Assembly (NCBI GenBank): GCA_902635865.1
Contig: CACPPD010000003.1
Span: 1 to 64,000 of the forward strand
DNA from: an uncultured Pelagibacteraceae bacterium
Lineage (GTDB): Bacteria > Pseudomonadota > Alphaproteobacteria > Pelagibacterales > Pelagibacteraceae
DNA length: 64,000 nt
Reading direction: 5' to 3'
Shown: positions 1-64,000 of the stretch, piece by piece
Layout: every line of letters starts with the position of its first letter
Position numbering within the stretch: the stretch's first letter is position 1
Notes under the pieces: generated by a model
The model's input: only the letters and a program-made list of their open reading frames with translations
What the model was told of the DNA's origin: nothing
The model's database searches: none
Position numbers and translations under genes: made by a program

Positions 1-1
1 T

Positions 2-391
2 CTTATAGAAGCTAAAGATTTATTTAAAGAAAATTATCAAAAAAATCAAATTATGCATATGTTTATAAATAAATATATCGCAAATGGGAAATATTATTCA
101 AAATTAGAAGATGTTTTAGTTTCAGATTTTTTAAGTTTAGAGATTGAATTTATATCGCTACCTAACAATTTAGCATCTGATATAAGCAATGTATTAGAAA
201 GATATCAAATAAAAATAGAAAAATATTTTGAATACAATTATATAAAAAATTTTGATTTTGAAGAAGATACTGAATTTTCTTATAAGGTATTCAAAATGCA
301 AAATGGGTTTAATGAGAATGAAATATCATTAGTTCCAAAAAACAACAAAAAAATAGGTTTTTTTGAAAAATTTTTTCAACTATTTAGTTAG
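2..391 (+). CDS. C-terminal part of an FtsA-like (SHS2/1C-like) protein, truncated by window start
   Basis: Frame 2 is open from base 2 (LIEAKDLFKENYQKNQIMHMFINKYI...), so the 112-aa ORF is not the full gene. LEIEFISLPNNLASDISNVLERYQIKIEKYFEYNYI resembles the FtsA 1C region. C-terminus GFFEKFFQLFS looks like an amphipathic membrane-targeting helix. Located beside lpxC. Confidence 0.4.
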   Translation, partial: LIEAKDLFKENYQKNQIMHMFINKYIANGKYYSKLEDVLVSDFLSLEIEFISLPNNLASDISNVLERYQIKIEKYFEYNYIKNFDFEEDTEFSYKVFKMQNGFNENEISLVPKNNKKIGFFEKFFQLFS

Positions 392-455
392 AACTGTTTT
401 ATCTGGTAACATTTGTTGTTTTTATAAATCTTTTATATTTTATTAAAAACTACAT

Positions 456-1376
456 GTGTCATATTTAAATCAAAAAACAGTTAGAAATACAGTTTCATTT
501 AAAGGAATTGGTCTACACAGTGGATTGGATGTAAATATAAACATAAAAGCTGCGAAACCAAACTCTGGAATAGTTTTTAAAAGAATTGATTTGAAAGAAA
601 ATAATATTGTATATCCTAGCTTTATGAATGTCACAAGCACTTCACTTAACACAACTATTGAGAATGAATTTGGAGTGAAGGTTTCGACAATTGAACACTT
701 AATGGGAGCTTTATTTGGAATTGGGATTGATAATGTTATAATAGAAATAGATAATGAAGAAGTTCCAATTTTAGATGGTTCTGCAAAAGAATTTGTAGAA
801 AAAATCCTTACTGTTGGAATAGAAATAAGTAGCTCACCTATTAAAATAATTAAAATTGACAAAGCTATATCTTTTCAAGACGGAGATAGATTTATTTCTA
901 TTAAACCTTCTACTGTAAATTTTGATATAGATTATGAATTAAAATATGAAAATGAATTTATAGGAAATCAAAGAAATACTGTAAATGTATATGAAGATGA
1001 TTTGACAGATATTTTTAATTCTAGAACATTCTGTTTACATGAAGATATAGAATCGATTAAAAAAATAGGATTAGCTAAAGGTGGAAGTTTAGAAAATGCT
1101 TTAGTAGTAAAAGATAAAGAGCTGTTAAATCCTGGTGGATTAAGGAATAAAAAAGAATTTGTTAATCATAAAATTTTAGATTGCATAGGAGACTTATATA
1201 CATCTGGATATAGAATTGTTGGAAGCATCAAATGCTCTAAAGGTGGTCATTATTTAACAAATCAATTATTAAGAAAAGTATTTAATGATAAAGAAAATTT
1301 TTCAATAATAGAGATTAAAGAAAAAAACCTTCCACATACATTAATTAATAGAAATTTATTAAAATCAATTGCGTAG
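456..1376 (+). CDS. lpxC: UDP-3-O-acyl-N-acetylglucosamine deacetylase LpxC
   Basis: TVRNTVSFKGIGLHSG N-terminus, EHLMGALFGIGIDN, FVNHKILDCIGDLY motifs; GTG start. Confidence 0.95.
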   Translation: MSYLNQKTVRNTVSFKGIGLHSGLDVNINIKAAKPNSGIVFKRIDLKENNIVYPSFMNVTSTSLNTTIENEFGVKVSTIEHLMGALFGIGIDNVIIEIDNEEVPILDGSAKEFVEKILTVGIEISSSPIKIIKIDKAISFQDGDRFISIKPSTVNFDIDYELKYENEFIGNQRNTVNVYEDDLTDIFNSRTFCLHEDIESIKKIGLAKGGSLENALVVKDKELLNPGGLRNKKEFVNHKILDCIGDLYTSGYRIVGSIKCSKGGHYLTNQLLRKVFNDKENFSIIEIKEKNLPHTLINRNLLKSIA

Positions 1377-1423
1377 TTTTAAAGAATTATTTTAAAATAT
1401 AAAATAAAAGAGTATAACATTAC

Positions 1424-2254
1424 ATGCCTTTTATAAGTGTAGTAAATATTTTCTTAATTTCAATTTTACTTATTTCATGTTCAAAAGATATTGTTAAAAA
1501 ATCTACGATCAAAGAAACAAATTTAGAATTACAAATGATTGAGGCTTATGAAGAGGGTGTCAAAGAATTAAAAAGCGGTGACGCCTTATTTGCAGCAAAG
1601 AAATTCAATGAGGCTGAGGTTTTATTCCCACAATCTGAAATTGCCCCACGGGCAGCATTAATGGCAGCGTATTCTTATTATTCACAAAATTATTATGCGG
1701 ATTCAATAGCTGAATTAGAAAGATTTTTAAAAGTTTATCCAAATTATAAAGATATTTCTTATGCGGAATATTTAATGGGTTTATCCTACTACGAACAAAT
1801 AGTTGATGAAAAAAAAGACTTAAATTCAATTTCAAAATCGAAAAAAATTTTTTCAGGTATAGTTGATAAGTATCCCAACACAGACTTTGCAATTGATGCA
1901 CAATTTAAATTAGATTTAATAAATGATATATTGGCTGCAAAAGAAATGTATGTGGGTAGGTATTATGTTGATAGAAAAAAATGGATTGCAGCTATTAATA
2001 GATTTAAATTTGTAATAGATAACTATGAAACAACCATATATGTTGAGGAGGCTCTTCACAGATTAGTTGAAATTTATTATATTATTGGACTTGAAAATGA
2101 AGCTAAAAAATATGCAACTTTATTAGGATATAATTACCAATCTTCAGAATGGTACGAAAATACTTACAGTGTTTTTGATAAAAATTATCAAAAAACGAAA
2201 ATTCCAAAAAAAGATGATAGTATAATCAAAAAATTTAAATCTCTTTTCAATTGA
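1424..2254 (+). CDS. bamD: Outer membrane assembly lipoprotein BamD
   Basis: Lipobox-like LLISCSKD, TPR-type repeats (AAKKFNEAEVLFPQSEIAPRA), lies between lpxC and ligA. Confidence 0.85.
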   Translation: MPFISVVNIFLISILLISCSKDIVKKSTIKETNLELQMIEAYEEGVKELKSGDALFAAKKFNEAEVLFPQSEIAPRAALMAAYSYYSQNYYADSIAELERFLKVYPNYKDISYAEYLMGLSYYEQIVDEKKDLNSISKSKKIFSGIVDKYPNTDFAIDAQFKLDLINDILAAKEMYVGRYYVDRKKWIAAINRFKFVIDNYETTIYVEEALHRLVEIYYIIGLENEAKKYATLLGYNYQSSEWYENTYSVFDKNYQKTKIPKKDDSIIKKFKSLFN

Positions 2255-2255
2255 G

Positions 2256-4286
2256 ATGAATAAAAAAGAAATTCAAAAAAAATACAATAATAAAATTAAA
2301 TTAATTAATAAATACAATGTTAATTATTATGATAAAAGTAATCCGATTGTTAACGATCAAGTTTATGACAAATTAAAAAAAGAAATTTTACAACTTGAAA
2401 TTGATTATAATTTTTTAAAATCAGCAACATCGCCTTCAAAAATTATTGGACATAAACCATCAAGGAATTTTAAAAAGTCAACACATAAAGTTCCTATGCT
2501 GTCTTTAGGAAATGCTTTTTCCCAAGAAGATTTGGATAATTTTGAAAAAAAAATAAAAAATTTTTTATCTTTAAAGGAAAAAAAGGAAATTTATTATAAC
2601 GCAGAACCCAAAATTGACGGAATTTCTGCTTCTTTAACATATAAACAGGGTAAGTTTTATAAGGGTCTTTCTAGAGGAGACGGAAAAGAGGGTGAAGATA
2701 TAACAGAAAATCTTGCAACTATTAGTGATATACCAAAAGTAATTTCATCTGAAGATTTTCCTGAGGAGATAGACATTAGAGGGGAGGTGTTTATTCAAAA
2801 TAGCGATTTTAAAAATTTAAATGATAAATTTGCAAATCCTAGAAATGCAGCCTCTGGATCTTTAAGACAAAAGAACCCAAATGATACAAAAAAAATTCCT
2901 TTAAAATTTATTGCTTATGCTTTTGGATATGAAAAAGGTTTACTGGTAAAAAACCAGTCTGATTTTATTAATAAATTAAGTGAATGGGGATTTAAAATTA
3001 ATCCATTAAATAAATTAATTTCTGGAGTAAAAAATTTAATTCAAAATTATAATGAAATTGAAAAAAAAAGAGTAAACTTAGATTTTGATATAGATGGGAT
3101 TGTTTATAAAGTTAATGATTTTTCTATGCAAAAAAGATTGGGAAATATAGCTAATGCTCCAAGATGGGCAATAGCTCATAAGTTTTCATCTGATAAGGCA
3201 ATTTCTAAAATACTAGATATTGAAATTCAAGTTGGAAGAACTGGAGCTTTAACTCCGGTAGCAAAAATAAAACCAATAAATATTGGTGGAGTTGTTGTAT
3301 CTAATGCAACACTACACAATGAAGACGAGATAAAAAGAAAAGATATAAGAATTGGTGACACAGCTGTTATAGAGAGAGCAGGCGATGTAATACCTCATAT
3401 ACTTTCAATTGATGCAAAAAAAAGATCGAAAGATAGTGAAAAATTTATATTTCCAAAAAAATGTCCTTCATGTGGATCAGAAACGATCAAGGAATTTAAC
3501 GCTTTAACCAAAAAAACAGACGCAGTAAGAAGATGTTCTAGCGAAGGTTATTATTGTGAAAAAATTTCTATTGAAAAATTAAAGCATTTTGTCTCAAAAG
3601 AGGCTTTTAATATAGATGGTTTAGGAAAAAAAATAATTGAAGGTTTTTGGAAATCAAAATTTATAAAATTTCCACAAGATATATTTAAATTAAACTATGA
3701 TAAAATTGAAAAACTTGAAGGATGGGGAAAACTATCTGTTGAAAATTTAAAATATTCTATAAATCAAAAAAAAAATATATCTTTAGAAAGATTTATATAT
3801 TCTTTAGGTATTAGACATATAGGATTGGAAAATGCGAAATTATTGTCTAAATATTTTGTTTCATTTTTAAAATTTAAAAACTTATCTAAAACAAATATGT
3901 ATAAAGATTTATTAAATATTGATGGAATTGGTGAAACGCAAATTAACTCAATAAAAAGATTTTTTCAAAATAAAATAAATCTAGAAGTTCTGAGTGAATT
4001 AGAAAAGGTTTTAAAAATAAAAAATGCTTCACCTAAAAGATTTGATGGACTTCTTAATAATAAATCATTTTTAGTAACTGGAAAATTAAACGGTATAAGC
4101 AGAGCAGAGGTAAAATCTTTAATAGAAGAAAACTCAGGTACAATTGTGAGCACTGTTTCAAAAAAATTAAATTATTTAATTACAGGTGAAAAACCAACTA
4201 AAAATAAATTAGATAATGCTAAAAAGTTAAAGATAAAAATTATAGATCAAGTTGAGTTTTTAAAAATGCTAAATAAAAGTAGCTAA
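2256..4286 (+). CDS. ligA: NAD-dependent DNA ligase
   Basis: EPKIDGISASLTYKQG adenylation motif, Cys4 zinc finger CPSCGSE...CSSEGYYC, HhH repeats, C-terminal BRCT. Confidence 0.97.
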   Translation: MNKKEIQKKYNNKIKLINKYNVNYYDKSNPIVNDQVYDKLKKEILQLEIDYNFLKSATSPSKIIGHKPSRNFKKSTHKVPMLSLGNAFSQEDLDNFEKKIKNFLSLKEKKEIYYNAEPKIDGISASLTYKQGKFYKGLSRGDGKEGEDITENLATISDIPKVISSEDFPEEIDIRGEVFIQNSDFKNLNDKFANPRNAASGSLRQKNPNDTKKIPLKFIAYAFGYEKGLLVKNQSDFINKLSEWGFKINPLNKLISGVKNLIQNYNEIEKKRVNLDFDIDGIVYKVNDFSMQKRLGNIANAPRWAIAHKFSSDKAISKILDIEIQVGRTGALTPVAKIKPINIGGVVVSNATLHNEDEIKRKDIRIGDTAVIERAGDVIPHILSIDAKKRSKDSEKFIFPKKCPSCGSETIKEFNALTKKTDAVRRCSSEGYYCEKISIEKLKHFVSKEAFNIDGLGKKIIEGFWKSKFIKFPQDIFKLNYDKIEKLEGWGKLSVENLKYSINQKKNISLERFIYSLGIRHIGLENAKLLSKYFVSFLKFKNLSKTNMYKDLLNIDGIGETQINSIKRFFQNKINLEVLSELEKVLKIKNASPKRFDGLLNNKSFLVTGKLNGISRAEVKSLIEENSGTIVSTVSKKLNYLITGEKPTKNKLDNAKKLKIKIIDQVEFLKMLNKSS

Positions 4287-5963
4287 CCAGCTTCTTTCAT
4301 TTGGATTTAAATATTTTGCTATTCTTGTATAAACTTCTAAATGATATTTAAAAAGGTAGTTTTTCTCATCAATTGTTAATAAATCGAAATTTATTAAATC
4401 TTTTTCTATAGGTGCCATTGTTAAATTTTGAAATGACAATTTTTTTTTTACTTTTTTAACATAAACTAAATTTTCAATCCTAATTCCATATTCATTAGTT
4501 TTATAATACCCAGGTTCATTACTTAAAATCATACCTTCTCTTATTTTAACTGAATTTATTTTTGAAATTGATTGAGGTCCTTCATGAACATTAAGAAAAA
4601 AACCAACACCGTGTCCTGTCCCATGCGCGTAATCTAGGTTACTTTTATTTAAAAATTTTCTTGCTCTTTTGTCAATTTTTTTACCTGTGTCATCTTTATT
4701 AATATCAGTCTTAGCAACAGCAATATGACCTTTTAATACTTTTGTGAAAATATTTTTGATACTATGTTTCTGTTTGGAAAAACATATTGTTCTTGTGACA
4801 TCAGTTGTCCCATACTTATATTGCCCACCTGAGTCACATAGTAAAATATCATTTCTATTAATAGTTTTGCATTTTTCTTTTTTTGCACGGTAATGAACAA
4901 TAGCACCATTTTCGCCTGAGCCCGCTATTGTATCAAAACTAGGATATAGATAGTTTTTATTTAATTTTCTAAAATTTTCTAATTTCTTGGCCGCTTCTAC
5001 TTCTGTAATTTTCTTTTTATTAATTTTTTTTATCCAAAATAAAAATTTGGTTAATGCTACTCCATCAAAGACATGAGCATTAACCATATTCTTAATCTCT
5101 GTTTTATTTTTGATTGCTTTTAAAAGATAAATTGGATCTTCTCTTTTTATGATCTTAAATTTAGACTTAATTAAATTTTCATAAAATATTGAACAAGATT
5201 TATCATCTACAATAAAGTTTTTTCCCTTAAGATGTAGTATTTTGCTTGGTAAAGAATTTAAGTCTAAAAATTCATCTTTCTTAATAATTTTATTTTTTAA
5301 TAATTGCTTACATTTTTTAAGATTACTTATAAATAGTATTTTTTTTGATTTACTTAATATCAATCTTGAATTGGGAATTGGACTGTTGGGACCATCTCCA
5401 CCTCGTACATTTAAAGTCCATGCAACATTTTCTGGCGCACTGATAAAAATATAATCAGATTTATTTTTTTTTAAATATTTAGTTATTTTATTTAATTTAG
5501 AATTAACACTTTCACCAACAATATTTTTATCTAAAGAAAAAAATGGGATAGAAGCATGTTCTTTCTGTTTTTTAATTTCATCAATTAGATTTTTTTTAAC
5601 ATATTTGATTTTATTGTGTTTTAAAAAATAATTTTTAATTTGAGTATTGGTAAATAACTTTGGATCTATGCCAAGTGTAAGATTTTTAAACAAATTACAA
5701 TCTATTAATTTTTCAAATCCATAAATTTTAAAATTTTTTCCACTCTCAATTTTACTTTGAATTGTATATCTTCCATCAGTAAACAAATAATTTTTATTTT
5801 TAAGAATTATGGCTAAACCAGCAGATCCACTAAAGTTTGAGATAACCTCTAATCGATTTAATTTTGAATATTCCGTAAAATAATCATCATTTTTTGGAAT
5901 TACATAGCCATCAATTTCATATTTTTTAAATTTACTTCTTAATTCTTTTATGTGATTTTTCAT
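4269..5963 (-). CDS. pepP: Xaa-Pro aminopeptidase (M24 family)
   Basis: GTTDVTRTICF, YAHGTGHGVGFFLNVHEGPQ, SNEPGYY metallopeptidase motifs. Confidence 0.9.
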   Translation of the reverse strand: MKNHIKELRSKFKKYEIDGYVIPKNDDYFTEYSKLNRLEVISNFSGSAGLAIILKNKNYLFTDGRYTIQSKIESGKNFKIYGFEKLIDCNLFKNLTLGIDPKLFTNTQIKNYFLKHNKIKYVKKNLIDEIKKQKEHASIPFFSLDKNIVGESVNSKLNKITKYLKKNKSDYIFISAPENVAWTLNVRGGDGPNSPIPNSRLILSKSKKILFISNLKKCKQLLKNKIIKKDEFLDLNSLPSKILHLKGKNFIVDDKSCSIFYENLIKSKFKIIKREDPIYLLKAIKNKTEIKNMVNAHVFDGVALTKFLFWIKKINKKKITEVEAAKKLENFRKLNKNYLYPSFDTIAGSGENGAIVHYRAKKEKCKTINRNDILLCDSGGQYKYGTTDVTRTICFSKQKHSIKNIFTKVLKGHIAVAKTDINKDDTGKKIDKRARKFLNKSNLDYAHGTGHGVGFFLNVHEGPQSISKINSVKIREGMILSNEPGYYKTNEYGIRIENLVYVKKVKKKLSFQNLTMAPIEKDLINFDLLTIDEKNYLFKYHLEVYTRIAKYLNPNERSWLATFI

Positions 5964-7996
5964 TTAATTCTCCTCTGATATCTTATCCAACCAGGACTTC
6001 TTGTACCCTCTTCAATTTCAAAATCTTGATTAAAATCAAAATCATCATCATTATTAATTTCCTCATCAAAGAAAGAGTTTTTTTCTAAATGTTTTTCTGG
6101 AAGTTCATCAACAAATCTTGAAGCCATGCTATCAATCCAATCTCCTTGATAAAATCTATTCATTGAAAAGGAAATGATAGCTTTTTTCTTTGCTCTTGTA
6201 ATTCCTACATATGCTAACCGTCTTTCTTCCTCAAGGCCACTTTGACCTTTTTCTTCGATAGATTTTTGGTGTGGAAACAAACCTTCCTCCCATCCAGGTA
6301 AAAATACAACATCAAACTCTAAACCTTTTGCTGCGTGCATAGTCATCATGTTAATTTTTTCACCATCCCATTCCTGATCTACAGACGTTGCTAAAGAAAC
6401 GTGCTCTAAAAAACTTTCTAGATTGTCAAATTCTTTCATTGCACTTAATAACTCTTTAATGTTTTCTAATCTATTTTCATTATCTAAGTCTTTTTTATTT
6501 TTAAGCATTGCTGAATATCCTGATTCATCCAAAACAATTTGTAATAATTTAATATGACTTGATTTTTTTATAATTAAATCGTTTCTCCACTTCATCAAAG
6601 AATTGATAAATGCACCAAGACCAATTTTAGCTTTCGGTTTAATTAAATTCTGTTCAAGCATTTTTATTGATGCTCTTTCTAAATTTAAATTATTTTCCTT
6701 AGCAAACTCATAGATATTTTTTAAAGTACTATCACCTATCGATCTTTTAGGGTTATTTACTATTCTTTCAAAAGCCAAGTCATCTTTTTCCTGATGAATC
6801 AATCTTAAATATGCAACACAATCTTTAATTTCGGCTCTTTCATAAAATTTTGTACCACCCAATATTCTATAAGGCATTCCAATTTTTAAAAATCTTTCCT
6901 CAAATTCACGTGTTTGAAAAATTGCTCTAACTAATATTGCTATATTATTATACGAAAACTTTTTTTTTATTTTTTTTTCAATTTCATCAGAAATCCCAGT
7001 TGCTTCATCTTTACCATTTTTAAAACAGTTTAATTGCACTGGATCACCCTCTTCCATTGTAGTAATCAGTGTTTTTCCAACTCTATTTTGATTATTAGAA
7101 ATAAGGTCTGAAGCAACTGATAAAATATTCTGTGAGGATCTGTAATTTTGTTCTAATCTTATTACTTTTGTATTCTCATATACTTTGTCAAATTCTAAGA
7201 AATTTTTAATTTCTGCGCCTCTCCAACTATAAATTGATTGATCATCGTCTCCAACACAGCAAATATTTTTATTTTTTTCTGAAAGTAGATTAAGCCATTT
7301 ACTTTGAATAAGATTTGTATCTTGATATTCATCAACAAGAATATATTTAAAATTTTTTGAGTATATTTCTCTAATATCTTTATTAAATTCTAAAATTTTT
7401 ACAGCATGCAAAATAAGATCTCCGAAGTCACAAGAGTTGAGGTCAATTAATTTTTTTTGATAAGTTTTATAAAGTGGAAGAATTGTTTTTTCATAAAGAT
7501 CTTTTTTATTTATTACTACTTCATTAGGATAAAATCCTTTATTTTTCCAACGATCAATTATTGCCAATATAAATTTTGGTGACAATTGTTTGATATCAAT
7601 ATTTTCAGCTTTACAAATATTCTTTATAAGTCTTATCTGATCGTCTGTATCAATAATAGTAAAATTAGAATTTAGGTTTGCAGCAGATGCATGTTTTCTT
7701 AATAATTTTGCACAAATTGAGTGAAATGTACCAAGCCAAGAAAGCCCAACTGCTGTAGAACCTAGTATTTTACTAACTCTATTTTGCATTTCCTTAGCAG
7801 CTTTGTTAGTAAACGTGACTGCTAATATTTGATTTGGGAATGCCTTTTTTTCTTTGATAATATTAGCTATTCTTGAGGTTAAAACTTTTGTTTTTCCAGA
7901 TCCAGCACCAGCCACAATCAAAAGAGGACCATCTAGATGCAGAACAGCTTCTTTTTGAGCATCATTTAAATTTTTTAAATAATCTTTGTTTATCAT
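5960..7996 (-). CDS. uvrD: UvrD/PcrA-type DNA helicase II
   Basis: AGAGSGKT Walker A, VDEYQDTN, QNYRSSQNIL, VGITRAKK SF1 motifs. Confidence 0.95.
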   Translation of the reverse strand: MINKDYLKNLNDAQKEAVLHLDGPLLIVAGAGSGKTKVLTSRIANIIKEKKAFPNQILAVTFTNKAAKEMQNRVSKILGSTAVGLSWLGTFHSICAKLLRKHASAANLNSNFTIIDTDDQIRLIKNICKAENIDIKQLSPKFILAIIDRWKNKGFYPNEVVINKKDLYEKTILPLYKTYQKKLIDLNSCDFGDLILHAVKILEFNKDIREIYSKNFKYILVDEYQDTNLIQSKWLNLLSEKNKNICCVGDDDQSIYSWRGAEIKNFLEFDKVYENTKVIRLEQNYRSSQNILSVASDLISNNQNRVGKTLITTMEEGDPVQLNCFKNGKDEATGISDEIEKKIKKKFSYNNIAILVRAIFQTREFEERFLKIGMPYRILGGTKFYERAEIKDCVAYLRLIHQEKDDLAFERIVNNPKRSIGDSTLKNIYEFAKENNLNLERASIKMLEQNLIKPKAKIGLGAFINSLMKWRNDLIIKKSSHIKLLQIVLDESGYSAMLKNKKDLDNENRLENIKELLSAMKEFDNLESFLEHVSLATSVDQEWDGEKINMMTMHAAKGLEFDVVFLPGWEEGLFPHQKSIEEKGQSGLEEERRLAYVGITRAKKKAIISFSMNRFYQGDWIDSMASRFVDELPEKHLEKNSFFDEEINNDDDFDFNQDFEIEEGTRSPGWIRYQRRIK

Positions 7997-8030
7997 TTAA
8001 AATAATACTTTATAAACTTTGATTATCAAT

Positions 8031-9521
8031 ATGAGCAAAACAAACTTTTTTGTAAAATTTTTTAAAAACATAAATAATTTTATTAATAATCTTTTAGAGA
8101 AAAATTTAAACAAGTTAAATTCTAAAAATTTAAGCTTTTTATTTAAAAATAATAAAATAATTTTAACTTTTGTCGCACTTTTTGTTATTTTTATATCTTA
8201 TTTATTATCCCCCACCTTTTATAACCAAAGTGATATTTCAAAAAAGTTAAAAAATGAACTTCGTAGTAAATTTGATTTAGATTTCGAATTTTCTCAAGAC
8301 ATAAAATATAATATTTTTCCAAGACCACATTTTTCAACTTCTGACTCAATAATTTTAAAACATCAAAAAAAAATTTCAAAAATAAATAAATTAAATATTT
8401 ATATTTCATTAGATAATCTTCTATCATTAAAAAATATTCAAATTAGGGATTTAATTTTAGAAAATGCTAATTTTGATTTAAATTACAAGAATTACGACTT
8501 TTTTCTTGAGTTATTAAAAAAAAATTTCAACAAAGGAAATTTGAAAATTAAAAATAGCAATGTTTTTTTCAGATATCAAGAAGATGAGGTTTTGTTTATA
8601 AGTAAAATTTCTAAAATGAAATATTATTACGAGCCAAAAGAATCTAAAAATATTATCTATGCAGAAAATGAAATATTTAATATTCCATTTTCAATAGAGT
8701 CTTTTTTTGGCAAAGACAAAAATAAAATTTTTTCTTCAATAAATCTCAATATTATCAAACTTAAAATCGAAAATGAACTAATTTTTGAAAATGAAAAAAA
8801 AAGTGGTAAAGCTCAATTTATTTTTAATAAATTAAAAAGAGGTGCAGAATATCGAATTGAAAAAAATTTATTTAATTTCTATTATTTTGACAAAATAGAA
8901 CAACCAAAAGTAATATATAAGGGTAAATTCAATTTTAAACCTTTTTATGCAAAATTAAATGGTGATGTAGATGAATTAAATTTAAATTATTTATTTAGTT
9001 CTGATGGTATTATTGCACAACTATTGAAAACTGAAATATTTAACAATAAAAATATTGATTTTGAATTAAATATAAATGCTGACAATATTTATAAAAACAA
9101 TATTTTTAAAACTATTAATCTAAATTCAAAAATTCAAGAAGGTCTAATAGATATAGATAATACAAAATTTCGATGGAGAGATGTTGCTGATTTTGAATTA
9201 ATAGAAAGCTTAATTTTTGTAAAAAATGGAGAGTTAGTCCTAGATGGAAAATTAAAAATAAATATTAAGGATTTTAATAAGATATATAAATTTTTGTTAA
9301 CACCCAAAAATTTTAGAAATGAAATTAAACAAATTGACTTAAATTTTACATATAATTTTGATCAAAAAGTAGCTGAGCTAAAAGATATTAAAATTGATAA
9401 TAAAATTAATCAGAATATTAATAAAATTTTAAACAGTGTAATTTTAAAAAAAGACAATCTGCACAACAAAATTTATTTTAAAAACTTATTAAATGAGGCA
9501 ATTAGGAGTTACGCAGGATAA
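8031..9521 (+). CDS. AsmA-like membrane-anchored protein
   Basis: N-terminal TM segment and long beta-rich AsmA/DUF748-like organisation; ATG at 8031 preferred over TTG at 8019. Confidence 0.55.
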   Translation: MSKTNFFVKFFKNINNFINNLLEKNLNKLNSKNLSFLFKNNKIILTFVALFVIFISYLLSPTFYNQSDISKKLKNELRSKFDLDFEFSQDIKYNIFPRPHFSTSDSIILKHQKKISKINKLNIYISLDNLLSLKNIQIRDLILENANFDLNYKNYDFFLELLKKNFNKGNLKIKNSNVFFRYQEDEVLFISKISKMKYYYEPKESKNIIYAENEIFNIPFSIESFFGKDKNKIFSSINLNIIKLKIENELIFENEKKSGKAQFIFNKLKRGAEYRIEKNLFNFYYFDKIEQPKVIYKGKFNFKPFYAKLNGDVDELNLNYLFSSDGIIAQLLKTEIFNNKNIDFELNINADNIYKNNIFKTINLNSKIQEGLIDIDNTKFRWRDVADFELIESLIFVKNGELVLDGKLKINIKDFNKIYKFLLTPKNFRNEIKQIDLNFTYNFDQKVAELKDIKIDNKINQNINKILNSVILKKDNLHNKIYFKNLLNEAIRSYAG

Positions 9522-10897
9522 ATCATTTTTTTAGGATCAACTATCTTGTTGTAATTTTTTTCATTTATTAATCTGGTTTTTAAAGCTTCATGTTTTAGAG
9601 TTGTATTATTTTTAAGAGCTGTTTTAGCTATTTTTGCAGCATTATCATAACCTATGTGTGGAGCTAAAGCTGTTACTAGCATCAATGAATTATCTAAATG
9701 TTCTTTTATTTTTTTTTTATTGGCCTTTATTCCTTTTACACAGAAATTTGCAAAATTTTTTGTGCTGTCTGCGATTAAATCTATTGATTGTAATATGTTA
9801 TGTGCAATCAAAGGTTTAAAAACATTAAGTTCAAAATGGCCATGAGATCCTGCCATAGTTATCCCATTGTGGTTTCCAATAACTTTGACACAAACCATTG
9901 TTACTGCCTCACACTGAGTTGGATTTACTTTTCCTGGCATTATAGATGAACCTGGCTCATTTTCAGGAAGAATTAATTCTCCATAACCTGCTCTGGGTCC
10001 AGAGCCAAGGAAACGAATATCATTCGATATTTTCATTAATGCAACTGCACAAGTATTTAGAGCTCCAGAAAAATTTACAATTGCATCATGAGCAGCAAGT
10101 TCCGCAAATTTATTTGGAGCAGGTTTAAATTTTATTTTAGTAAATTTAGCTATTTCTTTGACAATTTTTTTGTCAAAATTTTTCTTTGAATTTATTCCAG
10201 TACCTACTGCCGTACCACCTTGAGCAAGAAATAATATTTCTTTTAATGCGTATTCTATTCTTTCAATACTTTTTTTTACTTGAAAATGATATCCCGAAAA
10301 CTCTTGTCCAAGAGAAAGTGGTGTAGCATCTTGAAGATGAGTTCTTCCAATTTTAACTATATTCTTAAATTCACTAGATTTTTTTTTCAATTCTTTTTCT
10401 AAAATTTTTAAGTTAGGTAGCATTTTATTAATTGCTTCTTTAGCTATAGATATATGCATTGCAGTTGGAAAAACGTCATTAGTAGATTGTGATTTATTAA
10501 CATGATCATTAGGATGAACAGGTTTTTTTGATCCTTTTTTTCCACCTAAAATTTCTATTGCCCTATTAGCAACAACCTCATTTACATTCATATTTGTTTG
10601 CGTGCCTGAACCTGTTTGCCAAACTTTTAAAGGAAAATTTTTGTCCAGCTTACCTTTAATCACCTCATCAGATGCTTTGATTATTGCTTTAGAAATTCTA
10701 TTATTAATTAATTTATCTTTTGCATGCACTATTGCAGCTGATCTTTTAATTACTGCAATTGATTTAATAATTGAAATATTAACTAAAATTTTACCTATAT
10801 TAAAAAATTTATTAGATCTTTGAGTAGAAGCGCCCCAATATTTGTCATTTGAGACATTTATACTTCCTATACTGTCAAATTCTTTTCTTAATTTCAT
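9509..10897 (-). CDS. fumC: Class II fumarate hydratase
   Basis: GSGTQTNMNVNEV, GSSIMPGKVNPTQCEA fumarase/aspartase signature. Confidence 0.97.
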   Translation of the reverse strand: MKLRKEFDSIGSINVSNDKYWGASTQRSNKFFNIGKILVNISIIKSIAVIKRSAAIVHAKDKLINNRISKAIIKASDEVIKGKLDKNFPLKVWQTGSGTQTNMNVNEVVANRAIEILGGKKGSKKPVHPNDHVNKSQSTNDVFPTAMHISIAKEAINKMLPNLKILEKELKKKSSEFKNIVKIGRTHLQDATPLSLGQEFSGYHFQVKKSIERIEYALKEILFLAQGGTAVGTGINSKKNFDKKIVKEIAKFTKIKFKPAPNKFAELAAHDAIVNFSGALNTCAVALMKISNDIRFLGSGPRAGYGELILPENEPGSSIMPGKVNPTQCEAVTMVCVKVIGNHNGITMAGSHGHFELNVFKPLIAHNILQSIDLIADSTKNFANFCVKGIKANKKKIKEHLDNSLMLVTALAPHIGYDNAAKIAKTALKNNTTLKHEALKTRLINEKNYNKIVDPKKMIYPA

Positions 10898-10963
10898 TGA
10901 TTAATTTCAAGCAACAAATATCTTTTAATATACAATAATTTTATAAAAACATACAGGAGCATT

Positions 10964-11335
10964 ATGTCGAATTTTAGCAAAGTAGGTACTTTCATGAAAA
11001 CTTTTGGTCAGGAGGTCAAAACTAAACCATCGTTAAGCACTGAAAAAATTAATAAATTAAGAATAAATCTTATTAAAGAGGAATTAGAGGAGCTTAAAGA
11101 AGCTATGAATAATAAGGATTTATTGGAAGTAGCCGATGCATTAACAGATATATTGTATGTAACATATGGGGCAGGGCATGCGTTTGGGATTGATCTGGAT
11201 AAATGTTTTGAGGAGATCCAAAACTCCAATATGAGTAAGTTAGATGAAAATGGAAAACCAATTTATGATGAATCCGGAAAAGTTATGAAAGGCCCCAACT
11301 ATTTTAAGCCAAATCTTTCTAAGTTTGTGAATTAA
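10964..11335 (+). CDS. MazG-like / phosphoribosyl-ATP pyrophosphohydrolase-fold NTP pyrophosphohydrolase
   Basis: IKEELEELKEAMNN...EVADALTDILYVTYGAGHAFG: EExxE...ExxD MazG-fold helices. Confidence 0.75.
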   Translation: MSNFSKVGTFMKTFGQEVKTKPSLSTEKINKLRINLIKEELEELKEAMNNKDLLEVADALTDILYVTYGAGHAFGIDLDKCFEEIQNSNMSKLDENGKPIYDESGKVMKGPNYFKPNLSKFVN

Positions 11336-12165
11336 ATTTCTAACTTAAAATCAACCGCAGGAGCGCTGTGCGTAATACTGCCAACAGAAATTCTGTTAAC
11401 TCCTGTAGATGCAATGGCCTTAACAGTTTTTAAAGAGACATTCCCTGAAGCTTCAGTTTCATATAACTTTTTAGCAATTTTAACACCATGTTTTAGATTT
11501 TTAACACTCATATTGTCGAGCAGAACAGTATTAAATTTTAGACCTAATATTGATTTAAGTTGTTTAATTGTATCAACCTCAACCGTAATTTTTTTTCCTT
11601 TTTTATTTTTTATTGCCTTTGAGACTAAAGTTTTTAAGTCTGAATTAGCAATATGGTTATCTTTAATTAAATATTCATCGCTTAAATTAAATCTATGATT
11701 TGTGCCACCTCCTAATTTAACAGCATATTTTTGGATAACTCTTAAATTAGGAATTGTTTTTCTTGTGCAACAAATTTTGGTTTTTTTTCCAGCTAATTTA
11801 ACAAACTGATTTGTTTTTGTTGCTATTCCTGAAATATGAGACAAAAAATTTAAAGCTACTCTTTCTGCGATTAAAATATTTTTTGCATTACCTTTAATTA
11901 AAGCTACTAAATTTCCTTTTTTAACCTTAAAGCCATCTTTTTTCTTAATAATGAATTTTATTTTATCATCAATTAATGTAAAAGTTTGTTTAGCAAATAA
12001 CAAACCTCCAACAATTGCACTTTGATTTGAAATTAATTTAATCGTTACAATTTTATCATCTTTTATTAAACTTGAAGTGATATCTCCCGAAGGATAAAGA
12101 TCCTCATTTAATGCTAGCTTTACAGTACTCTTGATAAATTCTTTGCTTAGTTTTATTTTTGACAC
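11332..12165 (-). CDS. nadC: Nicotinate-nucleotide diphosphorylase (carboxylating)
   Basis: LNFLSHISGIATKTNQFV, CCTRKTIPNLR, GGGTNHRFNLSDEYLIKDNH motifs. Confidence 0.95.
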   Translation of the reverse strand: MSKIKLSKEFIKSTVKLALNEDLYPSGDITSSLIKDDKIVTIKLISNQSAIVGGLLFAKQTFTLIDDKIKFIIKKKDGFKVKKGNLVALIKGNAKNILIAERVALNFLSHISGIATKTNQFVKLAGKKTKICCTRKTIPNLRVIQKYAVKLGGGTNHRFNLSDEYLIKDNHIANSDLKTLVSKAIKNKKGKKITVEVDTIKQLKSILGLKFNTVLLDNMSVKNLKHGVKIAKKLYETEASGNVSLKTVKAIASTGVNRISVGSITHSAPAVDFKLEI

Positions 12166-12169
12166 TTAA

Positions 12170-13174
12170 TTATCTGCCAATTGCTGCCATTCTCTCTACA
12201 GATATTCTGGCTTTCTCTATTGTCTCTTTGTCCATAATAATTTCACCAGTTTCGTTTTCTAAACAATCTAAAATTTTTGGAAGTGTAATTTTTTTCATAT
12301 GAGGACACATATTACATGGCTTAACAAAGTCTACATTTGGATTTTCTATTTGAATATTGTCACTCATTGAGCACTCAGTAACCATCATTACTTTTTTTGG
12401 TTGATTATCTTTTACATATTTTATCATTCCAGATGTTGATCCAGCGAAATCACTTGCCTCAATAACATCGGGAGGGCATTCTGGGTGTGCAATAATTTTA
12501 ATTCCTGGATTATTTTTTCTAATATCCTCTATTTCTTTTTTATTAAATTGATCATGAACAATACAAATTCCTTTCCATGAAATAATTTCAACATCAGTTT
12601 GAGAAGCAACATATTTAGCCAAATAATCGTCAGGTAAAAATATTACTCTTTTTACACCCAGTGATTTAACAATTTTAACCGCATTAGCAGATGTACAACA
12701 AATATCTGTTTCTGCCTTTACCTCAGCTGAAGTGTTCACATAAGACACAACAGGAACCCCGGGATATTTTTCTTTTAATAATCTAACATCTTTACCTGTA
12801 ATAGATGATGATAAAGAACAACCAGCATCCATATCAGGAAGAATAACTTTTTTATCAGGGCTCATTAATTTTGCAGTTTCTGCCATGAAATGTACCCCAG
12901 CCATTAAAATAATATCAGCTGAAGTTTTTGAGGCTTCAATAGCTAATGCAAGAGAGTCCGCAGAAAAATCTGCAACACCATGATAAATTTCTGGAGTTTG
13001 ATAGTTGTGGGCTAGAATTACAGCATTCTTTTCTTTTTTTAATTTATTAATTTTGTGAATGTACGGAGCATGCACTGACCACTCAATCTCAGGCATAACC
13101 TTAGAAATTTTTTGATAAATAGGATCTGTTGCTTTACGCACTTCTTGTGTAAATTCCATGAGGATTTTTACCAA
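12170..13174 (-). CDS. nadA: Quinolinate synthase A
   Basis: AHNYQTPEI, LPDMDAGCSL, CNMCPHMKKI; Cys ligands present. Confidence 0.95.
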   Translation of the reverse strand: MVKILMEFTQEVRKATDPIYQKISKVMPEIEWSVHAPYIHKINKLKKEKNAVILAHNYQTPEIYHGVADFSADSLALAIEASKTSADIILMAGVHFMAETAKLMSPDKKVILPDMDAGCSLSSSITGKDVRLLKEKYPGVPVVSYVNTSAEVKAETDICCTSANAVKIVKSLGVKRVIFLPDDYLAKYVASQTDVEIISWKGICIVHDQFNKKEIEDIRKNNPGIKIIAHPECPPDVIEASDFAGSTSGMIKYVKDNQPKKVMMVTECSMSDNIQIENPNVDFVKPCNMCPHMKKITLPKILDCLENETGEIIMDKETIEKARISVERMAAIGR

Positions 13175-13214
13175 TTTGAATCATGATTGTCATTCATTTA
13201 TTATGGGACATATC

Positions 13215-13300
13215 GCGGTCGTGCTGAAATTGGTAGACAGGCACGGTTGAGGGCCGTGTGGACTTAGTCCATGAGAGTTCGAGTCTCTCCGACCGCACCA
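13215..13300 (+). tRNA. tRNA-Leu (anticodon GAG), 3' CCA encoded
   Basis: Acceptor gcggtcg/cgaccgc, anticodon arm cacgg-ttGAGgg-ccgtg, variable arm tggacttagtcca, T-arm gagagttcgagtctctc, terminal acca. Confidence 0.95.
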
Positions 13301-13302
13301 AA

Positions 13303-13485
13303 ATGAATTTTATAAAGGAGTTTTTGATGGATAAATTACTCTCTGTAATATTTATGATTGGGGTTTTGCTTTTAGTATTACCAAGTTTTTTACAATTAAA
13401 TTCTCAACTAAAGCAATTTCTTAAAAATCTCATTATTTGGATTGCTATAGTGTTATTAATTTTAATGATTGTTTATTTGTTTTAA
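13303..13485 (+). CDS. Small membrane protein (hypothetical)
   Basis: MNFIKEFLMDKLLSVIFMIGVLLLVLPSFLQL... two predicted TM helices; start at 13303 or at 13327 after aaaggag. Confidence 0.5.
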   Translation: MNFIKEFLMDKLLSVIFMIGVLLLVLPSFLQLNSQLKQFLKNLIIWIAIVLLILMIVYLF

Positions 13486-13493
13486 TAAGAAAA

Positions 13494-14384
13494 TTAGTTT
13501 TTTATCCAATCAGGTTTATTTATATTTATTGAAGCGTTTTTAGTTTTAAAATTTGCTTTTTCATCAAAGTTTTCGTTTAAGTATTTAATTAAAGCAAAAG
13601 GATAGTCGCTATCAATTAAAACCTTACCTACTTCCATTTCATTATTATAAATACTTTCGCCTTCATGTAGTTTTCCATTAATTAAATTTATTGGAAATAA
13701 TCTTTTTGAAAGCTTGTTCTTTAATTTAATTCGCGCTGTATTTTCTTGGCCAACATAACAACCTTTTTTGAAATCAATTCCATTTAGTTCTTCAAAATTA
13801 CATTCAATACCAAATAATTTATCTTTTAATTTATTTAAATCTTTTGGAACTATTCCAAGACTATGACTTAATGAATAATACTCTTTAAGATTAGCATCAT
13901 GAAGATCTAGTTTTTTTAAAGATAAATAAAGTTTTTCTAAATTAATAATTAATCTAGCACCCAAATCCTTATTTCTTGGATCTAAAAATATTGGATCTTC
14001 TCTATATTTAATTGTGTATCCAGGTTGATCTTTTGCTTCATCAAAAGTTAAGAATTTTTCGTAAGAAAATGCTGCTACAACAAATTCATTACTTAGATTA
14101 AGAATTTCAACTTTTGATCTTAGCTTATATAGGGATAATTGTTTAAATAATTCCTCTGCCTGAGATTTTTCACAATCTAGAATATATCCAGACTTGTGTT
14201 TTACGATTATAAATTCATATAAAAATTTTCCTTGGGGTGAAAGCAATGAACTAAAACAACTATTTACATCACTTATTTTATTTATATCGTTACTGATAAG
14301 ATTTTGAAGAAACTCTTTTGCATCTACCCCGTTAACATAAAGAATTGCTCTGTCATTTAAAATGTAAACGTTTTTTATATTCAT
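13494..14384 (-). CDS. ygfZ: YgfZ/GcvT-like folate-binding protein
   Basis: KGCYVGQENTARIK matches the YgfZ signature K-G-C-Y-x-G-Q-E. Confidence 0.9.
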   Translation of the reverse strand: MNIKNVYILNDRAILYVNGVDAKEFLQNLISNDINKISDVNSCFSSLLSPQGKFLYEFIIVKHKSGYILDCEKSQAEELFKQLSLYKLRSKVEILNLSNEFVVAAFSYEKFLTFDEAKDQPGYTIKYREDPIFLDPRNKDLGARLIINLEKLYLSLKKLDLHDANLKEYYSLSHSLGIVPKDLNKLKDKLFGIECNFEELNGIDFKKGCYVGQENTARIKLKNKLSKRLFPINLINGKLHEGESIYNNEMEVGKVLIDSDYPFALIKYLNENFDEKANFKTKNASININKPDWIKN

Positions 14385-14427
14385 ATTTGATTATTAACAC
14401 TTTTTAATATAATAACTTTTTCTCTAA

Positions 14428-15735
14428 ATGTTAGATCTTATAATTAAAAACGGACAATGTTACATCGATGGTGAGTTAAAAGATGTTGATGTTGCTATAA
14501 AAGATGGAAAAATTCAACAGATTGGGCAAATTTCAGAAGAAGCGAAAGAAATAATTAATGCAGAAGGCCATACAGTATTACCTGGTTGCATAGATACCCA
14601 AACACATTTTAGAGAACCAGGATCAACGGATACAGAAGATCTTCATTCAGGAAGTAGAGCAGCAATAGCAGGAGGTATTACAAGTGTATTTGAAATGCCC
14701 AATACAAATCCACCAACATCAAATATGAAGGAATTTCAAAGAAAATTAGATCTCGCAAAAAATAGAATGTATTGCAATTATGCTTTCTATTTTGGAGCAA
14801 CAGCAGACAATGCAGATGATTTAGCAAGTCTAGAGGGTTTAGACGGGTGTTGTGGAATTAAACTTTTTGCAGGATCTTCTACTGGTAATTTATTAGTTGC
14901 TGAAGAGGACGATATAGATAAGGTTTTTCAAAATGCTTCTAAAGTAGTAGCGGTTCATTCTGAAGATGAGGCAATTTTAAAAGTTAATAAGAAATTAATT
15001 AAAGAGGGTGATGTTCATACTCATCCAGTATGGAGAAGTGCAGAATGTGCCATAGCATCTACTAGAAGGATTGTCCGAATTGCAGAAAAGCATAATAAAA
15101 AAGCTCACGTGCTTCATATTACAACAAAAGAAGAAATTGACTTTCTTTCTCAACACAAAGGTAATATTACTTTTGAGATCACTCCTCAGCATTTAACACT
15201 TTATGCTCCAGATTGTTATGACAAGCTTGGAACATACGCTCAAATGAACCCGCCATTAAGAGATAAATCTCATTATGATAGATTATGGTATGGGGTGAGA
15301 AATAACTTTAATGATACAATTGGGTCGGATCATGCTCCTCATTTAAAAGAAAATAAGGATAAGGTATATCCAAATACTCCTTCAGGGATGCCAGGAGTTC
15401 AAACTTTAATGCCTGTAATGTTAAATCACACAAATGAAGGAAAACTATCTCTTAACCAATTGATGAACTTTGTTTGTGAAAATCCAGTAAAGATTTTTGG
15501 AATAAAAAACAAAGGATTTATTAAAGAAGGTTATGATGCAGATTTTACTATCGTAGACATGAACAAAACTATTGAGATTAAAAACGAAAATATAGAGAGC
15601 AAATGTAAATGGTCACCATTTAATGGATTTAAATTTAAAGGAACACCCACCCATACAATTATTGCAGGTAAAATCAAAATGCAGGATGGAAATATTTTAG
15701 GTGAGCCTGATGGAACACCTTTACAGTTTAGCTAA
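14428..15735 (+). CDS. pyrC: Dihydroorotase
   Basis: GCIDTQTHFREPG, IKLFAGSSTGN, IGSDHAPH amidohydrolase motifs. Confidence 0.92.
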   Translation: MLDLIIKNGQCYIDGELKDVDVAIKDGKIQQIGQISEEAKEIINAEGHTVLPGCIDTQTHFREPGSTDTEDLHSGSRAAIAGGITSVFEMPNTNPPTSNMKEFQRKLDLAKNRMYCNYAFYFGATADNADDLASLEGLDGCCGIKLFAGSSTGNLLVAEEDDIDKVFQNASKVVAVHSEDEAILKVNKKLIKEGDVHTHPVWRSAECAIASTRRIVRIAEKHNKKAHVLHITTKEEIDFLSQHKGNITFEITPQHLTLYAPDCYDKLGTYAQMNPPLRDKSHYDRLWYGVRNNFNDTIGSDHAPHLKENKDKVYPNTPSGMPGVQTLMPVMLNHTNEGKLSLNQLMNFVCENPVKIFGIKNKGFIKEGYDADFTIVDMNKTIEIKNENIESKCKWSPFNGFKFKGTPTHTIIAGKIKMQDGNILGEPDGTPLQFS

Positions 15736-16060
15736 GCTTTGCAGTAAAACTATTTACTAGAATTATACCTATCACGATTAAGAATAATCCCAATATTGCT
15801 TGCCAAGTCAAAGTTTGTTTAAAGAATATATAGCCGAGAATTGCAATTGTAAAAATTCCAAGACCACTCCATGTTGCATACATAATAGCGATAGGTATTT
15901 TATTTGCTACAAAAGTTAACAAATAGAAAGCACAAAGATAAAAAAATGCAAGAGCAGCTGTTGGTATTAGTTTTGTAAAATTTTGAGTTACAGGTAATAA
16001 CATTGTACCAGCAACTTCAAAAAATACTGCACCTGCAAGAAATAGATATGTTTTAACCAT
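15728..16060 (-). CDS. SMR-family small multidrug/guanidinium-type transporter
   Basis: 110 aa, four TM helices, AIMYATWSGLGI and GIILVNSF motifs. Confidence 0.85.
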   Translation of the reverse strand: MVKTYLFLAGAVFFEVAGTMLLPVTQNFTKLIPTAALAFFYLCAFYLLTFVANKIPIAIMYATWSGLGIFTIAILGYIFFKQTLTWQAILGLFLIVIGIILVNSFTAKLS

Positions 16061-17975
16061 TGTTTAAAATTTTATATTTAATTAAATCTTCTTTTATTTC
16101 TGTTAATATTGCTGGATCATCAATTGTTGGAGGCACTTTATATTCCACATTATCTGCAATTTTTCTAATTGTACCCCTTAAAATTTTACCTGATCTTGTT
16201 TTTGGTAATCTTTTAATAACAATTACAACTTTAAAAGCAGCAACTGGTCCAATTTTATCTCTTACCATTTGGACACATTCTTTAGATATAGTGTCATTAT
16301 CTTTATCAACACCAGATTTTAGAACTACTAATCCAATAGGCAATTGACCTTTTAATTTATCTGAAATTCCAAGCACTGCACACTCGGCAACTGATTGATG
16401 TTCTGACAAAACTTCTTCGATGGCACCTGTAGACAATCTATGACCTGCTACATTTATAATGTCATCGGTTCGAGACATAATCCAAATGTAACCATCATCA
16501 TCGATATGACCTGCATCATATGTTTGGTAGTAACCTTCGTAATTAGACATATAGTTTTCTTTATATCTTTGATCCGCATTCCATAATGTTGGAAATGTCC
16601 CTGGCGGTAAAGGAAGTTTAACAACGATATCTCCCATCTCATTTGGTTTAGCTAAAGATAGATCTGGTTTGATGATTTTTACATCATATCCAGGAACAGC
16701 TTTACAAGCTGAACCATATTTTGTTTCCATCATTTCAATTCCAGTACAATTTGAGCTAATTGCCCAGCTAGTCTCTGTTTGCCACCAATGATCAATCACT
16801 GGAACTTTTAGTAAATTTTCAGCCCACTTTATGGTGTCTGGATCAGCTCTTTCTCCAGCAAGGAATAAGCTTTCAAAACTGCTCAAATCATATTTTGAGA
16901 AAAATTTACCTTCAGGATCCTCTTTTTTAATCGCTCTAAAAGCTGTTGGAGCTGTAAAAAGAGATTTTACTTTGTAATCTGAAATAATTTTCCAAAAAGC
17001 TCCTGCATCTGGAGTTCCTACAGGCTTTCCTTCAAATAAAACTGTTGTGCATCCCTTAAATAAAGGAGCGTAGACAATATATGAGTGACCAACAATCCAA
17101 CCAATATCACTTGCTGACCACCAGATATCATCTGCATCAATGTTATAGATATTTTTCATAGTCCACTTGAGAGCAACAATGTGACCACCAGTATCTCTCA
17201 CTATGCCTTTTGGAGTTCCTGTTGTACCTGAAGTATATAAAATGTATGCAAACTCATTTGAGTTCATTTCAACACATTCAGCATCTTTAGCATTAGAGAC
17301 AACCTCTTCCCAGCTGACCTCATTTGGAGCATTTAATTTAACCTCATGACCAGGTCTTTGAAACAATATCATCTTCTCAATTTTATGATTGGCAATTTTT
17401 ATAGCTGCATCAACAAGCGGCTTGTACTCAACGGTTCTTCCTGGCTCAAAACCACATGAAGCAGTCACTAACAACTTTGCTTTACTGTCATCAATTCTAC
17501 TTGCAAGCTCATTTGAGGCGAATCCACCAAAGACAACAGAGTGAACTGCACCAATTCTTGCACAAGCAAGCATAGCAACCACTGCCTCAGGGATCATCGG
17601 CATGTAAATGATGACCCTGTCACCTTTATTGGCTCCTTGAGATTTCAATGCGCCCGCAAATTTAGAAACTTTTGATCTTAATTCCTCATAAGTGAACTTG
17701 CTTTTGTTACCTGTGATAGGACTATCGTAGATTAAAGCTGTTTTTTGACCTTTTCCTTGATCAATATGGATGTCTAAAGCGTTATAACAGGTGTTTGTGA
17801 CTCCATCTTCGAACCATTTATAGAAAGGTGGGTTAGATTTATTTAAAATTTTTGACGGTTTTTTAAACCAAAAGATATCTTCAGAGGCTTCTTGCCAAAA
17901 CCTTTCAGGATTTTTTATAGAATTTTCGTAAATTTCATTAAACTTAGAAGACATAAAAACTTGATTCGAATTCAT
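16053..17975 (-). CDS. prpE: Propionyl-CoA synthetase (acyl-CoA synthetase)
   Basis: ILYTSGTTGTPKGIVRDTGGH, WWSASDIGWIVGHSYIVYAPL, RLPKTRSGKILRG. Confidence 0.9.
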   Translation of the reverse strand: MNSNQVFMSSKFNEIYENSIKNPERFWQEASEDIFWFKKPSKILNKSNPPFYKWFEDGVTNTCYNALDIHIDQGKGQKTALIYDSPITGNKSKFTYEELRSKVSKFAGALKSQGANKGDRVIIYMPMIPEAVVAMLACARIGAVHSVVFGGFASNELASRIDDSKAKLLVTASCGFEPGRTVEYKPLVDAAIKIANHKIEKMILFQRPGHEVKLNAPNEVSWEEVVSNAKDAECVEMNSNEFAYILYTSGTTGTPKGIVRDTGGHIVALKWTMKNIYNIDADDIWWSASDIGWIVGHSYIVYAPLFKGCTTVLFEGKPVGTPDAGAFWKIISDYKVKSLFTAPTAFRAIKKEDPEGKFFSKYDLSSFESLFLAGERADPDTIKWAENLLKVPVIDHWWQTETSWAISSNCTGIEMMETKYGSACKAVPGYDVKIIKPDLSLAKPNEMGDIVVKLPLPPGTFPTLWNADQRYKENYMSNYEGYYQTYDAGHIDDDGYIWIMSRTDDIINVAGHRLSTGAIEEVLSEHQSVAECAVLGISDKLKGQLPIGLVVLKSGVDKDNDTISKECVQMVRDKIGPVAAFKVVIVIKRLPKTRSGKILRGTIRKIADNVEYKVPPTIDDPAILTEIKEDLIKYKILNNG

Positions 17976-18094
17976 TATTTTTTTTGATTTTTAACTTATA
18001 AATTGTATTTAATTTTAAAAATTAAGTAAAATCAATGAGAATTAGTCGCAATTAAGTCTTCATTTATCTGATTTAATTTGCTATTAAGCGCGTC

Positions 18095-18140
18095 ATTGGC
18101 TTAAGGAAACTTAAGTCTAGTTTATATAAACTAAAATAAA
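18095..18140 (+). promoter_or_regulatory. Candidate proteorhodopsin promoter/operator
   Basis: Two CTTAAG palindromes 10 bp apart (18100-18105, 18110-18115) followed by a perfect 16-bp palindrome TAGTTTATATAAACTA (18118-18133), about 30 bp before the ATG. Confidence 0.45.
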
Positions 18141-18163
18141 AACTAACGAAGAGGGAGTTTTTT

Positions 18164-18937
18164 ATGAAAAAACTTAAACTGTTTGCTCTAGCAGCTATGG
18201 CCTTGATAGGTTTTTCAGGTATAGCTATTGCAGCAGACGCAACGATGTTGATGCAAGATGACTTCGTAGGAATTTCATTCTGGGTTATCTCTATGGGAAT
18301 GTTAGCAGCTACTGCTTTCTTTTTCATGGAAGCAGGCAATGTCGCATCAGGCTGGAGAACATCAGTTATTGTTGCTGGTCTAGTAACTGGTATTGCATTC
18401 ATACACTACATGTACATGAGAGAAGTATGGGTTGCTACTGGAGACTCACCAACTGTTTACAGATACATTGACTGGTTAATCACTGTGCCATTACAGATGG
18501 TAGAATTCTATTTAATTCTAGCAGCTATTGGTAAAGCAAACTCTGGAATGTTCTGGAGATTGTTAATTGGTTCATTAGTAATGCTAATCGGTGGATACTT
18601 AGGTGAAGCAGGATATATCAATGCTACACTTGGTTTCATCATTGGTATGGCAGGTTGGGTATACATTCTTTATGAAGTATTCTCAGGTGAAGCTGGTAAA
18701 GCTGCTGCGAAAAGTGGTAACAAAGCACTTGTAACTGCTTTTGGCGCAATGAGAATGATCGTTACAGTAGGTTGGGCTATTTACCCACTAGGTTATGTAT
18801 TTGGTTACTTAACTGGTGGTGTAGACGCTAATTCACTTAACGTCGTTTACAACTTAGCTGACTTCATTAACAAAATTGCATTTGGTCTAGTAATTTGGGC
18901 TGCTGCAACTAGTTCAAGCGGAAGAAGAGCTAAGTAA
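18164..18937 (+). CDS. Proteorhodopsin, Gln at tuning position (blue-type)
   Basis: Signal peptide, seven TM helices, YRYIDWLITVPLQMVEFYLIL (proton acceptor Asp, donor Glu, tuning Gln), retinal Lys in NLADFINKIAFG. Confidence 0.97.
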   Translation: MKKLKLFALAAMALIGFSGIAIAADATMLMQDDFVGISFWVISMGMLAATAFFFMEAGNVASGWRTSVIVAGLVTGIAFIHYMYMREVWVATGDSPTVYRYIDWLITVPLQMVEFYLILAAIGKANSGMFWRLLIGSLVMLIGGYLGEAGYINATLGFIIGMAGWVYILYEVFSGEAGKAAAKSGNKALVTAFGAMRMIVTVGWAIYPLGYVFGYLTGGVDANSLNVVYNLADFINKIAFGLVIWAAATSSSGRRAK

Positions 18938-18957
18938 TTAGCTACAATTTAAATTAA

Positions 18958-18991
18958 GGGCAGGTACAATTTTGTACTTGCCCTTTTTTTT
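18958..18991 (+). terminator. Rho-independent terminator after proteorhodopsin
   Basis: gggcaggtaca-atttt-tgtacttgccc hairpin (one G-U pair) followed by T8. Confidence 0.9.
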
Positions 18992-19036
18992 GTCTTTATT
19001 AAAAATATATTTAACAAATATACATATTTTTATTCT

Positions 19037-20038
19037 ATGGATGTTAAATTAGAAAAATGGCATAAATGCCAAGTTGATATAGAAGTCCTCAAGGAACTCT
19101 CAAAAAAATCTGATTTAAAAGGGCTTCAACATGTTTCAGTTTTTTTTGGATTGTTATTAGTAACAGGGATTTTGGCTTATATAACTTGGGGCACATGGTG
19201 GTCTGTTTTTTGGTTTTTGGTTTACGGAAACATATATGGTTTTTCAAATCCATTATGGCATGAGACAGGTCATAAAACTGCTTTTCAATCAAAATTTTTA
19301 AATGAATTTTTTTACTATATTTCCTCATACCTCTCAAATTTTGAACCAGTAAGATGGAGATATACACATTTTGTTCATCATGGAAATACATACTCAACAG
19401 AAAATCCATATGATCATGAAATTGAATATGGAAATAATTTAAAAGAAACCCCAAAAAATTTATTAATAAATTTAATTCCTTTTATGGAACTTGTTTTTTT
19501 TAAAAAAAGTATAGCTTACGAAATTATTCTGCATGCATTGGGTGTAAAAACAAAAGTGATGCAAGATTGCATTCCTGAAAATGCACAATCAAAAGTTATT
19601 TTTAATTCTAGAATTTTTGTTGCAATTTGGATTGTAATTATTTTGTGGTCTTTAATTACATCATCTTGGTTGCCAGTTTTGTTTTTTTTATTACCAAAAT
19701 TTTATGGAAGAACTTTACATAAACTTGTTTCTTTTACTCAACATGCGGGTTTAGCAAGAAATATTAAAGATCATAGATATACTACTAGAGAAATGTATTT
19801 AAATCCTATTTTAAGTTTTTTATATTGGAAAATGGAATACCATGTAACTCATCACATGTTCCCAACAGTTCCATCTTATAATTTAGATAAACTTCATCAT
19901 CATATTAAAGATCAATTACCTAAAACAAATGATGGTTTAATAGATGCTTATAAAGAAATTTTACCTGCTTTGATGAAACAAAAAGAAGATTCTGACTACT
20001 TTTTTAAAAAGGAAGTCCCTGAACTACAAAATGCATAA
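19037..20038 (+). CDS. MocD-like membrane di-iron oxygenase / fatty-acid desaturase family
   Basis: His boxes HETGH, HFVHH, HVTHHMFP; QHAGLARNIKDHRYTTREMYLNPILSFLYWKMEYHV resembles MocD-type hydrocarbon oxygenases. Confidence 0.75.
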   Translation: MDVKLEKWHKCQVDIEVLKELSKKSDLKGLQHVSVFFGLLLVTGILAYITWGTWWSVFWFLVYGNIYGFSNPLWHETGHKTAFQSKFLNEFFYYISSYLSNFEPVRWRYTHFVHHGNTYSTENPYDHEIEYGNNLKETPKNLLINLIPFMELVFFKKSIAYEIILHALGVKTKVMQDCIPENAQSKVIFNSRIFVAIWIVIILWSLITSSWLPVLFFLLPKFYGRTLHKLVSFTQHAGLARNIKDHRYTTREMYLNPILSFLYWKMEYHVTHHMFPTVPSYNLDKLHHHIKDQLPKTNDGLIDAYKEILPALMKQKEDSDYFFKKEVPELQNA

Positions 20039-20045
20039 ATCAGAT

Positions 20046-20067
20046 CAAGTAGGTTTTTACTTACTTG
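20046..20067 (+). other. Intergenic hairpin between oxygenase and ferredoxin genes
   Basis: caagtaggt-tttt-acttacttg, 9-bp stem with one G-U; no strong U tract. Confidence 0.4.
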
Positions 20068-20098
20068 CTCAATTTAGATAAGAACTTATATATAACAC

Positions 20099-20419
20099 AT
20101 GGCAAAAATTACTTACCACACGCACGATAATAAAACCCACACAGTTGATGTTCAAAATGGATTAACTGTAATGGAGGGTGCGATACAGAACGATATTCCA
20201 GGAATTGATGCAGATTGTGGTGGAGGAATGGCGTGTGCAACTTGTCATGTTTATGTCAACGAGGAATGGTTAAATAAGCTTTCAACAAAAGAGGATGGTG
20301 AGGAAGATATGCTGGATATGGCTTTTGAACCAAAAAATAATAGTCGACTAAGTTGTCAGCTAATAGTTTCAGATGAGTTGGATGGTTTAGAAGTTAACAT
20401 TCCATCAAAGCAAGGTTAA
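20099..20419 (+). CDS. 2Fe-2S ferredoxin, adrenodoxin/putidaredoxin type
   Basis: [17 protein letters not shown]...RLSCQL cysteine pattern. Confidence 0.93.
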
Positions 20420-21436
20420 ATGAATAAAACAGACGTACTAATTATTGGAGCAGGACCTACTGGATTATTTTGTGCACATCAACTTGGAATTATAGGGTTG
20501 AATTGTGAAATAGTGGATAATCTTGATAAAGCAGGAGGCCAATGTATTGAGCTATATCCTGATAAACCTATTTATGATATACCAGCTGTACCTGAGTGCA
20601 CTGGTGAAGAGTTAACCAATAATCTTTTACAGCAAATAAAACCTTTCAACATAAAATTTCATTTAAATGAGAGAATAGAAGAAATTAAAAAAGAGGAAAA
20701 TCGATGGCATGTTAAATCATCAGGTGGAGTAGAGTTTGATGTTGCAGCAATTGTAATTGCTGGTGGTGTTGGTTCTTTTGAACCTAGAAAGTTTCCACTA
20801 AAAGATTGCGAAAAATTTGAGGGAAATTCATTATTTTATTCAATTAAAGACAAATCACTATTTAAAGACAAAACTATTTCAATATTTGGTGGAGGAGACT
20901 CAGCTTTAGATTGGGCTATTGAATTGTCAAATACTTCAAAAGTAAATTTAATTCACAGAAGAGATGGTTTTAGTGGAGTAGATGCCAGTGTTCAAAAAGT
21001 AAAAGAATTAAATGATCAAGGAAAGTTGAATTTATTCACAAAATACCAAATAGATTCTGTTACTGGATATAAAAATATTGAAAGTGTAAAAATTAAGCAT
21101 GATGAAGGAGAAATAAAAGAGATTAAATGTGATTATGTACTAGGTTTTTTTGGTTTAATTATGCAACTTGGTCCTATTTTAGATTGGGGATTAAATATCA
21201 ATAAAAAAACTGTTCAGGTAAATACTGAAAACTTCGAAACAAATATAAATGGTATATTTGCGATTGGAGATATTTGTTCTTATCCAGGAAAATTAAAATT
21301 AATTCTTTCAGGGTTTCATGAAGGCGCATTGGCAGCAAGAGGCTGTTTTAAATACGCTAAACCAGACGAAAAATTAAGATTTGAATTCACAACAACATCT
21401 AAGGCTGCACAAGAAAGACTTGGCATTAAAAAATGA
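20420..21436 (+). CDS. Thioredoxin-reductase-like ferredoxin--NAD(P)+ reductase
   Basis: GAGPTGLFCAHQLG FAD motif, GGGDSALDWAIEL NADPH motif, GIFAIGDICSYPGKLKLI; no CxxC redox-active pair. Confidence 0.88.
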   Translation: MNKTDVLIIGAGPTGLFCAHQLGIIGLNCEIVDNLDKAGGQCIELYPDKPIYDIPAVPECTGEELTNNLLQQIKPFNIKFHLNERIEEIKKEENRWHVKSSGGVEFDVAAIVIAGGVGSFEPRKFPLKDCEKFEGNSLFYSIKDKSLFKDKTISIFGGGDSALDWAIELSNTSKVNLIHRRDGFSGVDASVQKVKELNDQGKLNLFTKYQIDSVTGYKNIESVKIKHDEGEIKEIKCDYVLGFFGLIMQLGPILDWGLNINKKTVQVNTENFETNINGIFAIGDICSYPGKLKLILSGFHEGALAARGCFKYAKPDEKLRFEFTTTSKAAQERLGIKK

Positions 21437-22059
21437 TAGAACTATTCTCTGCTAATACTCCTAATGGATGGAAAATTAGCATTATGCTTGAAGAAATTGG
21501 TTATGAATACAAAGTTACTCCTGTAGATTTAGGTAAAGACGAACAATTTAAACCAGAATTTATAAAGCTAAGTCCTTTTGGAAAAATTCCTGTGATCATT
21601 GATCATGAGAACAATAAGAATATCTTCGAGTCTGGTGCAATATTAATGTATTTAGCTGATAAAAGTGGAAAGCTTTATAATCAAAGAGATAGACTAGTTA
21701 TTAATCAATGGTTGATGGCTCAAATGGGAACAGTAGGACCCATGATTGGTCAACATCATCAGTTCCATCACTATAATCCAGGAAAAAGTGAATTTGGTGA
21801 GGAAAGATATTTTAAAATTACAAAAAGAATTTATGGAGAATTGGACACGAGATTAAAAGAGTCTAAGTATCTTGCTGGCACTGATTATACAATTGCAGAT
21901 ATTGCAACCTGGCCATGGATAGCAAGACATGAATGGCATGATATTGGCTTAAAAAATTATAAAAACCTATCAAGATGGTATTTAGAAATAGCTGACAGAG
22001 AAGCTGTTGTAAAAGGTTATAGTTTTATGGATAAAGATGCCAAAATTTCTAAACTATAA
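21433..22059 (+). CDS. Glutathione S-transferase (YfcG/YghU-like)
   Basis: ANTPNGWKISIMLEEIGYEYKV, FGKIPVIIDHE, FESGAILMYLAD; 4-bp overlap with the reductase. Confidence 0.9.
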   Translation: MIELFSANTPNGWKISIMLEEIGYEYKVTPVDLGKDEQFKPEFIKLSPFGKIPVIIDHENNKNIFESGAILMYLADKSGKLYNQRDRLVINQWLMAQMGTVGPMIGQHHQFHHYNPGKSEFGEERYFKITKRIYGELDTRLKESKYLAGTDYTIADIATWPWIARHEWHDIGLKNYKNLSRWYLEIADREAVVKGYSFMDKDAKISKL

Positions 22060-22063
22060 AAAT

Positions 22064-22159
22064 TTAACCAAATAATCTATAAAGGGTACTTAGAATTCCA
22101 TAACCTGAAAACTCAATAGCAATAATTATAATTATTATTAAAATTAATTTTTTATTCAT
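22064..22159 (-). CDS. Candidate 31-aa membrane miniprotein
   Basis: MNKKLILIIIIIIAIEFSGYGILSTLYRLFG; ATGA overlap with the upstream mini-ORF; not in supplied ORF track. Confidence 0.4.
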   Translation of the reverse strand: MNKKLILIIIIIIAIEFSGYGILSTLYRLFG

Positions 22160-22272
22160 TTTAAGAATAAATAAAGTAACAAAATTATCCAGAAAAAGGG
22201 ATAGTAGAAATAAATATATTTTTTTGCAAAAAGAAAAGAAATTGAGCTTTGTTTAGAGGATTTTTTTCTCAT
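22156..22272 (-). CDS. Candidate 38-aa membrane miniprotein
   Basis: MRKKSSKQSSISFLFAKKYIYFYYPFFWIILLLYLFLK; ATG immediately after the dksA stop; not in supplied ORF track. Confidence 0.4.
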   Translation of the reverse strand: MRKKSSKQSSISFLFAKKYIYFYYPFFWIILLLYLFLK

Positions 22273-22788
22273 TTAATCATCTGCATGAACTTTTTCGTCT
22301 TTTTCATGCTTTTCTTGTGCAGCTATTGTGTATTTTGCTACAGGCCTTGCCATTAATCTTTTTAATCCAATTGGCTCCGCTGTATCCAAGCAATAACCAT
22401 AAGTATCCTCTCTAATTCTTCTCAATGCTTTATCAATTTCAGAGATTAACTTTATTTGTCTATTAATTGCTTTCATCTCAACATTACTATCAATATAAGA
22501 GTTAGCCTGATCAACAATATCAGCAGAAATATTATTATCATCCATACTACCATTATATAAGGCTTCGTTATTAGCTTTAATTAATTCTTTTTTCCACTCC
22601 GTTAGTCTTATTCTGAAATAGACTTTATGTTTTTCACACATATATTTTTCAGTATCTTTAGGAACATAAGTTTTTGAAATTTTTATAGGACCTTTGGGTG
22701 AAACTTTAGCTGTAGTTGTTTTTGCTTTGCTTGCAACTTTGGTTTTTGGTTTTGATACTTTTTTCTTTGCTTTAGCAGTCTTTGGCAT
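22273..22788 (-). CDS. dksA: DksA/TraR-family RNA polymerase-binding regulator
   Basis: LRRIREDTYGYCLDTAEPIGLKRLMARPVAKYTIAAQEKHE; Lys/Ala-rich N-terminal tail. Confidence 0.88.
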   Translation of the reverse strand: MPKTAKAKKKVSKPKTKVASKAKTTTAKVSPKGPIKISKTYVPKDTEKYMCEKHKVYFRIRLTEWKKELIKANNEALYNGSMDDNNISADIVDQANSYIDSNVEMKAINRQIKLISEIDKALRRIREDTYGYCLDTAEPIGLKRLMARPVAKYTIAAQEKHEKDEKVHADD

Positions 22789-22866
22789 AGCTTAATTTTA
22801 ATCGCACGCAGTATATTCAGCAAATTAAGGGTGTCAAGCAAGCTTAATTGATATAAATATTTGTAA

Positions 22867-24189
22867 ATGACCATTATTAACAAAAATATCAATAATATTT
22901 TTTATATTTTTGTTACAGCTCATCTAATTTTTTGGACCGTGATTCCATCAATAACAAATCATAATTTACCACTGGATACTATTGAGGCTTTAGCCTGGGG
23001 CAGTAATTTAGATTGGGGTTTTAATAAACATCCACCAATGAGTGCTTTTTTTCCAGAAATTTTATATCAAATTTTTGGACCACAAGATTGGGTATTTTAT
23101 TTGTTAAGTCAAATTTTTGTAATTATTTCTTTTTATTATGTTTTTAAATTTTCAAATGAAATATTTAATAACAAGGTATTAGGTTTAATTTCTGTATTAT
23201 TAATTGAAACAATTTATTTTTATAATTTCACTACACCAGAATTTAATGTAAATATATGTCAATTACCTTTCTGGTCTTTAACAGTTTATTACTCATGGAA
23301 AATATATATCAGTAAAGAAATAAAGTTTTTAGATTGTTTTCTAGTAGGTCTTTTTGCTGCTATTGGTTTTTTATCAAAATATCTATTTATTTATCTTTTG
23401 GTTTCAATTGATCTTTTATTTTTTTATTTAATATTTTTAAAAAAAGAGAGAAAATTTGATTTTAAATATCTAATTTCTTTTGAAGTTTTTTTATTAGTTT
23501 TAGTTCCACATTTAATTTGGTTATATAACAATGAATTTATTACCATTACATATGGATTAGCTAGAGCTGGATTAGAACAATCTAGTTTTATTGATCATAT
23601 AAAATTTCCATTAATCTTTTTATTAAAACAATTAGGAATAATGATTCCATTTTTAATATTATGTAGGCTATTAGTAAAAAAAATTAAATTGAATTTAAAT
23701 TTTAAGGATAAAAAATTACTATTTTTATTAGCAATTAATGTTTTGCCAATTGTTTTAATGTTTCTGACTTCTTTAATCACTGGATCAAAAATTAGAACTA
23801 TGTGGATGACGCCTTTTTATTTGTTTTTTGGCTCACTATTTATTTATTTGTTGCAAGCTCAAGTTAATCTTAAAAAGTTAAAACCCTTCATGATTGGATT
23901 TATTTTCTTTTTCTTCTTATCACCCGTGCTTTATGCTTATGTTTCAATTTCAAACGACGATAAGAGAACAGATTATCCAGGTAAAGAAATTTCAATAAAA
24001 ACTCAATATGCTTGGAACCAACAATTCAGTTCTACTATAAATGTAGTTTTAGGTGACGAATGGAGTGGTGGAAATCTTTCGTATCATTTAAATTCACGAC
24101 CAATTTGGGAAGGCGTTGTTGAAAGAGAAAAGCTTGATCAATTGAAAGATTATATGTGTCTTGATAATATTTGTGTAGGAGCAAGGTAG
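22867..24189 (+). CDS. ArnT/PMT_2-like integral membrane glycosyltransferase
   Basis: Multi-TM protein, DTIEALAWGSNLDWGFNKHPPMSAF motif typical of PMT_2 family. Confidence 0.75.
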   Translation: MTIINKNINNIFYIFVTAHLIFWTVIPSITNHNLPLDTIEALAWGSNLDWGFNKHPPMSAFFPEILYQIFGPQDWVFYLLSQIFVIISFYYVFKFSNEIFNNKVLGLISVLLIETIYFYNFTTPEFNVNICQLPFWSLTVYYSWKIYISKEIKFLDCFLVGLFAAIGFLSKYLFIYLLVSIDLLFFYLIFLKKERKFDFKYLISFEVFLLVLVPHLIWLYNNEFITITYGLARAGLEQSSFIDHIKFPLIFLLKQLGIMIPFLILCRLLVKKIKLNLNFKDKKLLFLLAINVLPIVLMFLTSLITGSKIRTMWMTPFYLFFGSLFIYLLQAQVNLKKLKPFMIGFIFFFFLSPVLYAYVSISNDDKRTDYPGKEISIKTQYAWNQQFSSTINVVLGDEWSGGNLSYHLNSRPIWEGVVEREKLDQLKDYMCLDNICVGAR

Positions 24190-25059
24190 ATGAAGTACGT
24201 GATATTAATTCCAATTTACAACGACAGAGAGTCTTTAAAGTTACTCGTAGAAAATATTAATAATGAAATTAAAGATTTAGATCATGAGATATCTTTAGTT
24301 GTGATAAATGATGCATCATCCCAACAGATAGTTGATACATACCCTAATATTGAGAATATTAATTCAATTGAGATAGTTAATATGAAAGAGAACAGAGGTC
24401 ATGCAAGATGTATTGCATCAGGCTTAAAATATATCTTTGAGAAAAAAGAATTTGATTTTGTCATACCAATGGATGGTGATGGAGAAGATAGGCCCGAAGA
24501 AATCAAAAATTTTATTGAACTTTCTAAACAATCTAGTGAAAAATCTTTAATAGGCGAGAGAGTAAAAAGATCTGAGGGAATAATTTTTAAAACTTGTTAT
24601 CAATTTCATAAATTTCTAACCTTAGCATTTACTGGACAATCAATCAAATTTGGTAACTTTACATGTCTATCCAAATCAACTGTAAAGAAATTACTAGATG
24701 AAAAAGCTACCTGGAATAGTTTTTCTGGATCTTTAAAAAAAATTGAAAAAGAATTAATTTCAATACCTTCAATTAGAGGCAAAAGGTATTTTGGTCCGTC
24801 TCAAATGAGTTTTTTTAACCTATTAAAACACTCACTTTCAATTATCAGCGTTTTCAGAAAAACAGTTTTAATTAGATCGGCTTTATTTATTATTTTTTAT
24901 ATATTACTGATCAAAAGCTATGCTTCAGTAATAACTTCATTACCATTAGTTTTGTTATTAATAATGATTTACTCAATTTCTAGTTTAGCTTTAAGAGAAA
25001 ATATTGATGAATTTAATAATTCCTTAACAAATATTCACGATATTGATAAAATAAAATAA
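24190..25059 (+). CDS. GT2-family glycosyltransferase (polyprenyl-phosphate sugar synthase-like)
   Basis: ILIPIYNDRESLKLLVENI, PMDGDGEDRPEEI, C-terminal TM helices. Confidence 0.85.
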   Translation: MKYVILIPIYNDRESLKLLVENINNEIKDLDHEISLVVINDASSQQIVDTYPNIENINSIEIVNMKENRGHARCIASGLKYIFEKKEFDFVIPMDGDGEDRPEEIKNFIELSKQSSEKSLIGERVKRSEGIIFKTCYQFHKFLTLAFTGQSIKFGNFTCLSKSTVKKLLDEKATWNSFSGSLKKIEKELISIPSIRGKRYFGPSQMSFFNLLKHSLSIISVFRKTVLIRSALFIIFYILLIKSYASVITSLPLVLLLIMIYSISSLALRENIDEFNNSLTNIHDIDKIK

Positions 25060-25061
25060 TT

Positions 25062-26501
25062 ATGAAGAACTTTTTTAGGAAAGTTGGTTATGGAATTGGA
25101 CCCAATGAACAAGTTCCCACCGATCCTTTGAAGTGGGCTCTTGATCAAGTAAATAATGTGCCAGATCTATCTTGGAAAGGTAAAATATATTCTGAAAAAG
25201 AATTAAGAAATCATTATAAAGATTGGGTATATGGCGATAGAAAAGTTTTAAGAAAAAAATATAAAGACAACAAAACACTTTATAAAACACATAAAGATTT
25301 ACTGAGACACAAAACTGGACAAAAGTTCTGGGAATCTTTAGAAATTTCAATAAGACATAATGAAGGAATTAATAGTAGTCATCCTGTCCTTGCAAAACTA
25401 TGGATGTTCTGGGGAAATTTTTTTGCAATTAGCGAAAAAGATTTCTTAGCAAATTATTCAACTGGTCCATATCATAGAGAAATTATTAGACCTAATCTAA
25501 ATCAAACTTTTGAAAAAATGGTTTATGACGTAACTACATCATGGGCCATGATACATCATTTAGATAATAGCGAGAGTGCAGGTCCTAAAAGTATTACTGC
25601 TAGTGAAGATTGGAGAAAAAAAAAGAAAAGGCCAGCAACGATTAATGAAAATCATGCGAGAGAACTTTTAGAGCTTCATACAGTCTCTCCAAAAGCAGGC
25701 TATACTCAGGAGGATGTTATTCAACTTGCATATATAATGACAGGTTGGCAACAAAGATGGAGCAAAAAAAAATTAGAGACAGGTAATGTTTGGTTTAATT
25801 CAGAATATCATCAGCCCGGTAAGAAAAATGTTCTAGGAAAGGAATATAAAAAAGGAAAAAAATCTTTAGCTGTAGTTATAAAAGATTTAGTAAATCATCC
25901 TAACTGTAGAGATTTTGTTGCTGAAAGACTTTGTAAATATCTAATAACTGATGAACCTACAAAAGAAATGAAACAACCTATTATTGATGCTTTCAAAAAG
26001 ACAGATGGATTTTTGCCTGAAATCCATAAAGCTGCAATTAAAGTTGCTTTCAAATATAATGACAAATATAAAAAATTTCAGACGCCAGAGAATTGGTTTA
26101 TACAAGTAGCTAAAACAGCTGATTTAAGTTGGCCACCTTCAACAGATCTTATGGATGGATATGAGCTAGGGATCAAGCCTCTTAGATCTCAAAGATTTCC
26201 TGAGAGAGTTTTAAGAAATATTGGACATCATCCTTATAGAGCAAAACAACCAAATGGATGGTCCGATGACTCTGCTGACTGGTTATCCCCGGAATTATTA
26301 ATAAGAAGACTAGTCTATGCAGACAGAAGTTATTCATTTCTGAAAGCTGGAAATGATAATAAAGAATTTTACGAAAAGATAATTAACAATAATTTTGATA
26401 ATCCAGGAAAAATATCAGACTACGTATTTAAAAATATGTTGCGTAAATCAAGTGAAAAAAATGTATTAATATTCAACCATCCGGAGTTTTTAAAAGCATG
26501 A
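25062..26501 (+). CDS. DUF1800 family protein
   Basis: INENHARELLELHTVSPKAGYTQEDVIQLAYIMTGW signature; followed by DUF1501 partner. Confidence 0.88.
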   Translation: MKNFFRKVGYGIGPNEQVPTDPLKWALDQVNNVPDLSWKGKIYSEKELRNHYKDWVYGDRKVLRKKYKDNKTLYKTHKDLLRHKTGQKFWESLEISIRHNEGINSSHPVLAKLWMFWGNFFAISEKDFLANYSTGPYHREIIRPNLNQTFEKMVYDVTTSWAMIHHLDNSESAGPKSITASEDWRKKKKRPATINENHARELLELHTVSPKAGYTQEDVIQLAYIMTGWQQRWSKKKLETGNVWFNSEYHQPGKKNVLGKEYKKGKKSLAVVIKDLVNHPNCRDFVAERLCKYLITDEPTKEMKQPIIDAFKKTDGFLPEIHKAAIKVAFKYNDKYKKFQTPENWFIQVAKTADLSWPPSTDLMDGYELGIKPLRSQRFPERVLRNIGHHPYRAKQPNGWSDDSADWLSPELLIRRLVYADRSYSFLKAGNDNKEFYEKIINNNFDNPGKISDYVFKNMLRKSSEKNVLIFNHPEFLKA

Positions 26502-27649
26502 AGATAAATAGAAGAGATTTTTTAAAAACAACTGCATTAACTTCCATGTACTTTGCAGGTTTCGGAATACCTACCTTTGCAAAATCAGGACCAAAGAAAA
26601 ATTTGGTCGTTGTCATGTTACGTGGTGGAATGGATGGATTATGTGCAGTCCCAATTAAAGATGATAAAAATTTTGAAAAACTTAGAAGTAAAATTAATCT
26701 TGATAAGACACTTAAATTAACGGGAGACTTTGATTTACATCCAGCACTTAAAACATTTAAGAAATTATGGGATGAAGATAATAGCGCTATAGTTCACGCT
26801 ACTAATATTCCTTATACTGGACGATCTCATTTTGATGGACAAAATTTAATGGAGTCAGGGGGAAAAATTCCATATCAGGTAAAAACTGGTTGGTTAGGAA
26901 GAGGTATGAAGACTGCTGGTTTAACCGGAAAAGGATTAGCTCTAGCTTTACCAATGCCTTTATTGATTAGAGGCGTACCTATGAATAATAATTATTTTCC
27001 AGTAGGTGACAGATTACCAAGTAAAGATACACTAAATCTTATAGATCAGGTTTACAAAGAACATGATGAAAAATTATTAGGAGAAAATCTTAAAATTATC
27101 ATGACTAGAGAGCTTACAAATACAGCGAGTGATGATAGTTGGGTGCTTGCAAGCAATGCAGGTCAAGAACTTTCAAAACCAAATGGGCCAAGAGTAGCTG
27201 TCTTTGAGGTAGATGGTTTTGATACCCATGCAGCTCAAGGATCAACTAACGGAGCTCACGCAGATTGTCTTAGTGATTACGATAAAATTGTAAAAGGTTT
27301 AAATCAATCAATGTCCAAAGAAACTTTTGATAATACTTTAATTGTAACACTGACTGAGTTTGGTAGAACAATAAAACAAAATAGCAGTAATGGAACTGAA
27401 CATGGCTATGGATCTGCTATTTTCTTAGCAGGAGGCTTAGTTAAAAAAGCTCAAATTTATACTGATTGGCCAGGATTAAAGAAAAAAGAATTATTTGAAG
27501 GAAGAGATTTAAATTCTACAATAGATTCAAGAGCAATATATGCTTCTGCAATGTCTACAGTCTTTGACGTAGATTTCAAAAAAATCACTAAAGAAGTTTT
27601 CTGGGGAGAAAATTTACTTAACTTATCTGATAAGCTTTTTAAGGTTTGA
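26498..27649 (+). CDS. DUF1501 family protein with Tat signal
   Basis: NRRDFLKTTALTSMYFAGFGIPTFA twin-arginine signal; VVVMLRGGMDGLCAVP, LTEFGRTIKQNSSNGTEHGYGS. Confidence 0.9.
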   Translation: MKINRRDFLKTTALTSMYFAGFGIPTFAKSGPKKNLVVVMLRGGMDGLCAVPIKDDKNFEKLRSKINLDKTLKLTGDFDLHPALKTFKKLWDEDNSAIVHATNIPYTGRSHFDGQNLMESGGKIPYQVKTGWLGRGMKTAGLTGKGLALALPMPLLIRGVPMNNNYFPVGDRLPSKDTLNLIDQVYKEHDEKLLGENLKIIMTRELTNTASDDSWVLASNAGQELSKPNGPRVAVFEVDGFDTHAAQGSTNGAHADCLSDYDKIVKGLNQSMSKETFDNTLIVTLTEFGRTIKQNSSNGTEHGYGSAIFLAGGLVKKAQIYTDWPGLKKKELFEGRDLNSTIDSRAIYASAMSTVFDVDFKKITKEVFWGENLLNLSDKLFKV

Positions 27650-28656
27650 TGAAAAAATTATTAATTATTTTTTTATCTTTCTTATTTTTTATTAATTCTG
27701 CAAATTCTCAATCGAGATTCGGTGAATTGACTGAAATACTAGACGAAAAAATGCGTGGTAAAAACAACCAATGGGTTAGACCTCATCCAGGACCTTTTAT
27801 TTGGAACCATATTGAAAAAGAAAAAGGAAAGTTTAATTGGGAAAATGTGGATAAATATGTTTTATATGCTCAAGATCATAATCAAACAATTTTAGCTACT
27901 ATCTGGCCTCATGCAAATTGGGAGCAAAAATCCTGTAAAAGAAAAAAAGCAAAAAGTCCTTTTGGAAAACGTTTTACAAAATATTTAAGCAAACCTTGTT
28001 CTATGGAGGATTATGAAAATTTTCTAGTAAAATTAGTGGATCGTTATGATGGTGATGGTTCAAATGATATGCCTGGACTAACCAAACCAATAAAATATTG
28101 GGATGTGATGAATGAACCAGAGTTTAAAATGTTTTTTAAAGGAAGTGAGCAAGATTTTGTAGAAATTTTTAATTTTTCTTCAAAAGTAATAAAAGAAAAA
28201 CAACCAGATGCAGTAATTGTTATGGCTGGTGCAGCAGGAATGTTTCCAGAAAGTAAAAAATTTTGGAAATCTGCTTTGCCAAAAATTAAAGATCATTTTG
28301 ATATTGCAAATATTCATCATATAAGTGGTCCCGACGGACAATGTGATAAAGAGCTTTGGGTAGATGAATTTGCTGAATTATTAAAAAGTGTGGATGTTGA
28401 AAAACCAATTTGGCTTACAGAAGCAATGACCTGCGGCCCACCAGTAAAAGCTTGGGTAAATGCATTTTTAAATGGAGCTGAGCTAATCATTGATGTTGGT
28501 GTCAATGCACCAGGTCCAAAAATGAGTAAAAAGGGCAGAAAACAATTAAATGAATTTATTTCTGAATACGATGGTTTTACATCAATTAAAAGCATTTCAA
28601 AAAAACAAGTAGAATTTACATACAGTGATGGATCTAAAAAAATCTTAGATTTTTAA
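27649..28656 (+). CDS. Secreted clan GH-A-like glycoside hydrolase
   Basis: Signal peptide; WDVMNEPEF (NEP acid/base, 28111-28119) and PIWLTEAMTCG (candidate nucleophile Glu, 28420-28422). Confidence 0.75.
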   Translation: MKKLLIIFLSFLFFINSANSQSRFGELTEILDEKMRGKNNQWVRPHPGPFIWNHIEKEKGKFNWENVDKYVLYAQDHNQTILATIWPHANWEQKSCKRKKAKSPFGKRFTKYLSKPCSMEDYENFLVKLVDRYDGDGSNDMPGLTKPIKYWDVMNEPEFKMFFKGSEQDFVEIFNFSSKVIKEKQPDAVIVMAGAAGMFPESKKFWKSALPKIKDHFDIANIHHISGPDGQCDKELWVDEFAELLKSVDVEKPIWLTEAMTCGPPVKAWVNAFLNGAELIIDVGVNAPGPKMSKKGRKQLNEFISEYDGFTSIKSISKKQVEFTYSDGSKKILDF

Positions 28657-28667
28657 TTAAGCATTTA

Positions 28668-30185
28668 ATGAAAAAAATTTTATTAATATTTTTTGGTTTA
28701 TTTTTATTGAGTTTAAATGCTTATTCTAGTGAAAAAGTTATCAATGAAAAAATTTCATTTAAACCTTTTAAATGTGAGCAAATAAAATCAGAATTTATAA
28801 GAACTAAATCTGAAAACAATTGTTTAATTATTCAGAAGCTAGAAAATCATTATCAGGTTAAATCACATGACTATTCAATTAATACTTGGAATTCTCCTCA
28901 ATTATTAAAATATATAAGCAACAAAGATGGAAATAAAATTATTGCTCATACTTGGAATAATGTAGTTGAGTGGGGAAAACAATCTGACATACAACCATTT
29001 TCGCATCTTGTAAGTATAAGTTTAGAAAATTTAGATAATTTATTTAAAACAGATAATTTAGAATTAAAATCTAATCATTTAACATTGCCTTTAACGGCTA
29101 GAAGAATGAATGTTTTGGATATTGATAGCGATGGAAATAAAGAAATAGTTTATCTAGGTAATCGTGAAGATGGGAGAAACAGAAATAGCAGCTGGAAAGA
29201 TGTTAATTATATTTTTAATTTAAATTCAAATGAATTAAACAGTTTTGGATCACCTCATTTTTCTCATGATTTAATGTATTTTGATTTTAATCAAGATGGA
29301 TATTATGAAATTATTGACTACTTTTATGGTGACCAAAAACCTGGTGCTATCGAAGTTTGTGATATGAAAACCAATAAATGTCGTAAAGCTAAAAAAGCAA
29401 ATAATTTCATAGACATTGGATTTAATCATATTCTTTCAACAAAAAAAGGAGCAATTATTTTTGGAAGTTGCCCAGGTTTGGGAAACACAACTTTTTGTTG
29501 GTCTAAAGTAACTAGTAAAAAAAACAAATTAAAATTTGAAAAACTTGATAGCTATCAATTTAAAAAAAAACCGACTGATAAAGCAAACTTCCTTATATGG
29601 ACAGGAGATATAAACGATAAACCTGGTTATTGGGTAGAAGGATCAGATAAAAAAGTTTTTAAAATGGCTGATCGAGCTTGGATTTCTACTGCTATTGATT
29701 TCAACAAAGATGGTAATTTCGATAGTATTGGAGTTGCTAAAGATGTAGTTTGTAAGCGAAAAGATAATTCAAAACCATTTGATCGTGGAAAAGATTGTAA
29801 GACAGAAGAGTTTTTATATGTTTTTAAAAACAATGATGACAAGTCATTTGAAAAACATCAGGTAATGCCAGTTTCCCTAAATGGTTCATTTAGAATTGAA
29901 ACTGCTGACATAAATAAAGATGGAACCGATGACCTTTATGGTTTTAAAGAGGATTGGTTTAATCCGTGGATAGATTGCAAAAAACAAGTAAGTGCAATGT
30001 ATTTTAATCAAGACAATAAATCTTTTGAACAAGCATCTAAATCATTTAATCAAGAAAATTTTGGCTTATATGGTTGTGAACGAGCTTCTAGTTTTTTTAA
30101 AAACAATAATAATTATTATAGATTATTTATTACAATACCTTCTACAGACTCAAAGTTTGCTTATTTGGGGATTGAAAGATATTAG
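28668..30185 (+). CDS. Secreted FG-GAP/VCBS-like repeat protein
   Basis: Signal peptide; repeated DxDxDG-like Ca-binding loops: DIDSDGNKE, DFNQDGYYE, DFNKDGNFD, DINKDGTDD. Confidence 0.75.
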   Translation: MKKILLIFFGLFLLSLNAYSSEKVINEKISFKPFKCEQIKSEFIRTKSENNCLIIQKLENHYQVKSHDYSINTWNSPQLLKYISNKDGNKIIAHTWNNVVEWGKQSDIQPFSHLVSISLENLDNLFKTDNLELKSNHLTLPLTARRMNVLDIDSDGNKEIVYLGNREDGRNRNSSWKDVNYIFNLNSNELNSFGSPHFSHDLMYFDFNQDGYYEIIDYFYGDQKPGAIEVCDMKTNKCRKAKKANNFIDIGFNHILSTKKGAIIFGSCPGLGNTTFCWSKVTSKKNKLKFEKLDSYQFKKKPTDKANFLIWTGDINDKPGYWVEGSDKKVFKMADRAWISTAIDFNKDGNFDSIGVAKDVVCKRKDNSKPFDRGKDCKTEEFLYVFKNNDDKSFEKHQVMPVSLNGSFRIETADINKDGTDDLYGFKEDWFNPWIDCKKQVSAMYFNQDNKSFEQASKSFNQENFGLYGCERASSFFKNNNNYYRLFITIPSTDSKFAYLGIERY

Positions 30186-30403
30186 CAACAACCGCAGCTT
30201 TTTTTAGCAGCTTTTGGTTGATCATCAGTTTTTGCAGCTTCTAATTCTTTTTGTTCTTCCTCAAGAGCTTTTTGTTTCTTTAAAATCTTATCTTCAAAGT
30301 AATCATAAAGAGAAGCAAATCCCAATTTAGAGGCTCTTTTTTCCTCATAATTTCTTCGCCCTTTAAGGTTTTCAATTATTTTGACTATTTCTTGGTTTTG
30401 CAT
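30182..30403 (-). CDS. Small hypothetical protein ending CGCC
   Basis: 73 aa, charged helical body, C-terminal AAKKSCGCC. Confidence 0.6.
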   Translation of the reverse strand: MQNQEIVKIIENLKGRRNYEEKRASKLGFASLYDYFEDKILKKQKALEEEQKELEAAKTDDQPKAAKKSCGCC

Positions 30404-30489
30404 CCTCTCTTTTTATTTAAAAAGGCAAATAATTCAAGCTGTAAAAATTGGCAAATTATAAAAAGGTTATTTTGTGTTAGGATAAAGCC

Positions 30490-31299
30490 ATGAATATAAG
30501 TCAAAAAAAACTTGAAAAATCTAGGGGCAGATTAGAAATAAAAATTAAAGATCAAAATTTACAAAAACTTTACCAACAAGGATCTTCAAAAGCTTTGATG
30601 CCAGATTTTCATGAAAATTTAAAACAATTAATGCTTATCAACACTGCCGGTGGAATTACTAGTGGAGATGAATATGATTACAAATTTGAAATTGATAGTT
30701 CGAAACTTTGTATATCAACTCAGGCAGCAGAAAAAATTTATAGTGGTTTTGGTAATCCAGCCAACTTAAATATAAACTTAAATTTAACAAACAATTCTAG
30801 TCTATTTTGGTTACCTAAAGAACTAATTTTATTTAATAATTGTAATCTAAAAAGAAAAATTAATTTCAATTTATCAAAAGACTCGAATTTACTTCTTTGT
30901 GAAAATGTTATTTTTGGACGAACTTCTATGAAGGAGGAGTTTGAAAAGGGATATTTTTCAGATTTTTGGAATATTAATGTTGATAATAAATTAATTCATG
31001 CCGAAGCAATAAATACAGGTTTATTCGAAAAAAAATATTTGAATAGTTTTTCGACATTAAATAATAATTCTGCAGTTGCGACAATTATTATTGTAGGAAA
31101 TAAGTTTTTGAATAACTTTAATAATCTATCTGAAACTTTAACTAATAATGAAAATACAACTTCAAATTATTCTCAATGGGATAATAAATTGATCGTAAGA
31201 CTTTTATCTAAAGATAGTTATAATCTTAAATTTGCAATTGATAAAATTTTGTCATATTTTTTTGAAGGTTCAAAGATACCAAAAGTATGGAATATATAA
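30490..31299 (+). CDS. ureD: Urease accessory protein UreD
   Basis: LMLINTAGGITSGDEYDYKFEID, TQAAEKIYSG; first gene of urease locus. Confidence 0.92.
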   Translation: MNISQKKLEKSRGRLEIKIKDQNLQKLYQQGSSKALMPDFHENLKQLMLINTAGGITSGDEYDYKFEIDSSKLCISTQAAEKIYSGFGNPANLNINLNLTNNSSLFWLPKELILFNNCNLKRKINFNLSKDSNLLLCENVIFGRTSMKEEFEKGYFSDFWNINVDNKLIHAEAINTGLFEKKYLNSFSTLNNNSAVATIIIVGNKFLNNFNNLSETLTNNENTTSNYSQWDNKLIVRLLSKDSYNLKFAIDKILSYFFEGSKIPKVWNI

Positions 31300-31602
31300 A
31301 TGAAACTTACTCCTAGAGAAAAAGATAAACTTTTAATAAGCCTTGCAGCGATTGTCGCTAAAAATAGATTATCAAAAGGTATAAAATTGAATTATCCAGA
31401 AGCAATAGCTTTAATAACAGATTTTGTAGTAGAGGGAGCTAGAGAGGGTAAAAGTGTTGCAGAACTCATGGAGGCAGGAGCTCATGTTGTTAAAAAAAAG
31501 GATTGTATGGAGGGCATTCCAGATATGGTGAAGGAAGTTCAAGTTGAAGCTACTTTTCCTGATGGAACTAAATTAGTAACAGTGCACAAACCTATTAGAT
31601 GA
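31300..31602 (+). CDS. ureA: Urease gamma subunit
   Basis: [52 protein letters not shown]. Confidence 0.97.
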
Positions 31603-31609
31603 TAATATT

Positions 31610-31915
31610 ATGAAGCCAGGTGAAATAATTACAAAAAATGAGCAAATAGACTTAAATAAAGATACCAAAGTTACTAAGATAAAAATTTCTAATTCTGGAG
31701 ATAGACCTGTACAAGTTGGAAGCCATTATCACTTTTTTGAAACAAATGAGTATTTAGTTTTTGATCGAGAATTAGCATATGGAAAAAGATTAAATATCCC
31801 ATCAGGAACCGCCGTAAGATTTGAACCAGGTCAATCTAAAGATGTTGAGCTTATAGAAATTAATGGATCAAAAAAAATATACGGGTTCAATAAGAAAGTT
31901 ATGGGTAATTTATAA
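31610..31915 (+). CDS. ureB: Urease beta subunit
   Basis: [33 protein letters not shown]. Confidence 0.97.
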
Positions 31916-33621
31916 TGGCTAAAATTTCTAGAGCAGCTTATGCAGATATGTATGGGCCAACCACAGGAGATAAAGTAAGGCTCGCAGATACTGACTTATT
32001 TATCGAGGTTGAAAAAGATCTAACTACTTATGGTGAAGAAGTAAAATTTGGTGGTGGAAAAGTAATAAGAGATGGGATGGGCCAATCTCAAATTAGCAGA
32101 GAAAAAGGAGCTGCTGATACTGTTATTACCAACGCTTTAATAGTTGATGTAAACGGAATTTATAAAGCTGATGTTGGCTTAAAAGATGGAAAAATATTTG
32201 AAATTGGTAAAGCTGGTAACCCGGACACTCAATCTAAAGTAAATATTATTATTGGTCCAGGAACAGAGATAATTGCTGGTGAAGGAAAAATTTTAACAGC
32301 TGGAGGTTTTGATAGTCATATTCATTATATTTGTCCCCAACAAATTGATGATGCATTGCACTCAGGTATTACAACCATGCTTGGAGGAGGAACTGGACCT
32401 GCTCACGGTACACTTGCAACAACGTGTACTCCTGGACCATGGCATATACAAAGAATGATTCAATCTGCTGATGGTTTTTCTATGAATTTAGCTTTTGCTG
32501 GGAAAGGAAATTCTTCATTACCAGAAGGTCTTGAAGAACAAATTCTAGCAGGAGCTTCAGCATTAAAATTACATGAGGATTGGGGAACCACTCCTGGAGC
32601 AATTGATAATTGTTTAAATATTGCTGACAAAAATGATGTTCAAGTAATGATTCACACAGACACTTTAAATGAAAGTGGATTTGTAGAAAACACTATTAAA
32701 GCAATTAATAAAAGAACTATTCACGCTTTTCATACAGAGGGTGCTGGCGGCGGACATGCACCAGATATAATTAAAGTTTGTGGAGAAGAGTATGTTATTC
32801 CTTCTTCAACAAACCCGACTAGGCCGTACACAGTTAATACAATAGAAGAACATTTAGATATGCTTATGGTTTGTCACCATCTCGATAAATCTATTCCAGA
32901 GGATGTAGCATTTGCTGAAAGTAGAATAAGAAGAGAAACAATTGCAGCGGAAGACATTCTTCATGACATGGGAGCTTTTTCAATTATTGCATCAGATAGT
33001 CAGGCTATGGGAAGAGTCGGAGAGGTTATAATTAGAACTTGGCAAACTGCACATAAAATGAAAGTTCAAAGAGGAAGTCTACCAGAGGAAAAAGGGGATA
33101 ATGATAATTTTAGAGTTAAAAGGTATTTAGCAAAATATACAATTAATCCAGCAATTGCTCATGGAATTTCAAAACATATAGGTAGCATTGAAAAAAATAA
33201 ACGTGCAGATTTAGTTTTATGGGACCCAGCATTTTTTGGTGCCAAACCTGAGATGATATTAATAGGTGGAAGTATAGCTTGTGCGCAAATGGGAGACCCA
33301 AATGCATCAATTCCAACTCCACAACCAGTATACACTAGACCAATGTTTTCATCATTTGGGACGTCGTTAGAAAAATCCTCGGTAATTTTCACAAGTAAAC
33401 TAGCTCTTGAAAAGAATTCATTAAAAGATGCAAGTATTAGAAAAGACTTATTACCTGTAGAAAATACGAGATCTATTTCTAAAAAAGATATGATTTTAAA
33501 TAATAAGTGTCCAAAGATTGAAGTTAATCCTGAGACATATGAAGTAAAAGCTGATGGAGAAATAATTACTTGTGAACCAGCCAAAGAACTCCCTTTGGCA
33601 CAAAGATATTTTATGTTTTAG
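31915..33621 (+). CDS. ureC: Urease alpha subunit
   Basis: Ni ligands and active site: [20 protein letters not shown] (carbamylated Lys), [29 protein letters not shown]. Confidence 0.98.
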
Positions 33622-33624
33622 CTT

Positions 33625-34068
33625 ATGGATAATTGTTTTTTAATAGTTAATAAAATTGCCAAAAATAAAGCAAAAGACCACATATCTTTATCTTATGATG
33701 AGAGATTTTTAAGAAGAAAAAAACTTATTTCAGATAATGGTTTTGAATTTTTAGTCAATTTACCAGAGACAAAATCACTTTCAGAAAATCAAGCATTTAG
33801 GCTTCAAAGTGGAAACTTGATTTTAATAAAAAACAAAAAAGAAAGTTTACTTGAAATAAAAGGTAAAAATTTAATGCAACTTATATGGCATATTGGAAAT
33901 AGACATATGCCATGTCAAATTGAAAAAGATAAAATTTTTATTCAGTACGATGAAGTAATAAAAAAAATGATATTAAAATTAGGTGGAAAGGTTAAGAGAG
34001 TTTTAAGACCTTTTAAACCAGAGGGAGGAGCATATGGAATTGGTAGAACCCATAGCCATAAACACTAA
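33625..34068 (+). CDS. ureE: Urease accessory protein UreE
   Basis: LIWHIGNRHMPCQIE, His-rich tail RTHSHKH. Confidence 0.9.
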   Translation: MDNCFLIVNKIAKNKAKDHISLSYDERFLRRKKLISDNGFEFLVNLPETKSLSENQAFRLQSGNLILIKNKKESLLEIKGKNLMQLIWHIGNRHMPCQIEKDKIFIQYDEVIKKMILKLGGKVKRVLRPFKPEGGAYGIGRTHSHKH

Positions 34069-34714
34069 ATTAAAAAATAAAAAAGATTTGAAAGAGTCTT
34101 TACAAATTCTTCAAACTTGGTTTTCACCATCATTTCCTATTGGAAGTTTTTCATATTCTCATGGTTTAGAAACGATGATTAATGATAATCTAATTAAGTC
34201 AAAAGAAGATATGTTGGATTATTTAAAATGTATCTTAAAACATGGAACTGGTAAAAATGATGTAATTTTAATGAAACATACTTATCAGGGAGAAGAGTTA
34301 AATGAACTCGCTCTATCACTTTGTCCAAGCAAAGAAAGAAAAATTGAGTCTGTTGAAATGGGTAATGCATTTAGAAAAGTTTTAGCTGATAGTTGGGATT
34401 TTAAAATTCTTGAAAATACTGCATATCCAATTGCAGTTGCTAAAGCAGCCAAACATTTTGATATACCCTTAAATTTAACAACTGTATCTTATCTACAATC
34501 CTTTGTATCAAACCTAATAAATGTTTGTATTAAACATATACCAATCGGACAAAAAATTGGTCAAGACTGTATAATTCAGACTTATGATTTAATTAGAGAA
34601 ATAGAAAAAGAAAGTGAAAATTTAAATTTAGAAGACTTAGGTGGAATTTGTTTTAATAGTGATATCTACAGTATTAAGCATGAAAATTTAAAAACACGAA
34701 TTTATAAAACATGA
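34034..34714 (+). CDS. ureF: Urease accessory protein UreF
   Basis: [21 protein letters not shown]; overlaps ureE by about 35 bp, so the start could be further downstream. Confidence 0.92.
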
Positions 34715-35322
34715 AAAATATAAATGGACCATTAAAAGTTGGAATAGGTGGACCTGTTGGTGCAGGAAAAACTAGTTTGACTGCTGAACTGTGTAAATTT
34801 TTGTCAAAGAAAATTTCTATGGCTGTAATATCAAACGATATTTATACAAAAGAAGATGCAGAATTTTTGATGAAAGTTCAGGCTTTACCTCTTGAGAGAA
34901 TTAAAGGAGTTGAAACAGGAGGGTGTCCACATACTGCAATCCGTGAAGATGCTTCAATTAATATGCTTGCTGTAGAAAATATGAAAAAAAAATTTCCTGA
35001 TCTTGATTTGATTTTAATCGAGTCTGGTGGAGACAATTTAGCAGCAACTTTTAGTCCTGAATTAGTTGATCTATCTATTTATGTTATTGACGTTGGTATG
35101 GGTGGAGATATCCCTAGAAAAGGTGGCCCTGCTATTCAAAAATCAGACTTGTTAATTATTAACAAGACAGATTTAGCTCCTCATGTAGAAGTTAATCTGG
35201 AAACCATGAAAGAAGACGTAAAAAAGGCCCGAAATGGCTTACCTTATGTTTTTTGTCAGATGAAAAAACAAATCGGTGTCGAAGATGTTGCTAAATTCTT
35301 ATTTTCATCAGGTGGACTATAG
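34711..35322 (+). CDS. ureG: Urease accessory GTPase UreG
   Basis: [48 protein letters not shown]. Confidence 0.97.
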
Positions 35323-35331
35323 AGTTTTTTT

Positions 35332-36618
35332 TTATGCTCTAATCGTTGGTAAACAATAGAAATCAGCTGTATCAATTTTAGAAGAATACTGCCTTCGCAT
35401 ATTCCACTTCTTATGAACACCGGCACTTGCAACGCTCAAAGTCGATCTTCCGTATCGATGATTAGTATTATCAATTGATCGCATCAAGCTATTTATTTTT
35501 TCATCCTTTTCAGATGTAAATAAATTTGTTTTATCACTTGCATTCGATAATCCTGTTAGCATCACACCTGCTTTTTGATAACGGTAACCGTTTTTAAAAA
35601 TACTCTCAAGTATTGAAACTGCTGTCTTAACTGTTTCAATACTATTGTTTGTTGCAATTGGAAAATCAACTGTCTTTGCGTTTGAATAATATCCAAAGTT
35701 TCTTTGGAAAGGACTAGTTCTAACAAATACTGTAATTGCTTTTGCAACTAAAGACTCTGATCTAATTTTTTCGGATGCATTTAAACAATAGTTAGCAACT
35801 GCTTCTTTTAATTCTTGAAAAGTTTCAATTCTTTTCCCAAATGATCTTGAAACAACACAGCTCTTTCTTTTTGTTGTAGTTGTCTCTAAACCTATGCAAG
35901 AAATTCCTCTAAGCTCCATTGCGGTTCTTGAACTTAGAACATTAGAAGATTTTTTGATCCAGGTATTAGATTTATTCTTAAGTTGTTTTGCATTATAAAT
36001 TCCGTGCTTTTGATAAAATTTAGTTAATTGTCTACCAACACCCCAAATATCATTAATTTCAACTTTTTCTAAAATAGGATCTAAGTTTTCAATACCAATT
36101 AAACTTGTCACCCCTGATTGTTTTTTCTTTGCAATATGATTTGCAACTTTACTTAAAGTTTTTGTATTAGCTATTCCAATACTGGTTGGAATACCTGTCC
36201 ATTGTAAAACTGTTTCTCTAATTTCTTTTCCAACTTTTTCTACTTCAGTATCAGGAAAGTTTGATAAATCTAAAAATGCTTCATCAATGGAGTAAACTTC
36301 TATTTCTGAATTAAATCTTTTAAGAGTTCGCATCACTCTTCTTGATAAATCTCCATATAAAGAATAGTTTGACGAGAAAACTTCAACTTTATTTTTAAGA
36401 ATAATATCTTTTGCTTTAAAGTAAGGCTCACCCATTTTAATCCCTAAAGCTTTTGCTTCATTTGATCTTGAAATAATACAACCATCATTGTTAGATAAAA
36501 CAACAACAGGTTTTCTTCTTATTTTTGGATTAAATAATCTTTCACACGAAACGTAAAAAGAATTACAATCAATTAATGCTATTTTTTTAGTACGTTGAAT
36601 GGATGACATAAGTAACAA
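35332..36618 (-). CDS. umuC: Y-family DNA polymerase V subunit UmuC
   Basis: [49 protein letters not shown]. Confidence 0.95.
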
Positions 36619-37012
36619 CTCCCCAAATAAAAATATCTTGTTCTTCGTTAATTAAAATTCTGTCAGAAAATTCTTTAGATCCAGAAGTTAAAAATTTTTT
36701 ATCTCGTTCTTGAACTAAAGTTTTAACCACAAGCTCGTCATGAACATTAGCAATTACTGTTGAAAAGTTTTTTGGTTTTAAACTTTTATCCACCACCAGT
36801 AAGTCACCATCATTAATCCCAACATCGACCATTGATTTACCTTGAACTCTAATGATGAAAGTTGCCGGAACATTTCTTATTAAATGCATATTCAGATCAA
36901 TATCTTCCTCGATATAATCAGTAGCAGGGGAAGGAAAACCAGCGCCTGCTTTATGTAGATAATAAGGGATTGTTAGTTTCATGTTCTTGTTTTGTTCTAC
37001 TTTATAAACCAT
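36587..37012 (-). CDS. umuD: UmuD (S24 LexA-like autoprotease)
   Basis: [20 protein letters not shown] cleavage region, [20 protein letters not shown] catalytic Ser, ELVVKTL catalytic Lys. Confidence 0.93.
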
Positions 37013-37053
37013 TTATATAATACACTCAAGAAGTTGTATTTTGAGTCTGTAAC

Positions 37054-37082
37054 TGAATCAAAAGTGAATCAAAACGTGAACA
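37054..37082. promoter_or_regulatory. Candidate SOS-box-like site and direct repeats in umuD/37158 divergent intergenic region
   Basis: tgaatcaaaag-tgaatcaaaac-g-tgaaca: 10-bp repeat at 11-bp period; the minus strand reads GTTCACGTTTTGATTC. Confidence 0.45.
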
Positions 37083-37157
37083 TCGAAAACAACATTTGGT
37101 GGACATGTGGATAACTTTTACAATAAGTAGTCTTAAAGTGATTTAAAAAGGAAAATT

Positions 37158-37352
37158 ATGATTTGTATTAAAGCTGATATCCCAGAAGAGTTAAACGAAA
37201 TAGATGATGAATTAAAAGCAGTTTACCATAGCAAAGATACTGTTTGTTTTTTCATATTAAAAACAAGAGAATTAAGAAATAAGTTTATAGAAGAAACCAA
37301 GGGAATGAACAAAAGTGAAAGAGAAAAAGTTTACGAGGTGTATAATAAATAA
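37158..37352 (+). CDS. Hypothetical protein, 64 aa
   Basis: Clean ORF with aaaaggaaaatt RBS region before ATG. Confidence 0.55.
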   Translation: MICIKADIPEELNEIDDELKAVYHSKDTVCFFILKTRELRNKFIEETKGMNKSEREKVYEVYNK

Positions 37353-37355
37353 ATC

Positions 37356-37739
37356 ATGAATATTTTAGATTTTGTGATGGTTGGTTCTGATGATCATGAG
37401 AAATCAGGTGATTTTTATGATGCTGTCTTTGAACCTTTGAAATTAAAAAGAGTTTTGAAAACACAAAAATATCTTGGTTACGCTCATTCAAGTGATCCAG
37501 AGAAAGTCCAATTTTATGTAACACACCCTGTAAATGGAAAAGATGCAACGTTCGGTAATGGAACTCAAATAACTTTATTAGCAGATAATAAAGAAGCAGT
37601 TGAAAAATTTTACGAAATTGCAATCTCAAAAGGAGCAACAGATGAGGGGGCACCTGGGATTAGAAAAGATGGAAATTATTATGGATATGTTCGTGATTTA
37701 GATGGAAATAAGATTGCAGCAAAAAGTGTTTTAAAATAA
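37356..37739 (+). CDS. VOC/glyoxalase-fold family protein
   Basis: MVGSDDHEKSGDFYDAVFEPLKLKR, GYVRDLDGNKIAA. Confidence 0.85.
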   Translation: MNILDFVMVGSDDHEKSGDFYDAVFEPLKLKRVLKTQKYLGYAHSSDPEKVQFYVTHPVNGKDATFGNGTQITLLADNKEAVEKFYEIAISKGATDEGAPGIRKDGNYYGYVRDLDGNKIAAKSVLK

Positions 37740-37750
37740 AAAGGAGATAT

Positions 37751-38116
37751 ATGAAATTAAATTGTCATTGTGGGGCTATCGAAGCAGAAATTAATGCTAA
37801 AGTTAACGAATTAGCAAAAATTGTAAGATGCAACTGTTCTATTTGTAAAAGAAAAAATGCAACAATGGGAATGGTTAAAAATGAAGATTTTAAAGTTACT
37901 AAAGGACAAGATAAATTAAAACTTTATCAGTACCATACTAAAGTTGCTAACCATTACTTCTGTACTGAATGTGGAATTTATACCCATCATAATCCAAGAA
38001 GTGCACCCGCTATGACTGGATTTAATATGGGATGTGTAGACGAGGTTAAAGTAGAAGATTTAAAAGAAGTTGCTTTCTTTGATGGTCTTAACCACCCAAT
38101 GGATCAAGAAAAATAA
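37751..38116 (+). CDS. GFA (glutathione-dependent formaldehyde-activating)/CENP-V family protein
   Basis: CHCGAIEAEI, RCNCSICKRK, YFCTECGIYTHH zinc-binding pattern. Confidence 0.9.
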   Translation: MKLNCHCGAIEAEINAKVNELAKIVRCNCSICKRKNATMGMVKNEDFKVTKGQDKLKLYQYHTKVANHYFCTECGIYTHHNPRSAPAMTGFNMGCVDEVKVEDLKEVAFFDGLNHPMDQEK

Positions 38117-38123
38117 AAATCCA

Positions 38124-39053
38124 ATGAAATTATCTGAAGAGTGTTTTAAGAAAGTTAAAAAAGATTGTTTTAAATTTATTAAATCACAAGAAACTTCTAC
38201 TGAAAAGTTTGGCAATAAAGAAGGGATGATTAAGAATTTTTTAATCCCAATATGTTTTTGGATTTCAAAAAAAGTAGATGATAAAAAACCATACTTTGTT
38301 GGATTAGCTGGAGGTCAAGGAACAGGTAAAACAACAATAAGTTCAATAATAAAGATAATATTAGAAAAGTATTTTAAACTAAAAGTATTTAAGATTTCTA
38401 TTGATGATTTTTATAAAACTAGAAAAGAAAGAATAGCTTTATCAAAAAAAGTACATCCAATGTTACTTACTAGGGGAGTTCCTGGAACTCATGATATCAG
38501 CATGATGCTGGATTTCTTTAAAAAATCGAAAGCAAAAAAATTTAAAAATATAAAGTTACCAAACTTTAATAAGGCAATTGATGACAGATTTCCTAAAAAT
38601 AAATGGAACAAAATTAATAAAAGACCAGATGTTATTATTTTTGAAGGATGGTGTGTTGGGGCAAGAGCAGAAACTAACGAGACATTAAAAAAATCTATTA
38701 ATTCGATGGAAAAAGCTAATGATAATAAACTGGTTTGGAGAAAATATGTAAATCAACAGCTAAAAACTAAGTATAAAAAGTTATATTCCCAGTTAAATTG
38801 CATGATTTACTTAAAAGCAAAAAACTTTAGTTTATTACAGAAATGGAGATTAAAGCAGGAACATAAACTATGGTTAAAAACAAAGAAAAAAGTTGGTCAT
38901 AAAATAATGAGTAAAGGAGACGTAATAAATTTTATGCAAACTTACCAAAGAATTACTCAAAATATGTTTAAAAATACGCCCAAATATGCATCGATAATTT
39001 TAAATTTAAATAGTAACCATCAAATTAAAACTGCTGTATATAAATCGAAATGA
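38124..39053 (+). CDS. glyK: D-glycerate 3-kinase-like P-loop kinase
   Basis: GLAGGQGTGKTTIS Walker A, SIDDFYKTR, TRGVPGTHDISMM; ATG 38124 preferred because the ORF-track start overlaps the previous gene. Confidence 0.8.
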   Translation: MKLSEECFKKVKKDCFKFIKSQETSTEKFGNKEGMIKNFLIPICFWISKKVDDKKPYFVGLAGGQGTGKTTISSIIKIILEKYFKLKVFKISIDDFYKTRKERIALSKKVHPMLLTRGVPGTHDISMMLDFFKKSKAKKFKNIKLPNFNKAIDDRFPKNKWNKINKRPDVIIFEGWCVGARAETNETLKKSINSMEKANDNKLVWRKYVNQQLKTKYKKLYSQLNCMIYLKAKNFSLLQKWRLKQEHKLWLKTKKKVGHKIMSKGDVINFMQTYQRITQNMFKNTPKYASIILNLNSNHQIKTAVYKSK

Positions 39054-40342
39054 AAAAAATATTTATCATAGTTATCGCATCAATATTCTATTTTAGTAAC
39101 GCATTTGCCGTTACCCTTATTGATGCATTAAATCAAACTTATAAAAATAATATTCAATTAAATGCTGAGAGAGAAAATATTAAAGCTTCAGAACAAGACG
39201 TAAATATTGCTAAAGCTGATTATAAACCTTCATTAACTTTAAGTGGATCTCAAAGCTTTGAAAATACAAATAAACTTACCAACCAAAGTGGAGGTGATGC
39301 AACAATAAATGATGTGGATCCATTTACTACCTCTATAAAGTTAGAACAAACTCTTCTAGATTATGGAAGAGATTTAACGCTTCAAAAAAATATTACAGCC
39401 CTAGACCTTGCAAAAGCACAACTGGTTAAAAAAGAACAAGATGTTCTTCACAATGCCATCTACGCATATACAAACTTAATTTTTGCAAGAGAAACACTTG
39501 AGATTAATTCTAAAAATTTAAATTTATTAATTAGACAAGTTGAAAATGATAAAATCAGAAGAGACAGAGGTCAAATTACAAATACTGACTTAGCGCAATC
39601 AGAATCTTCACTAGCTGGAGCACAAGCTCAATTTGCAAAATCTAAAAGTGATTTATTAATTAGTAAACTTAATTACGAAAATATTGTTGGAAAAATAAGT
39701 GATCCAGATCAATTACAAAAAAATTCAAATGCGATAGTCAGTATTCCAAAATCTTTAAATGAAGCAATTAATCTTTCAAAACAAAATAATCCAGATATTT
39801 TAATTGCAAAATTAGACTTAGAAAAATCTGAAAAAGATTTAGCAATTTCAGAGTCTGATTTAAAACCCACAGCATCACTATCTTTACAAAGAACTTATAC
39901 TGATGATTTAAGTGCTACTGTAGATGAAAAAGAACAAGATGTATTAAAAGCTACTCTCAGCTGGCCTTTTTATTCTGGTGGAAAAAAACGATCAACTATT
40001 AATAAAAATTCAAATCTAACAACTCGAAAAAGATTGTTGTTAGATGATGCCGTAAGAACAAATGAAACTAATGTTGCAAGTGCATGGTCTAGTTTAGAAT
40101 CTTCAGAAAGTTTCTTGAACTCAGTTAGAGTTCAAGTAAAAGCAGCTGAAATAGCTAATGAAGGAATTGCAGCAGAGTACGAGAGAGGATCAAGAACAAC
40201 TCTTGATGTAATTCAATCAAATGCTTTATTACTCTCGGCTCAGATTTCTTTAGCAAGTTCTGAGAAAAATTACTTAATGGCTCAATATAATCTACTTAAG
40301 GCAGTAGGTTTGTTAAACAGCCAATATCTAAAACTTAAGTAA
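39050..40342 (+). CDS. tolC: TolC-family outer membrane channel
   Basis: Signal peptide, duplicated coiled-coil OEP domains, EYERGSRTTLDVIQSNALLLSAQ. Confidence 0.9.
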   Translation: MKKIFIIVIASIFYFSNAFAVTLIDALNQTYKNNIQLNAERENIKASEQDVNIAKADYKPSLTLSGSQSFENTNKLTNQSGGDATINDVDPFTTSIKLEQTLLDYGRDLTLQKNITALDLAKAQLVKKEQDVLHNAIYAYTNLIFARETLEINSKNLNLLIRQVENDKIRRDRGQITNTDLAQSESSLAGAQAQFAKSKSDLLISKLNYENIVGKISDPDQLQKNSNAIVSIPKSLNEAINLSKQNNPDILIAKLDLEKSEKDLAISESDLKPTASLSLQRTYTDDLSATVDEKEQDVLKATLSWPFYSGGKKRSTINKNSNLTTRKRLLLDDAVRTNETNVASAWSSLESSESFLNSVRVQVKAAEIANEGIAAEYERGSRTTLDVIQSNALLLSAQISLASSEKNYLMAQYNLLKAVGLLNSQYLKLK

Positions 40343-40384
40343 TTATTTGATTTTTAAGGCCAAAAATAAATATATTGCTAATGA

Positions 40385-40399
40385 GAACAAAATGTGTAC
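40385..40399. promoter_or_regulatory. Candidate SOS box upstream of recA
   Basis: gaacaaaatgtgtac; reverse strand GTAC-ACATTTT-GTTC, one mismatch to alphaproteobacterial GTTC-N7-GTTC. Confidence 0.5.
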
Positions 40400-40448
40400 A
40401 TTTATTTTATGATTCGAGTGTTAAAAAATTTAAAAAAAGAGGCAAAAA

Positions 40449-41603
40449 ATGACGAAAAATAACCTAAAAGTAGTTAAATCTACTAAAGATCAAGAAATGG
40501 ATGTTAAAGAAAAGAATAAAGCTTTGGACGCTGCAATAGCTCAAATTACGGATAATTTTGGAAAAGGTTCTGTGATGAAACTTGGTGAAAAAAGAGCTAT
40601 GGATATTGAGTCTGTTTCAACAGGTTCTTTAAGTCTTGATTTAGCTTTAGGTATAGGTGGATTACCAAAAGGAAGAATTATTGAAGTTTATGGACCAGAG
40701 TCATCTGGTAAAACAACTTTAGCATTACAAGTTGTTGCCGAAGCTCAAAAAGCTGGAGGAATTTGTGCATTTGTTGATGCAGAGCATGCATTAGATCCAG
40801 TTTATGCAAAAAAATTAGGTGTAAACACTGAAGAACTTTTAATTTCACAGCCAGACACCGGTGAACAAGCTTTAGAAATCGCTGATACACTAGTAAAATC
40901 AGGCTCTATTTCAGTAATCGTAATCGATTCTGTTGCAGCTTTGACTCCGAAAGCTGAAATTGAAGGTGAGATGGGAGATCATCATGTTGGTCTTCAATCA
41001 AGATTAATGAGTCAGGCGTTAAGAAAATTAACAGGCTCAATTTCAAATACAAACACAATGATGATTTTCATCAACCAAATCAGAATGAAAATTGGAGTTA
41101 TGTTTGGAAGTCCAGAGACAACATCAGGTGGTAACGCACTTAAGTTTTACTCATCTGTAAGAATGGATATTAGAAGAATTGGTGCGATAAAGGATAAAGA
41201 TGAAATTATTGGTAACTCTACAAGAGTGAAAGTAGTTAAGAATAAAGTAGCACCACCATTTAAAGTTGTTGAGTTTGACTTGATGTATGGAAGAGGAATT
41301 AGCAAGATGGGTGAATTAGTTGATCTTGGTTCTAAAGCAGATATAATTGAAAAATCAGGTGCATGGTATGCTTACAAGGGGGAGAAGATTGGTCAAGGTA
41401 GAGAGAATGCTAAGACTTATCTAGCTCAAAATCCTAAAGTTGCTGCAGAAATTGAAATGGCAATTAGAGAAAAAGCAGGTGTGATTTCTAAGAAAATAGA
41501 AGGAAATCCAATTGATCCTGAAAAATTGGAAAAAGAAAAGAAAGTAGCTGAAAAAGAAGAAGCTGAAAAAGTAGAAGGTACTCCTCCATCTAAAAAGAAT
41601 TAA
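40449..41603 (+). CDS. recA: Recombinase RecA
   Basis: [69 protein letters not shown]. Confidence 0.99.
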
Positions 41604-41623
41604 TAGGTTATCTTTATTAATAA

Positions 41624-41652
41624 AAGGCGCTTAATTTAAGCGCCTTTTTTCC
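41624..41652 (+). terminator. Rho-independent terminator after recA
   Basis: aaggcgcttaa-t-ttaagcgcctttttt hairpin with T tract. Confidence 0.9.
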
Positions 41653-41696
41653 CTTCGATATCTAGACATAGAATAAAAAAGCTGTATTTTAAAAAT

Positions 41697-44363
41697 ATGG
41701 CAGATAAAACACTCAATGAGATAAGAAATACTTTTTTGAAGTATTTTGAAAAAAACGATCACAAGATTGTGGAATCTAGTAATTTGGTTCCAAACAACGA
41801 TCCTACACTAATGTTTGCCAATTCTGGAATGGTTCAGTTTAAGAATGTATTTACTGGATTAGAAAAAAGAGATTATGTAAGAGCCACAACATCACAAAAA
41901 TGTGTAAGGGCAGGTGGAAAGCATAACGATTTAGAGAATGTTGGTTACACACCAAGACACCATACTTTTTTCGAAATGTTGGGAAACTTTTCTTTTGGTG
42001 ATTACTTCAAAGAACAAGCAATTCACTATGCTTGGAACTTAATTACAAAAGATTTTGGAATAGACAAAAACAAACTTTATGTAACTGTATTTCATGAAGA
42101 TGATGAGGCCTTTAATTTTTGGAAGAAAATAGCAGGTTTTAGTGATGATAGAATTATAAGAATTGCTACATCAGATAATTTTTGGTCAATGGGTGAGACA
42201 GGTCCTTGCGGACCGTGTTCTGAAATATTCTTTGATCATGGTGCTCATTTACCTGGAGGATTACCAGGATCTAAAGATGAAGATGGGGATAGGTTTATAG
42301 AAATTTGGAACTTAGTATTCATGCAATTTGAACAAGTTACAAAAGATAAAAGAATAAATCTTCCAAAACCATCTGTTGATACTGGAATGGGACTTGAGAG
42401 AATTGCAGCTTTACTGCAAGGCTCTCATGATAATTATGAAACAGATCATTTTAAAAAAATAATTAATTCAGCCTCTGAAATTGTAAAAGTTAAATCAGAC
42501 GAATCTAATCTTTCAAGTTTTAGAGTTATAGCTGATCACTTGAGAGCAAGTTCGTTTTTGATTGCTGAAGGTGTTTTACCTTCAAATGAAGGAAGAGGAT
42601 ATGTTCTTCGAAGAATTATGAGAAGAGGGATGAGACATTCTCATTTACTCGGATCTAAGGAGCCAGTTTTTTATAATTTGTTTGATACTCTTAAAAATGA
42701 AATGTCTGGAAACTATCCAGAATTAGTTAGAGCAGAGTCTTTAATTAAAGAAACTTTAAAAATGGAAGAAGAAAAATTTTTAGTTTTATTAGACAGAGGA
42801 ATAAAAATTTTAAATGATGAAATATCTAAAATAGATAAAGTATTGCCAGGTGAAGTAGCTTTTAAATTATATGACACTTATGGTTTTCCTTTAGATCTTA
42901 CCGAAGATATTTTAAGAAATAAATCAATGTCAATTGATAATGAAAAGTTTCAATCTTTAATGAAAGAAAGTAGAGAACTTGCTAAGAAAAATTGGAAAGG
43001 CTCTGGTGATGCAGCGGTTGAGGATATTTGGTTTGGAATAAAAGATAAAATTGAGCCAACTGAATTTTTAGGTTACGAAACTAATCAAGCCGAGGGTGTT
43101 GTATTATCTCTTTTAAAAGATAATAAAGAAGTTGATCAATTAAAAGAAAACGATGAAGGAATGATTATAGTAAATCAAACCCCTTTTTATGGAGAATCCG
43201 GTGGTCAAGTCGGTGATACTGGTGAAATAGTGTCAAATGATTTTAAATTTGAAGTAACTGATGTCCAAAAAAAACTGGGAGATTTATTTGTTCATTATGG
43301 AAAGGTTAAGAGCGGATCTATAAAATTACAGGAAAATGTAGAGTTAAAAATTAATGTAGAAAGAAGAGATAATACTCGTGCTTATCACTCAGCTACCCAT
43401 CTATTACATGAATCTTTACGAAGAGTTTTAGGCACTCATGTAACTCAAAAGGGATCTTTAGTAGAGCCAAGTAGATTAAGGTTTGATTTTAGCCATATGA
43501 AGCCAATTTTAAATGAGGAAATTGATAAAATAGAAGAGTTTGTAAACAAAATGGTTTCTAAAAAATCTGATGTAAAAACTAGATTAATGACACCTGATGA
43601 AGCAGTTGAAAATGGTGCTTTAGCATTATTTGGTGAAAAATATGGAGATGAAGTAAGAGTTCTTTCAATAGGAGACGAGGATGGAAAGTATTTTTCAACA
43701 GAATTATGTGGCGGAACACACGTCAAAAATACAGGTGATATTGGTAAATTTAAGATTGTCAGTCAGTCTTCAATTGCTGCAGGAGTTAGAAGAATTGAGG
43801 CTTTGAGAGATAAACAATTAGAGGAATATTTAAAAAATGAAGAAAAATTATCAAACTTATCTGCAGAGAAAGATGAGGAAACAATTAAAGAATTAAGTCA
43901 GCAAATTATTAAATTGGGAGGAAAGCCAAGTTTAGAGGAAACTGACCAAAAAACTTTAATAAAAAATTTAACTAAACAATTTGAGACTATATCAGTAAAT
44001 GCAATTTTAGAGGATAAATCAAAAAATATTATTAAAGATGAAGAAATTAATGGAGTTAAGTTAAGACTTCAAAAAATAGATGGATTACCTCCAAAAGAAT
44101 TAAGAAAACTTGTAGATAAAGGTAAAAAAGATTTAGGCGAAGGTATTGTGGTTGTGTTTGCAAATAAAGATGACAAGGTTGGATTAGCTGTAGGAGTAAC
44201 TGATAATTTAACTGGTAAATTTGATGCTGTTAAATTTGTCAAAGTAGGATCCGAAATAATTGGCGGCAAAGGAGGCGGAGGAAGAAAAGATTTTGCACAG
44301 GCAGGAGGACAAGATCAATCTAAAATTCAGACTGCATTTAACGAATTAAAAAAATTAATTTAG
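41697..44363 (+). CDS. alaS: Alanyl-tRNA synthetase
   Basis: TLMFANSGMVQFKNVF, FGEKYGDEVRVLSIG, CGGTHVKNTGDIG. Confidence 0.98.
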   Translation: MADKTLNEIRNTFLKYFEKNDHKIVESSNLVPNNDPTLMFANSGMVQFKNVFTGLEKRDYVRATTSQKCVRAGGKHNDLENVGYTPRHHTFFEMLGNFSFGDYFKEQAIHYAWNLITKDFGIDKNKLYVTVFHEDDEAFNFWKKIAGFSDDRIIRIATSDNFWSMGETGPCGPCSEIFFDHGAHLPGGLPGSKDEDGDRFIEIWNLVFMQFEQVTKDKRINLPKPSVDTGMGLERIAALLQGSHDNYETDHFKKIINSASEIVKVKSDESNLSSFRVIADHLRASSFLIAEGVLPSNEGRGYVLRRIMRRGMRHSHLLGSKEPVFYNLFDTLKNEMSGNYPELVRAESLIKETLKMEEEKFLVLLDRGIKILNDEISKIDKVLPGEVAFKLYDTYGFPLDLTEDILRNKSMSIDNEKFQSLMKESRELAKKNWKGSGDAAVEDIWFGIKDKIEPTEFLGYETNQAEGVVLSLLKDNKEVDQLKENDEGMIIVNQTPFYGESGGQVGDTGEIVSNDFKFEVTDVQKKLGDLFVHYGKVKSGSIKLQENVELKINVERRDNTRAYHSATHLLHESLRRVLGTHVTQKGSLVEPSRLRFDFSHMKPILNEEIDKIEEFVNKMVSKKSDVKTRLMTPDEAVENGALALFGEKYGDEVRVLSIGDEDGKYFSTELCGGTHVKNTGDIGKFKIVSQSSIAAGVRRIEALRDKQLEEYLKNEEKLSNLSAEKDEETIKELSQQIIKLGGKPSLEETDQKTLIKNLTKQFETISVNAILEDKSKNIIKDEEINGVKLRLQKIDGLPPKELRKLVDKGKKDLGEGIVVVFANKDDKVGLAVGVTDNLTGKFDAVKFVKVGSEIIGGKGGGGRKDFAQAGGQDQSKIQTAFNELKKLI

Positions 44364-45349
44364 TTTTCATTTATAAATCTAATTATTTCTTCAGATTTTA
44401 TATAGTTTATTTTTGTATTGTTTAATTTACAGTCATATACAAAATTTTTCTCATTAGCTGGTTTAAACTTTTCTGATCGATCATTGTAAAATATAAAATT
44501 CTTATTTTGTGAGAATGACAACATATGTGAAATTCCATTATCGATAGAAATATTGAATTCAGTTAACGAGCCTAAAGCAGTTACCATCATTGGTTTACGT
44601 AATGATGGATCTACTAACTCTTCTGGAAAATATACATTTTTAATTTCTTTTTTTAATAATTTTTTTAGATCATTAAATTTTTCTTCAATAAAAAAAGTTG
44701 GAGTATAATTTTCAGCATAATAATTTGCTACTTTAATAATTTCTTTAATTTCAAATTCTTTATTTCGTGTTGGGTGTCCAGCAGTAATAGAAAAGCCTAT
44801 ATATTTATTATTTTTTGACAGTATTTTTTTTGCAGTATTAATGAATTTATCCTCTATTTTGATTTCATAACTTGGTTTGTCGTTTTTCTTAATTATTTTG
44901 TTCAAATAGTTTATTAATCTTAAAGTAAGATTTTTATTTTTTTTTGTTAAAATCAAAGGTTTTGAGAGTAAAAAATTTATACAGGGAGAGATGTACTGTT
45001 GATTGGGTATTTTTTTATAAATTAGAGTGTTTTTTAGTCTTGTTTGATTGTCTATAATTAAATCAAACTTATCAAAATTAAACAAATTTATTAAATTTTT
45101 TGACACTTTCCTATGTTCATAAAGAAACCCAAAGTGTTGTGGAAAATTTTTTATTGTAATTAAATTTTTTGGTTTAAATTCCGAAAGCTTATTTTCAAAC
45201 CAAAATTTTTCTAAATCAGTTGAATAGTAAAAAAAGTTATTAATACCAAAATTTCGATTAATAAAATTGATGCATACAAGTGAGTTTAAAGCATCCCCTA
45301 TACCTCCACCAGTATTTATAAAAAGAACGTTTTCTAATTTATTTCTCAA
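44360..45349 (-). CDS. GT9/heptosyltransferase-like glycosyltransferase (hypothetical)
   Basis: NTGGGIGDALNSLVCINFI N-terminus, ISIDNGISHMLSFSQ C-terminal GT-B-like motif. Confidence 0.5.
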   Translation of the reverse strand: MRNKLENVLFINTGGGIGDALNSLVCINFINRNFGINNFFYYSTDLEKFWFENKLSEFKPKNLITIKNFPQHFGFLYEHRKVSKNLINLFNFDKFDLIIDNQTRLKNTLIYKKIPNQQYISPCINFLLSKPLILTKKNKNLTLRLINYLNKIIKKNDKPSYEIKIEDKFINTAKKILSKNNKYIGFSITAGHPTRNKEFEIKEIIKVANYYAENYTPTFFIEEKFNDLKKLLKKEIKNVYFPEELVDPSLRKPMMVTALGSLTEFNISIDNGISHMLSFSQNKNFIFYNDRSEKFKPANEKNFVYDCKLNNTKINYIKSEEIIRFINEN

Positions 45350-46564
45350 TTAGTTTAGTTTGTTTTTCAATTTATTATCAATTTCATCAAGAAATTGGTT
45401 AGTAGTTAAATATTTACTTGATGGCCCAATTAAAATTGCTAGATCTTTTGTCATTGATCCACTTTCCACACATTCAATACAAACTTTTTCTAAAGTTTGT
45501 GCAAATTTAATTAGCTCTTCATTACCATCTAATTTACCTCTATGAGCTAATCCTCTAGTCCAAGCAAAAATTGATGCTATTGGATTAGTTGAAGTTTCTT
45601 TTCCTTGTTGATGCATTCTATAATGTCTAGTTACTGTTCCGTGCGCTGCCTCTGCTTCCATTACTTTTCCATCTGGAGTTAATAATGTACTTGTCATCAA
45701 TCCTAAAGACCCATAACCTTGTGCCATAGTGTCAGATTGCACATCTCCATCATAATTTTTACAAGCCCAAATATATTTTCCACTCCACTTCATTGCACAT
45801 GCAACCATGTCATCAATTAATCTGTGCTCATAAGTTAAATTATTTTTTTCAAATTCTTGCTTATATTCTTTGTCAAAAATTTCTTGGAAAATATCTTTAA
45901 ATCTTCCATCGTACTGCTTTAGAATTGTATTTTTTGTAGACATATAAACAGGCCATTTTTTAATTAATCCATAACTAAGACAAGATCTTGCGAAGTCCTC
46001 GATAGACTTATCTAAATTATACATTGATAAAGCCACACCCGGGCCTGTAAAATTAAATACTTCATATTTAATTTCATCTTTTCCATCTTCTGATATCCAC
46101 TTCACTTCCATTTTGCCTTTTCCAGGAACTTTAAAGTCAATTGCTCTATATTGATCACCAAATGCATGTCTTCCAATAATTACAGGATCTGTCCAAGAAG
46201 GGACAAGTTTAGGAATATTTTTACAAATAATTGGTTCTCTAAAAACTGTTCCGCCAATTATATTTCTTATGGTTCCGTTAGGAGATCTCCACATTTTTTT
46301 TAAATCAAATTCTTCTACTCTTGCTTCGTCTGGGGTTATTGTTGCACACTTTATACCAACACCAATTTTCTTGATCGCATTGGCTGAGTCTATGGTGATT
46401 TGGTCATCAGTATTATCTCTGCTTTTTATACCCAAATCGTAGTACTCAATACCAAGATCTAAATATGGTAGAATTAATTTATTTTTGATGAACTCCCATA
46501 TAATACGGGTCATTTCATCACCATCGAGCTCAACAACCGGGTTATTTACCTTGATTTTACTCAT
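45350..46564 (-). CDS. icd: NADP-dependent isocitrate dehydrogenase
   Basis: [62 protein letters not shown]. Confidence 0.97.
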
Positions 46565-46640
46565 TAAATAAAAATTATCTTATTAATTGAATTTGATCGT
46601 TTTATATACATATTAATCGAAAATTAGCAAATAGAAGAAT

Positions 46641-47288
46641 ATGTTTAGCAAGATATTTCCAAAGATTCACACTGAAGGCTACAAGTTTATAGTAATAGCC
46701 GTATTCGTAACTATCATTTTTCTAATTATAAATAATTTTTTAGGATTAATAGGAATATTATTAACCGTTTGGGTTTATTATTTTTTTAGAGATCCGGAAA
46801 GAACAATTATAGGCGATGATAGCTATCTAGTTAGCCCTGCAGATGGAGAAGTGATTAAAGTTGAAGAAGTGGATGGACCAAAAGAACTTGGACTAGAAAA
46901 TAAAAAATTTAAAAAAATAAGTATTTTTATGAACGTATTTGATTGCCATGTGAATAGAACGCCATGCTCAGGTATTGTTGAAGATATTTTGTACAAACCA
47001 GGAAAATTTTTAAATGCATCTTTAGATAAAGCAAGCGAAGACAATGAGAGAAATTATTATAAAATAAAAGACAAACATGGAAATGATATTGTAGTCGTTC
47101 AAATCGCAGGATTAGTTGCAAGAAGAATAGTTTGTGAAACAAATAAAAACCAAGAATTAACCCAAGGTGATAGAATTGGAATGATTAGATTTGGTAGTAG
47201 AGCAGACGTTTACTATGAAAATTATGAACCACTAGTTAAAGTTGGTCAAACAGCAATTTCAGGAGAAACACTGCTGGCTAAAAATTAA
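46641..47288 (+). CDS. psd: Phosphatidylserine decarboxylase (short type)
   Basis: FFRDPERTI, SPADGEVIKVE, MIRFGSRADVY processing site. Confidence 0.92.
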   Translation: MFSKIFPKIHTEGYKFIVIAVFVTIIFLIINNFLGLIGILLTVWVYYFFRDPERTIIGDDSYLVSPADGEVIKVEEVDGPKELGLENKKFKKISIFMNVFDCHVNRTPCSGIVEDILYKPGKFLNASLDKASEDNERNYYKIKDKHGNDIVVVQIAGLVARRIVCETNKNQELTQGDRIGMIRFGSRADVYYENYEPLVKVGQTAISGETLLAKN

Positions 47289-47291
47289 TTT

Positions 47292-48101
47292 ATGGAACAG
47301 CCAAAAAACAATTTAAAAATTATTACAGACAAAAAAACCAACGCGAGAGTGATCTTACCTAACATGTTAACTCTTATAGGGGTTTGTATAGGTTTGTCAT
47401 CCATTAGATTTGCGTTGGATGGAAAATTTGAATTTGCAATTATAGCGATTATGTTTGCTGCTCTAATTGATGGATTGGATGGAAGAATAGCAAGATTGAT
47501 TAAAGGGACATCAAAAGTTGGCAAGGAGCTAGACTCTCTTACTGACATGATTAGTTTTGGAGTAGCTCCAGCATTTATTATGTATTTCTGGAAACTAAAT
47601 ACATTAGGAAGATTTGGATGGTTATTATGTTTAATATATGTAATTTGTGTTGCATTACGATTAGCTAGATTTAATGTAAATACAGGTCAAGCTCCTTCTT
47701 GGAGAGATAATTTTTTTGAAGGAGTTCCATCTCCAGCAGGAGGTATCTTAGTTCTAACTCCATTAATTTTTAGTCTTACAAGCTTCGATTTTATAAATAT
47801 AAATTATGATATTGTTGTTCCAGCCTTTTTTATTGTAACATCCCTATTATTGATCAGTAAATTTCCAAGTTATTCATTTAAAAAAATCGTAATTCAAAGA
47901 AAAGCAACTATTTTTCTTTTATTTGGAATAGTTTTATTTTTTGGATTGCTTCTAATATATCCATTTAACGTTATCTCTATTAGTGCAATCATATACCTAG
48001 GCATGCTTCCAATAAGTTTTTTTCATTATCAAAAATTAAAAAAACAAAACGAAGATAAGAATTATAAAGATGAGGATGAAGATCTTGAAGATATTTTGTA
48101 A
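47292..48101 (+). CDS. pssA: CDP-diacylglycerol--serine O-phosphatidyltransferase
   Basis: CDP-alcohol phosphotransferase motif DGLDGRIARLIKGTSKVGKELDSLTD; multi-TM. Confidence 0.93.
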   Translation: MEQPKNNLKIITDKKTNARVILPNMLTLIGVCIGLSSIRFALDGKFEFAIIAIMFAALIDGLDGRIARLIKGTSKVGKELDSLTDMISFGVAPAFIMYFWKLNTLGRFGWLLCLIYVICVALRLARFNVNTGQAPSWRDNFFEGVPSPAGGILVLTPLIFSLTSFDFININYDIVVPAFFIVTSLLLISKFPSYSFKKIVIQRKATIFLLFGIVLFFGLLLIYPFNVISISAIIYLGMLPISFFHYQKLKKQNEDKNYKDEDEDLEDIL

Positions 48102-49012
48102 TGAAAAAGAATGTCATTATATCATTAGCTGATTCAAATTATTTTCCTTTATTAAATGAACTAATAGACTCTATAAGAAGATTTAAAGAGAGCTCGGTAG
48201 TTGCAATATGCATTTTGGATGCTGGATTATCAGAGGATCAAAAGACAGAATTATCATCAAAAGTAGATGAAATAAAATCAGCAGAGTGGGATATAAAAGT
48301 TCCAGATGGTAAAATCAAAGGACGTGAATGGTTAAAGAGCCAAGTATCTAGAGCTTTTTTACCCAAATATTTTCCAAGCTATGAAAAATATTTATGGATT
48401 GATTGTGATGCTTGGGTAAATGATTGGCAATCTGTTGAGCTCTATTTTAAAGCGTGTGATAATGGTAAATTAGGAATTACACAAACTATCGGACCAGGTT
48501 ACAAGATTACTTCTAGAGTAAATTGGGTTTTTGGAAAATTAGCAATTATTAAATCTCAAAATTTTAAACATGCAATAAAATCAAATATTAATTTAGAAAA
48601 AGCTAGAAAGTTAGCCTTTGCTCCTCATATCAATATTGGTGTTTTTTCTTTAGAAAAAAATTCAACGTGCTGGAATTCATGGCAGGAAAACTTAAAACAA
48701 ACACTTAAAGGTGGAGAAATATTTGGCTCTGAACAATTAGCCATGAATATGTCTGTGTATGTTGATAACGTCGAAACTGAATTTCTTCCTTTAAACTGCA
48801 ATTGGATCACTAGTAATCTTTTGCCAAAATTTGATGAGGATAAAGATACATGGGTAGAGCCTTATTTACCTAATTCTACAATTGGAATTATGCATTTAGC
48901 AGCTGGTATCTGGAAAGGCAACGAAGATATGAGATTAAATAAGAATATTAAAATAGATATTCAAACTCTTAGAGGTAAAATTTTAAATAAAAGTTTAAGA
49001 TTTAATAATTAA
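48101..49012 (+). CDS. GT8-like glycosyltransferase (hypothetical)
   Basis: KYLWIDCDAWVND (DxD), HINIGVFSLEK; GT-A-like organisation. Confidence 0.6.
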   Translation: MKKNVIISLADSNYFPLLNELIDSIRRFKESSVVAICILDAGLSEDQKTELSSKVDEIKSAEWDIKVPDGKIKGREWLKSQVSRAFLPKYFPSYEKYLWIDCDAWVNDWQSVELYFKACDNGKLGITQTIGPGYKITSRVNWVFGKLAIIKSQNFKHAIKSNINLEKARKLAFAPHINIGVFSLEKNSTCWNSWQENLKQTLKGGEIFGSEQLAMNMSVYVDNVETEFLPLNCNWITSNLLPKFDEDKDTWVEPYLPNSTIGIMHLAAGIWKGNEDMRLNKNIKIDIQTLRGKILNKSLRFNN

Positions 49013-49624
49013 TTGAAAAAAAATAAAATCTCCAAGAACTGGGTTAATAAACAGCGTAGGGATATCTATGTAAGACAGTCAAAAGTAGATGGATATCGTG
49101 CCAGATCAGCTTACAAATTAATTGAAATTGACGAAAAATTTAAAATTTTTAAAGGAGGATTGTCCGTAATTGATATTGGTGCAGCTCCAGGAAGCTGGTC
49201 ACAATATGCTCTCAAAGCAGCTAAAAGTGGAAAATTAATATCTATAGATTTAAAAAAAATGGAACCCATAGGCAATAGTGTTCAAATTCAAGGAGATTTT
49301 GTTGAAGAAAAAACTCAAGAAGAAATTAAAAAACATATAAACGGTAAAGTTGACGTCGTAATGTCTGATATGGCCGTAGATACAACTGGTATTAAAAATA
49401 TCGACTCAATTCAAACCGGAGAACTGTGTAAAGAGGCAATGATTTTTGCAAAAGATTTAATGAAAGAAAATGGATATTTTATTTCAAAAATTTTCATGGG
49501 GGGAACATTTAACGAAATCGTCGCAGAAGGAAAAAATTTTTTTAAAGAAGTTAAGGTTTTTAAACCAAAATCTAGCAGAAAAGATTCAAAAGAAAGTTTT
49601 ATAATTTGTAGAAAAATCCGATAG
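49013..49624 (+). CDS. rlmE: 23S rRNA 2'-O-methyltransferase RlmE/FtsJ
   Basis: YRARSAYKLIEIDEKF, VIDIGAAPGSWSQYA, DVVMSDMAVDTTG; TTG start. Confidence 0.95.
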   Translation: MKKNKISKNWVNKQRRDIYVRQSKVDGYRARSAYKLIEIDEKFKIFKGGLSVIDIGAAPGSWSQYALKAAKSGKLISIDLKKMEPIGNSVQIQGDFVEEKTQEEIKKHINGKVDVVMSDMAVDTTGIKNIDSIQTGELCKEAMIFAKDLMKENGYFISKIFMGGTFNEIVAEGKNFFKEVKVFKPKSSRKDSKESFIICRKIR

Positions 49625-49661
49625 AGACTTTAAATTTAAAAGGAATCGTATATAAAAGATC

Positions 49662-50738
49662 ATGGTTCCCATAAAAGAAGCACTTACCTTTGATGATGTT
49701 GCATTAGTCCCAAAATATTCAGAAATATTACCTTCTGATGCTGACACTAGTGTATCTTTAACAAAACATTTGAAACTTGAAATTCCAATTTTATCATCTG
49801 CAATGGATACTGTTACAGAGAGCAGAATGGCAATAGCTATAGCTAAAGCTGGAGGTATTGGAGTAATTCACAGAAACCTTGATATAAAAAAACAATTATC
49901 AGAGATAAAAAAAGTAAAAAAACAAAAACTAATTGTTGGAGCAGCCGTAGGTGCAGCACCAAATGAGTTTATTAGAGCCAAAGAAATAATTAAAGAAGGT
50001 GTAGATTTAATCGTAGTAGACACAGCACACGGCCATACAAAGAAAGTTGCAGAAATAATCAAATATATAAAAAAAATAAAAAATAAAAAAATTGCTTTAT
50101 GTGCAGGAAATATCGCAACTCCAGAAGCCGCAAAATTCCTTATAAAATTAGGAGTAGATATAATTAAAATTGGTATAGGACCAGGTTCTATTTGCACAAC
50201 AAGATTAGTTGCTGGAATAGGAGTTCCTCAATTAAGCGCAATTTTAGCTGTAAGAAGTGGTTTAAAAAATAAAAATATTAAAATAATTTCAGATGGGGGA
50301 ATAAAATATTCTGGTGATTTAGCAAAAGCTTTTGCTGCAGGAGCTGATGCTGTAATGATTGGTTCGTTATTTGCGGGTACAAACGAAACCCCAGGTAAAT
50401 TAATCAAAAAAAATGGACAGCTTTTTAAAAGTTTTAGAGGCATGGGGTCTGTTGGAGCTATGAACAAAGGATCAGCTGATAGATACTTTCAAAAAAAACA
50501 AAAAGATTCCTCAAAATATGTGCCTGAGGGTGTTGAAGGTTTTGTAAAATATAAAGGAGATGTCGAGAGTATGATTTATAAATTAATTGGTGGATTAAAA
50601 TCTTCCATGGGTTATCTTGGATCAAAAACAATCATTAAATTAAGAAATAAAACACAATTTGTGAAAATTACAAAAGCTGGATTTTACGAAAGTATGGTTC
50701 ATAATGTAGATGTGGTAAAAAAAGATAGTAAATATTAA
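49662..50738 (+). CDS. guaB: IMP dehydrogenase lacking the CBS/Bateman module
   Basis: [24 protein letters not shown] catalytic loop, [10 protein letters not shown]; only 358 aa, runs from [21 protein letters not shown] directly into LIVGAAVG. Confidence 0.95.
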
Positions 50739-51178
50739 TGAGCAAATTTTTCAAGTTAATAGGATTAATACTTTTAACAGTTTCTTTTAACAGCATGTCT
50801 TTTAGTAAAGAAAATTTTTTTAATGAAGCTTTGGAATTGTTTAAAAAAGAAAAATATGAGGATGCACGTTTTTTATTTGAGAGAAATATAGTTTTTAATC
50901 CAAAAGACGCAAACTCATATTTATATTTGGCAAAAATTTACAACCAAGAAGAAAATCAAAGAAAAGAAGAATACAATTTGGAAACAACACTTTTAATTGA
51001 GCCTGATAACGAGGAAGCTTTATTAATGTTAATGGAAATTGCTTTAGAAAAATCTAATTATAAAAAAGTCAAAGATCTTTCAGATAAGTTTGTAAAAGTT
51101 TGTAAAAATTTATGTGATGAAAACAAAGATATTCAAGACTCATTAAAAAATATAGAACCTAAAAATAATGAGTCTTGA
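50738..51178 (+). CDS. TPR-repeat secreted/periplasmic protein
   Basis: Signal-like N-terminus, [39 protein letters not shown]. Confidence 0.7.
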
Positions 51179-52730
51179 TCAAAATCTTAACAAAATCTTA
51201 ATAATAGATTTTGGTTCTCAATTTACTCAATTAATTGCAAGAAGAGTAAGAGAATTAGGTGTATTTTCTGAAATAGTTAGTCACAAAAAAATAAAACTAA
51301 AAGACATAAATCACAGTATTAAAGGAATAGTATTATCTGGTGGTCCATTAAATGTTTATCAAATAAATAAATATTCATTCGATAAAAAAATTTTACAATT
51401 TGATGTACCAGTTCTTGGAATATGTTTTGGGCATCAAATTTTATCAAAACTTAACGGTGGAAGGGTAAAACAATCAAAACATAGAGAATTTGGTTTAGCA
51501 AATGTTTATAAAAAGAATTACAGTCTTTTAACAACTAATTTTTTTGGAAACAAAAAATCCAAACAAGTTTGGATGAGTCATGCCGACCAAGTTTCAAAAC
51601 TTCCTAAGAATTTTAAAGTTGTAGCATCAAGTACTAACTCAAAATTTGCGATTGTTGAAAATAAAATAAAAAAATATTATGGGGTACAATTTCATCCCGA
51701 AGTAACTCATACAGAGAATGGAAAGAAATTAATAAGTAATTTCATTTTTTTAATTTGTAAAATTAAAAAAAATTGGTCATCTAGAGATCAAAAAAATCAG
51801 CTTATCAAAGATGTAAGAAAACAAGTTGGAAATAATAAAGTTATTTGCGCTTTATCAGGAGGTGTAGATAGTAGTGTAGTTGCTCAATTACTGAATAAAG
51901 CTATTGGGGAAAAACTTTATTGTATTTTTGTAAACACTGGCCTTTTAAGAAAAAATGAGGAAACACAAGTAGTTCAAACTTTTAAGAAGCGTTTAAAAAT
52001 GAATTTGACTTATGTAAATGCTGAAAAAGAATTTTTAAAAAAATTAAGAAATGTTTCTGATCCAGAGAAAAAAAGAAAAATAATCGGTAATTTATTTATC
52101 AAAATATTTGAGCGGTATGCTAAGAAAATCAAAAATGTTAAATTTTTAGCTCAAGGAACTCTCTATCCAGATTTAATTGAAAGTAAATCAGTTACTGGGA
52201 GTCAAACTTCTAAAATTAAATCACATCATAATGTAGGTGGCCTCCCAAAAAAAATGAATTTAAAATTAGTAGAACCACTAAAATTCTTATTTAAGGATGA
52301 GGTAAGAAAATTAGGATTAGAGTTAAATTTAAGTAAAGAAATTATTTCAAGACATCCTTTTCCTGGACCAGGCTTAGCTATAAGAATGCCAGGCATAATA
52401 ACGTATGAAAAAATTAAAATTTTAAAAGAAGCTGATTATTATTTTATTCAAGCCTTAAAAGATCATGGTCTTTATAATAAGATTTGGCAAGCTTATGCAG
52501 CGTTGCTGCCCGTTAAAACTGTTGGGGTAATGGGAGATAATCGTACTTATGAATATTTATGTTTATTGAGAGCGATTACATCAGAAGATGGAATGACAGC
52601 AGATTACTATGAATTTAAAAAATCATTTATGCAAAATATATCAAATAAAATAGTTAATAGTATAAGAGGTATAAATAGAGTAGTATATGACGTTACTTCT
52701 AAACCACCCAGCACTATTGAATTAGAGTAG
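51168..52730 (+). CDS. guaA: GMP synthase (glutamine-hydrolysing)
   Basis: [42 protein letters not shown]. Confidence 0.98.
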
Positions 52731-52752
52731 TTTTTAATTATAAGTTAATATT

Positions 52753-53172
52753 ATGAAATATTTGCACACTATGATTAGAATTAAAGACGTTGATGAATCA
52801 ATGAGATTTTACTGTGATGGCCTTGGCTTGAAACAAACAAGAAGAATGGAAAATGAAAAAGGAAGATTTACATTAATTTTTCTTGCAGCACCAAATGATG
52901 AAAAAGCAGAAATAGAATTAACCTATAATTGGGATGGTGATGAGCTTGGAGAAGGTTCAAGAAATTTTGGCCATCTTGCATATAGAGTAGATAATATTTA
53001 TGAAACCTGCCAAAGATTAATGGATATGGGCTATACTATTAATAGACCACCAAGAGATGGTCATATGGCTTTTGTTAGATCACCCGATAAAATCTCAATA
53101 GAAATACTTCAAGAGGGAAACCTGGAACCTAAAGAACCTTGGATTTCAATGGAAAATACTGGCTCTTGGTAG
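52753..53172 (+). CDS. gloA: Lactoylglutathione lyase
   Basis: HTMIRIKDVDESMRFYCDGLGLKQTRR, NFGHLAYRVDNIYE. Confidence 0.93.
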   Translation: MKYLHTMIRIKDVDESMRFYCDGLGLKQTRRMENEKGRFTLIFLAAPNDEKAEIELTYNWDGDELGEGSRNFGHLAYRVDNIYETCQRLMDMGYTINRPPRDGHMAFVRSPDKISIEILQEGNLEPKEPWISMENTGSW

Positions 53173-53176
53173 GTTG

Positions 53177-53950
53177 ATGAAAAAAAAGATTTTAGATTTA
53201 ATTAAAAAAAAAAGTAAACAAAAAATTGTAAGTTTAACTGCTTACTCAAAAAACATAGCATCAATTTTAGATAATCATTGTGATATTATACTCGTCGGAG
53301 ATTCTCTTGGTTCGGTTTTATACAATTATAAATCTACAAGAGAAGTAACTTTGAGTACTATGATTGAACATTCTAAAAGTGTCAGGTTGGGTATAAAAAA
53401 AAGTTTAATGATAGTTGATATGCCATATAATACGTATCGGACTCCCAAAGAAGCTTTGAAAAATGCAAAACAGATAATGAAAAAAACCAAATGTGATGGA
53501 GTAAAATTAGAAGGTGGAAAAAAAATTTATGAAACAGTCAAAACTTTAGTTAAAAACAGAATTCCAGTTATGGGTCATTTAGGTTTGCTTCCTCAGTCAG
53601 ATAAAACTTTTAAATTTAAGGGAAAAAAAAAATTAGAAAGAGACAATATTATTAGGGACTCGCAAATATTACAAAAAGCCGGAGTGTTTTCAATTGTTTT
53701 AGAATGTGTTGAAACTTCTTTGGCAAAGTTTGTTACTCAAAATTTAAATATACTTACTATTGGTATTGGAGCATCAAAATATTGTGACGGTCAAATATTA
53801 GTTTTTGATGATTTAATTGGTTTAAATCCAATGAATTATAGGTTTGTAAAAAAATATGCCAATATTAGAAACGATATTACTAAAGCTGTTTCAAATTACT
53901 CAAAAGAAGTTAGAAAAATTAAATTTCCTAACAAAAAAAATTCTTATTAA
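53177..53950 (+). CDS. panB: 3-methyl-2-oxobutanoate hydroxymethyltransferase
   Basis: LTAYSKNIASILD, DIILVGDSLGSVLYNY, GHLGLLPQS. Confidence 0.93.
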   Translation: MKKKILDLIKKKSKQKIVSLTAYSKNIASILDNHCDIILVGDSLGSVLYNYKSTREVTLSTMIEHSKSVRLGIKKSLMIVDMPYNTYRTPKEALKNAKQIMKKTKCDGVKLEGGKKIYETVKTLVKNRIPVMGHLGLLPQSDKTFKFKGKKKLERDNIIRDSQILQKAGVFSIVLECVETSLAKFVTQNLNILTIGIGASKYCDGQILVFDDLIGLNPMNYRFVKKYANIRNDITKAVSNYSKEVRKIKFPNKKNSY

Positions 53951-54562
53951 TCAAAAGTATTTTTTAAATTCTTCATTAATATTTAATATTTCAAGATCCA
54001 CTAATCCACCAATCACCAGTTGAAGACCTACAATTAAAATAAATATCAAACCAACATATGCTATCCAAATATGTCTTTGTATATAGTTAGCCATATATGT
54101 TGCCAAAGCACCAGTTAAAACGACTGATAACATGAGTCCAAATATCATAAATCCAAAATATCCTTTTGCAGCTGCGACTACACCAATCACATTGTCAAAA
54201 CTAATCATGATATCTGCAAACAAAACTTTTCCAATACTACTAATGAATGAAGGTTCCTTCCCTTTTTTTGTAGCAGGTTTTACTTTTTTAATGTCTAATA
54301 AATCTTTCCTTAAATCATTTACAATCCAAATTAACAACAAGCCACCCAAAATCTTTATAAAATAAAATTCAAATAAAAAAGTTGCAAATATTGCAAAAAA
54401 TATTTTAAAAACAAATGCTCCAATCACACCCCAAAGAATTATTTGTTTCCTGTTTTTTTGAACAAAATTTGAAGCAATAGATCCAACAATTACAGCATTA
54501 TCTGCTGTTAATATAATTGTGATAAAAATTATATTGGTTAAAATTATGAGTTCTTCAATCAA
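53951..54562 (-). CDS. TerC/YjbE-family integral membrane protein
   Basis: TADNAVIVGSIAS and IMISFDNVIGVVAAAKG Asp-containing TM motifs. Confidence 0.85.
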   Translation of the reverse strand: MIEELIILTNIIFITIILTADNAVIVGSIASNFVQKNRKQIILWGVIGAFVFKIFFAIFATFLFEFYFIKILGGLLLIWIVNDLRKDLLDIKKVKPATKKGKEPSFISSIGKVLFADIMISFDNVIGVVAAAKGYFGFMIFGLMLSVVLTGALATYMANYIQRHIWIAYVGLIFILIVGLQLVIGGLVDLEILNINEEFKKYF

Positions 54563-54661
54563 GATCAGTTAATATTATTTCAATTTATGAATTTTTCAAT
54601 AAATACTATTTTTAAGCTGGCGAATTTATCACCAGCTTATTTTATATTTTAAGTATATAAA

Positions 54662-55147
54662 TTAATATTTAGATTTTTTAGTACCTTCAATAACTTCTTT
54701 TAATTGGTTATATTCTTTACAATTACAGTTTTCTAATATTTTTAATCTTTCTTTTGCTAAGTTTAATCTATTTGTTGCAACATACAGTTCACCCAAATAT
54801 TCGTTTATACCAATATGATAAGGTTCAATTTCTAAACCTTGTAGATAATATTTCTCACCGTTCTCATAATCACCAAGTTTTCGTGTAGTGAAACCTAAAT
54901 AATTTAAAGTATCAGCTTTGTTAGGTTTTTCTGAGTTTGATTTTAGAAGTAGTTTTTGAGCTTTAGCATATCTTTTTTTTGCTTTTTCAAGTTTACCCTT
55001 TGACTCATATTTTTTTGCAAATTTAATAGACTCTACTGCTTTATCATAATTGGTTTTAACTTTTGATGAAGTAGTATCTGATCCTGCAGAAAATGAATTT
55101 GTTGTAAATAATATTAAAATCAAAATTGCGAAAACGTTTTTAATCAT
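54662..55147 (-). CDS. Secreted TPR protein
   Basis: Signal peptide, TPR pattern ADTLNYLGFTTRKLGDYENGEKYYLQGLEIEPYH. Confidence 0.75.
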   Translation of the reverse strand: MIKNVFAILILILFTTNSFSAGSDTTSSKVKTNYDKAVESIKFAKKYESKGKLEKAKKRYAKAQKLLLKSNSEKPNKADTLNYLGFTTRKLGDYENGEKYYLQGLEIEPYHIGINEYLGELYVATNRLNLAKERLKILENCNCKEYNQLKEVIEGTKKSKY

Positions 55148-55919
55148 TTATAAATTTCTCCATTTTATTTAAAGGTTTCAATTGTAATCCATTTTCTATC
55201 AGTTTATCTCTTATTGATTTTGCTGTAGATAACGAACTTTCGTTATCTCCATGTATGCACACTGAATCAATTTCACAAGGTATCTGCTTTCCACTGTGAC
55301 AATTAAGTGACTGATTTTTAACCATATTTAATACGTGTTTTTTAGCTTCTTCTGGGTCAGTAATAAGAGCGTGTGATTTCTTTCTAGAGACTAAATTGCC
55401 ATCATCCTCGTAATTTCTATCTGCAAAGATTTCACAAGCTATACGCATGTTTAGTTTTTTGGCTGCTTCTTCCATTTTAGATCCTGTAGGAACCAGATAA
55501 ATTAAGTCTTTACTAATCTCGTTTATAGTTTTTGCTAAAGTAGTAGCTAAATCTATATCCTCACAAGCCATATTATTTAAAGCACCATGTGGTTTTATGT
55601 GAGTAACATTCTCTCCATGATCTTGAGCAATTTTTTGAAGAATGTCATATTGGTCAATAATTAATTGCCTTACCTCATTAGGTGGAAGATTCATCCTTTG
55701 CCTTCCAAAATTTTCAGGATCATTAAATGACGGATGCGCTCCAATACTAACACCATTTTTTTTTGAAATATGAACCACTTGATTCATAGATTCGTTATCG
55801 CCAGCATGATAGCCGCATGCAACATTAGCAGAATTAACTATTTCGAGTAAATCTGGATCATTCTTATTTGAATGATGTTTTGATTTTTCCCCTAAATCAC
55901 AATTTATATTAATTTCCAT
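55140..55919 (-). CDS. pxpA: 5-oxoprolinase subunit PxpA (LamB/YcsF)
   Basis: MEININCDLGEKSKH, NVACGYHAGD, THIKPHGALNNMA; ATG at 55919 preferred over 55943. Confidence 0.93.
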   Translation of the reverse strand: MEININCDLGEKSKHHSNKNDPDLLEIVNSANVACGYHAGDNESMNQVVHISKKNGVSIGAHPSFNDPENFGRQRMNLPPNEVRQLIIDQYDILQKIAQDHGENVTHIKPHGALNNMACEDIDLATTLAKTINEISKDLIYLVPTGSKMEEAAKKLNMRIACEIFADRNYEDDGNLVSRKKSHALITDPEEAKKHVLNMVKNQSLNCHSGKQIPCEIDSVCIHGDNESSLSTAKSIRDKLIENGLQLKPLNKMEKFIND

Positions 55920-55946
55920 AGTCAATAATGTTGAGTATAACATGGC

Positions 55947-56621
55947 ATGATAAAAAATATATCAAATCTTGGTGACGCAGCTGTATACTGTGATTTTGGC
56001 AATGAAGTAAATAAATCAATTAATTCACAAGTAATAAAATATTTTAAAACAATTAAAGAAAAAAAATTTGAAGGGATAAATAATTTAACACCTTCATATA
56101 ATAAATTAATAATTTCTTATGACCTAAAAAAAACAACATTTAAAGAAGTTAAAAATTATGTTGAAAATATTGATACCAAGGAAACGCAAGATATAAATTC
56201 TAAAAAATTTGAAATACCAGTCTGTTGTCATGAAAATTTCTCTATGGATATAAAAAGACTGGAAGGAATATTAAAATTAAGTAGAGAAAAAATTTTAGAG
56301 AATTTTTTAAATAAGGAATATTTTTGTTACATGACAGGCTTTATCGCTGGCATGCCTTTTCTTGGAGATTTAGATGTGAATATGCGAGCTCAACGTTTAG
56401 AAACCCCAAGAGTAAAAGTTCCTAAAGGATCTGTTGCATTGACTGAGCAATTTGCAAATATTTATACGTTTGAAAGTCCAGGTGGATGGAATATTTTAGG
56501 AAATACCCCTTTGAATGTATTTGATAGTTCAAAAGAAGATAAACCAAATCTAATTAACCCAGGAGATACAGTAATTTTCAAGGAAATCACTTTAGATCAG
56601 TACAAAAATTATAATGAGTAA
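55947..56621 (+). CDS. pxpB: 5-oxoprolinase subunit PxpB
   Basis: GFIAGMPFLGDL, RLETPRVKVPKGSVA, SPGGWNILGNTPL. Confidence 0.93.
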   Translation: MIKNISNLGDAAVYCDFGNEVNKSINSQVIKYFKTIKEKKFEGINNLTPSYNKLIISYDLKKTTFKEVKNYVENIDTKETQDINSKKFEIPVCCHENFSMDIKRLEGILKLSREKILENFLNKEYFCYMTGFIAGMPFLGDLDVNMRAQRLETPRVKVPKGSVALTEQFANIYTFESPGGWNILGNTPLNVFDSSKEDKPNLINPGDTVIFKEITLDQYKNYNE

Positions 56622-57558
56622 TAATTATTTAGATATAATCAGACCTGGAATTAATACTACCTTTCAAGATAAAGGCAGGGATCATCTTTATCATATTGGT
56701 ATCCCGTTCAGTGGTGCTATGGATAACAGAAATTATCTTATAGCTAACAAACTTGTTAACAATAACTTAGACTCAGCAGTTATAGAGTTTGCGTATCAAG
56801 GTCCTTGTATAAAGTATTCAGGAGAAAGAATTAATTTTGCTGTTACTGGAGATGTAGTTTTTTCAATAAAAAAACAAGATGCTGAAATAGAGGGTAATTG
56901 CTATCAAAGCTATCAAGTTGAAGATGGAGATGAGATAAATATCGTTTCTACAAACAAATCAGTTTATGGATATTTAGCATTTGGTGGAGAACTCGATTTA
57001 AAATTTCAATGGAATAGTTGTTCTATAAATACAAAAGCAAATATTGGATCTAATGCTGGAAAAAAATTAGATGTAGGGCAAAAAGTTAATTTGAAAAAAA
57101 TAAATTCAAATAAGGATATTAAAAAAACTAATTATATTAATAGTAAAATAGAAAACATAAGGGTGATTAAAGGAACTAATTTTGATTACTTTTCTGAAGA
57201 AGGTAAAAAAATATTTTATGAAAAAGAATTCACAGTGTCGAAACTTTCAGACAGAATGGGTATGAGACTGGAGGGACCTAAAATTGACAATATTGTGAAT
57301 ACTAACATAAAATCAGAAGGTTTGATTAAAGGTGTAATCCAAGTACCTGCAGACGGAAATCCAATTATAATGCTTTCAGATCATGGTACTATTGGTGGTT
57401 ATCCAAAAATTGGAGTTGTGGCTAGTGTTGATTATGACCGATTAGTACAGATGTCTCCTGGTTCAAAAATAAAGTTTAAAGAGATTAATTTATCTGATGC
57501 GGAGACTTTATTTAAGTTATATGAAATGGAAACTCAAAATTTACTATCACAAATTTAA
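56614..57558 (+). CDS. pxpC: 5-oxoprolinase subunit PxpC
   Basis: RPGINTTFQDKGR, GIPFSGAMDNRNYLIAN, SDHGTIGGYPKIG. Confidence 0.93.
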   Translation: MSNNYLDIIRPGINTTFQDKGRDHLYHIGIPFSGAMDNRNYLIANKLVNNNLDSAVIEFAYQGPCIKYSGERINFAVTGDVVFSIKKQDAEIEGNCYQSYQVEDGDEINIVSTNKSVYGYLAFGGELDLKFQWNSCSINTKANIGSNAGKKLDVGQKVNLKKINSNKDIKKTNYINSKIENIRVIKGTNFDYFSEEGKKIFYEKEFTVSKLSDRMGMRLEGPKIDNIVNTNIKSEGLIKGVIQVPADGNPIIMLSDHGTIGGYPKIGVVASVDYDRLVQMSPGSKIKFKEINLSDAETLFKLYEMETQNLLSQI

Positions 57559-58430
57559 TGGATTTTTTATCAAAGATACCAGGTCCTTTTTTAGTTTTTT
57601 TAGGTGCTTGTGCATTAAGTTTTGGAGGTTTAATTATTAAGTCTTTTGATGGATCTACACTTTGGCAAATATTATTTTGGAGATCGCTTTTCTTTATCGG
57701 AGTAATTACAATTTTTTTAATCGTTACTTACAAAGAAAAAATTTTCAGTGCTTTTTATAAATCTGGAATTCCAGGTTTATTTGGAGGTATAATTTTATCC
57801 ATCGGATTTGCTAGCTATGTGTTTGCTATGTACGAAACAACAGTAGCTAATGCAAATTTTATAATACAAACTCAAGCTTTGTTTTTAGCAATTTTTGGTT
57901 ATGTATTTTTAAAAGAAAAAATTTCAAAAATTACATTAACTTGTATTATTACAGCAGTCGTTGGTATTATTTTAATGTTAGGAAGTTCACTAACACCAGG
58001 TCAAATGACCGGAAACTTAGTTGCATTCATCATGCCAATATCATTTGCGATCTTAATTTTAATTGTTAGAAAATATCCAAAAGTTGACATGATACCTTTA
58101 CAACTCGTTGCTGGAATTTTTGCAACATTGGTAGGTTTGTTTATGTCACCAAGTATTATTGTTTCAACAAATGATATTTTTTTAGGTTTTATTGCAGGAT
58201 TTTTTCAAGTTGGACTTGGTTTTATACTTATAACTATTGGAGCAAGATCAACTCCCTCAGCATTTGTTGGAATAATTATGTTAACTGAAGCTGTTTTAGG
58301 ACCTTTATGGGCATGGATGTTTGCAAACGAAAACCCGCCGCTAACAGTGCTTTTTGGTGGAGCGGTAGTTATAACAGCAGTAGTTATACAGTTTTTGTCT
58401 CCATTACTTGTCAAAAAGGTAGCTAAATAA
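57558..58430 (+). CDS. DMT/EamA-family transporter
   Basis: About ten TM helices, two EamA repeats; overlaps the pxpC stop. Confidence 0.88.
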   Translation: MDFLSKIPGPFLVFLGACALSFGGLIIKSFDGSTLWQILFWRSLFFIGVITIFLIVTYKEKIFSAFYKSGIPGLFGGIILSIGFASYVFAMYETTVANANFIIQTQALFLAIFGYVFLKEKISKITLTCIITAVVGIILMLGSSLTPGQMTGNLVAFIMPISFAILILIVRKYPKVDMIPLQLVAGIFATLVGLFMSPSIIVSTNDIFLGFIAGFFQVGLGFILITIGARSTPSAFVGIIMLTEAVLGPLWAWMFANENPPLTVLFGGAVVITAVVIQFLSPLLVKKVAK

Positions 58431-58466
58431 ATTTCACATAAACATTTTAAATGTGCTATAAATTTA

Positions 58467-58624
58467 TATACGGGAGAGACTACTTTTGTAGCGCCGAAGG
58501 AGCAACCACCCCGGAAACTCTCAGGCAAAAGGACCGTACATATTAACTCTGGAAAGAGAATTATTCTCGCCGAAGGAGCAAATCTCTCAGGCACCAAGAC
58601 AGAGGGGGAACAGAAGAGTTAATA
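58467..58624 (+). ncRNA. Tandem glycine riboswitch upstream of gcvT
   Basis: Two aptamer signatures: gcGCCGAAGGAGCAAcc...CTCTCAGGCAAAAGGACCG and tcGCCGAAGGAGCAAat...CTCTCAGGCACCAAGACAGAGGGGGAA. Confidence 0.97.
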
Positions 58625-59727
58625 TGGAAATAAAAAAAACATCGCTAAATAAACTTCATCAAAGTAACAACGCTAAGTTTGTTGAATTCGCTGGTTATGA
58701 AATGCCTATTCAGTATAGCAAAGGTATTATTGAAGAACATAAATTCACAAGATCGAATTCTGGAATATTTGATGTATCTCATATGGGTCAATTATTTATA
58801 TATGGTGATGAAAGTTTAACAGAAGAATTAGAAAAAATTTTTCCATTAGATTTAAAAAATTTAAAAGAAAACTGCTCTAAGTATAGTTTTTTAATGAATG
58901 AAGATGCTGGAATTTATGATGATTTAATTATTACTAAAATAGAAGATGGGTATTTAATTATTCTAAATGCTGCATGCAAAGATAAAGATTTTGAAATTTT
59001 ATCTAATTTACTTGGTTCGAAATTTAAAATGAATTTAGACAACAATAGATCTTTGATAGCAATTCAAGGACCTAAATCTGTTGAAATTTTAAACTCAATT
59101 GTAAATGGGGTTGATCAACTAAATTTTATGACAGGAAATTGGTTTGATTCTAATAATCAAAAATTATTTGTCACAAGATCAGGTTATACAGGGGAAGATG
59201 GATTTGAAATTTCAATTTCTAACGATAAAGCTGAAAAATTAGTTGAAAATTTAATAGAAAAGGGAGCACAACTTATAGGACTTGGGGCAAGAGATACCTT
59301 GAGATTAGAAGCTGGATTATGTTTATATGGTCACGAATTAGATATTAATAAAACACCAGTTGAGGCAAACCTTAGATGGGCAATCTCAAAATCTAGATTA
59401 TCAAATGGGGGTTTTATTGGGTCGAAAAAAATTATGAATCAAATGCAAGATGGAGCAAGGCAAATAAGAGTAGGGATTAAGCCTGAAGGTAGAGTGATTG
59501 CAAGAGAAAAAACTAAAATATTTGATGATACAGATAAACAAATTGGCGAGATAACTAGTGGAACGTTTGGACCAAGTGTAAATGGTCCTATAGCGATGGG
59601 TTATGTTGATAAAGAGTTTTCAAAGGTTGATACTAAAATTTTGCTTGAGGTAAGAGGGAAAAAACATCCAGCAAATGTTTGCGCATTACCATTTTATAAG
59701 AAAAATTATGTGAAAGGAGTAAATTAA
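58624..59727 (+). CDS. gcvT: Glycine cleavage system T protein
   Basis: [35 protein letters not shown]. Confidence 0.97.
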
Positions 59728-60107
59728 TGAGTGAAGTAAAATTTTCTAAAGAGCATGAGTGGATTACTTTGGAGGGAGATGTAGCCACAATAGGAATTAC
59801 AAAACATGCAACAGAAATGCTTGGAGACATAGTTTTTGCAGAACTTCCTGAAAAAGGATCCAATGTTGAAAAAGATGGAACTGCAGGAGTAGTAGAATCT
59901 ACAAAAGCAGCTAGTGATGTTTATACTCCAGTTAGTGGTGAAGTGGTAGATACTAACCAGTCTATAGTAGATGATCCTGCCAAAATTAATGAAGACCCTG
60001 AAGGTGGTGCATGGTTTTTTAAATTGAAAATTAAAGACTCATCTGAGTTAGATACGTTAATGAATAAAGAAGAATACGATAAATTTGCAAAGGAGACATC
60101 AAACTAA
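59727..60107 (+). CDS. gcvH: Glycine cleavage system H protein
   Basis: [34 protein letters not shown] lipoyl-Lys motif. Confidence 0.97.
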
Positions 60108-62977
60108 TGTTACATAATTCACAAAAAGATTTTATTAGAAGACACATAGGTCCATCAGAAAAGGACCAAGAAAAAATGCTTAAAAACCTTAACTTTAAGT
60201 CATTAGATGAGTTTATTAATAGCACAATACCAGAAAAAATTCAGTTTAAAGGTGAATTAAATATTGGTGAACCGAATTCAGAATATGAAGCTTTAAGAAA
60301 ATTAAAGGCAATTTCAAAAAAAAATAAAATTTACTCAAATTTTATAGGCATGGGTTATTATGGAACCTACACACCATATGTAATTTTAAGAAATATATTA
60401 GAAAATCCTGGATGGTATACATCATATACACCTTATCAGCCTGAAGTAGCACAAGGTAGATTAGAGATGCTGTTAAACTTTCAACAAATGATTGTTGATT
60501 TTACTGGAATGGATATAGCAAACGCGTCTTTACTTGACGAAGGAACAGCAGCTGCCGAAGCCATGGGTTTAAGTCACAGACTTAATAAAAGTGATAGTAA
60601 TTTAGTTTTTGTTTCAGAGAATTGTCATCCACAAACAATTGATGTTATCCAAACTAGAGCAGAGCCAATGGGTCTTAAAGTCCTTATCGGAGATGAGGAT
60701 AAAGTTCTAGAACAGTTAAAAGAAGATATTGTTTGTGGTGTTTTACAATATCCAGGAACTTTAGGAGATATTAAAGACCCTAGTGAGTCCATTAGTAAAA
60801 TTCATAAAAAAAATGGAAAGGCAATTTTAGTTTGTGATCTCCTTGCGCTTTCTATGCTAAAAACACCTAGAGAGCTTGGAGCAGATATTGCAGTGGGAAG
60901 CTCCCAAAGATTTGGTATTCCAATGGGTTATGGAGGACCACATGCAGCTTTTTTTGCAACAAAAGATGAATACAAACGATCTATGCCTGGTAGAATTGTT
61001 GGTGTTTCGGTGGATAGACATGGAAACAAAGCTTATAGATTATCATTACAAACTAGAGAGCAACACATTAGAAGAGACAAAGCTACAAGTAATATATGTA
61101 CCGCTCAAGCTTTACTAGCGATCGTTTCAGCAGCATATGCCATTTATCACGGTCCAGATGGAATTAAAAGTATATCTGAAAGGGTATCTCAATTAGCAAA
61201 AAATTTTGCTGATAAAATAAAACAATCTGGATATGAATTATACTCAGATTATTTTTTTGATACTGTAACTATTATTACCAAAGAAAAGACTGATCAAATA
61301 TTTAAAAACGCTTTAGACCAAAAAGTTAACATAAGAAAAGTTAATTCAGAAATGCTTTCTGTTTCTTTTGACGAAAGAAAAAATGTTTACAGAGTGAATC
61401 AACTATTAAAAATTTTTAATGCAGCGGAGTCTATTAAAAAAGAGGATCCTACTGTTGCTTTACCAAATTTACCAAAAAATTTATTAAGAACTTCAAAATA
61501 TTTAGAACACCCTGTTTTTAATTCATATCACTCAGAGACAGAGATGCTTAGATATCTTAAAAAATTAGAGGATAAGGATATAGCTCTTAATAGAACAATG
61601 ATCGCTCTGGGTTCATGTACTATGAAATTAAATGCTACTGCAGAAATGATACCTATTTCTTGGAGAGAATTGGCAGAACCTCATCCATTTGTACCTGTCG
61701 AACAGATGGAGGGATATAGAGAGATGTTCACAGATCTTAAAAATTGGTTAAGATCTATCACTGGTTTTTCTGGTGTTTCACTTCAACCAAATGCAGGAGC
61801 CCAAGGTGAGTACGCTGGATTAATGGTAATAAGAAAATATCATTTAGATAGAGGAGATGAAAATAGAAACATATGTTTAATACCAAGCTCAGCACATGGA
61901 ACCAATCCTGCTAGCGCACAAATGGTAGGAATGAAAGTTGTCGTTGTTGATTGTGACAAAGAAGGAAATGTTGATTTTGAGGATTTAAAGAAAAAAGCAG
62001 AAATGCATTCTGAAAATCTTGGAGCATTAATGGTCACTTATCCGTCTACTCACGGAGTATTTGAGGAAAAAATTAAAGATATATGCGAAATAATTCATCA
62101 ACATGGTGGTCAAGTTTATATGGATGGAGCAAACTTAAATGCACTTGTTGGTGTAGCAAAACCAGGAAATTTTGGTCCTGATGTTTGTCATATAAACTTG
62201 CATAAAACATTTTGTATTCCGCATGGTGGAGGAGGACCTGGAATGGGACCTATCGCATGTAAAAGACATCTACAAGTTTATCTCCCTAATCATCCGGTTG
62301 TAAAAGATTGTGGACCAGCAAGTGGAATAGGTGCCGTTTCAGCAGCTCCATGGGGAAGCTCAAGTATTTTATCTATTTCTTGGATGTATATTAAGATGAT
62401 GGGATCAGAGGGTGTAAAACTTGCAACACAAATTGCAATCCTAAATGCAAATTACATTGCATACAGATTAAAAGACCATTATCCAATTCTTTACAAGGGT
62501 TCAAATGGTAATGTAGCACACGAATGTATTATTGATATTAGATCTATTAAAAGTGACACAGGTATTTCAGAAGAGGATATAGCTAAAAGATTAATAGATT
62601 ATGGATTTCATGCACCAACAATGTCATGGCCAGTTGCCGGAACAATGATGATTGAACCAACAGAAAGTGAGAGTTTATCTGAACTAGATAGATTTTGTAA
62701 TACTTTGATTAGCATTAAAAAAGAAATAGATATGGTCAAGTCAGGCAAGTTTGACAAAGTTGACAACCCTATAAAAAATGCACCTCATACTGATATAGAA
62801 TTAGCTTCAGATGAATGGAATCATAAATATTCAAGAGAGCAAGCTGCATATCCAGCAAAATTCTTAAAAGCAAATAAATTTTGGCCTCCGGTTGCAAGAG
62901 TTGATAACGTATATGGAGATAAAAATATTTTTTGTACTTGTCCAAGCATGGACGAGTTTAAAGAAGATGCAGCATAG
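60107..62977 (+). CDS. gcvP: Glycine dehydrogenase P protein, single chain
   Basis: RRHIGPSEKDQEKML, LLDEGTAAAEAM, HINLHKTFCIPHGGGGPGMGP. Confidence 0.98.
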   Translation: MLHNSQKDFIRRHIGPSEKDQEKMLKNLNFKSLDEFINSTIPEKIQFKGELNIGEPNSEYEALRKLKAISKKNKIYSNFIGMGYYGTYTPYVILRNILENPGWYTSYTPYQPEVAQGRLEMLLNFQQMIVDFTGMDIANASLLDEGTAAAEAMGLSHRLNKSDSNLVFVSENCHPQTIDVIQTRAEPMGLKVLIGDEDKVLEQLKEDIVCGVLQYPGTLGDIKDPSESISKIHKKNGKAILVCDLLALSMLKTPRELGADIAVGSSQRFGIPMGYGGPHAAFFATKDEYKRSMPGRIVGVSVDRHGNKAYRLSLQTREQHIRRDKATSNICTAQALLAIVSAAYAIYHGPDGIKSISERVSQLAKNFADKIKQSGYELYSDYFFDTVTIITKEKTDQIFKNALDQKVNIRKVNSEMLSVSFDERKNVYRVNQLLKIFNAAESIKKEDPTVALPNLPKNLLRTSKYLEHPVFNSYHSETEMLRYLKKLEDKDIALNRTMIALGSCTMKLNATAEMIPISWRELAEPHPFVPVEQMEGYREMFTDLKNWLRSITGFSGVSLQPNAGAQGEYAGLMVIRKYHLDRGDENRNICLIPSSAHGTNPASAQMVGMKVVVVDCDKEGNVDFEDLKKKAEMHSENLGALMVTYPSTHGVFEEKIKDICEIIHQHGGQVYMDGANLNALVGVAKPGNFGPDVCHINLHKTFCIPHGGGGPGMGPIACKRHLQVYLPNHPVVKDCGPASGIGAVSAAPWGSSSILSISWMYIKMMGSEGVKLATQIAILNANYIAYRLKDHYPILYKGSNGNVAHECIIDIRSIKSDTGISEEDIAKRLIDYGFHAPTMSWPVAGTMMIEPTESESLSELDRFCNTLISIKKEIDMVKSGKFDKVDNPIKNAPHTDIELASDEWNHKYSREQAAYPAKFLKANKFWPPVARVDNVYGDKNIFCTCPSMDEFKEDAA

Positions 62978-62983
62978 TAATTA

Positions 62984-64000
62984 ATGAAAATTGCTGTTGT
63001 TGGCTCAGGTATTTCTGGATTAAGTTCTGCTTATTATTTATCTAAAAAACACCACGTAGATCTTTTTGAGAGAGAGGATCATTTTGGTGGACACTCACAT
63101 ACAATAGATTTGTTTTTTGATGAAAAAAAAGTTTCAATAGATATTGGTTTTATTGTTTTTAATTTTCAAACTTATCCAAATTTAACTAATTTTTTTAAGG
63201 AAAATGATATTCAAATTGAAAAAAGTAACATGTCTTTTTCAGTTTCAGTAGATAATACTAAATTTGAATATTGTGGAAAAGGTTTGAGTGGAATTTTCTG
63301 CAATAAATCAAATCTATTCAACATTGATTTCTTAAAAATGTTTTTTGATATAATTAAATTTTATAAAAAAAGTGATCAAGCAACTATATCCAATGACAAA
63401 ATTACCTTAGGTGAATATTTAAAAGTTAATAAATTATCCAAAACATTTGTTGATTATCATATAATACCAATGGTATCTGCAATTTGGTCTATGCCCCCTT
63501 ATGAAGCAAGCAAAATGCCAATTAGTTTTTTTCTTAGATTTTTCCAAAATCATGGTTTGTTTAAATTGAAAAATAGACCACAGTGGTACACAGTAACCAA
63601 TAGAAGCAGAACCTATGTTAGTAAAATAATTTCACAATTAAGTGGGGAACATTATAAAAATTATAAAGTCACAAAAATTAAAAGAAAAATGTCAGGACTA
63701 GATTTATATTACGGTGGAGAAAGTGAATTTTTTGATTATGACAAGGTTATTTTGGCAACACATGCTGATGAAGCCTTAGAGATAATTGAAAATCCAACTG
63801 AGGATGAGAAAAATATTCTTTCGAATTTTAGCTACAAAGAAAATATAGCTTACATACATACAGATCAGCGGGCCATGCCGAAAAATAAAAAAGCTTGGTC
63901 TTCTTGGAATTCATCAATAGATGACAAAAATTTAGAGAAAAATTCAATAACCTACTGGTTAAATTTATTGCAAAATTTAAAGTGTGATGAAAATATTTTC
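62984..64000 (+). CDS. FAD-dependent amine-oxidase-like oxidoreductase, truncated by window end
   Basis: MKIAVVGSGISGLSSAYYLSKKHHVDLFEREDHFGGHSHT Rossmann FAD motif; frame appears open to window end; missing from the ORF track. Confidence 0.85.
   Translation, partial: MKIAVVGSGISGLSSAYYLSKKHHVDLFEREDHFGGHSHTIDLFFDEKKVSIDIGFIVFNFQTYPNLTNFFKENDIQIEKSNMSFSVSVDNTKFEYCGKGLSGIFCNKSNLFNIDFLKMFFDIIKFYKKSDQATISNDKITLGEYLKVNKLSKTFVDYHIIPMVSAIWSMPPYEASKMPISFFLRFFQNHGLFKLKNRPQWYTVTNRSRTYVSKIISQLSGEHYKNYKVTKIKRKMSGLDLYYGGESEFFDYDKVILATHADEALEIIENPTEDEKNILSNFSYKENIAYIHTDQRAMPKNKKAWSSWNSSIDDKNLEKNSITYWLNLLQNLKCDENIF

Follow-up and report, generated by a model that had tools for sequence, protein, structure and literature searches.

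The window (the whole stretch of 64,000 nucleotides analysed here) is of SAR11 (Pelagibacteraceae) origin, with Rfam matches to the SAR11_0636 sRNA and the 5' ureB sRNA, and belongs to an assembly of 0.93 Mb that is 75% complete. A sequence-only reading had singled out six co-directional, tightly packed genes, and this description is confirmed: six mechanically called ORFs lie on the plus strand at the positions listed in Table 1, with intergenic gaps of -4 to +11 nt. The hydrolase gene probably does not begin with the TTG at 27646 but with the ATG at 27649, which shares one base with the DUF1501 stop codon. In the corresponding loci of related single-cell assemblies, among which chimeras are possible, the median intergenic gap is 2 nt (n=279), and the gap between the DUF1501 and hydrolase genes is -4 to -1 in all 23 cases. 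The packing exceeds chance, and the single transcription unit suggested earlier is likely. A scan of promoters and terminators gave signals not above those of shuffled sequences.

Table 1. Genes of the locus and its flanks, with positions in the window
Feature	Position	Strand	Remarks
dksA-like gene	22273..22788	-	label by similarity; conserved left neighbour of the locus
PMT_2 (ArnT-like) membrane glycosyltransferase	22867..24189	+	PF13231, E=2.7e-28; SAR11 core gene, fixed left flank
GT2, polyprenyl-phosphate-sugar-synthase-like	24190..25059	+	PF00535, 5e-12; core partner of PMT_2
DUF1800	25062..26501	+	PF08811, E=6e-70; first gene of the slot
DUF1501 with Tat signal	26498..27649	+	PF07394, 8e-25
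Clan GH-A-like glycoside hydrolase with signal peptide	27649..28656	+	weak PF00331 match; variable cargo
FG-GAP repeat protein with signal peptide	28668..30185	+	PF13517 (FG-GAP_3), E=1.5e-8; variable cargo
Urease operon	30490..35322	+	further optional slot occupant
umuC and umuD-like genes	35332..37012	-	labels by similarity; conserved right neighbour of the slot in the genus

The motifs reported from the letters alone were likewise recovered. The DUF1501 protein begins with MKINRRDFLK, which contains a clear Tat signal (NRRDFLK), and RRxFLK occurs in 47 of 51 DUF1501 sequences. Both DUF proteins score well above their Pfam cut-offs (88.3 vs 27 bits for DUF1501 and 237 vs 26.1 bits for DUF1800). 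In the hydrolase, NEP occupies residues 156-158 and TE residues 258-259, with the catalytic Glu codons at 28114-28116 and 28420-28422; N156, E157, P158 and E259, and thus both catalytic Glu residues, are invariant in 81/81 homologues. The conserved N-E-P acid/base and second catalytic Glu point to a clan GH-A-like enzyme. The match to PF00331 (GH10) is sub-threshold (2.5e-4; 20.8 bits, below the cut-off of 22.1), and no GH family could be assigned through the PDB, in which profile A3 found no relative. The FG-GAP protein carries four DxDxDG-type loops, at residues 151, 206, 344 and 414.

Evolutionary units of the gene run

PMT_2 occurs in 163 of 197 family genomes. GT2 adjoins it in nearly every locus inspected and directly so in 19/19 PMT_2 loci of one set, nearly all of the latter lacking the DUF genes, and the pairwise protein distances of the two are tightly correlated (r=0.95). 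PMT_2 and GT2 are therefore a core pair, found without the other four genes in most genomes. The pair resembles ArnC/ArnT (an undecaprenyl-phosphate sugar synthase and its transferase) in that the genes are adjacent, the GT2 has two C-terminal transmembrane segments and PMT_2 is multi-spanning. Unlike ArnC, the GT2 of the window falls far below the ArnC equivalog cut-off (59 vs 529 bits).

The DUF genes form a second unit. DUF1800 is present in 13/197 family genomes, always next to DUF1501, which is found in the same 13 and in one unrelated genome; their pairwise distances are correlated at r=0.93. Within the genus the pair occurs in 13 of 51 genomes.

The hydrolase is present in 8/197 family genomes, in four of them away from the locus described here, and the FG-GAP protein in only 3/197. 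In the named genome collection 140 hydrolase loci were found, of which 80, all from single cells, were kept; all named relatives retained are Pelagibacteraceae. Six of these 80 loci contain the FG-GAP protein. The hydrolase averages 84% identity where PMT_2 averages 57%, which suggests exchange between clades, and slower evolution of the hydrolase may also contribute. Between the three units (PMT_2-GT2, the DUF pair and the hydrolase) the distances are poorly correlated (r=0.42-0.63), which argues for three evolutionary units rather than one co-inherited system; the DUF pair and the hydrolase are exchanged independently.

A six-gene operon of common descent was rejected on the presence counts and distance correlations, and the failure of the six to occur together as a set across the 197 family genomes weakens the idea of a single coupled system. 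A more specific version, in which all six genes constitute one dedicated system for building, glycosylating or remodelling a surface glycoprotein, with GT2/PMT_2 as the catalyst and the DUF proteins, hydrolase and FG-GAP protein as partners, is highly improbable. It would account for the tight same-strand packing in the window and its relatives, and also for the greater frequency of the DUF pair in genomes of the genus with the hydrolase at this locus (4/4, vs 9/47 of the others; Fisher p=0.003, a value that, like every p-value given here, is inflated by kinship among the genomes). However, PMT_2-GT2 stands without the other genes in most genomes, DUF-bearing loci mostly lack both hydrolase and FG-GAP genes, and the three units correlate poorly. 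Among the 80 single-cell loci, 53 are complete and contain the hydrolase, and 42 of these 53 have the DUF pair, which in nearly every case immediately follows GT2; the loci were chosen through the hydrolase, so that 42/53 is not an unbiased rate and differs from the 13/51 of the genus in both ascertainment and relatedness.

A gene slot with variable content

In the relatives, the DNA downstream of GT2 is a slot whose left border is dksA-PMT_2-GT2 and whose right border is umuC/umuD. The dksA-like gene lies beside PMT_2 in those loci of relatives that cover this stretch, and in 43/80 of the single-cell loci. The slot is empty in three loci (L081, L082 and L087), where GT2 directly adjoins umuC; elsewhere it holds PEP carboxylase, urease, lyases, or the DUF pair with or without further cargo, and most single-cell slots comprise 3-7 genes downstream of GT2. 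An ammonium-transporter fusion and GMP-reductase-like genes are among the other occupants. Urease is present at the slot in L024, L025, L035, L038 and L039 and absent there from L031, L032, L034 and L037. In L025 the flanks share 86-93% DNA identity, whereas the DUF pair between them shares 67%. Homology breaks coincide with gene ends (start or stop codons), for example at 27649 and 30182. The six genes are thus one version of a swappable SAR11 gene slot rather than an operon with a constant set of genes. Syntenic flanks and variable content, with empty versions included, are the features of a flexible genomic island, in agreement with the earlier suggestion that this part of a streamlined genome is a variable island.

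As in additive flexible genomic islands and the hypervariable regions HVR1-4 of SAR11, the flanks are fixed, the content varies with likely niche relevance, and exchange proceeds without visible mobility genes. The position of the slot matches none of the regions listed for strain HTCC1062 (CDS 42-54, 523-568, 1162-1173 and from 1214; PMC2217521). The slot adjoins rhodopsin and the SAR11_0636 sRNA, a place at which only two one-gene indels have been reported (PMC2217521). It also differs from the HVR islands in content, which is LPS synthesis in the latter and exported enzymes predicted to cleave glycans in the slot.

Two vehicles of exchange were considered and rejected. A tRNA-targeted integrative element does not fit, as the sole tRNA of the window lies at 13215 and the slot proteins examined include no recognisable integrase. 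Phage-borne cargo was dismissed since viral contigs held no relatives of the hydrolase, DUF1501 or a slot lyase, in searches with single sequences that reach close relatives only; the only phage match, a xylanase of Caulobacter phage Cr30, has 21% identity.

The slots of related SAR11 single cells contain arrays of signal-peptide proteins, including PF14099 and PF05426 lyases, the glycoside hydrolase described above, serine-hydrolase-like and FG-GAP proteins. Pfam places slot genes of relatives among the polysaccharide lyases (PF14099), alginate lyases (PF05426), sulfatases, beta-lactamase-like hydrolases and FG-GAP proteins. A sulfatase, urease or PEP carboxylase is an addition in some slots. 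Signal-peptide-like N-termini were found in 90-100% of the members of the lyase, glycoside hydrolase, beta-lactamase-like and FG-GAP families. Lyases are enriched at the slot: in the genus, all eight PF05426 (alginate-lyase-like) genes and 19/47 of the PF14099 genes are located no more than 15 kb downstream of PMT_2. For PF14099, with this stretch making up about 1.2% of a genome, the binomial p is about 1e-24 if the genomes are taken as independent. The PL5-type lyases among this cargo align with PDB 1hv6 at the catalytic Asn, His, Arg and Tyr of A1-III, the residues that characterise PL5 alginate lyases; in alignment A4, N202, R250 and Y257 are invariant and the His is kept in 6/7 sequences.

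These observations bear on a further alternative, namely that the slot is a general recombination hotspot without common function, in which any gene may insert itself downstream of GT2 and before umuC, and in which the number of lyases merely reflects how common they are among the accessory genes of SAR11. The urease, PEP carboxylase, ammonium-transporter fusion and GMP-reductase-like genes found there would be expected of such a site. We nevertheless consider it quite improbable, given the lyase enrichment, the predicted export signals of most short cargo, and the nearly constant position of the DUF pair immediately downstream of GT2.

The DUF1800-DUF1501 module

In a PDB fold search, the structural model of DUF1501 matched carrageenan and other sulfatases best (probability 1.00, E 3.9e-7), with modest TM-scores of about 0.33-0.46; the protein thus models as a member of the alkaline-phosphatase/sulfatase (AlkP) superfamily. 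The invariant residues of alignment A1 (S110-H111, D242-x-H244, E287 and H302) would fit a Ser-nucleophile metal site, for which the invariant Ser110, at the N-terminus of a helix, is the candidate nucleophile. A type I (formylglycine) sulfatase was rejected despite the AlkP-superfamily fold, the C/S-x-P-x-R motif being absent from the alignment as read by eye.

DUF1800 is modelled confidently as an all-alpha protein (pLDDT 91.4, pTM 0.92) that carries an invariant NENHARELLELH, and its model found no PDB match at E<=0.001. None of 48 DUF1800 sequences has a hydrophobic N-terminus, i.e., a signal peptide is absent, and export as a passenger of the Tat-signal DUF1501 is plausible. TatC was found in 28/30 genomes, and was not found in the window's own, 75% complete genome.

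The order of the two genes is kept in other alphaproteobacteria. The SAR11-type DUF1501 shares 24-36% identity with most other alphaproteobacterial DUF1501 proteins and 55-59% with two small-genome relatives. Around the pair in the two non-SAR11 genomes holding the closest relatives no glycan-type cargo was seen, and the link of the pair to glycans may therefore be positional. A DUF1800-DUF1501 operon has been linked to bacterial chitin synthases (PMC5122149), and shares with the SAR11 pair the side-by-side domains, the Tat motif on DUF1501, horizontal transfer and a glycan context. Unlike in that operon, no chitin synthase was recognised in the SAR11 slots, and the SAR11-type DUF1501 branch is divergent.

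Predicted glycan cleavage and its probable purpose

With moderate confidence, we interpret the locus as a modular SAR11 cargo slot for exported glycan-cleaving enzymes, led by the DUF1800-DUF1501 pair and most likely serving nutrient scavenging. Behind the lead module come interchangeable genes whose predicted products are glycan-active proteins exported by Sec. DUF1501 would act as a Tat-exported ester hydrolase of the AlkP superfamily. DUF1800, which lacks a signal of its own, would be carried through the membrane by DUF1501, the two being folded together beforehand. The Sec-exported hydrolases and lyases would then depolymerise their probable substrate, fragments of acidic polysaccharide or oligosaccharide, either in the periplasm or on the cell surface. 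Differences in cargo would allow closely related cells to attack different dissolved glycans. Of the envelope glycan system proposed from the sequence alone, the cleaving or remodelling of glycan and the extracytoplasmic theme are retained, and the building of a glycan or glycosylation of a glycoprotein is not.

The slot resembles polysaccharide utilisation loci in its clustered exported lyases, glycoside hydrolase and, sometimes, sulfatase; these depolymerases (PF14099, PF05426 and GH arrays) are co-located and have signal-peptide-like N-termini. Unlike loci of the SusC/D or TonB type, it has no recognised SusD, CBM or regulator among its annotated proteins. The TonB-dependent receptor barrel (PF00593; controls matched in 3) and the GH88 unsaturated-uronide hydrolase (PF07470) were each found in 0/20 genus genomes. 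A classical polysaccharide utilisation locus was rejected on these grounds, and a complete classical degradation pathway is not visible.

Because of the same two absences, the main rival is that the slot serves to edit the surface of the cell that carries it. The lyases and hydrolases would trim a SAR11 envelope glycan or exopolysaccharide, as AlgL or PslG do in Pseudomonas, and thereby alter adhesion, grazing or phage attachment, with GT2-PMT_2 decorating the same surface. Such a role would agree with the failure of these searches to find uptake or catabolic genes of a polysaccharide pathway and with the presence of core envelope-type glycosyltransferases in the same tightly packed run. The company that DUF1800/DUF1501 keep with chitin-synthase genes in other bacteria (PMC5122149) and the extreme variability of the slot, reminiscent of surface loci such as HVR2 (PMC2217521), point the same way. 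We regard it as unlikely all the same: PMT_2-GT2 evolves independently of the cargo, metabolic genes also occupy the slot, and the slots read yielded no recognisable gene for a polymer synthase, export or LPS. In addition, the lyases need uronic-acid polymers, which SAR11 is not known to produce. Scavenging is preferred since nutrient genes, those for urease and ammonium transport among them, share the slot and polymer synthesis genes were not recognised there.

Few cell types in the ocean are as abundant as SAR11. They are usually described as small-molecule scavengers with a narrow glycan niche (PMC10322874). On the present reading, which lends itself to testing, polymers would be cut by some SAR11 cells themselves, an ability not usually credited to them, and related cells would partition polymer cutting via gene exchange. 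If this is true, streamlined cells would take a direct part, variable from cell to cell, in the breakdown of dissolved acidic polysaccharides without TonB receptors. Relative to open-licence papers, we tentatively put the locus forward as an undescribed SAR11 cassette-exchange locus, in which cell-specific exported lyases and hydrolases would follow a module composed of a Tat-exported AlkP-type enzyme and a protein of new fold. The slot also provides a tractable context for DUF1800 and DUF1501, two widespread uncharacterised families, now with an AlkP-superfamily model for one and a fold without PDB match for the other.

DUF1800 protein and its pair with DUF1501

The structure model of the DUF1800 protein (pLDDT 91.4) apparently represents an undescribed all-alpha fold, and a search of the PDB with this model returned nothing at E<=0.001. 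The motif NENHARELLELH is invariant among the DUF1800 proteins, and a metal could be its ligand. The SAR11-type DUF1800-DUF1501 pair also occurs in two further alphaproteobacteria, whose genomes are small at 1.4 and 1.6 Mb; both organisms are possible donors or recipients of the pair.

Other contents and borders of the slot

In 17-19 of the 80 single-cell loci, a Met/Gly/Ala-rich secreted protein of 814-824 aa, for which Pfam gave no match, lies with a small partner directly upstream of the hydrolase. The slot of one genome holds an ammonium transporter fused to a SpoIIE-type phosphatase domain (716 aa). In L188 and similar loci the right neighbour of the slot differs, being a sulfatase without a signal peptide, followed by TRAP-transporter-like and ring-cleavage-type-catabolism-like genes (labels assigned by eye). 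Insertion does not always occur after GT2, since a more distant copy of the hydrolase (71%) in locus L265 is placed between PMT_2 and GT2.

Rhodopsin-ferredoxin interval

Gene content also varies on a small scale at a second spot, the interval that separates rhodopsin from ferredoxin: some relatives have its desaturase-like gene, and loci L031, L032 and L036 lack it.

Coordinates of the features in the window and in loci from related genomes
Feature	Sequence	Positions	Identity
DUF1800	window	25062-26501	
Desaturase-like gene	window	19037-20038	
DUF1800-DUF1501 pair, other alphaproteobacteria	L168	7611-10222	about 50-59%
DUF1800-DUF1501 pair, other alphaproteobacteria	L169	7386-9970	about 50-59%
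Met/Gly/Ala-rich protein with small partner	L024	12347-15267	
Met/Gly/Ala-rich protein with small partner	L028	10458-13624	
Transporter-phosphatase fusion	L086	9328-11478
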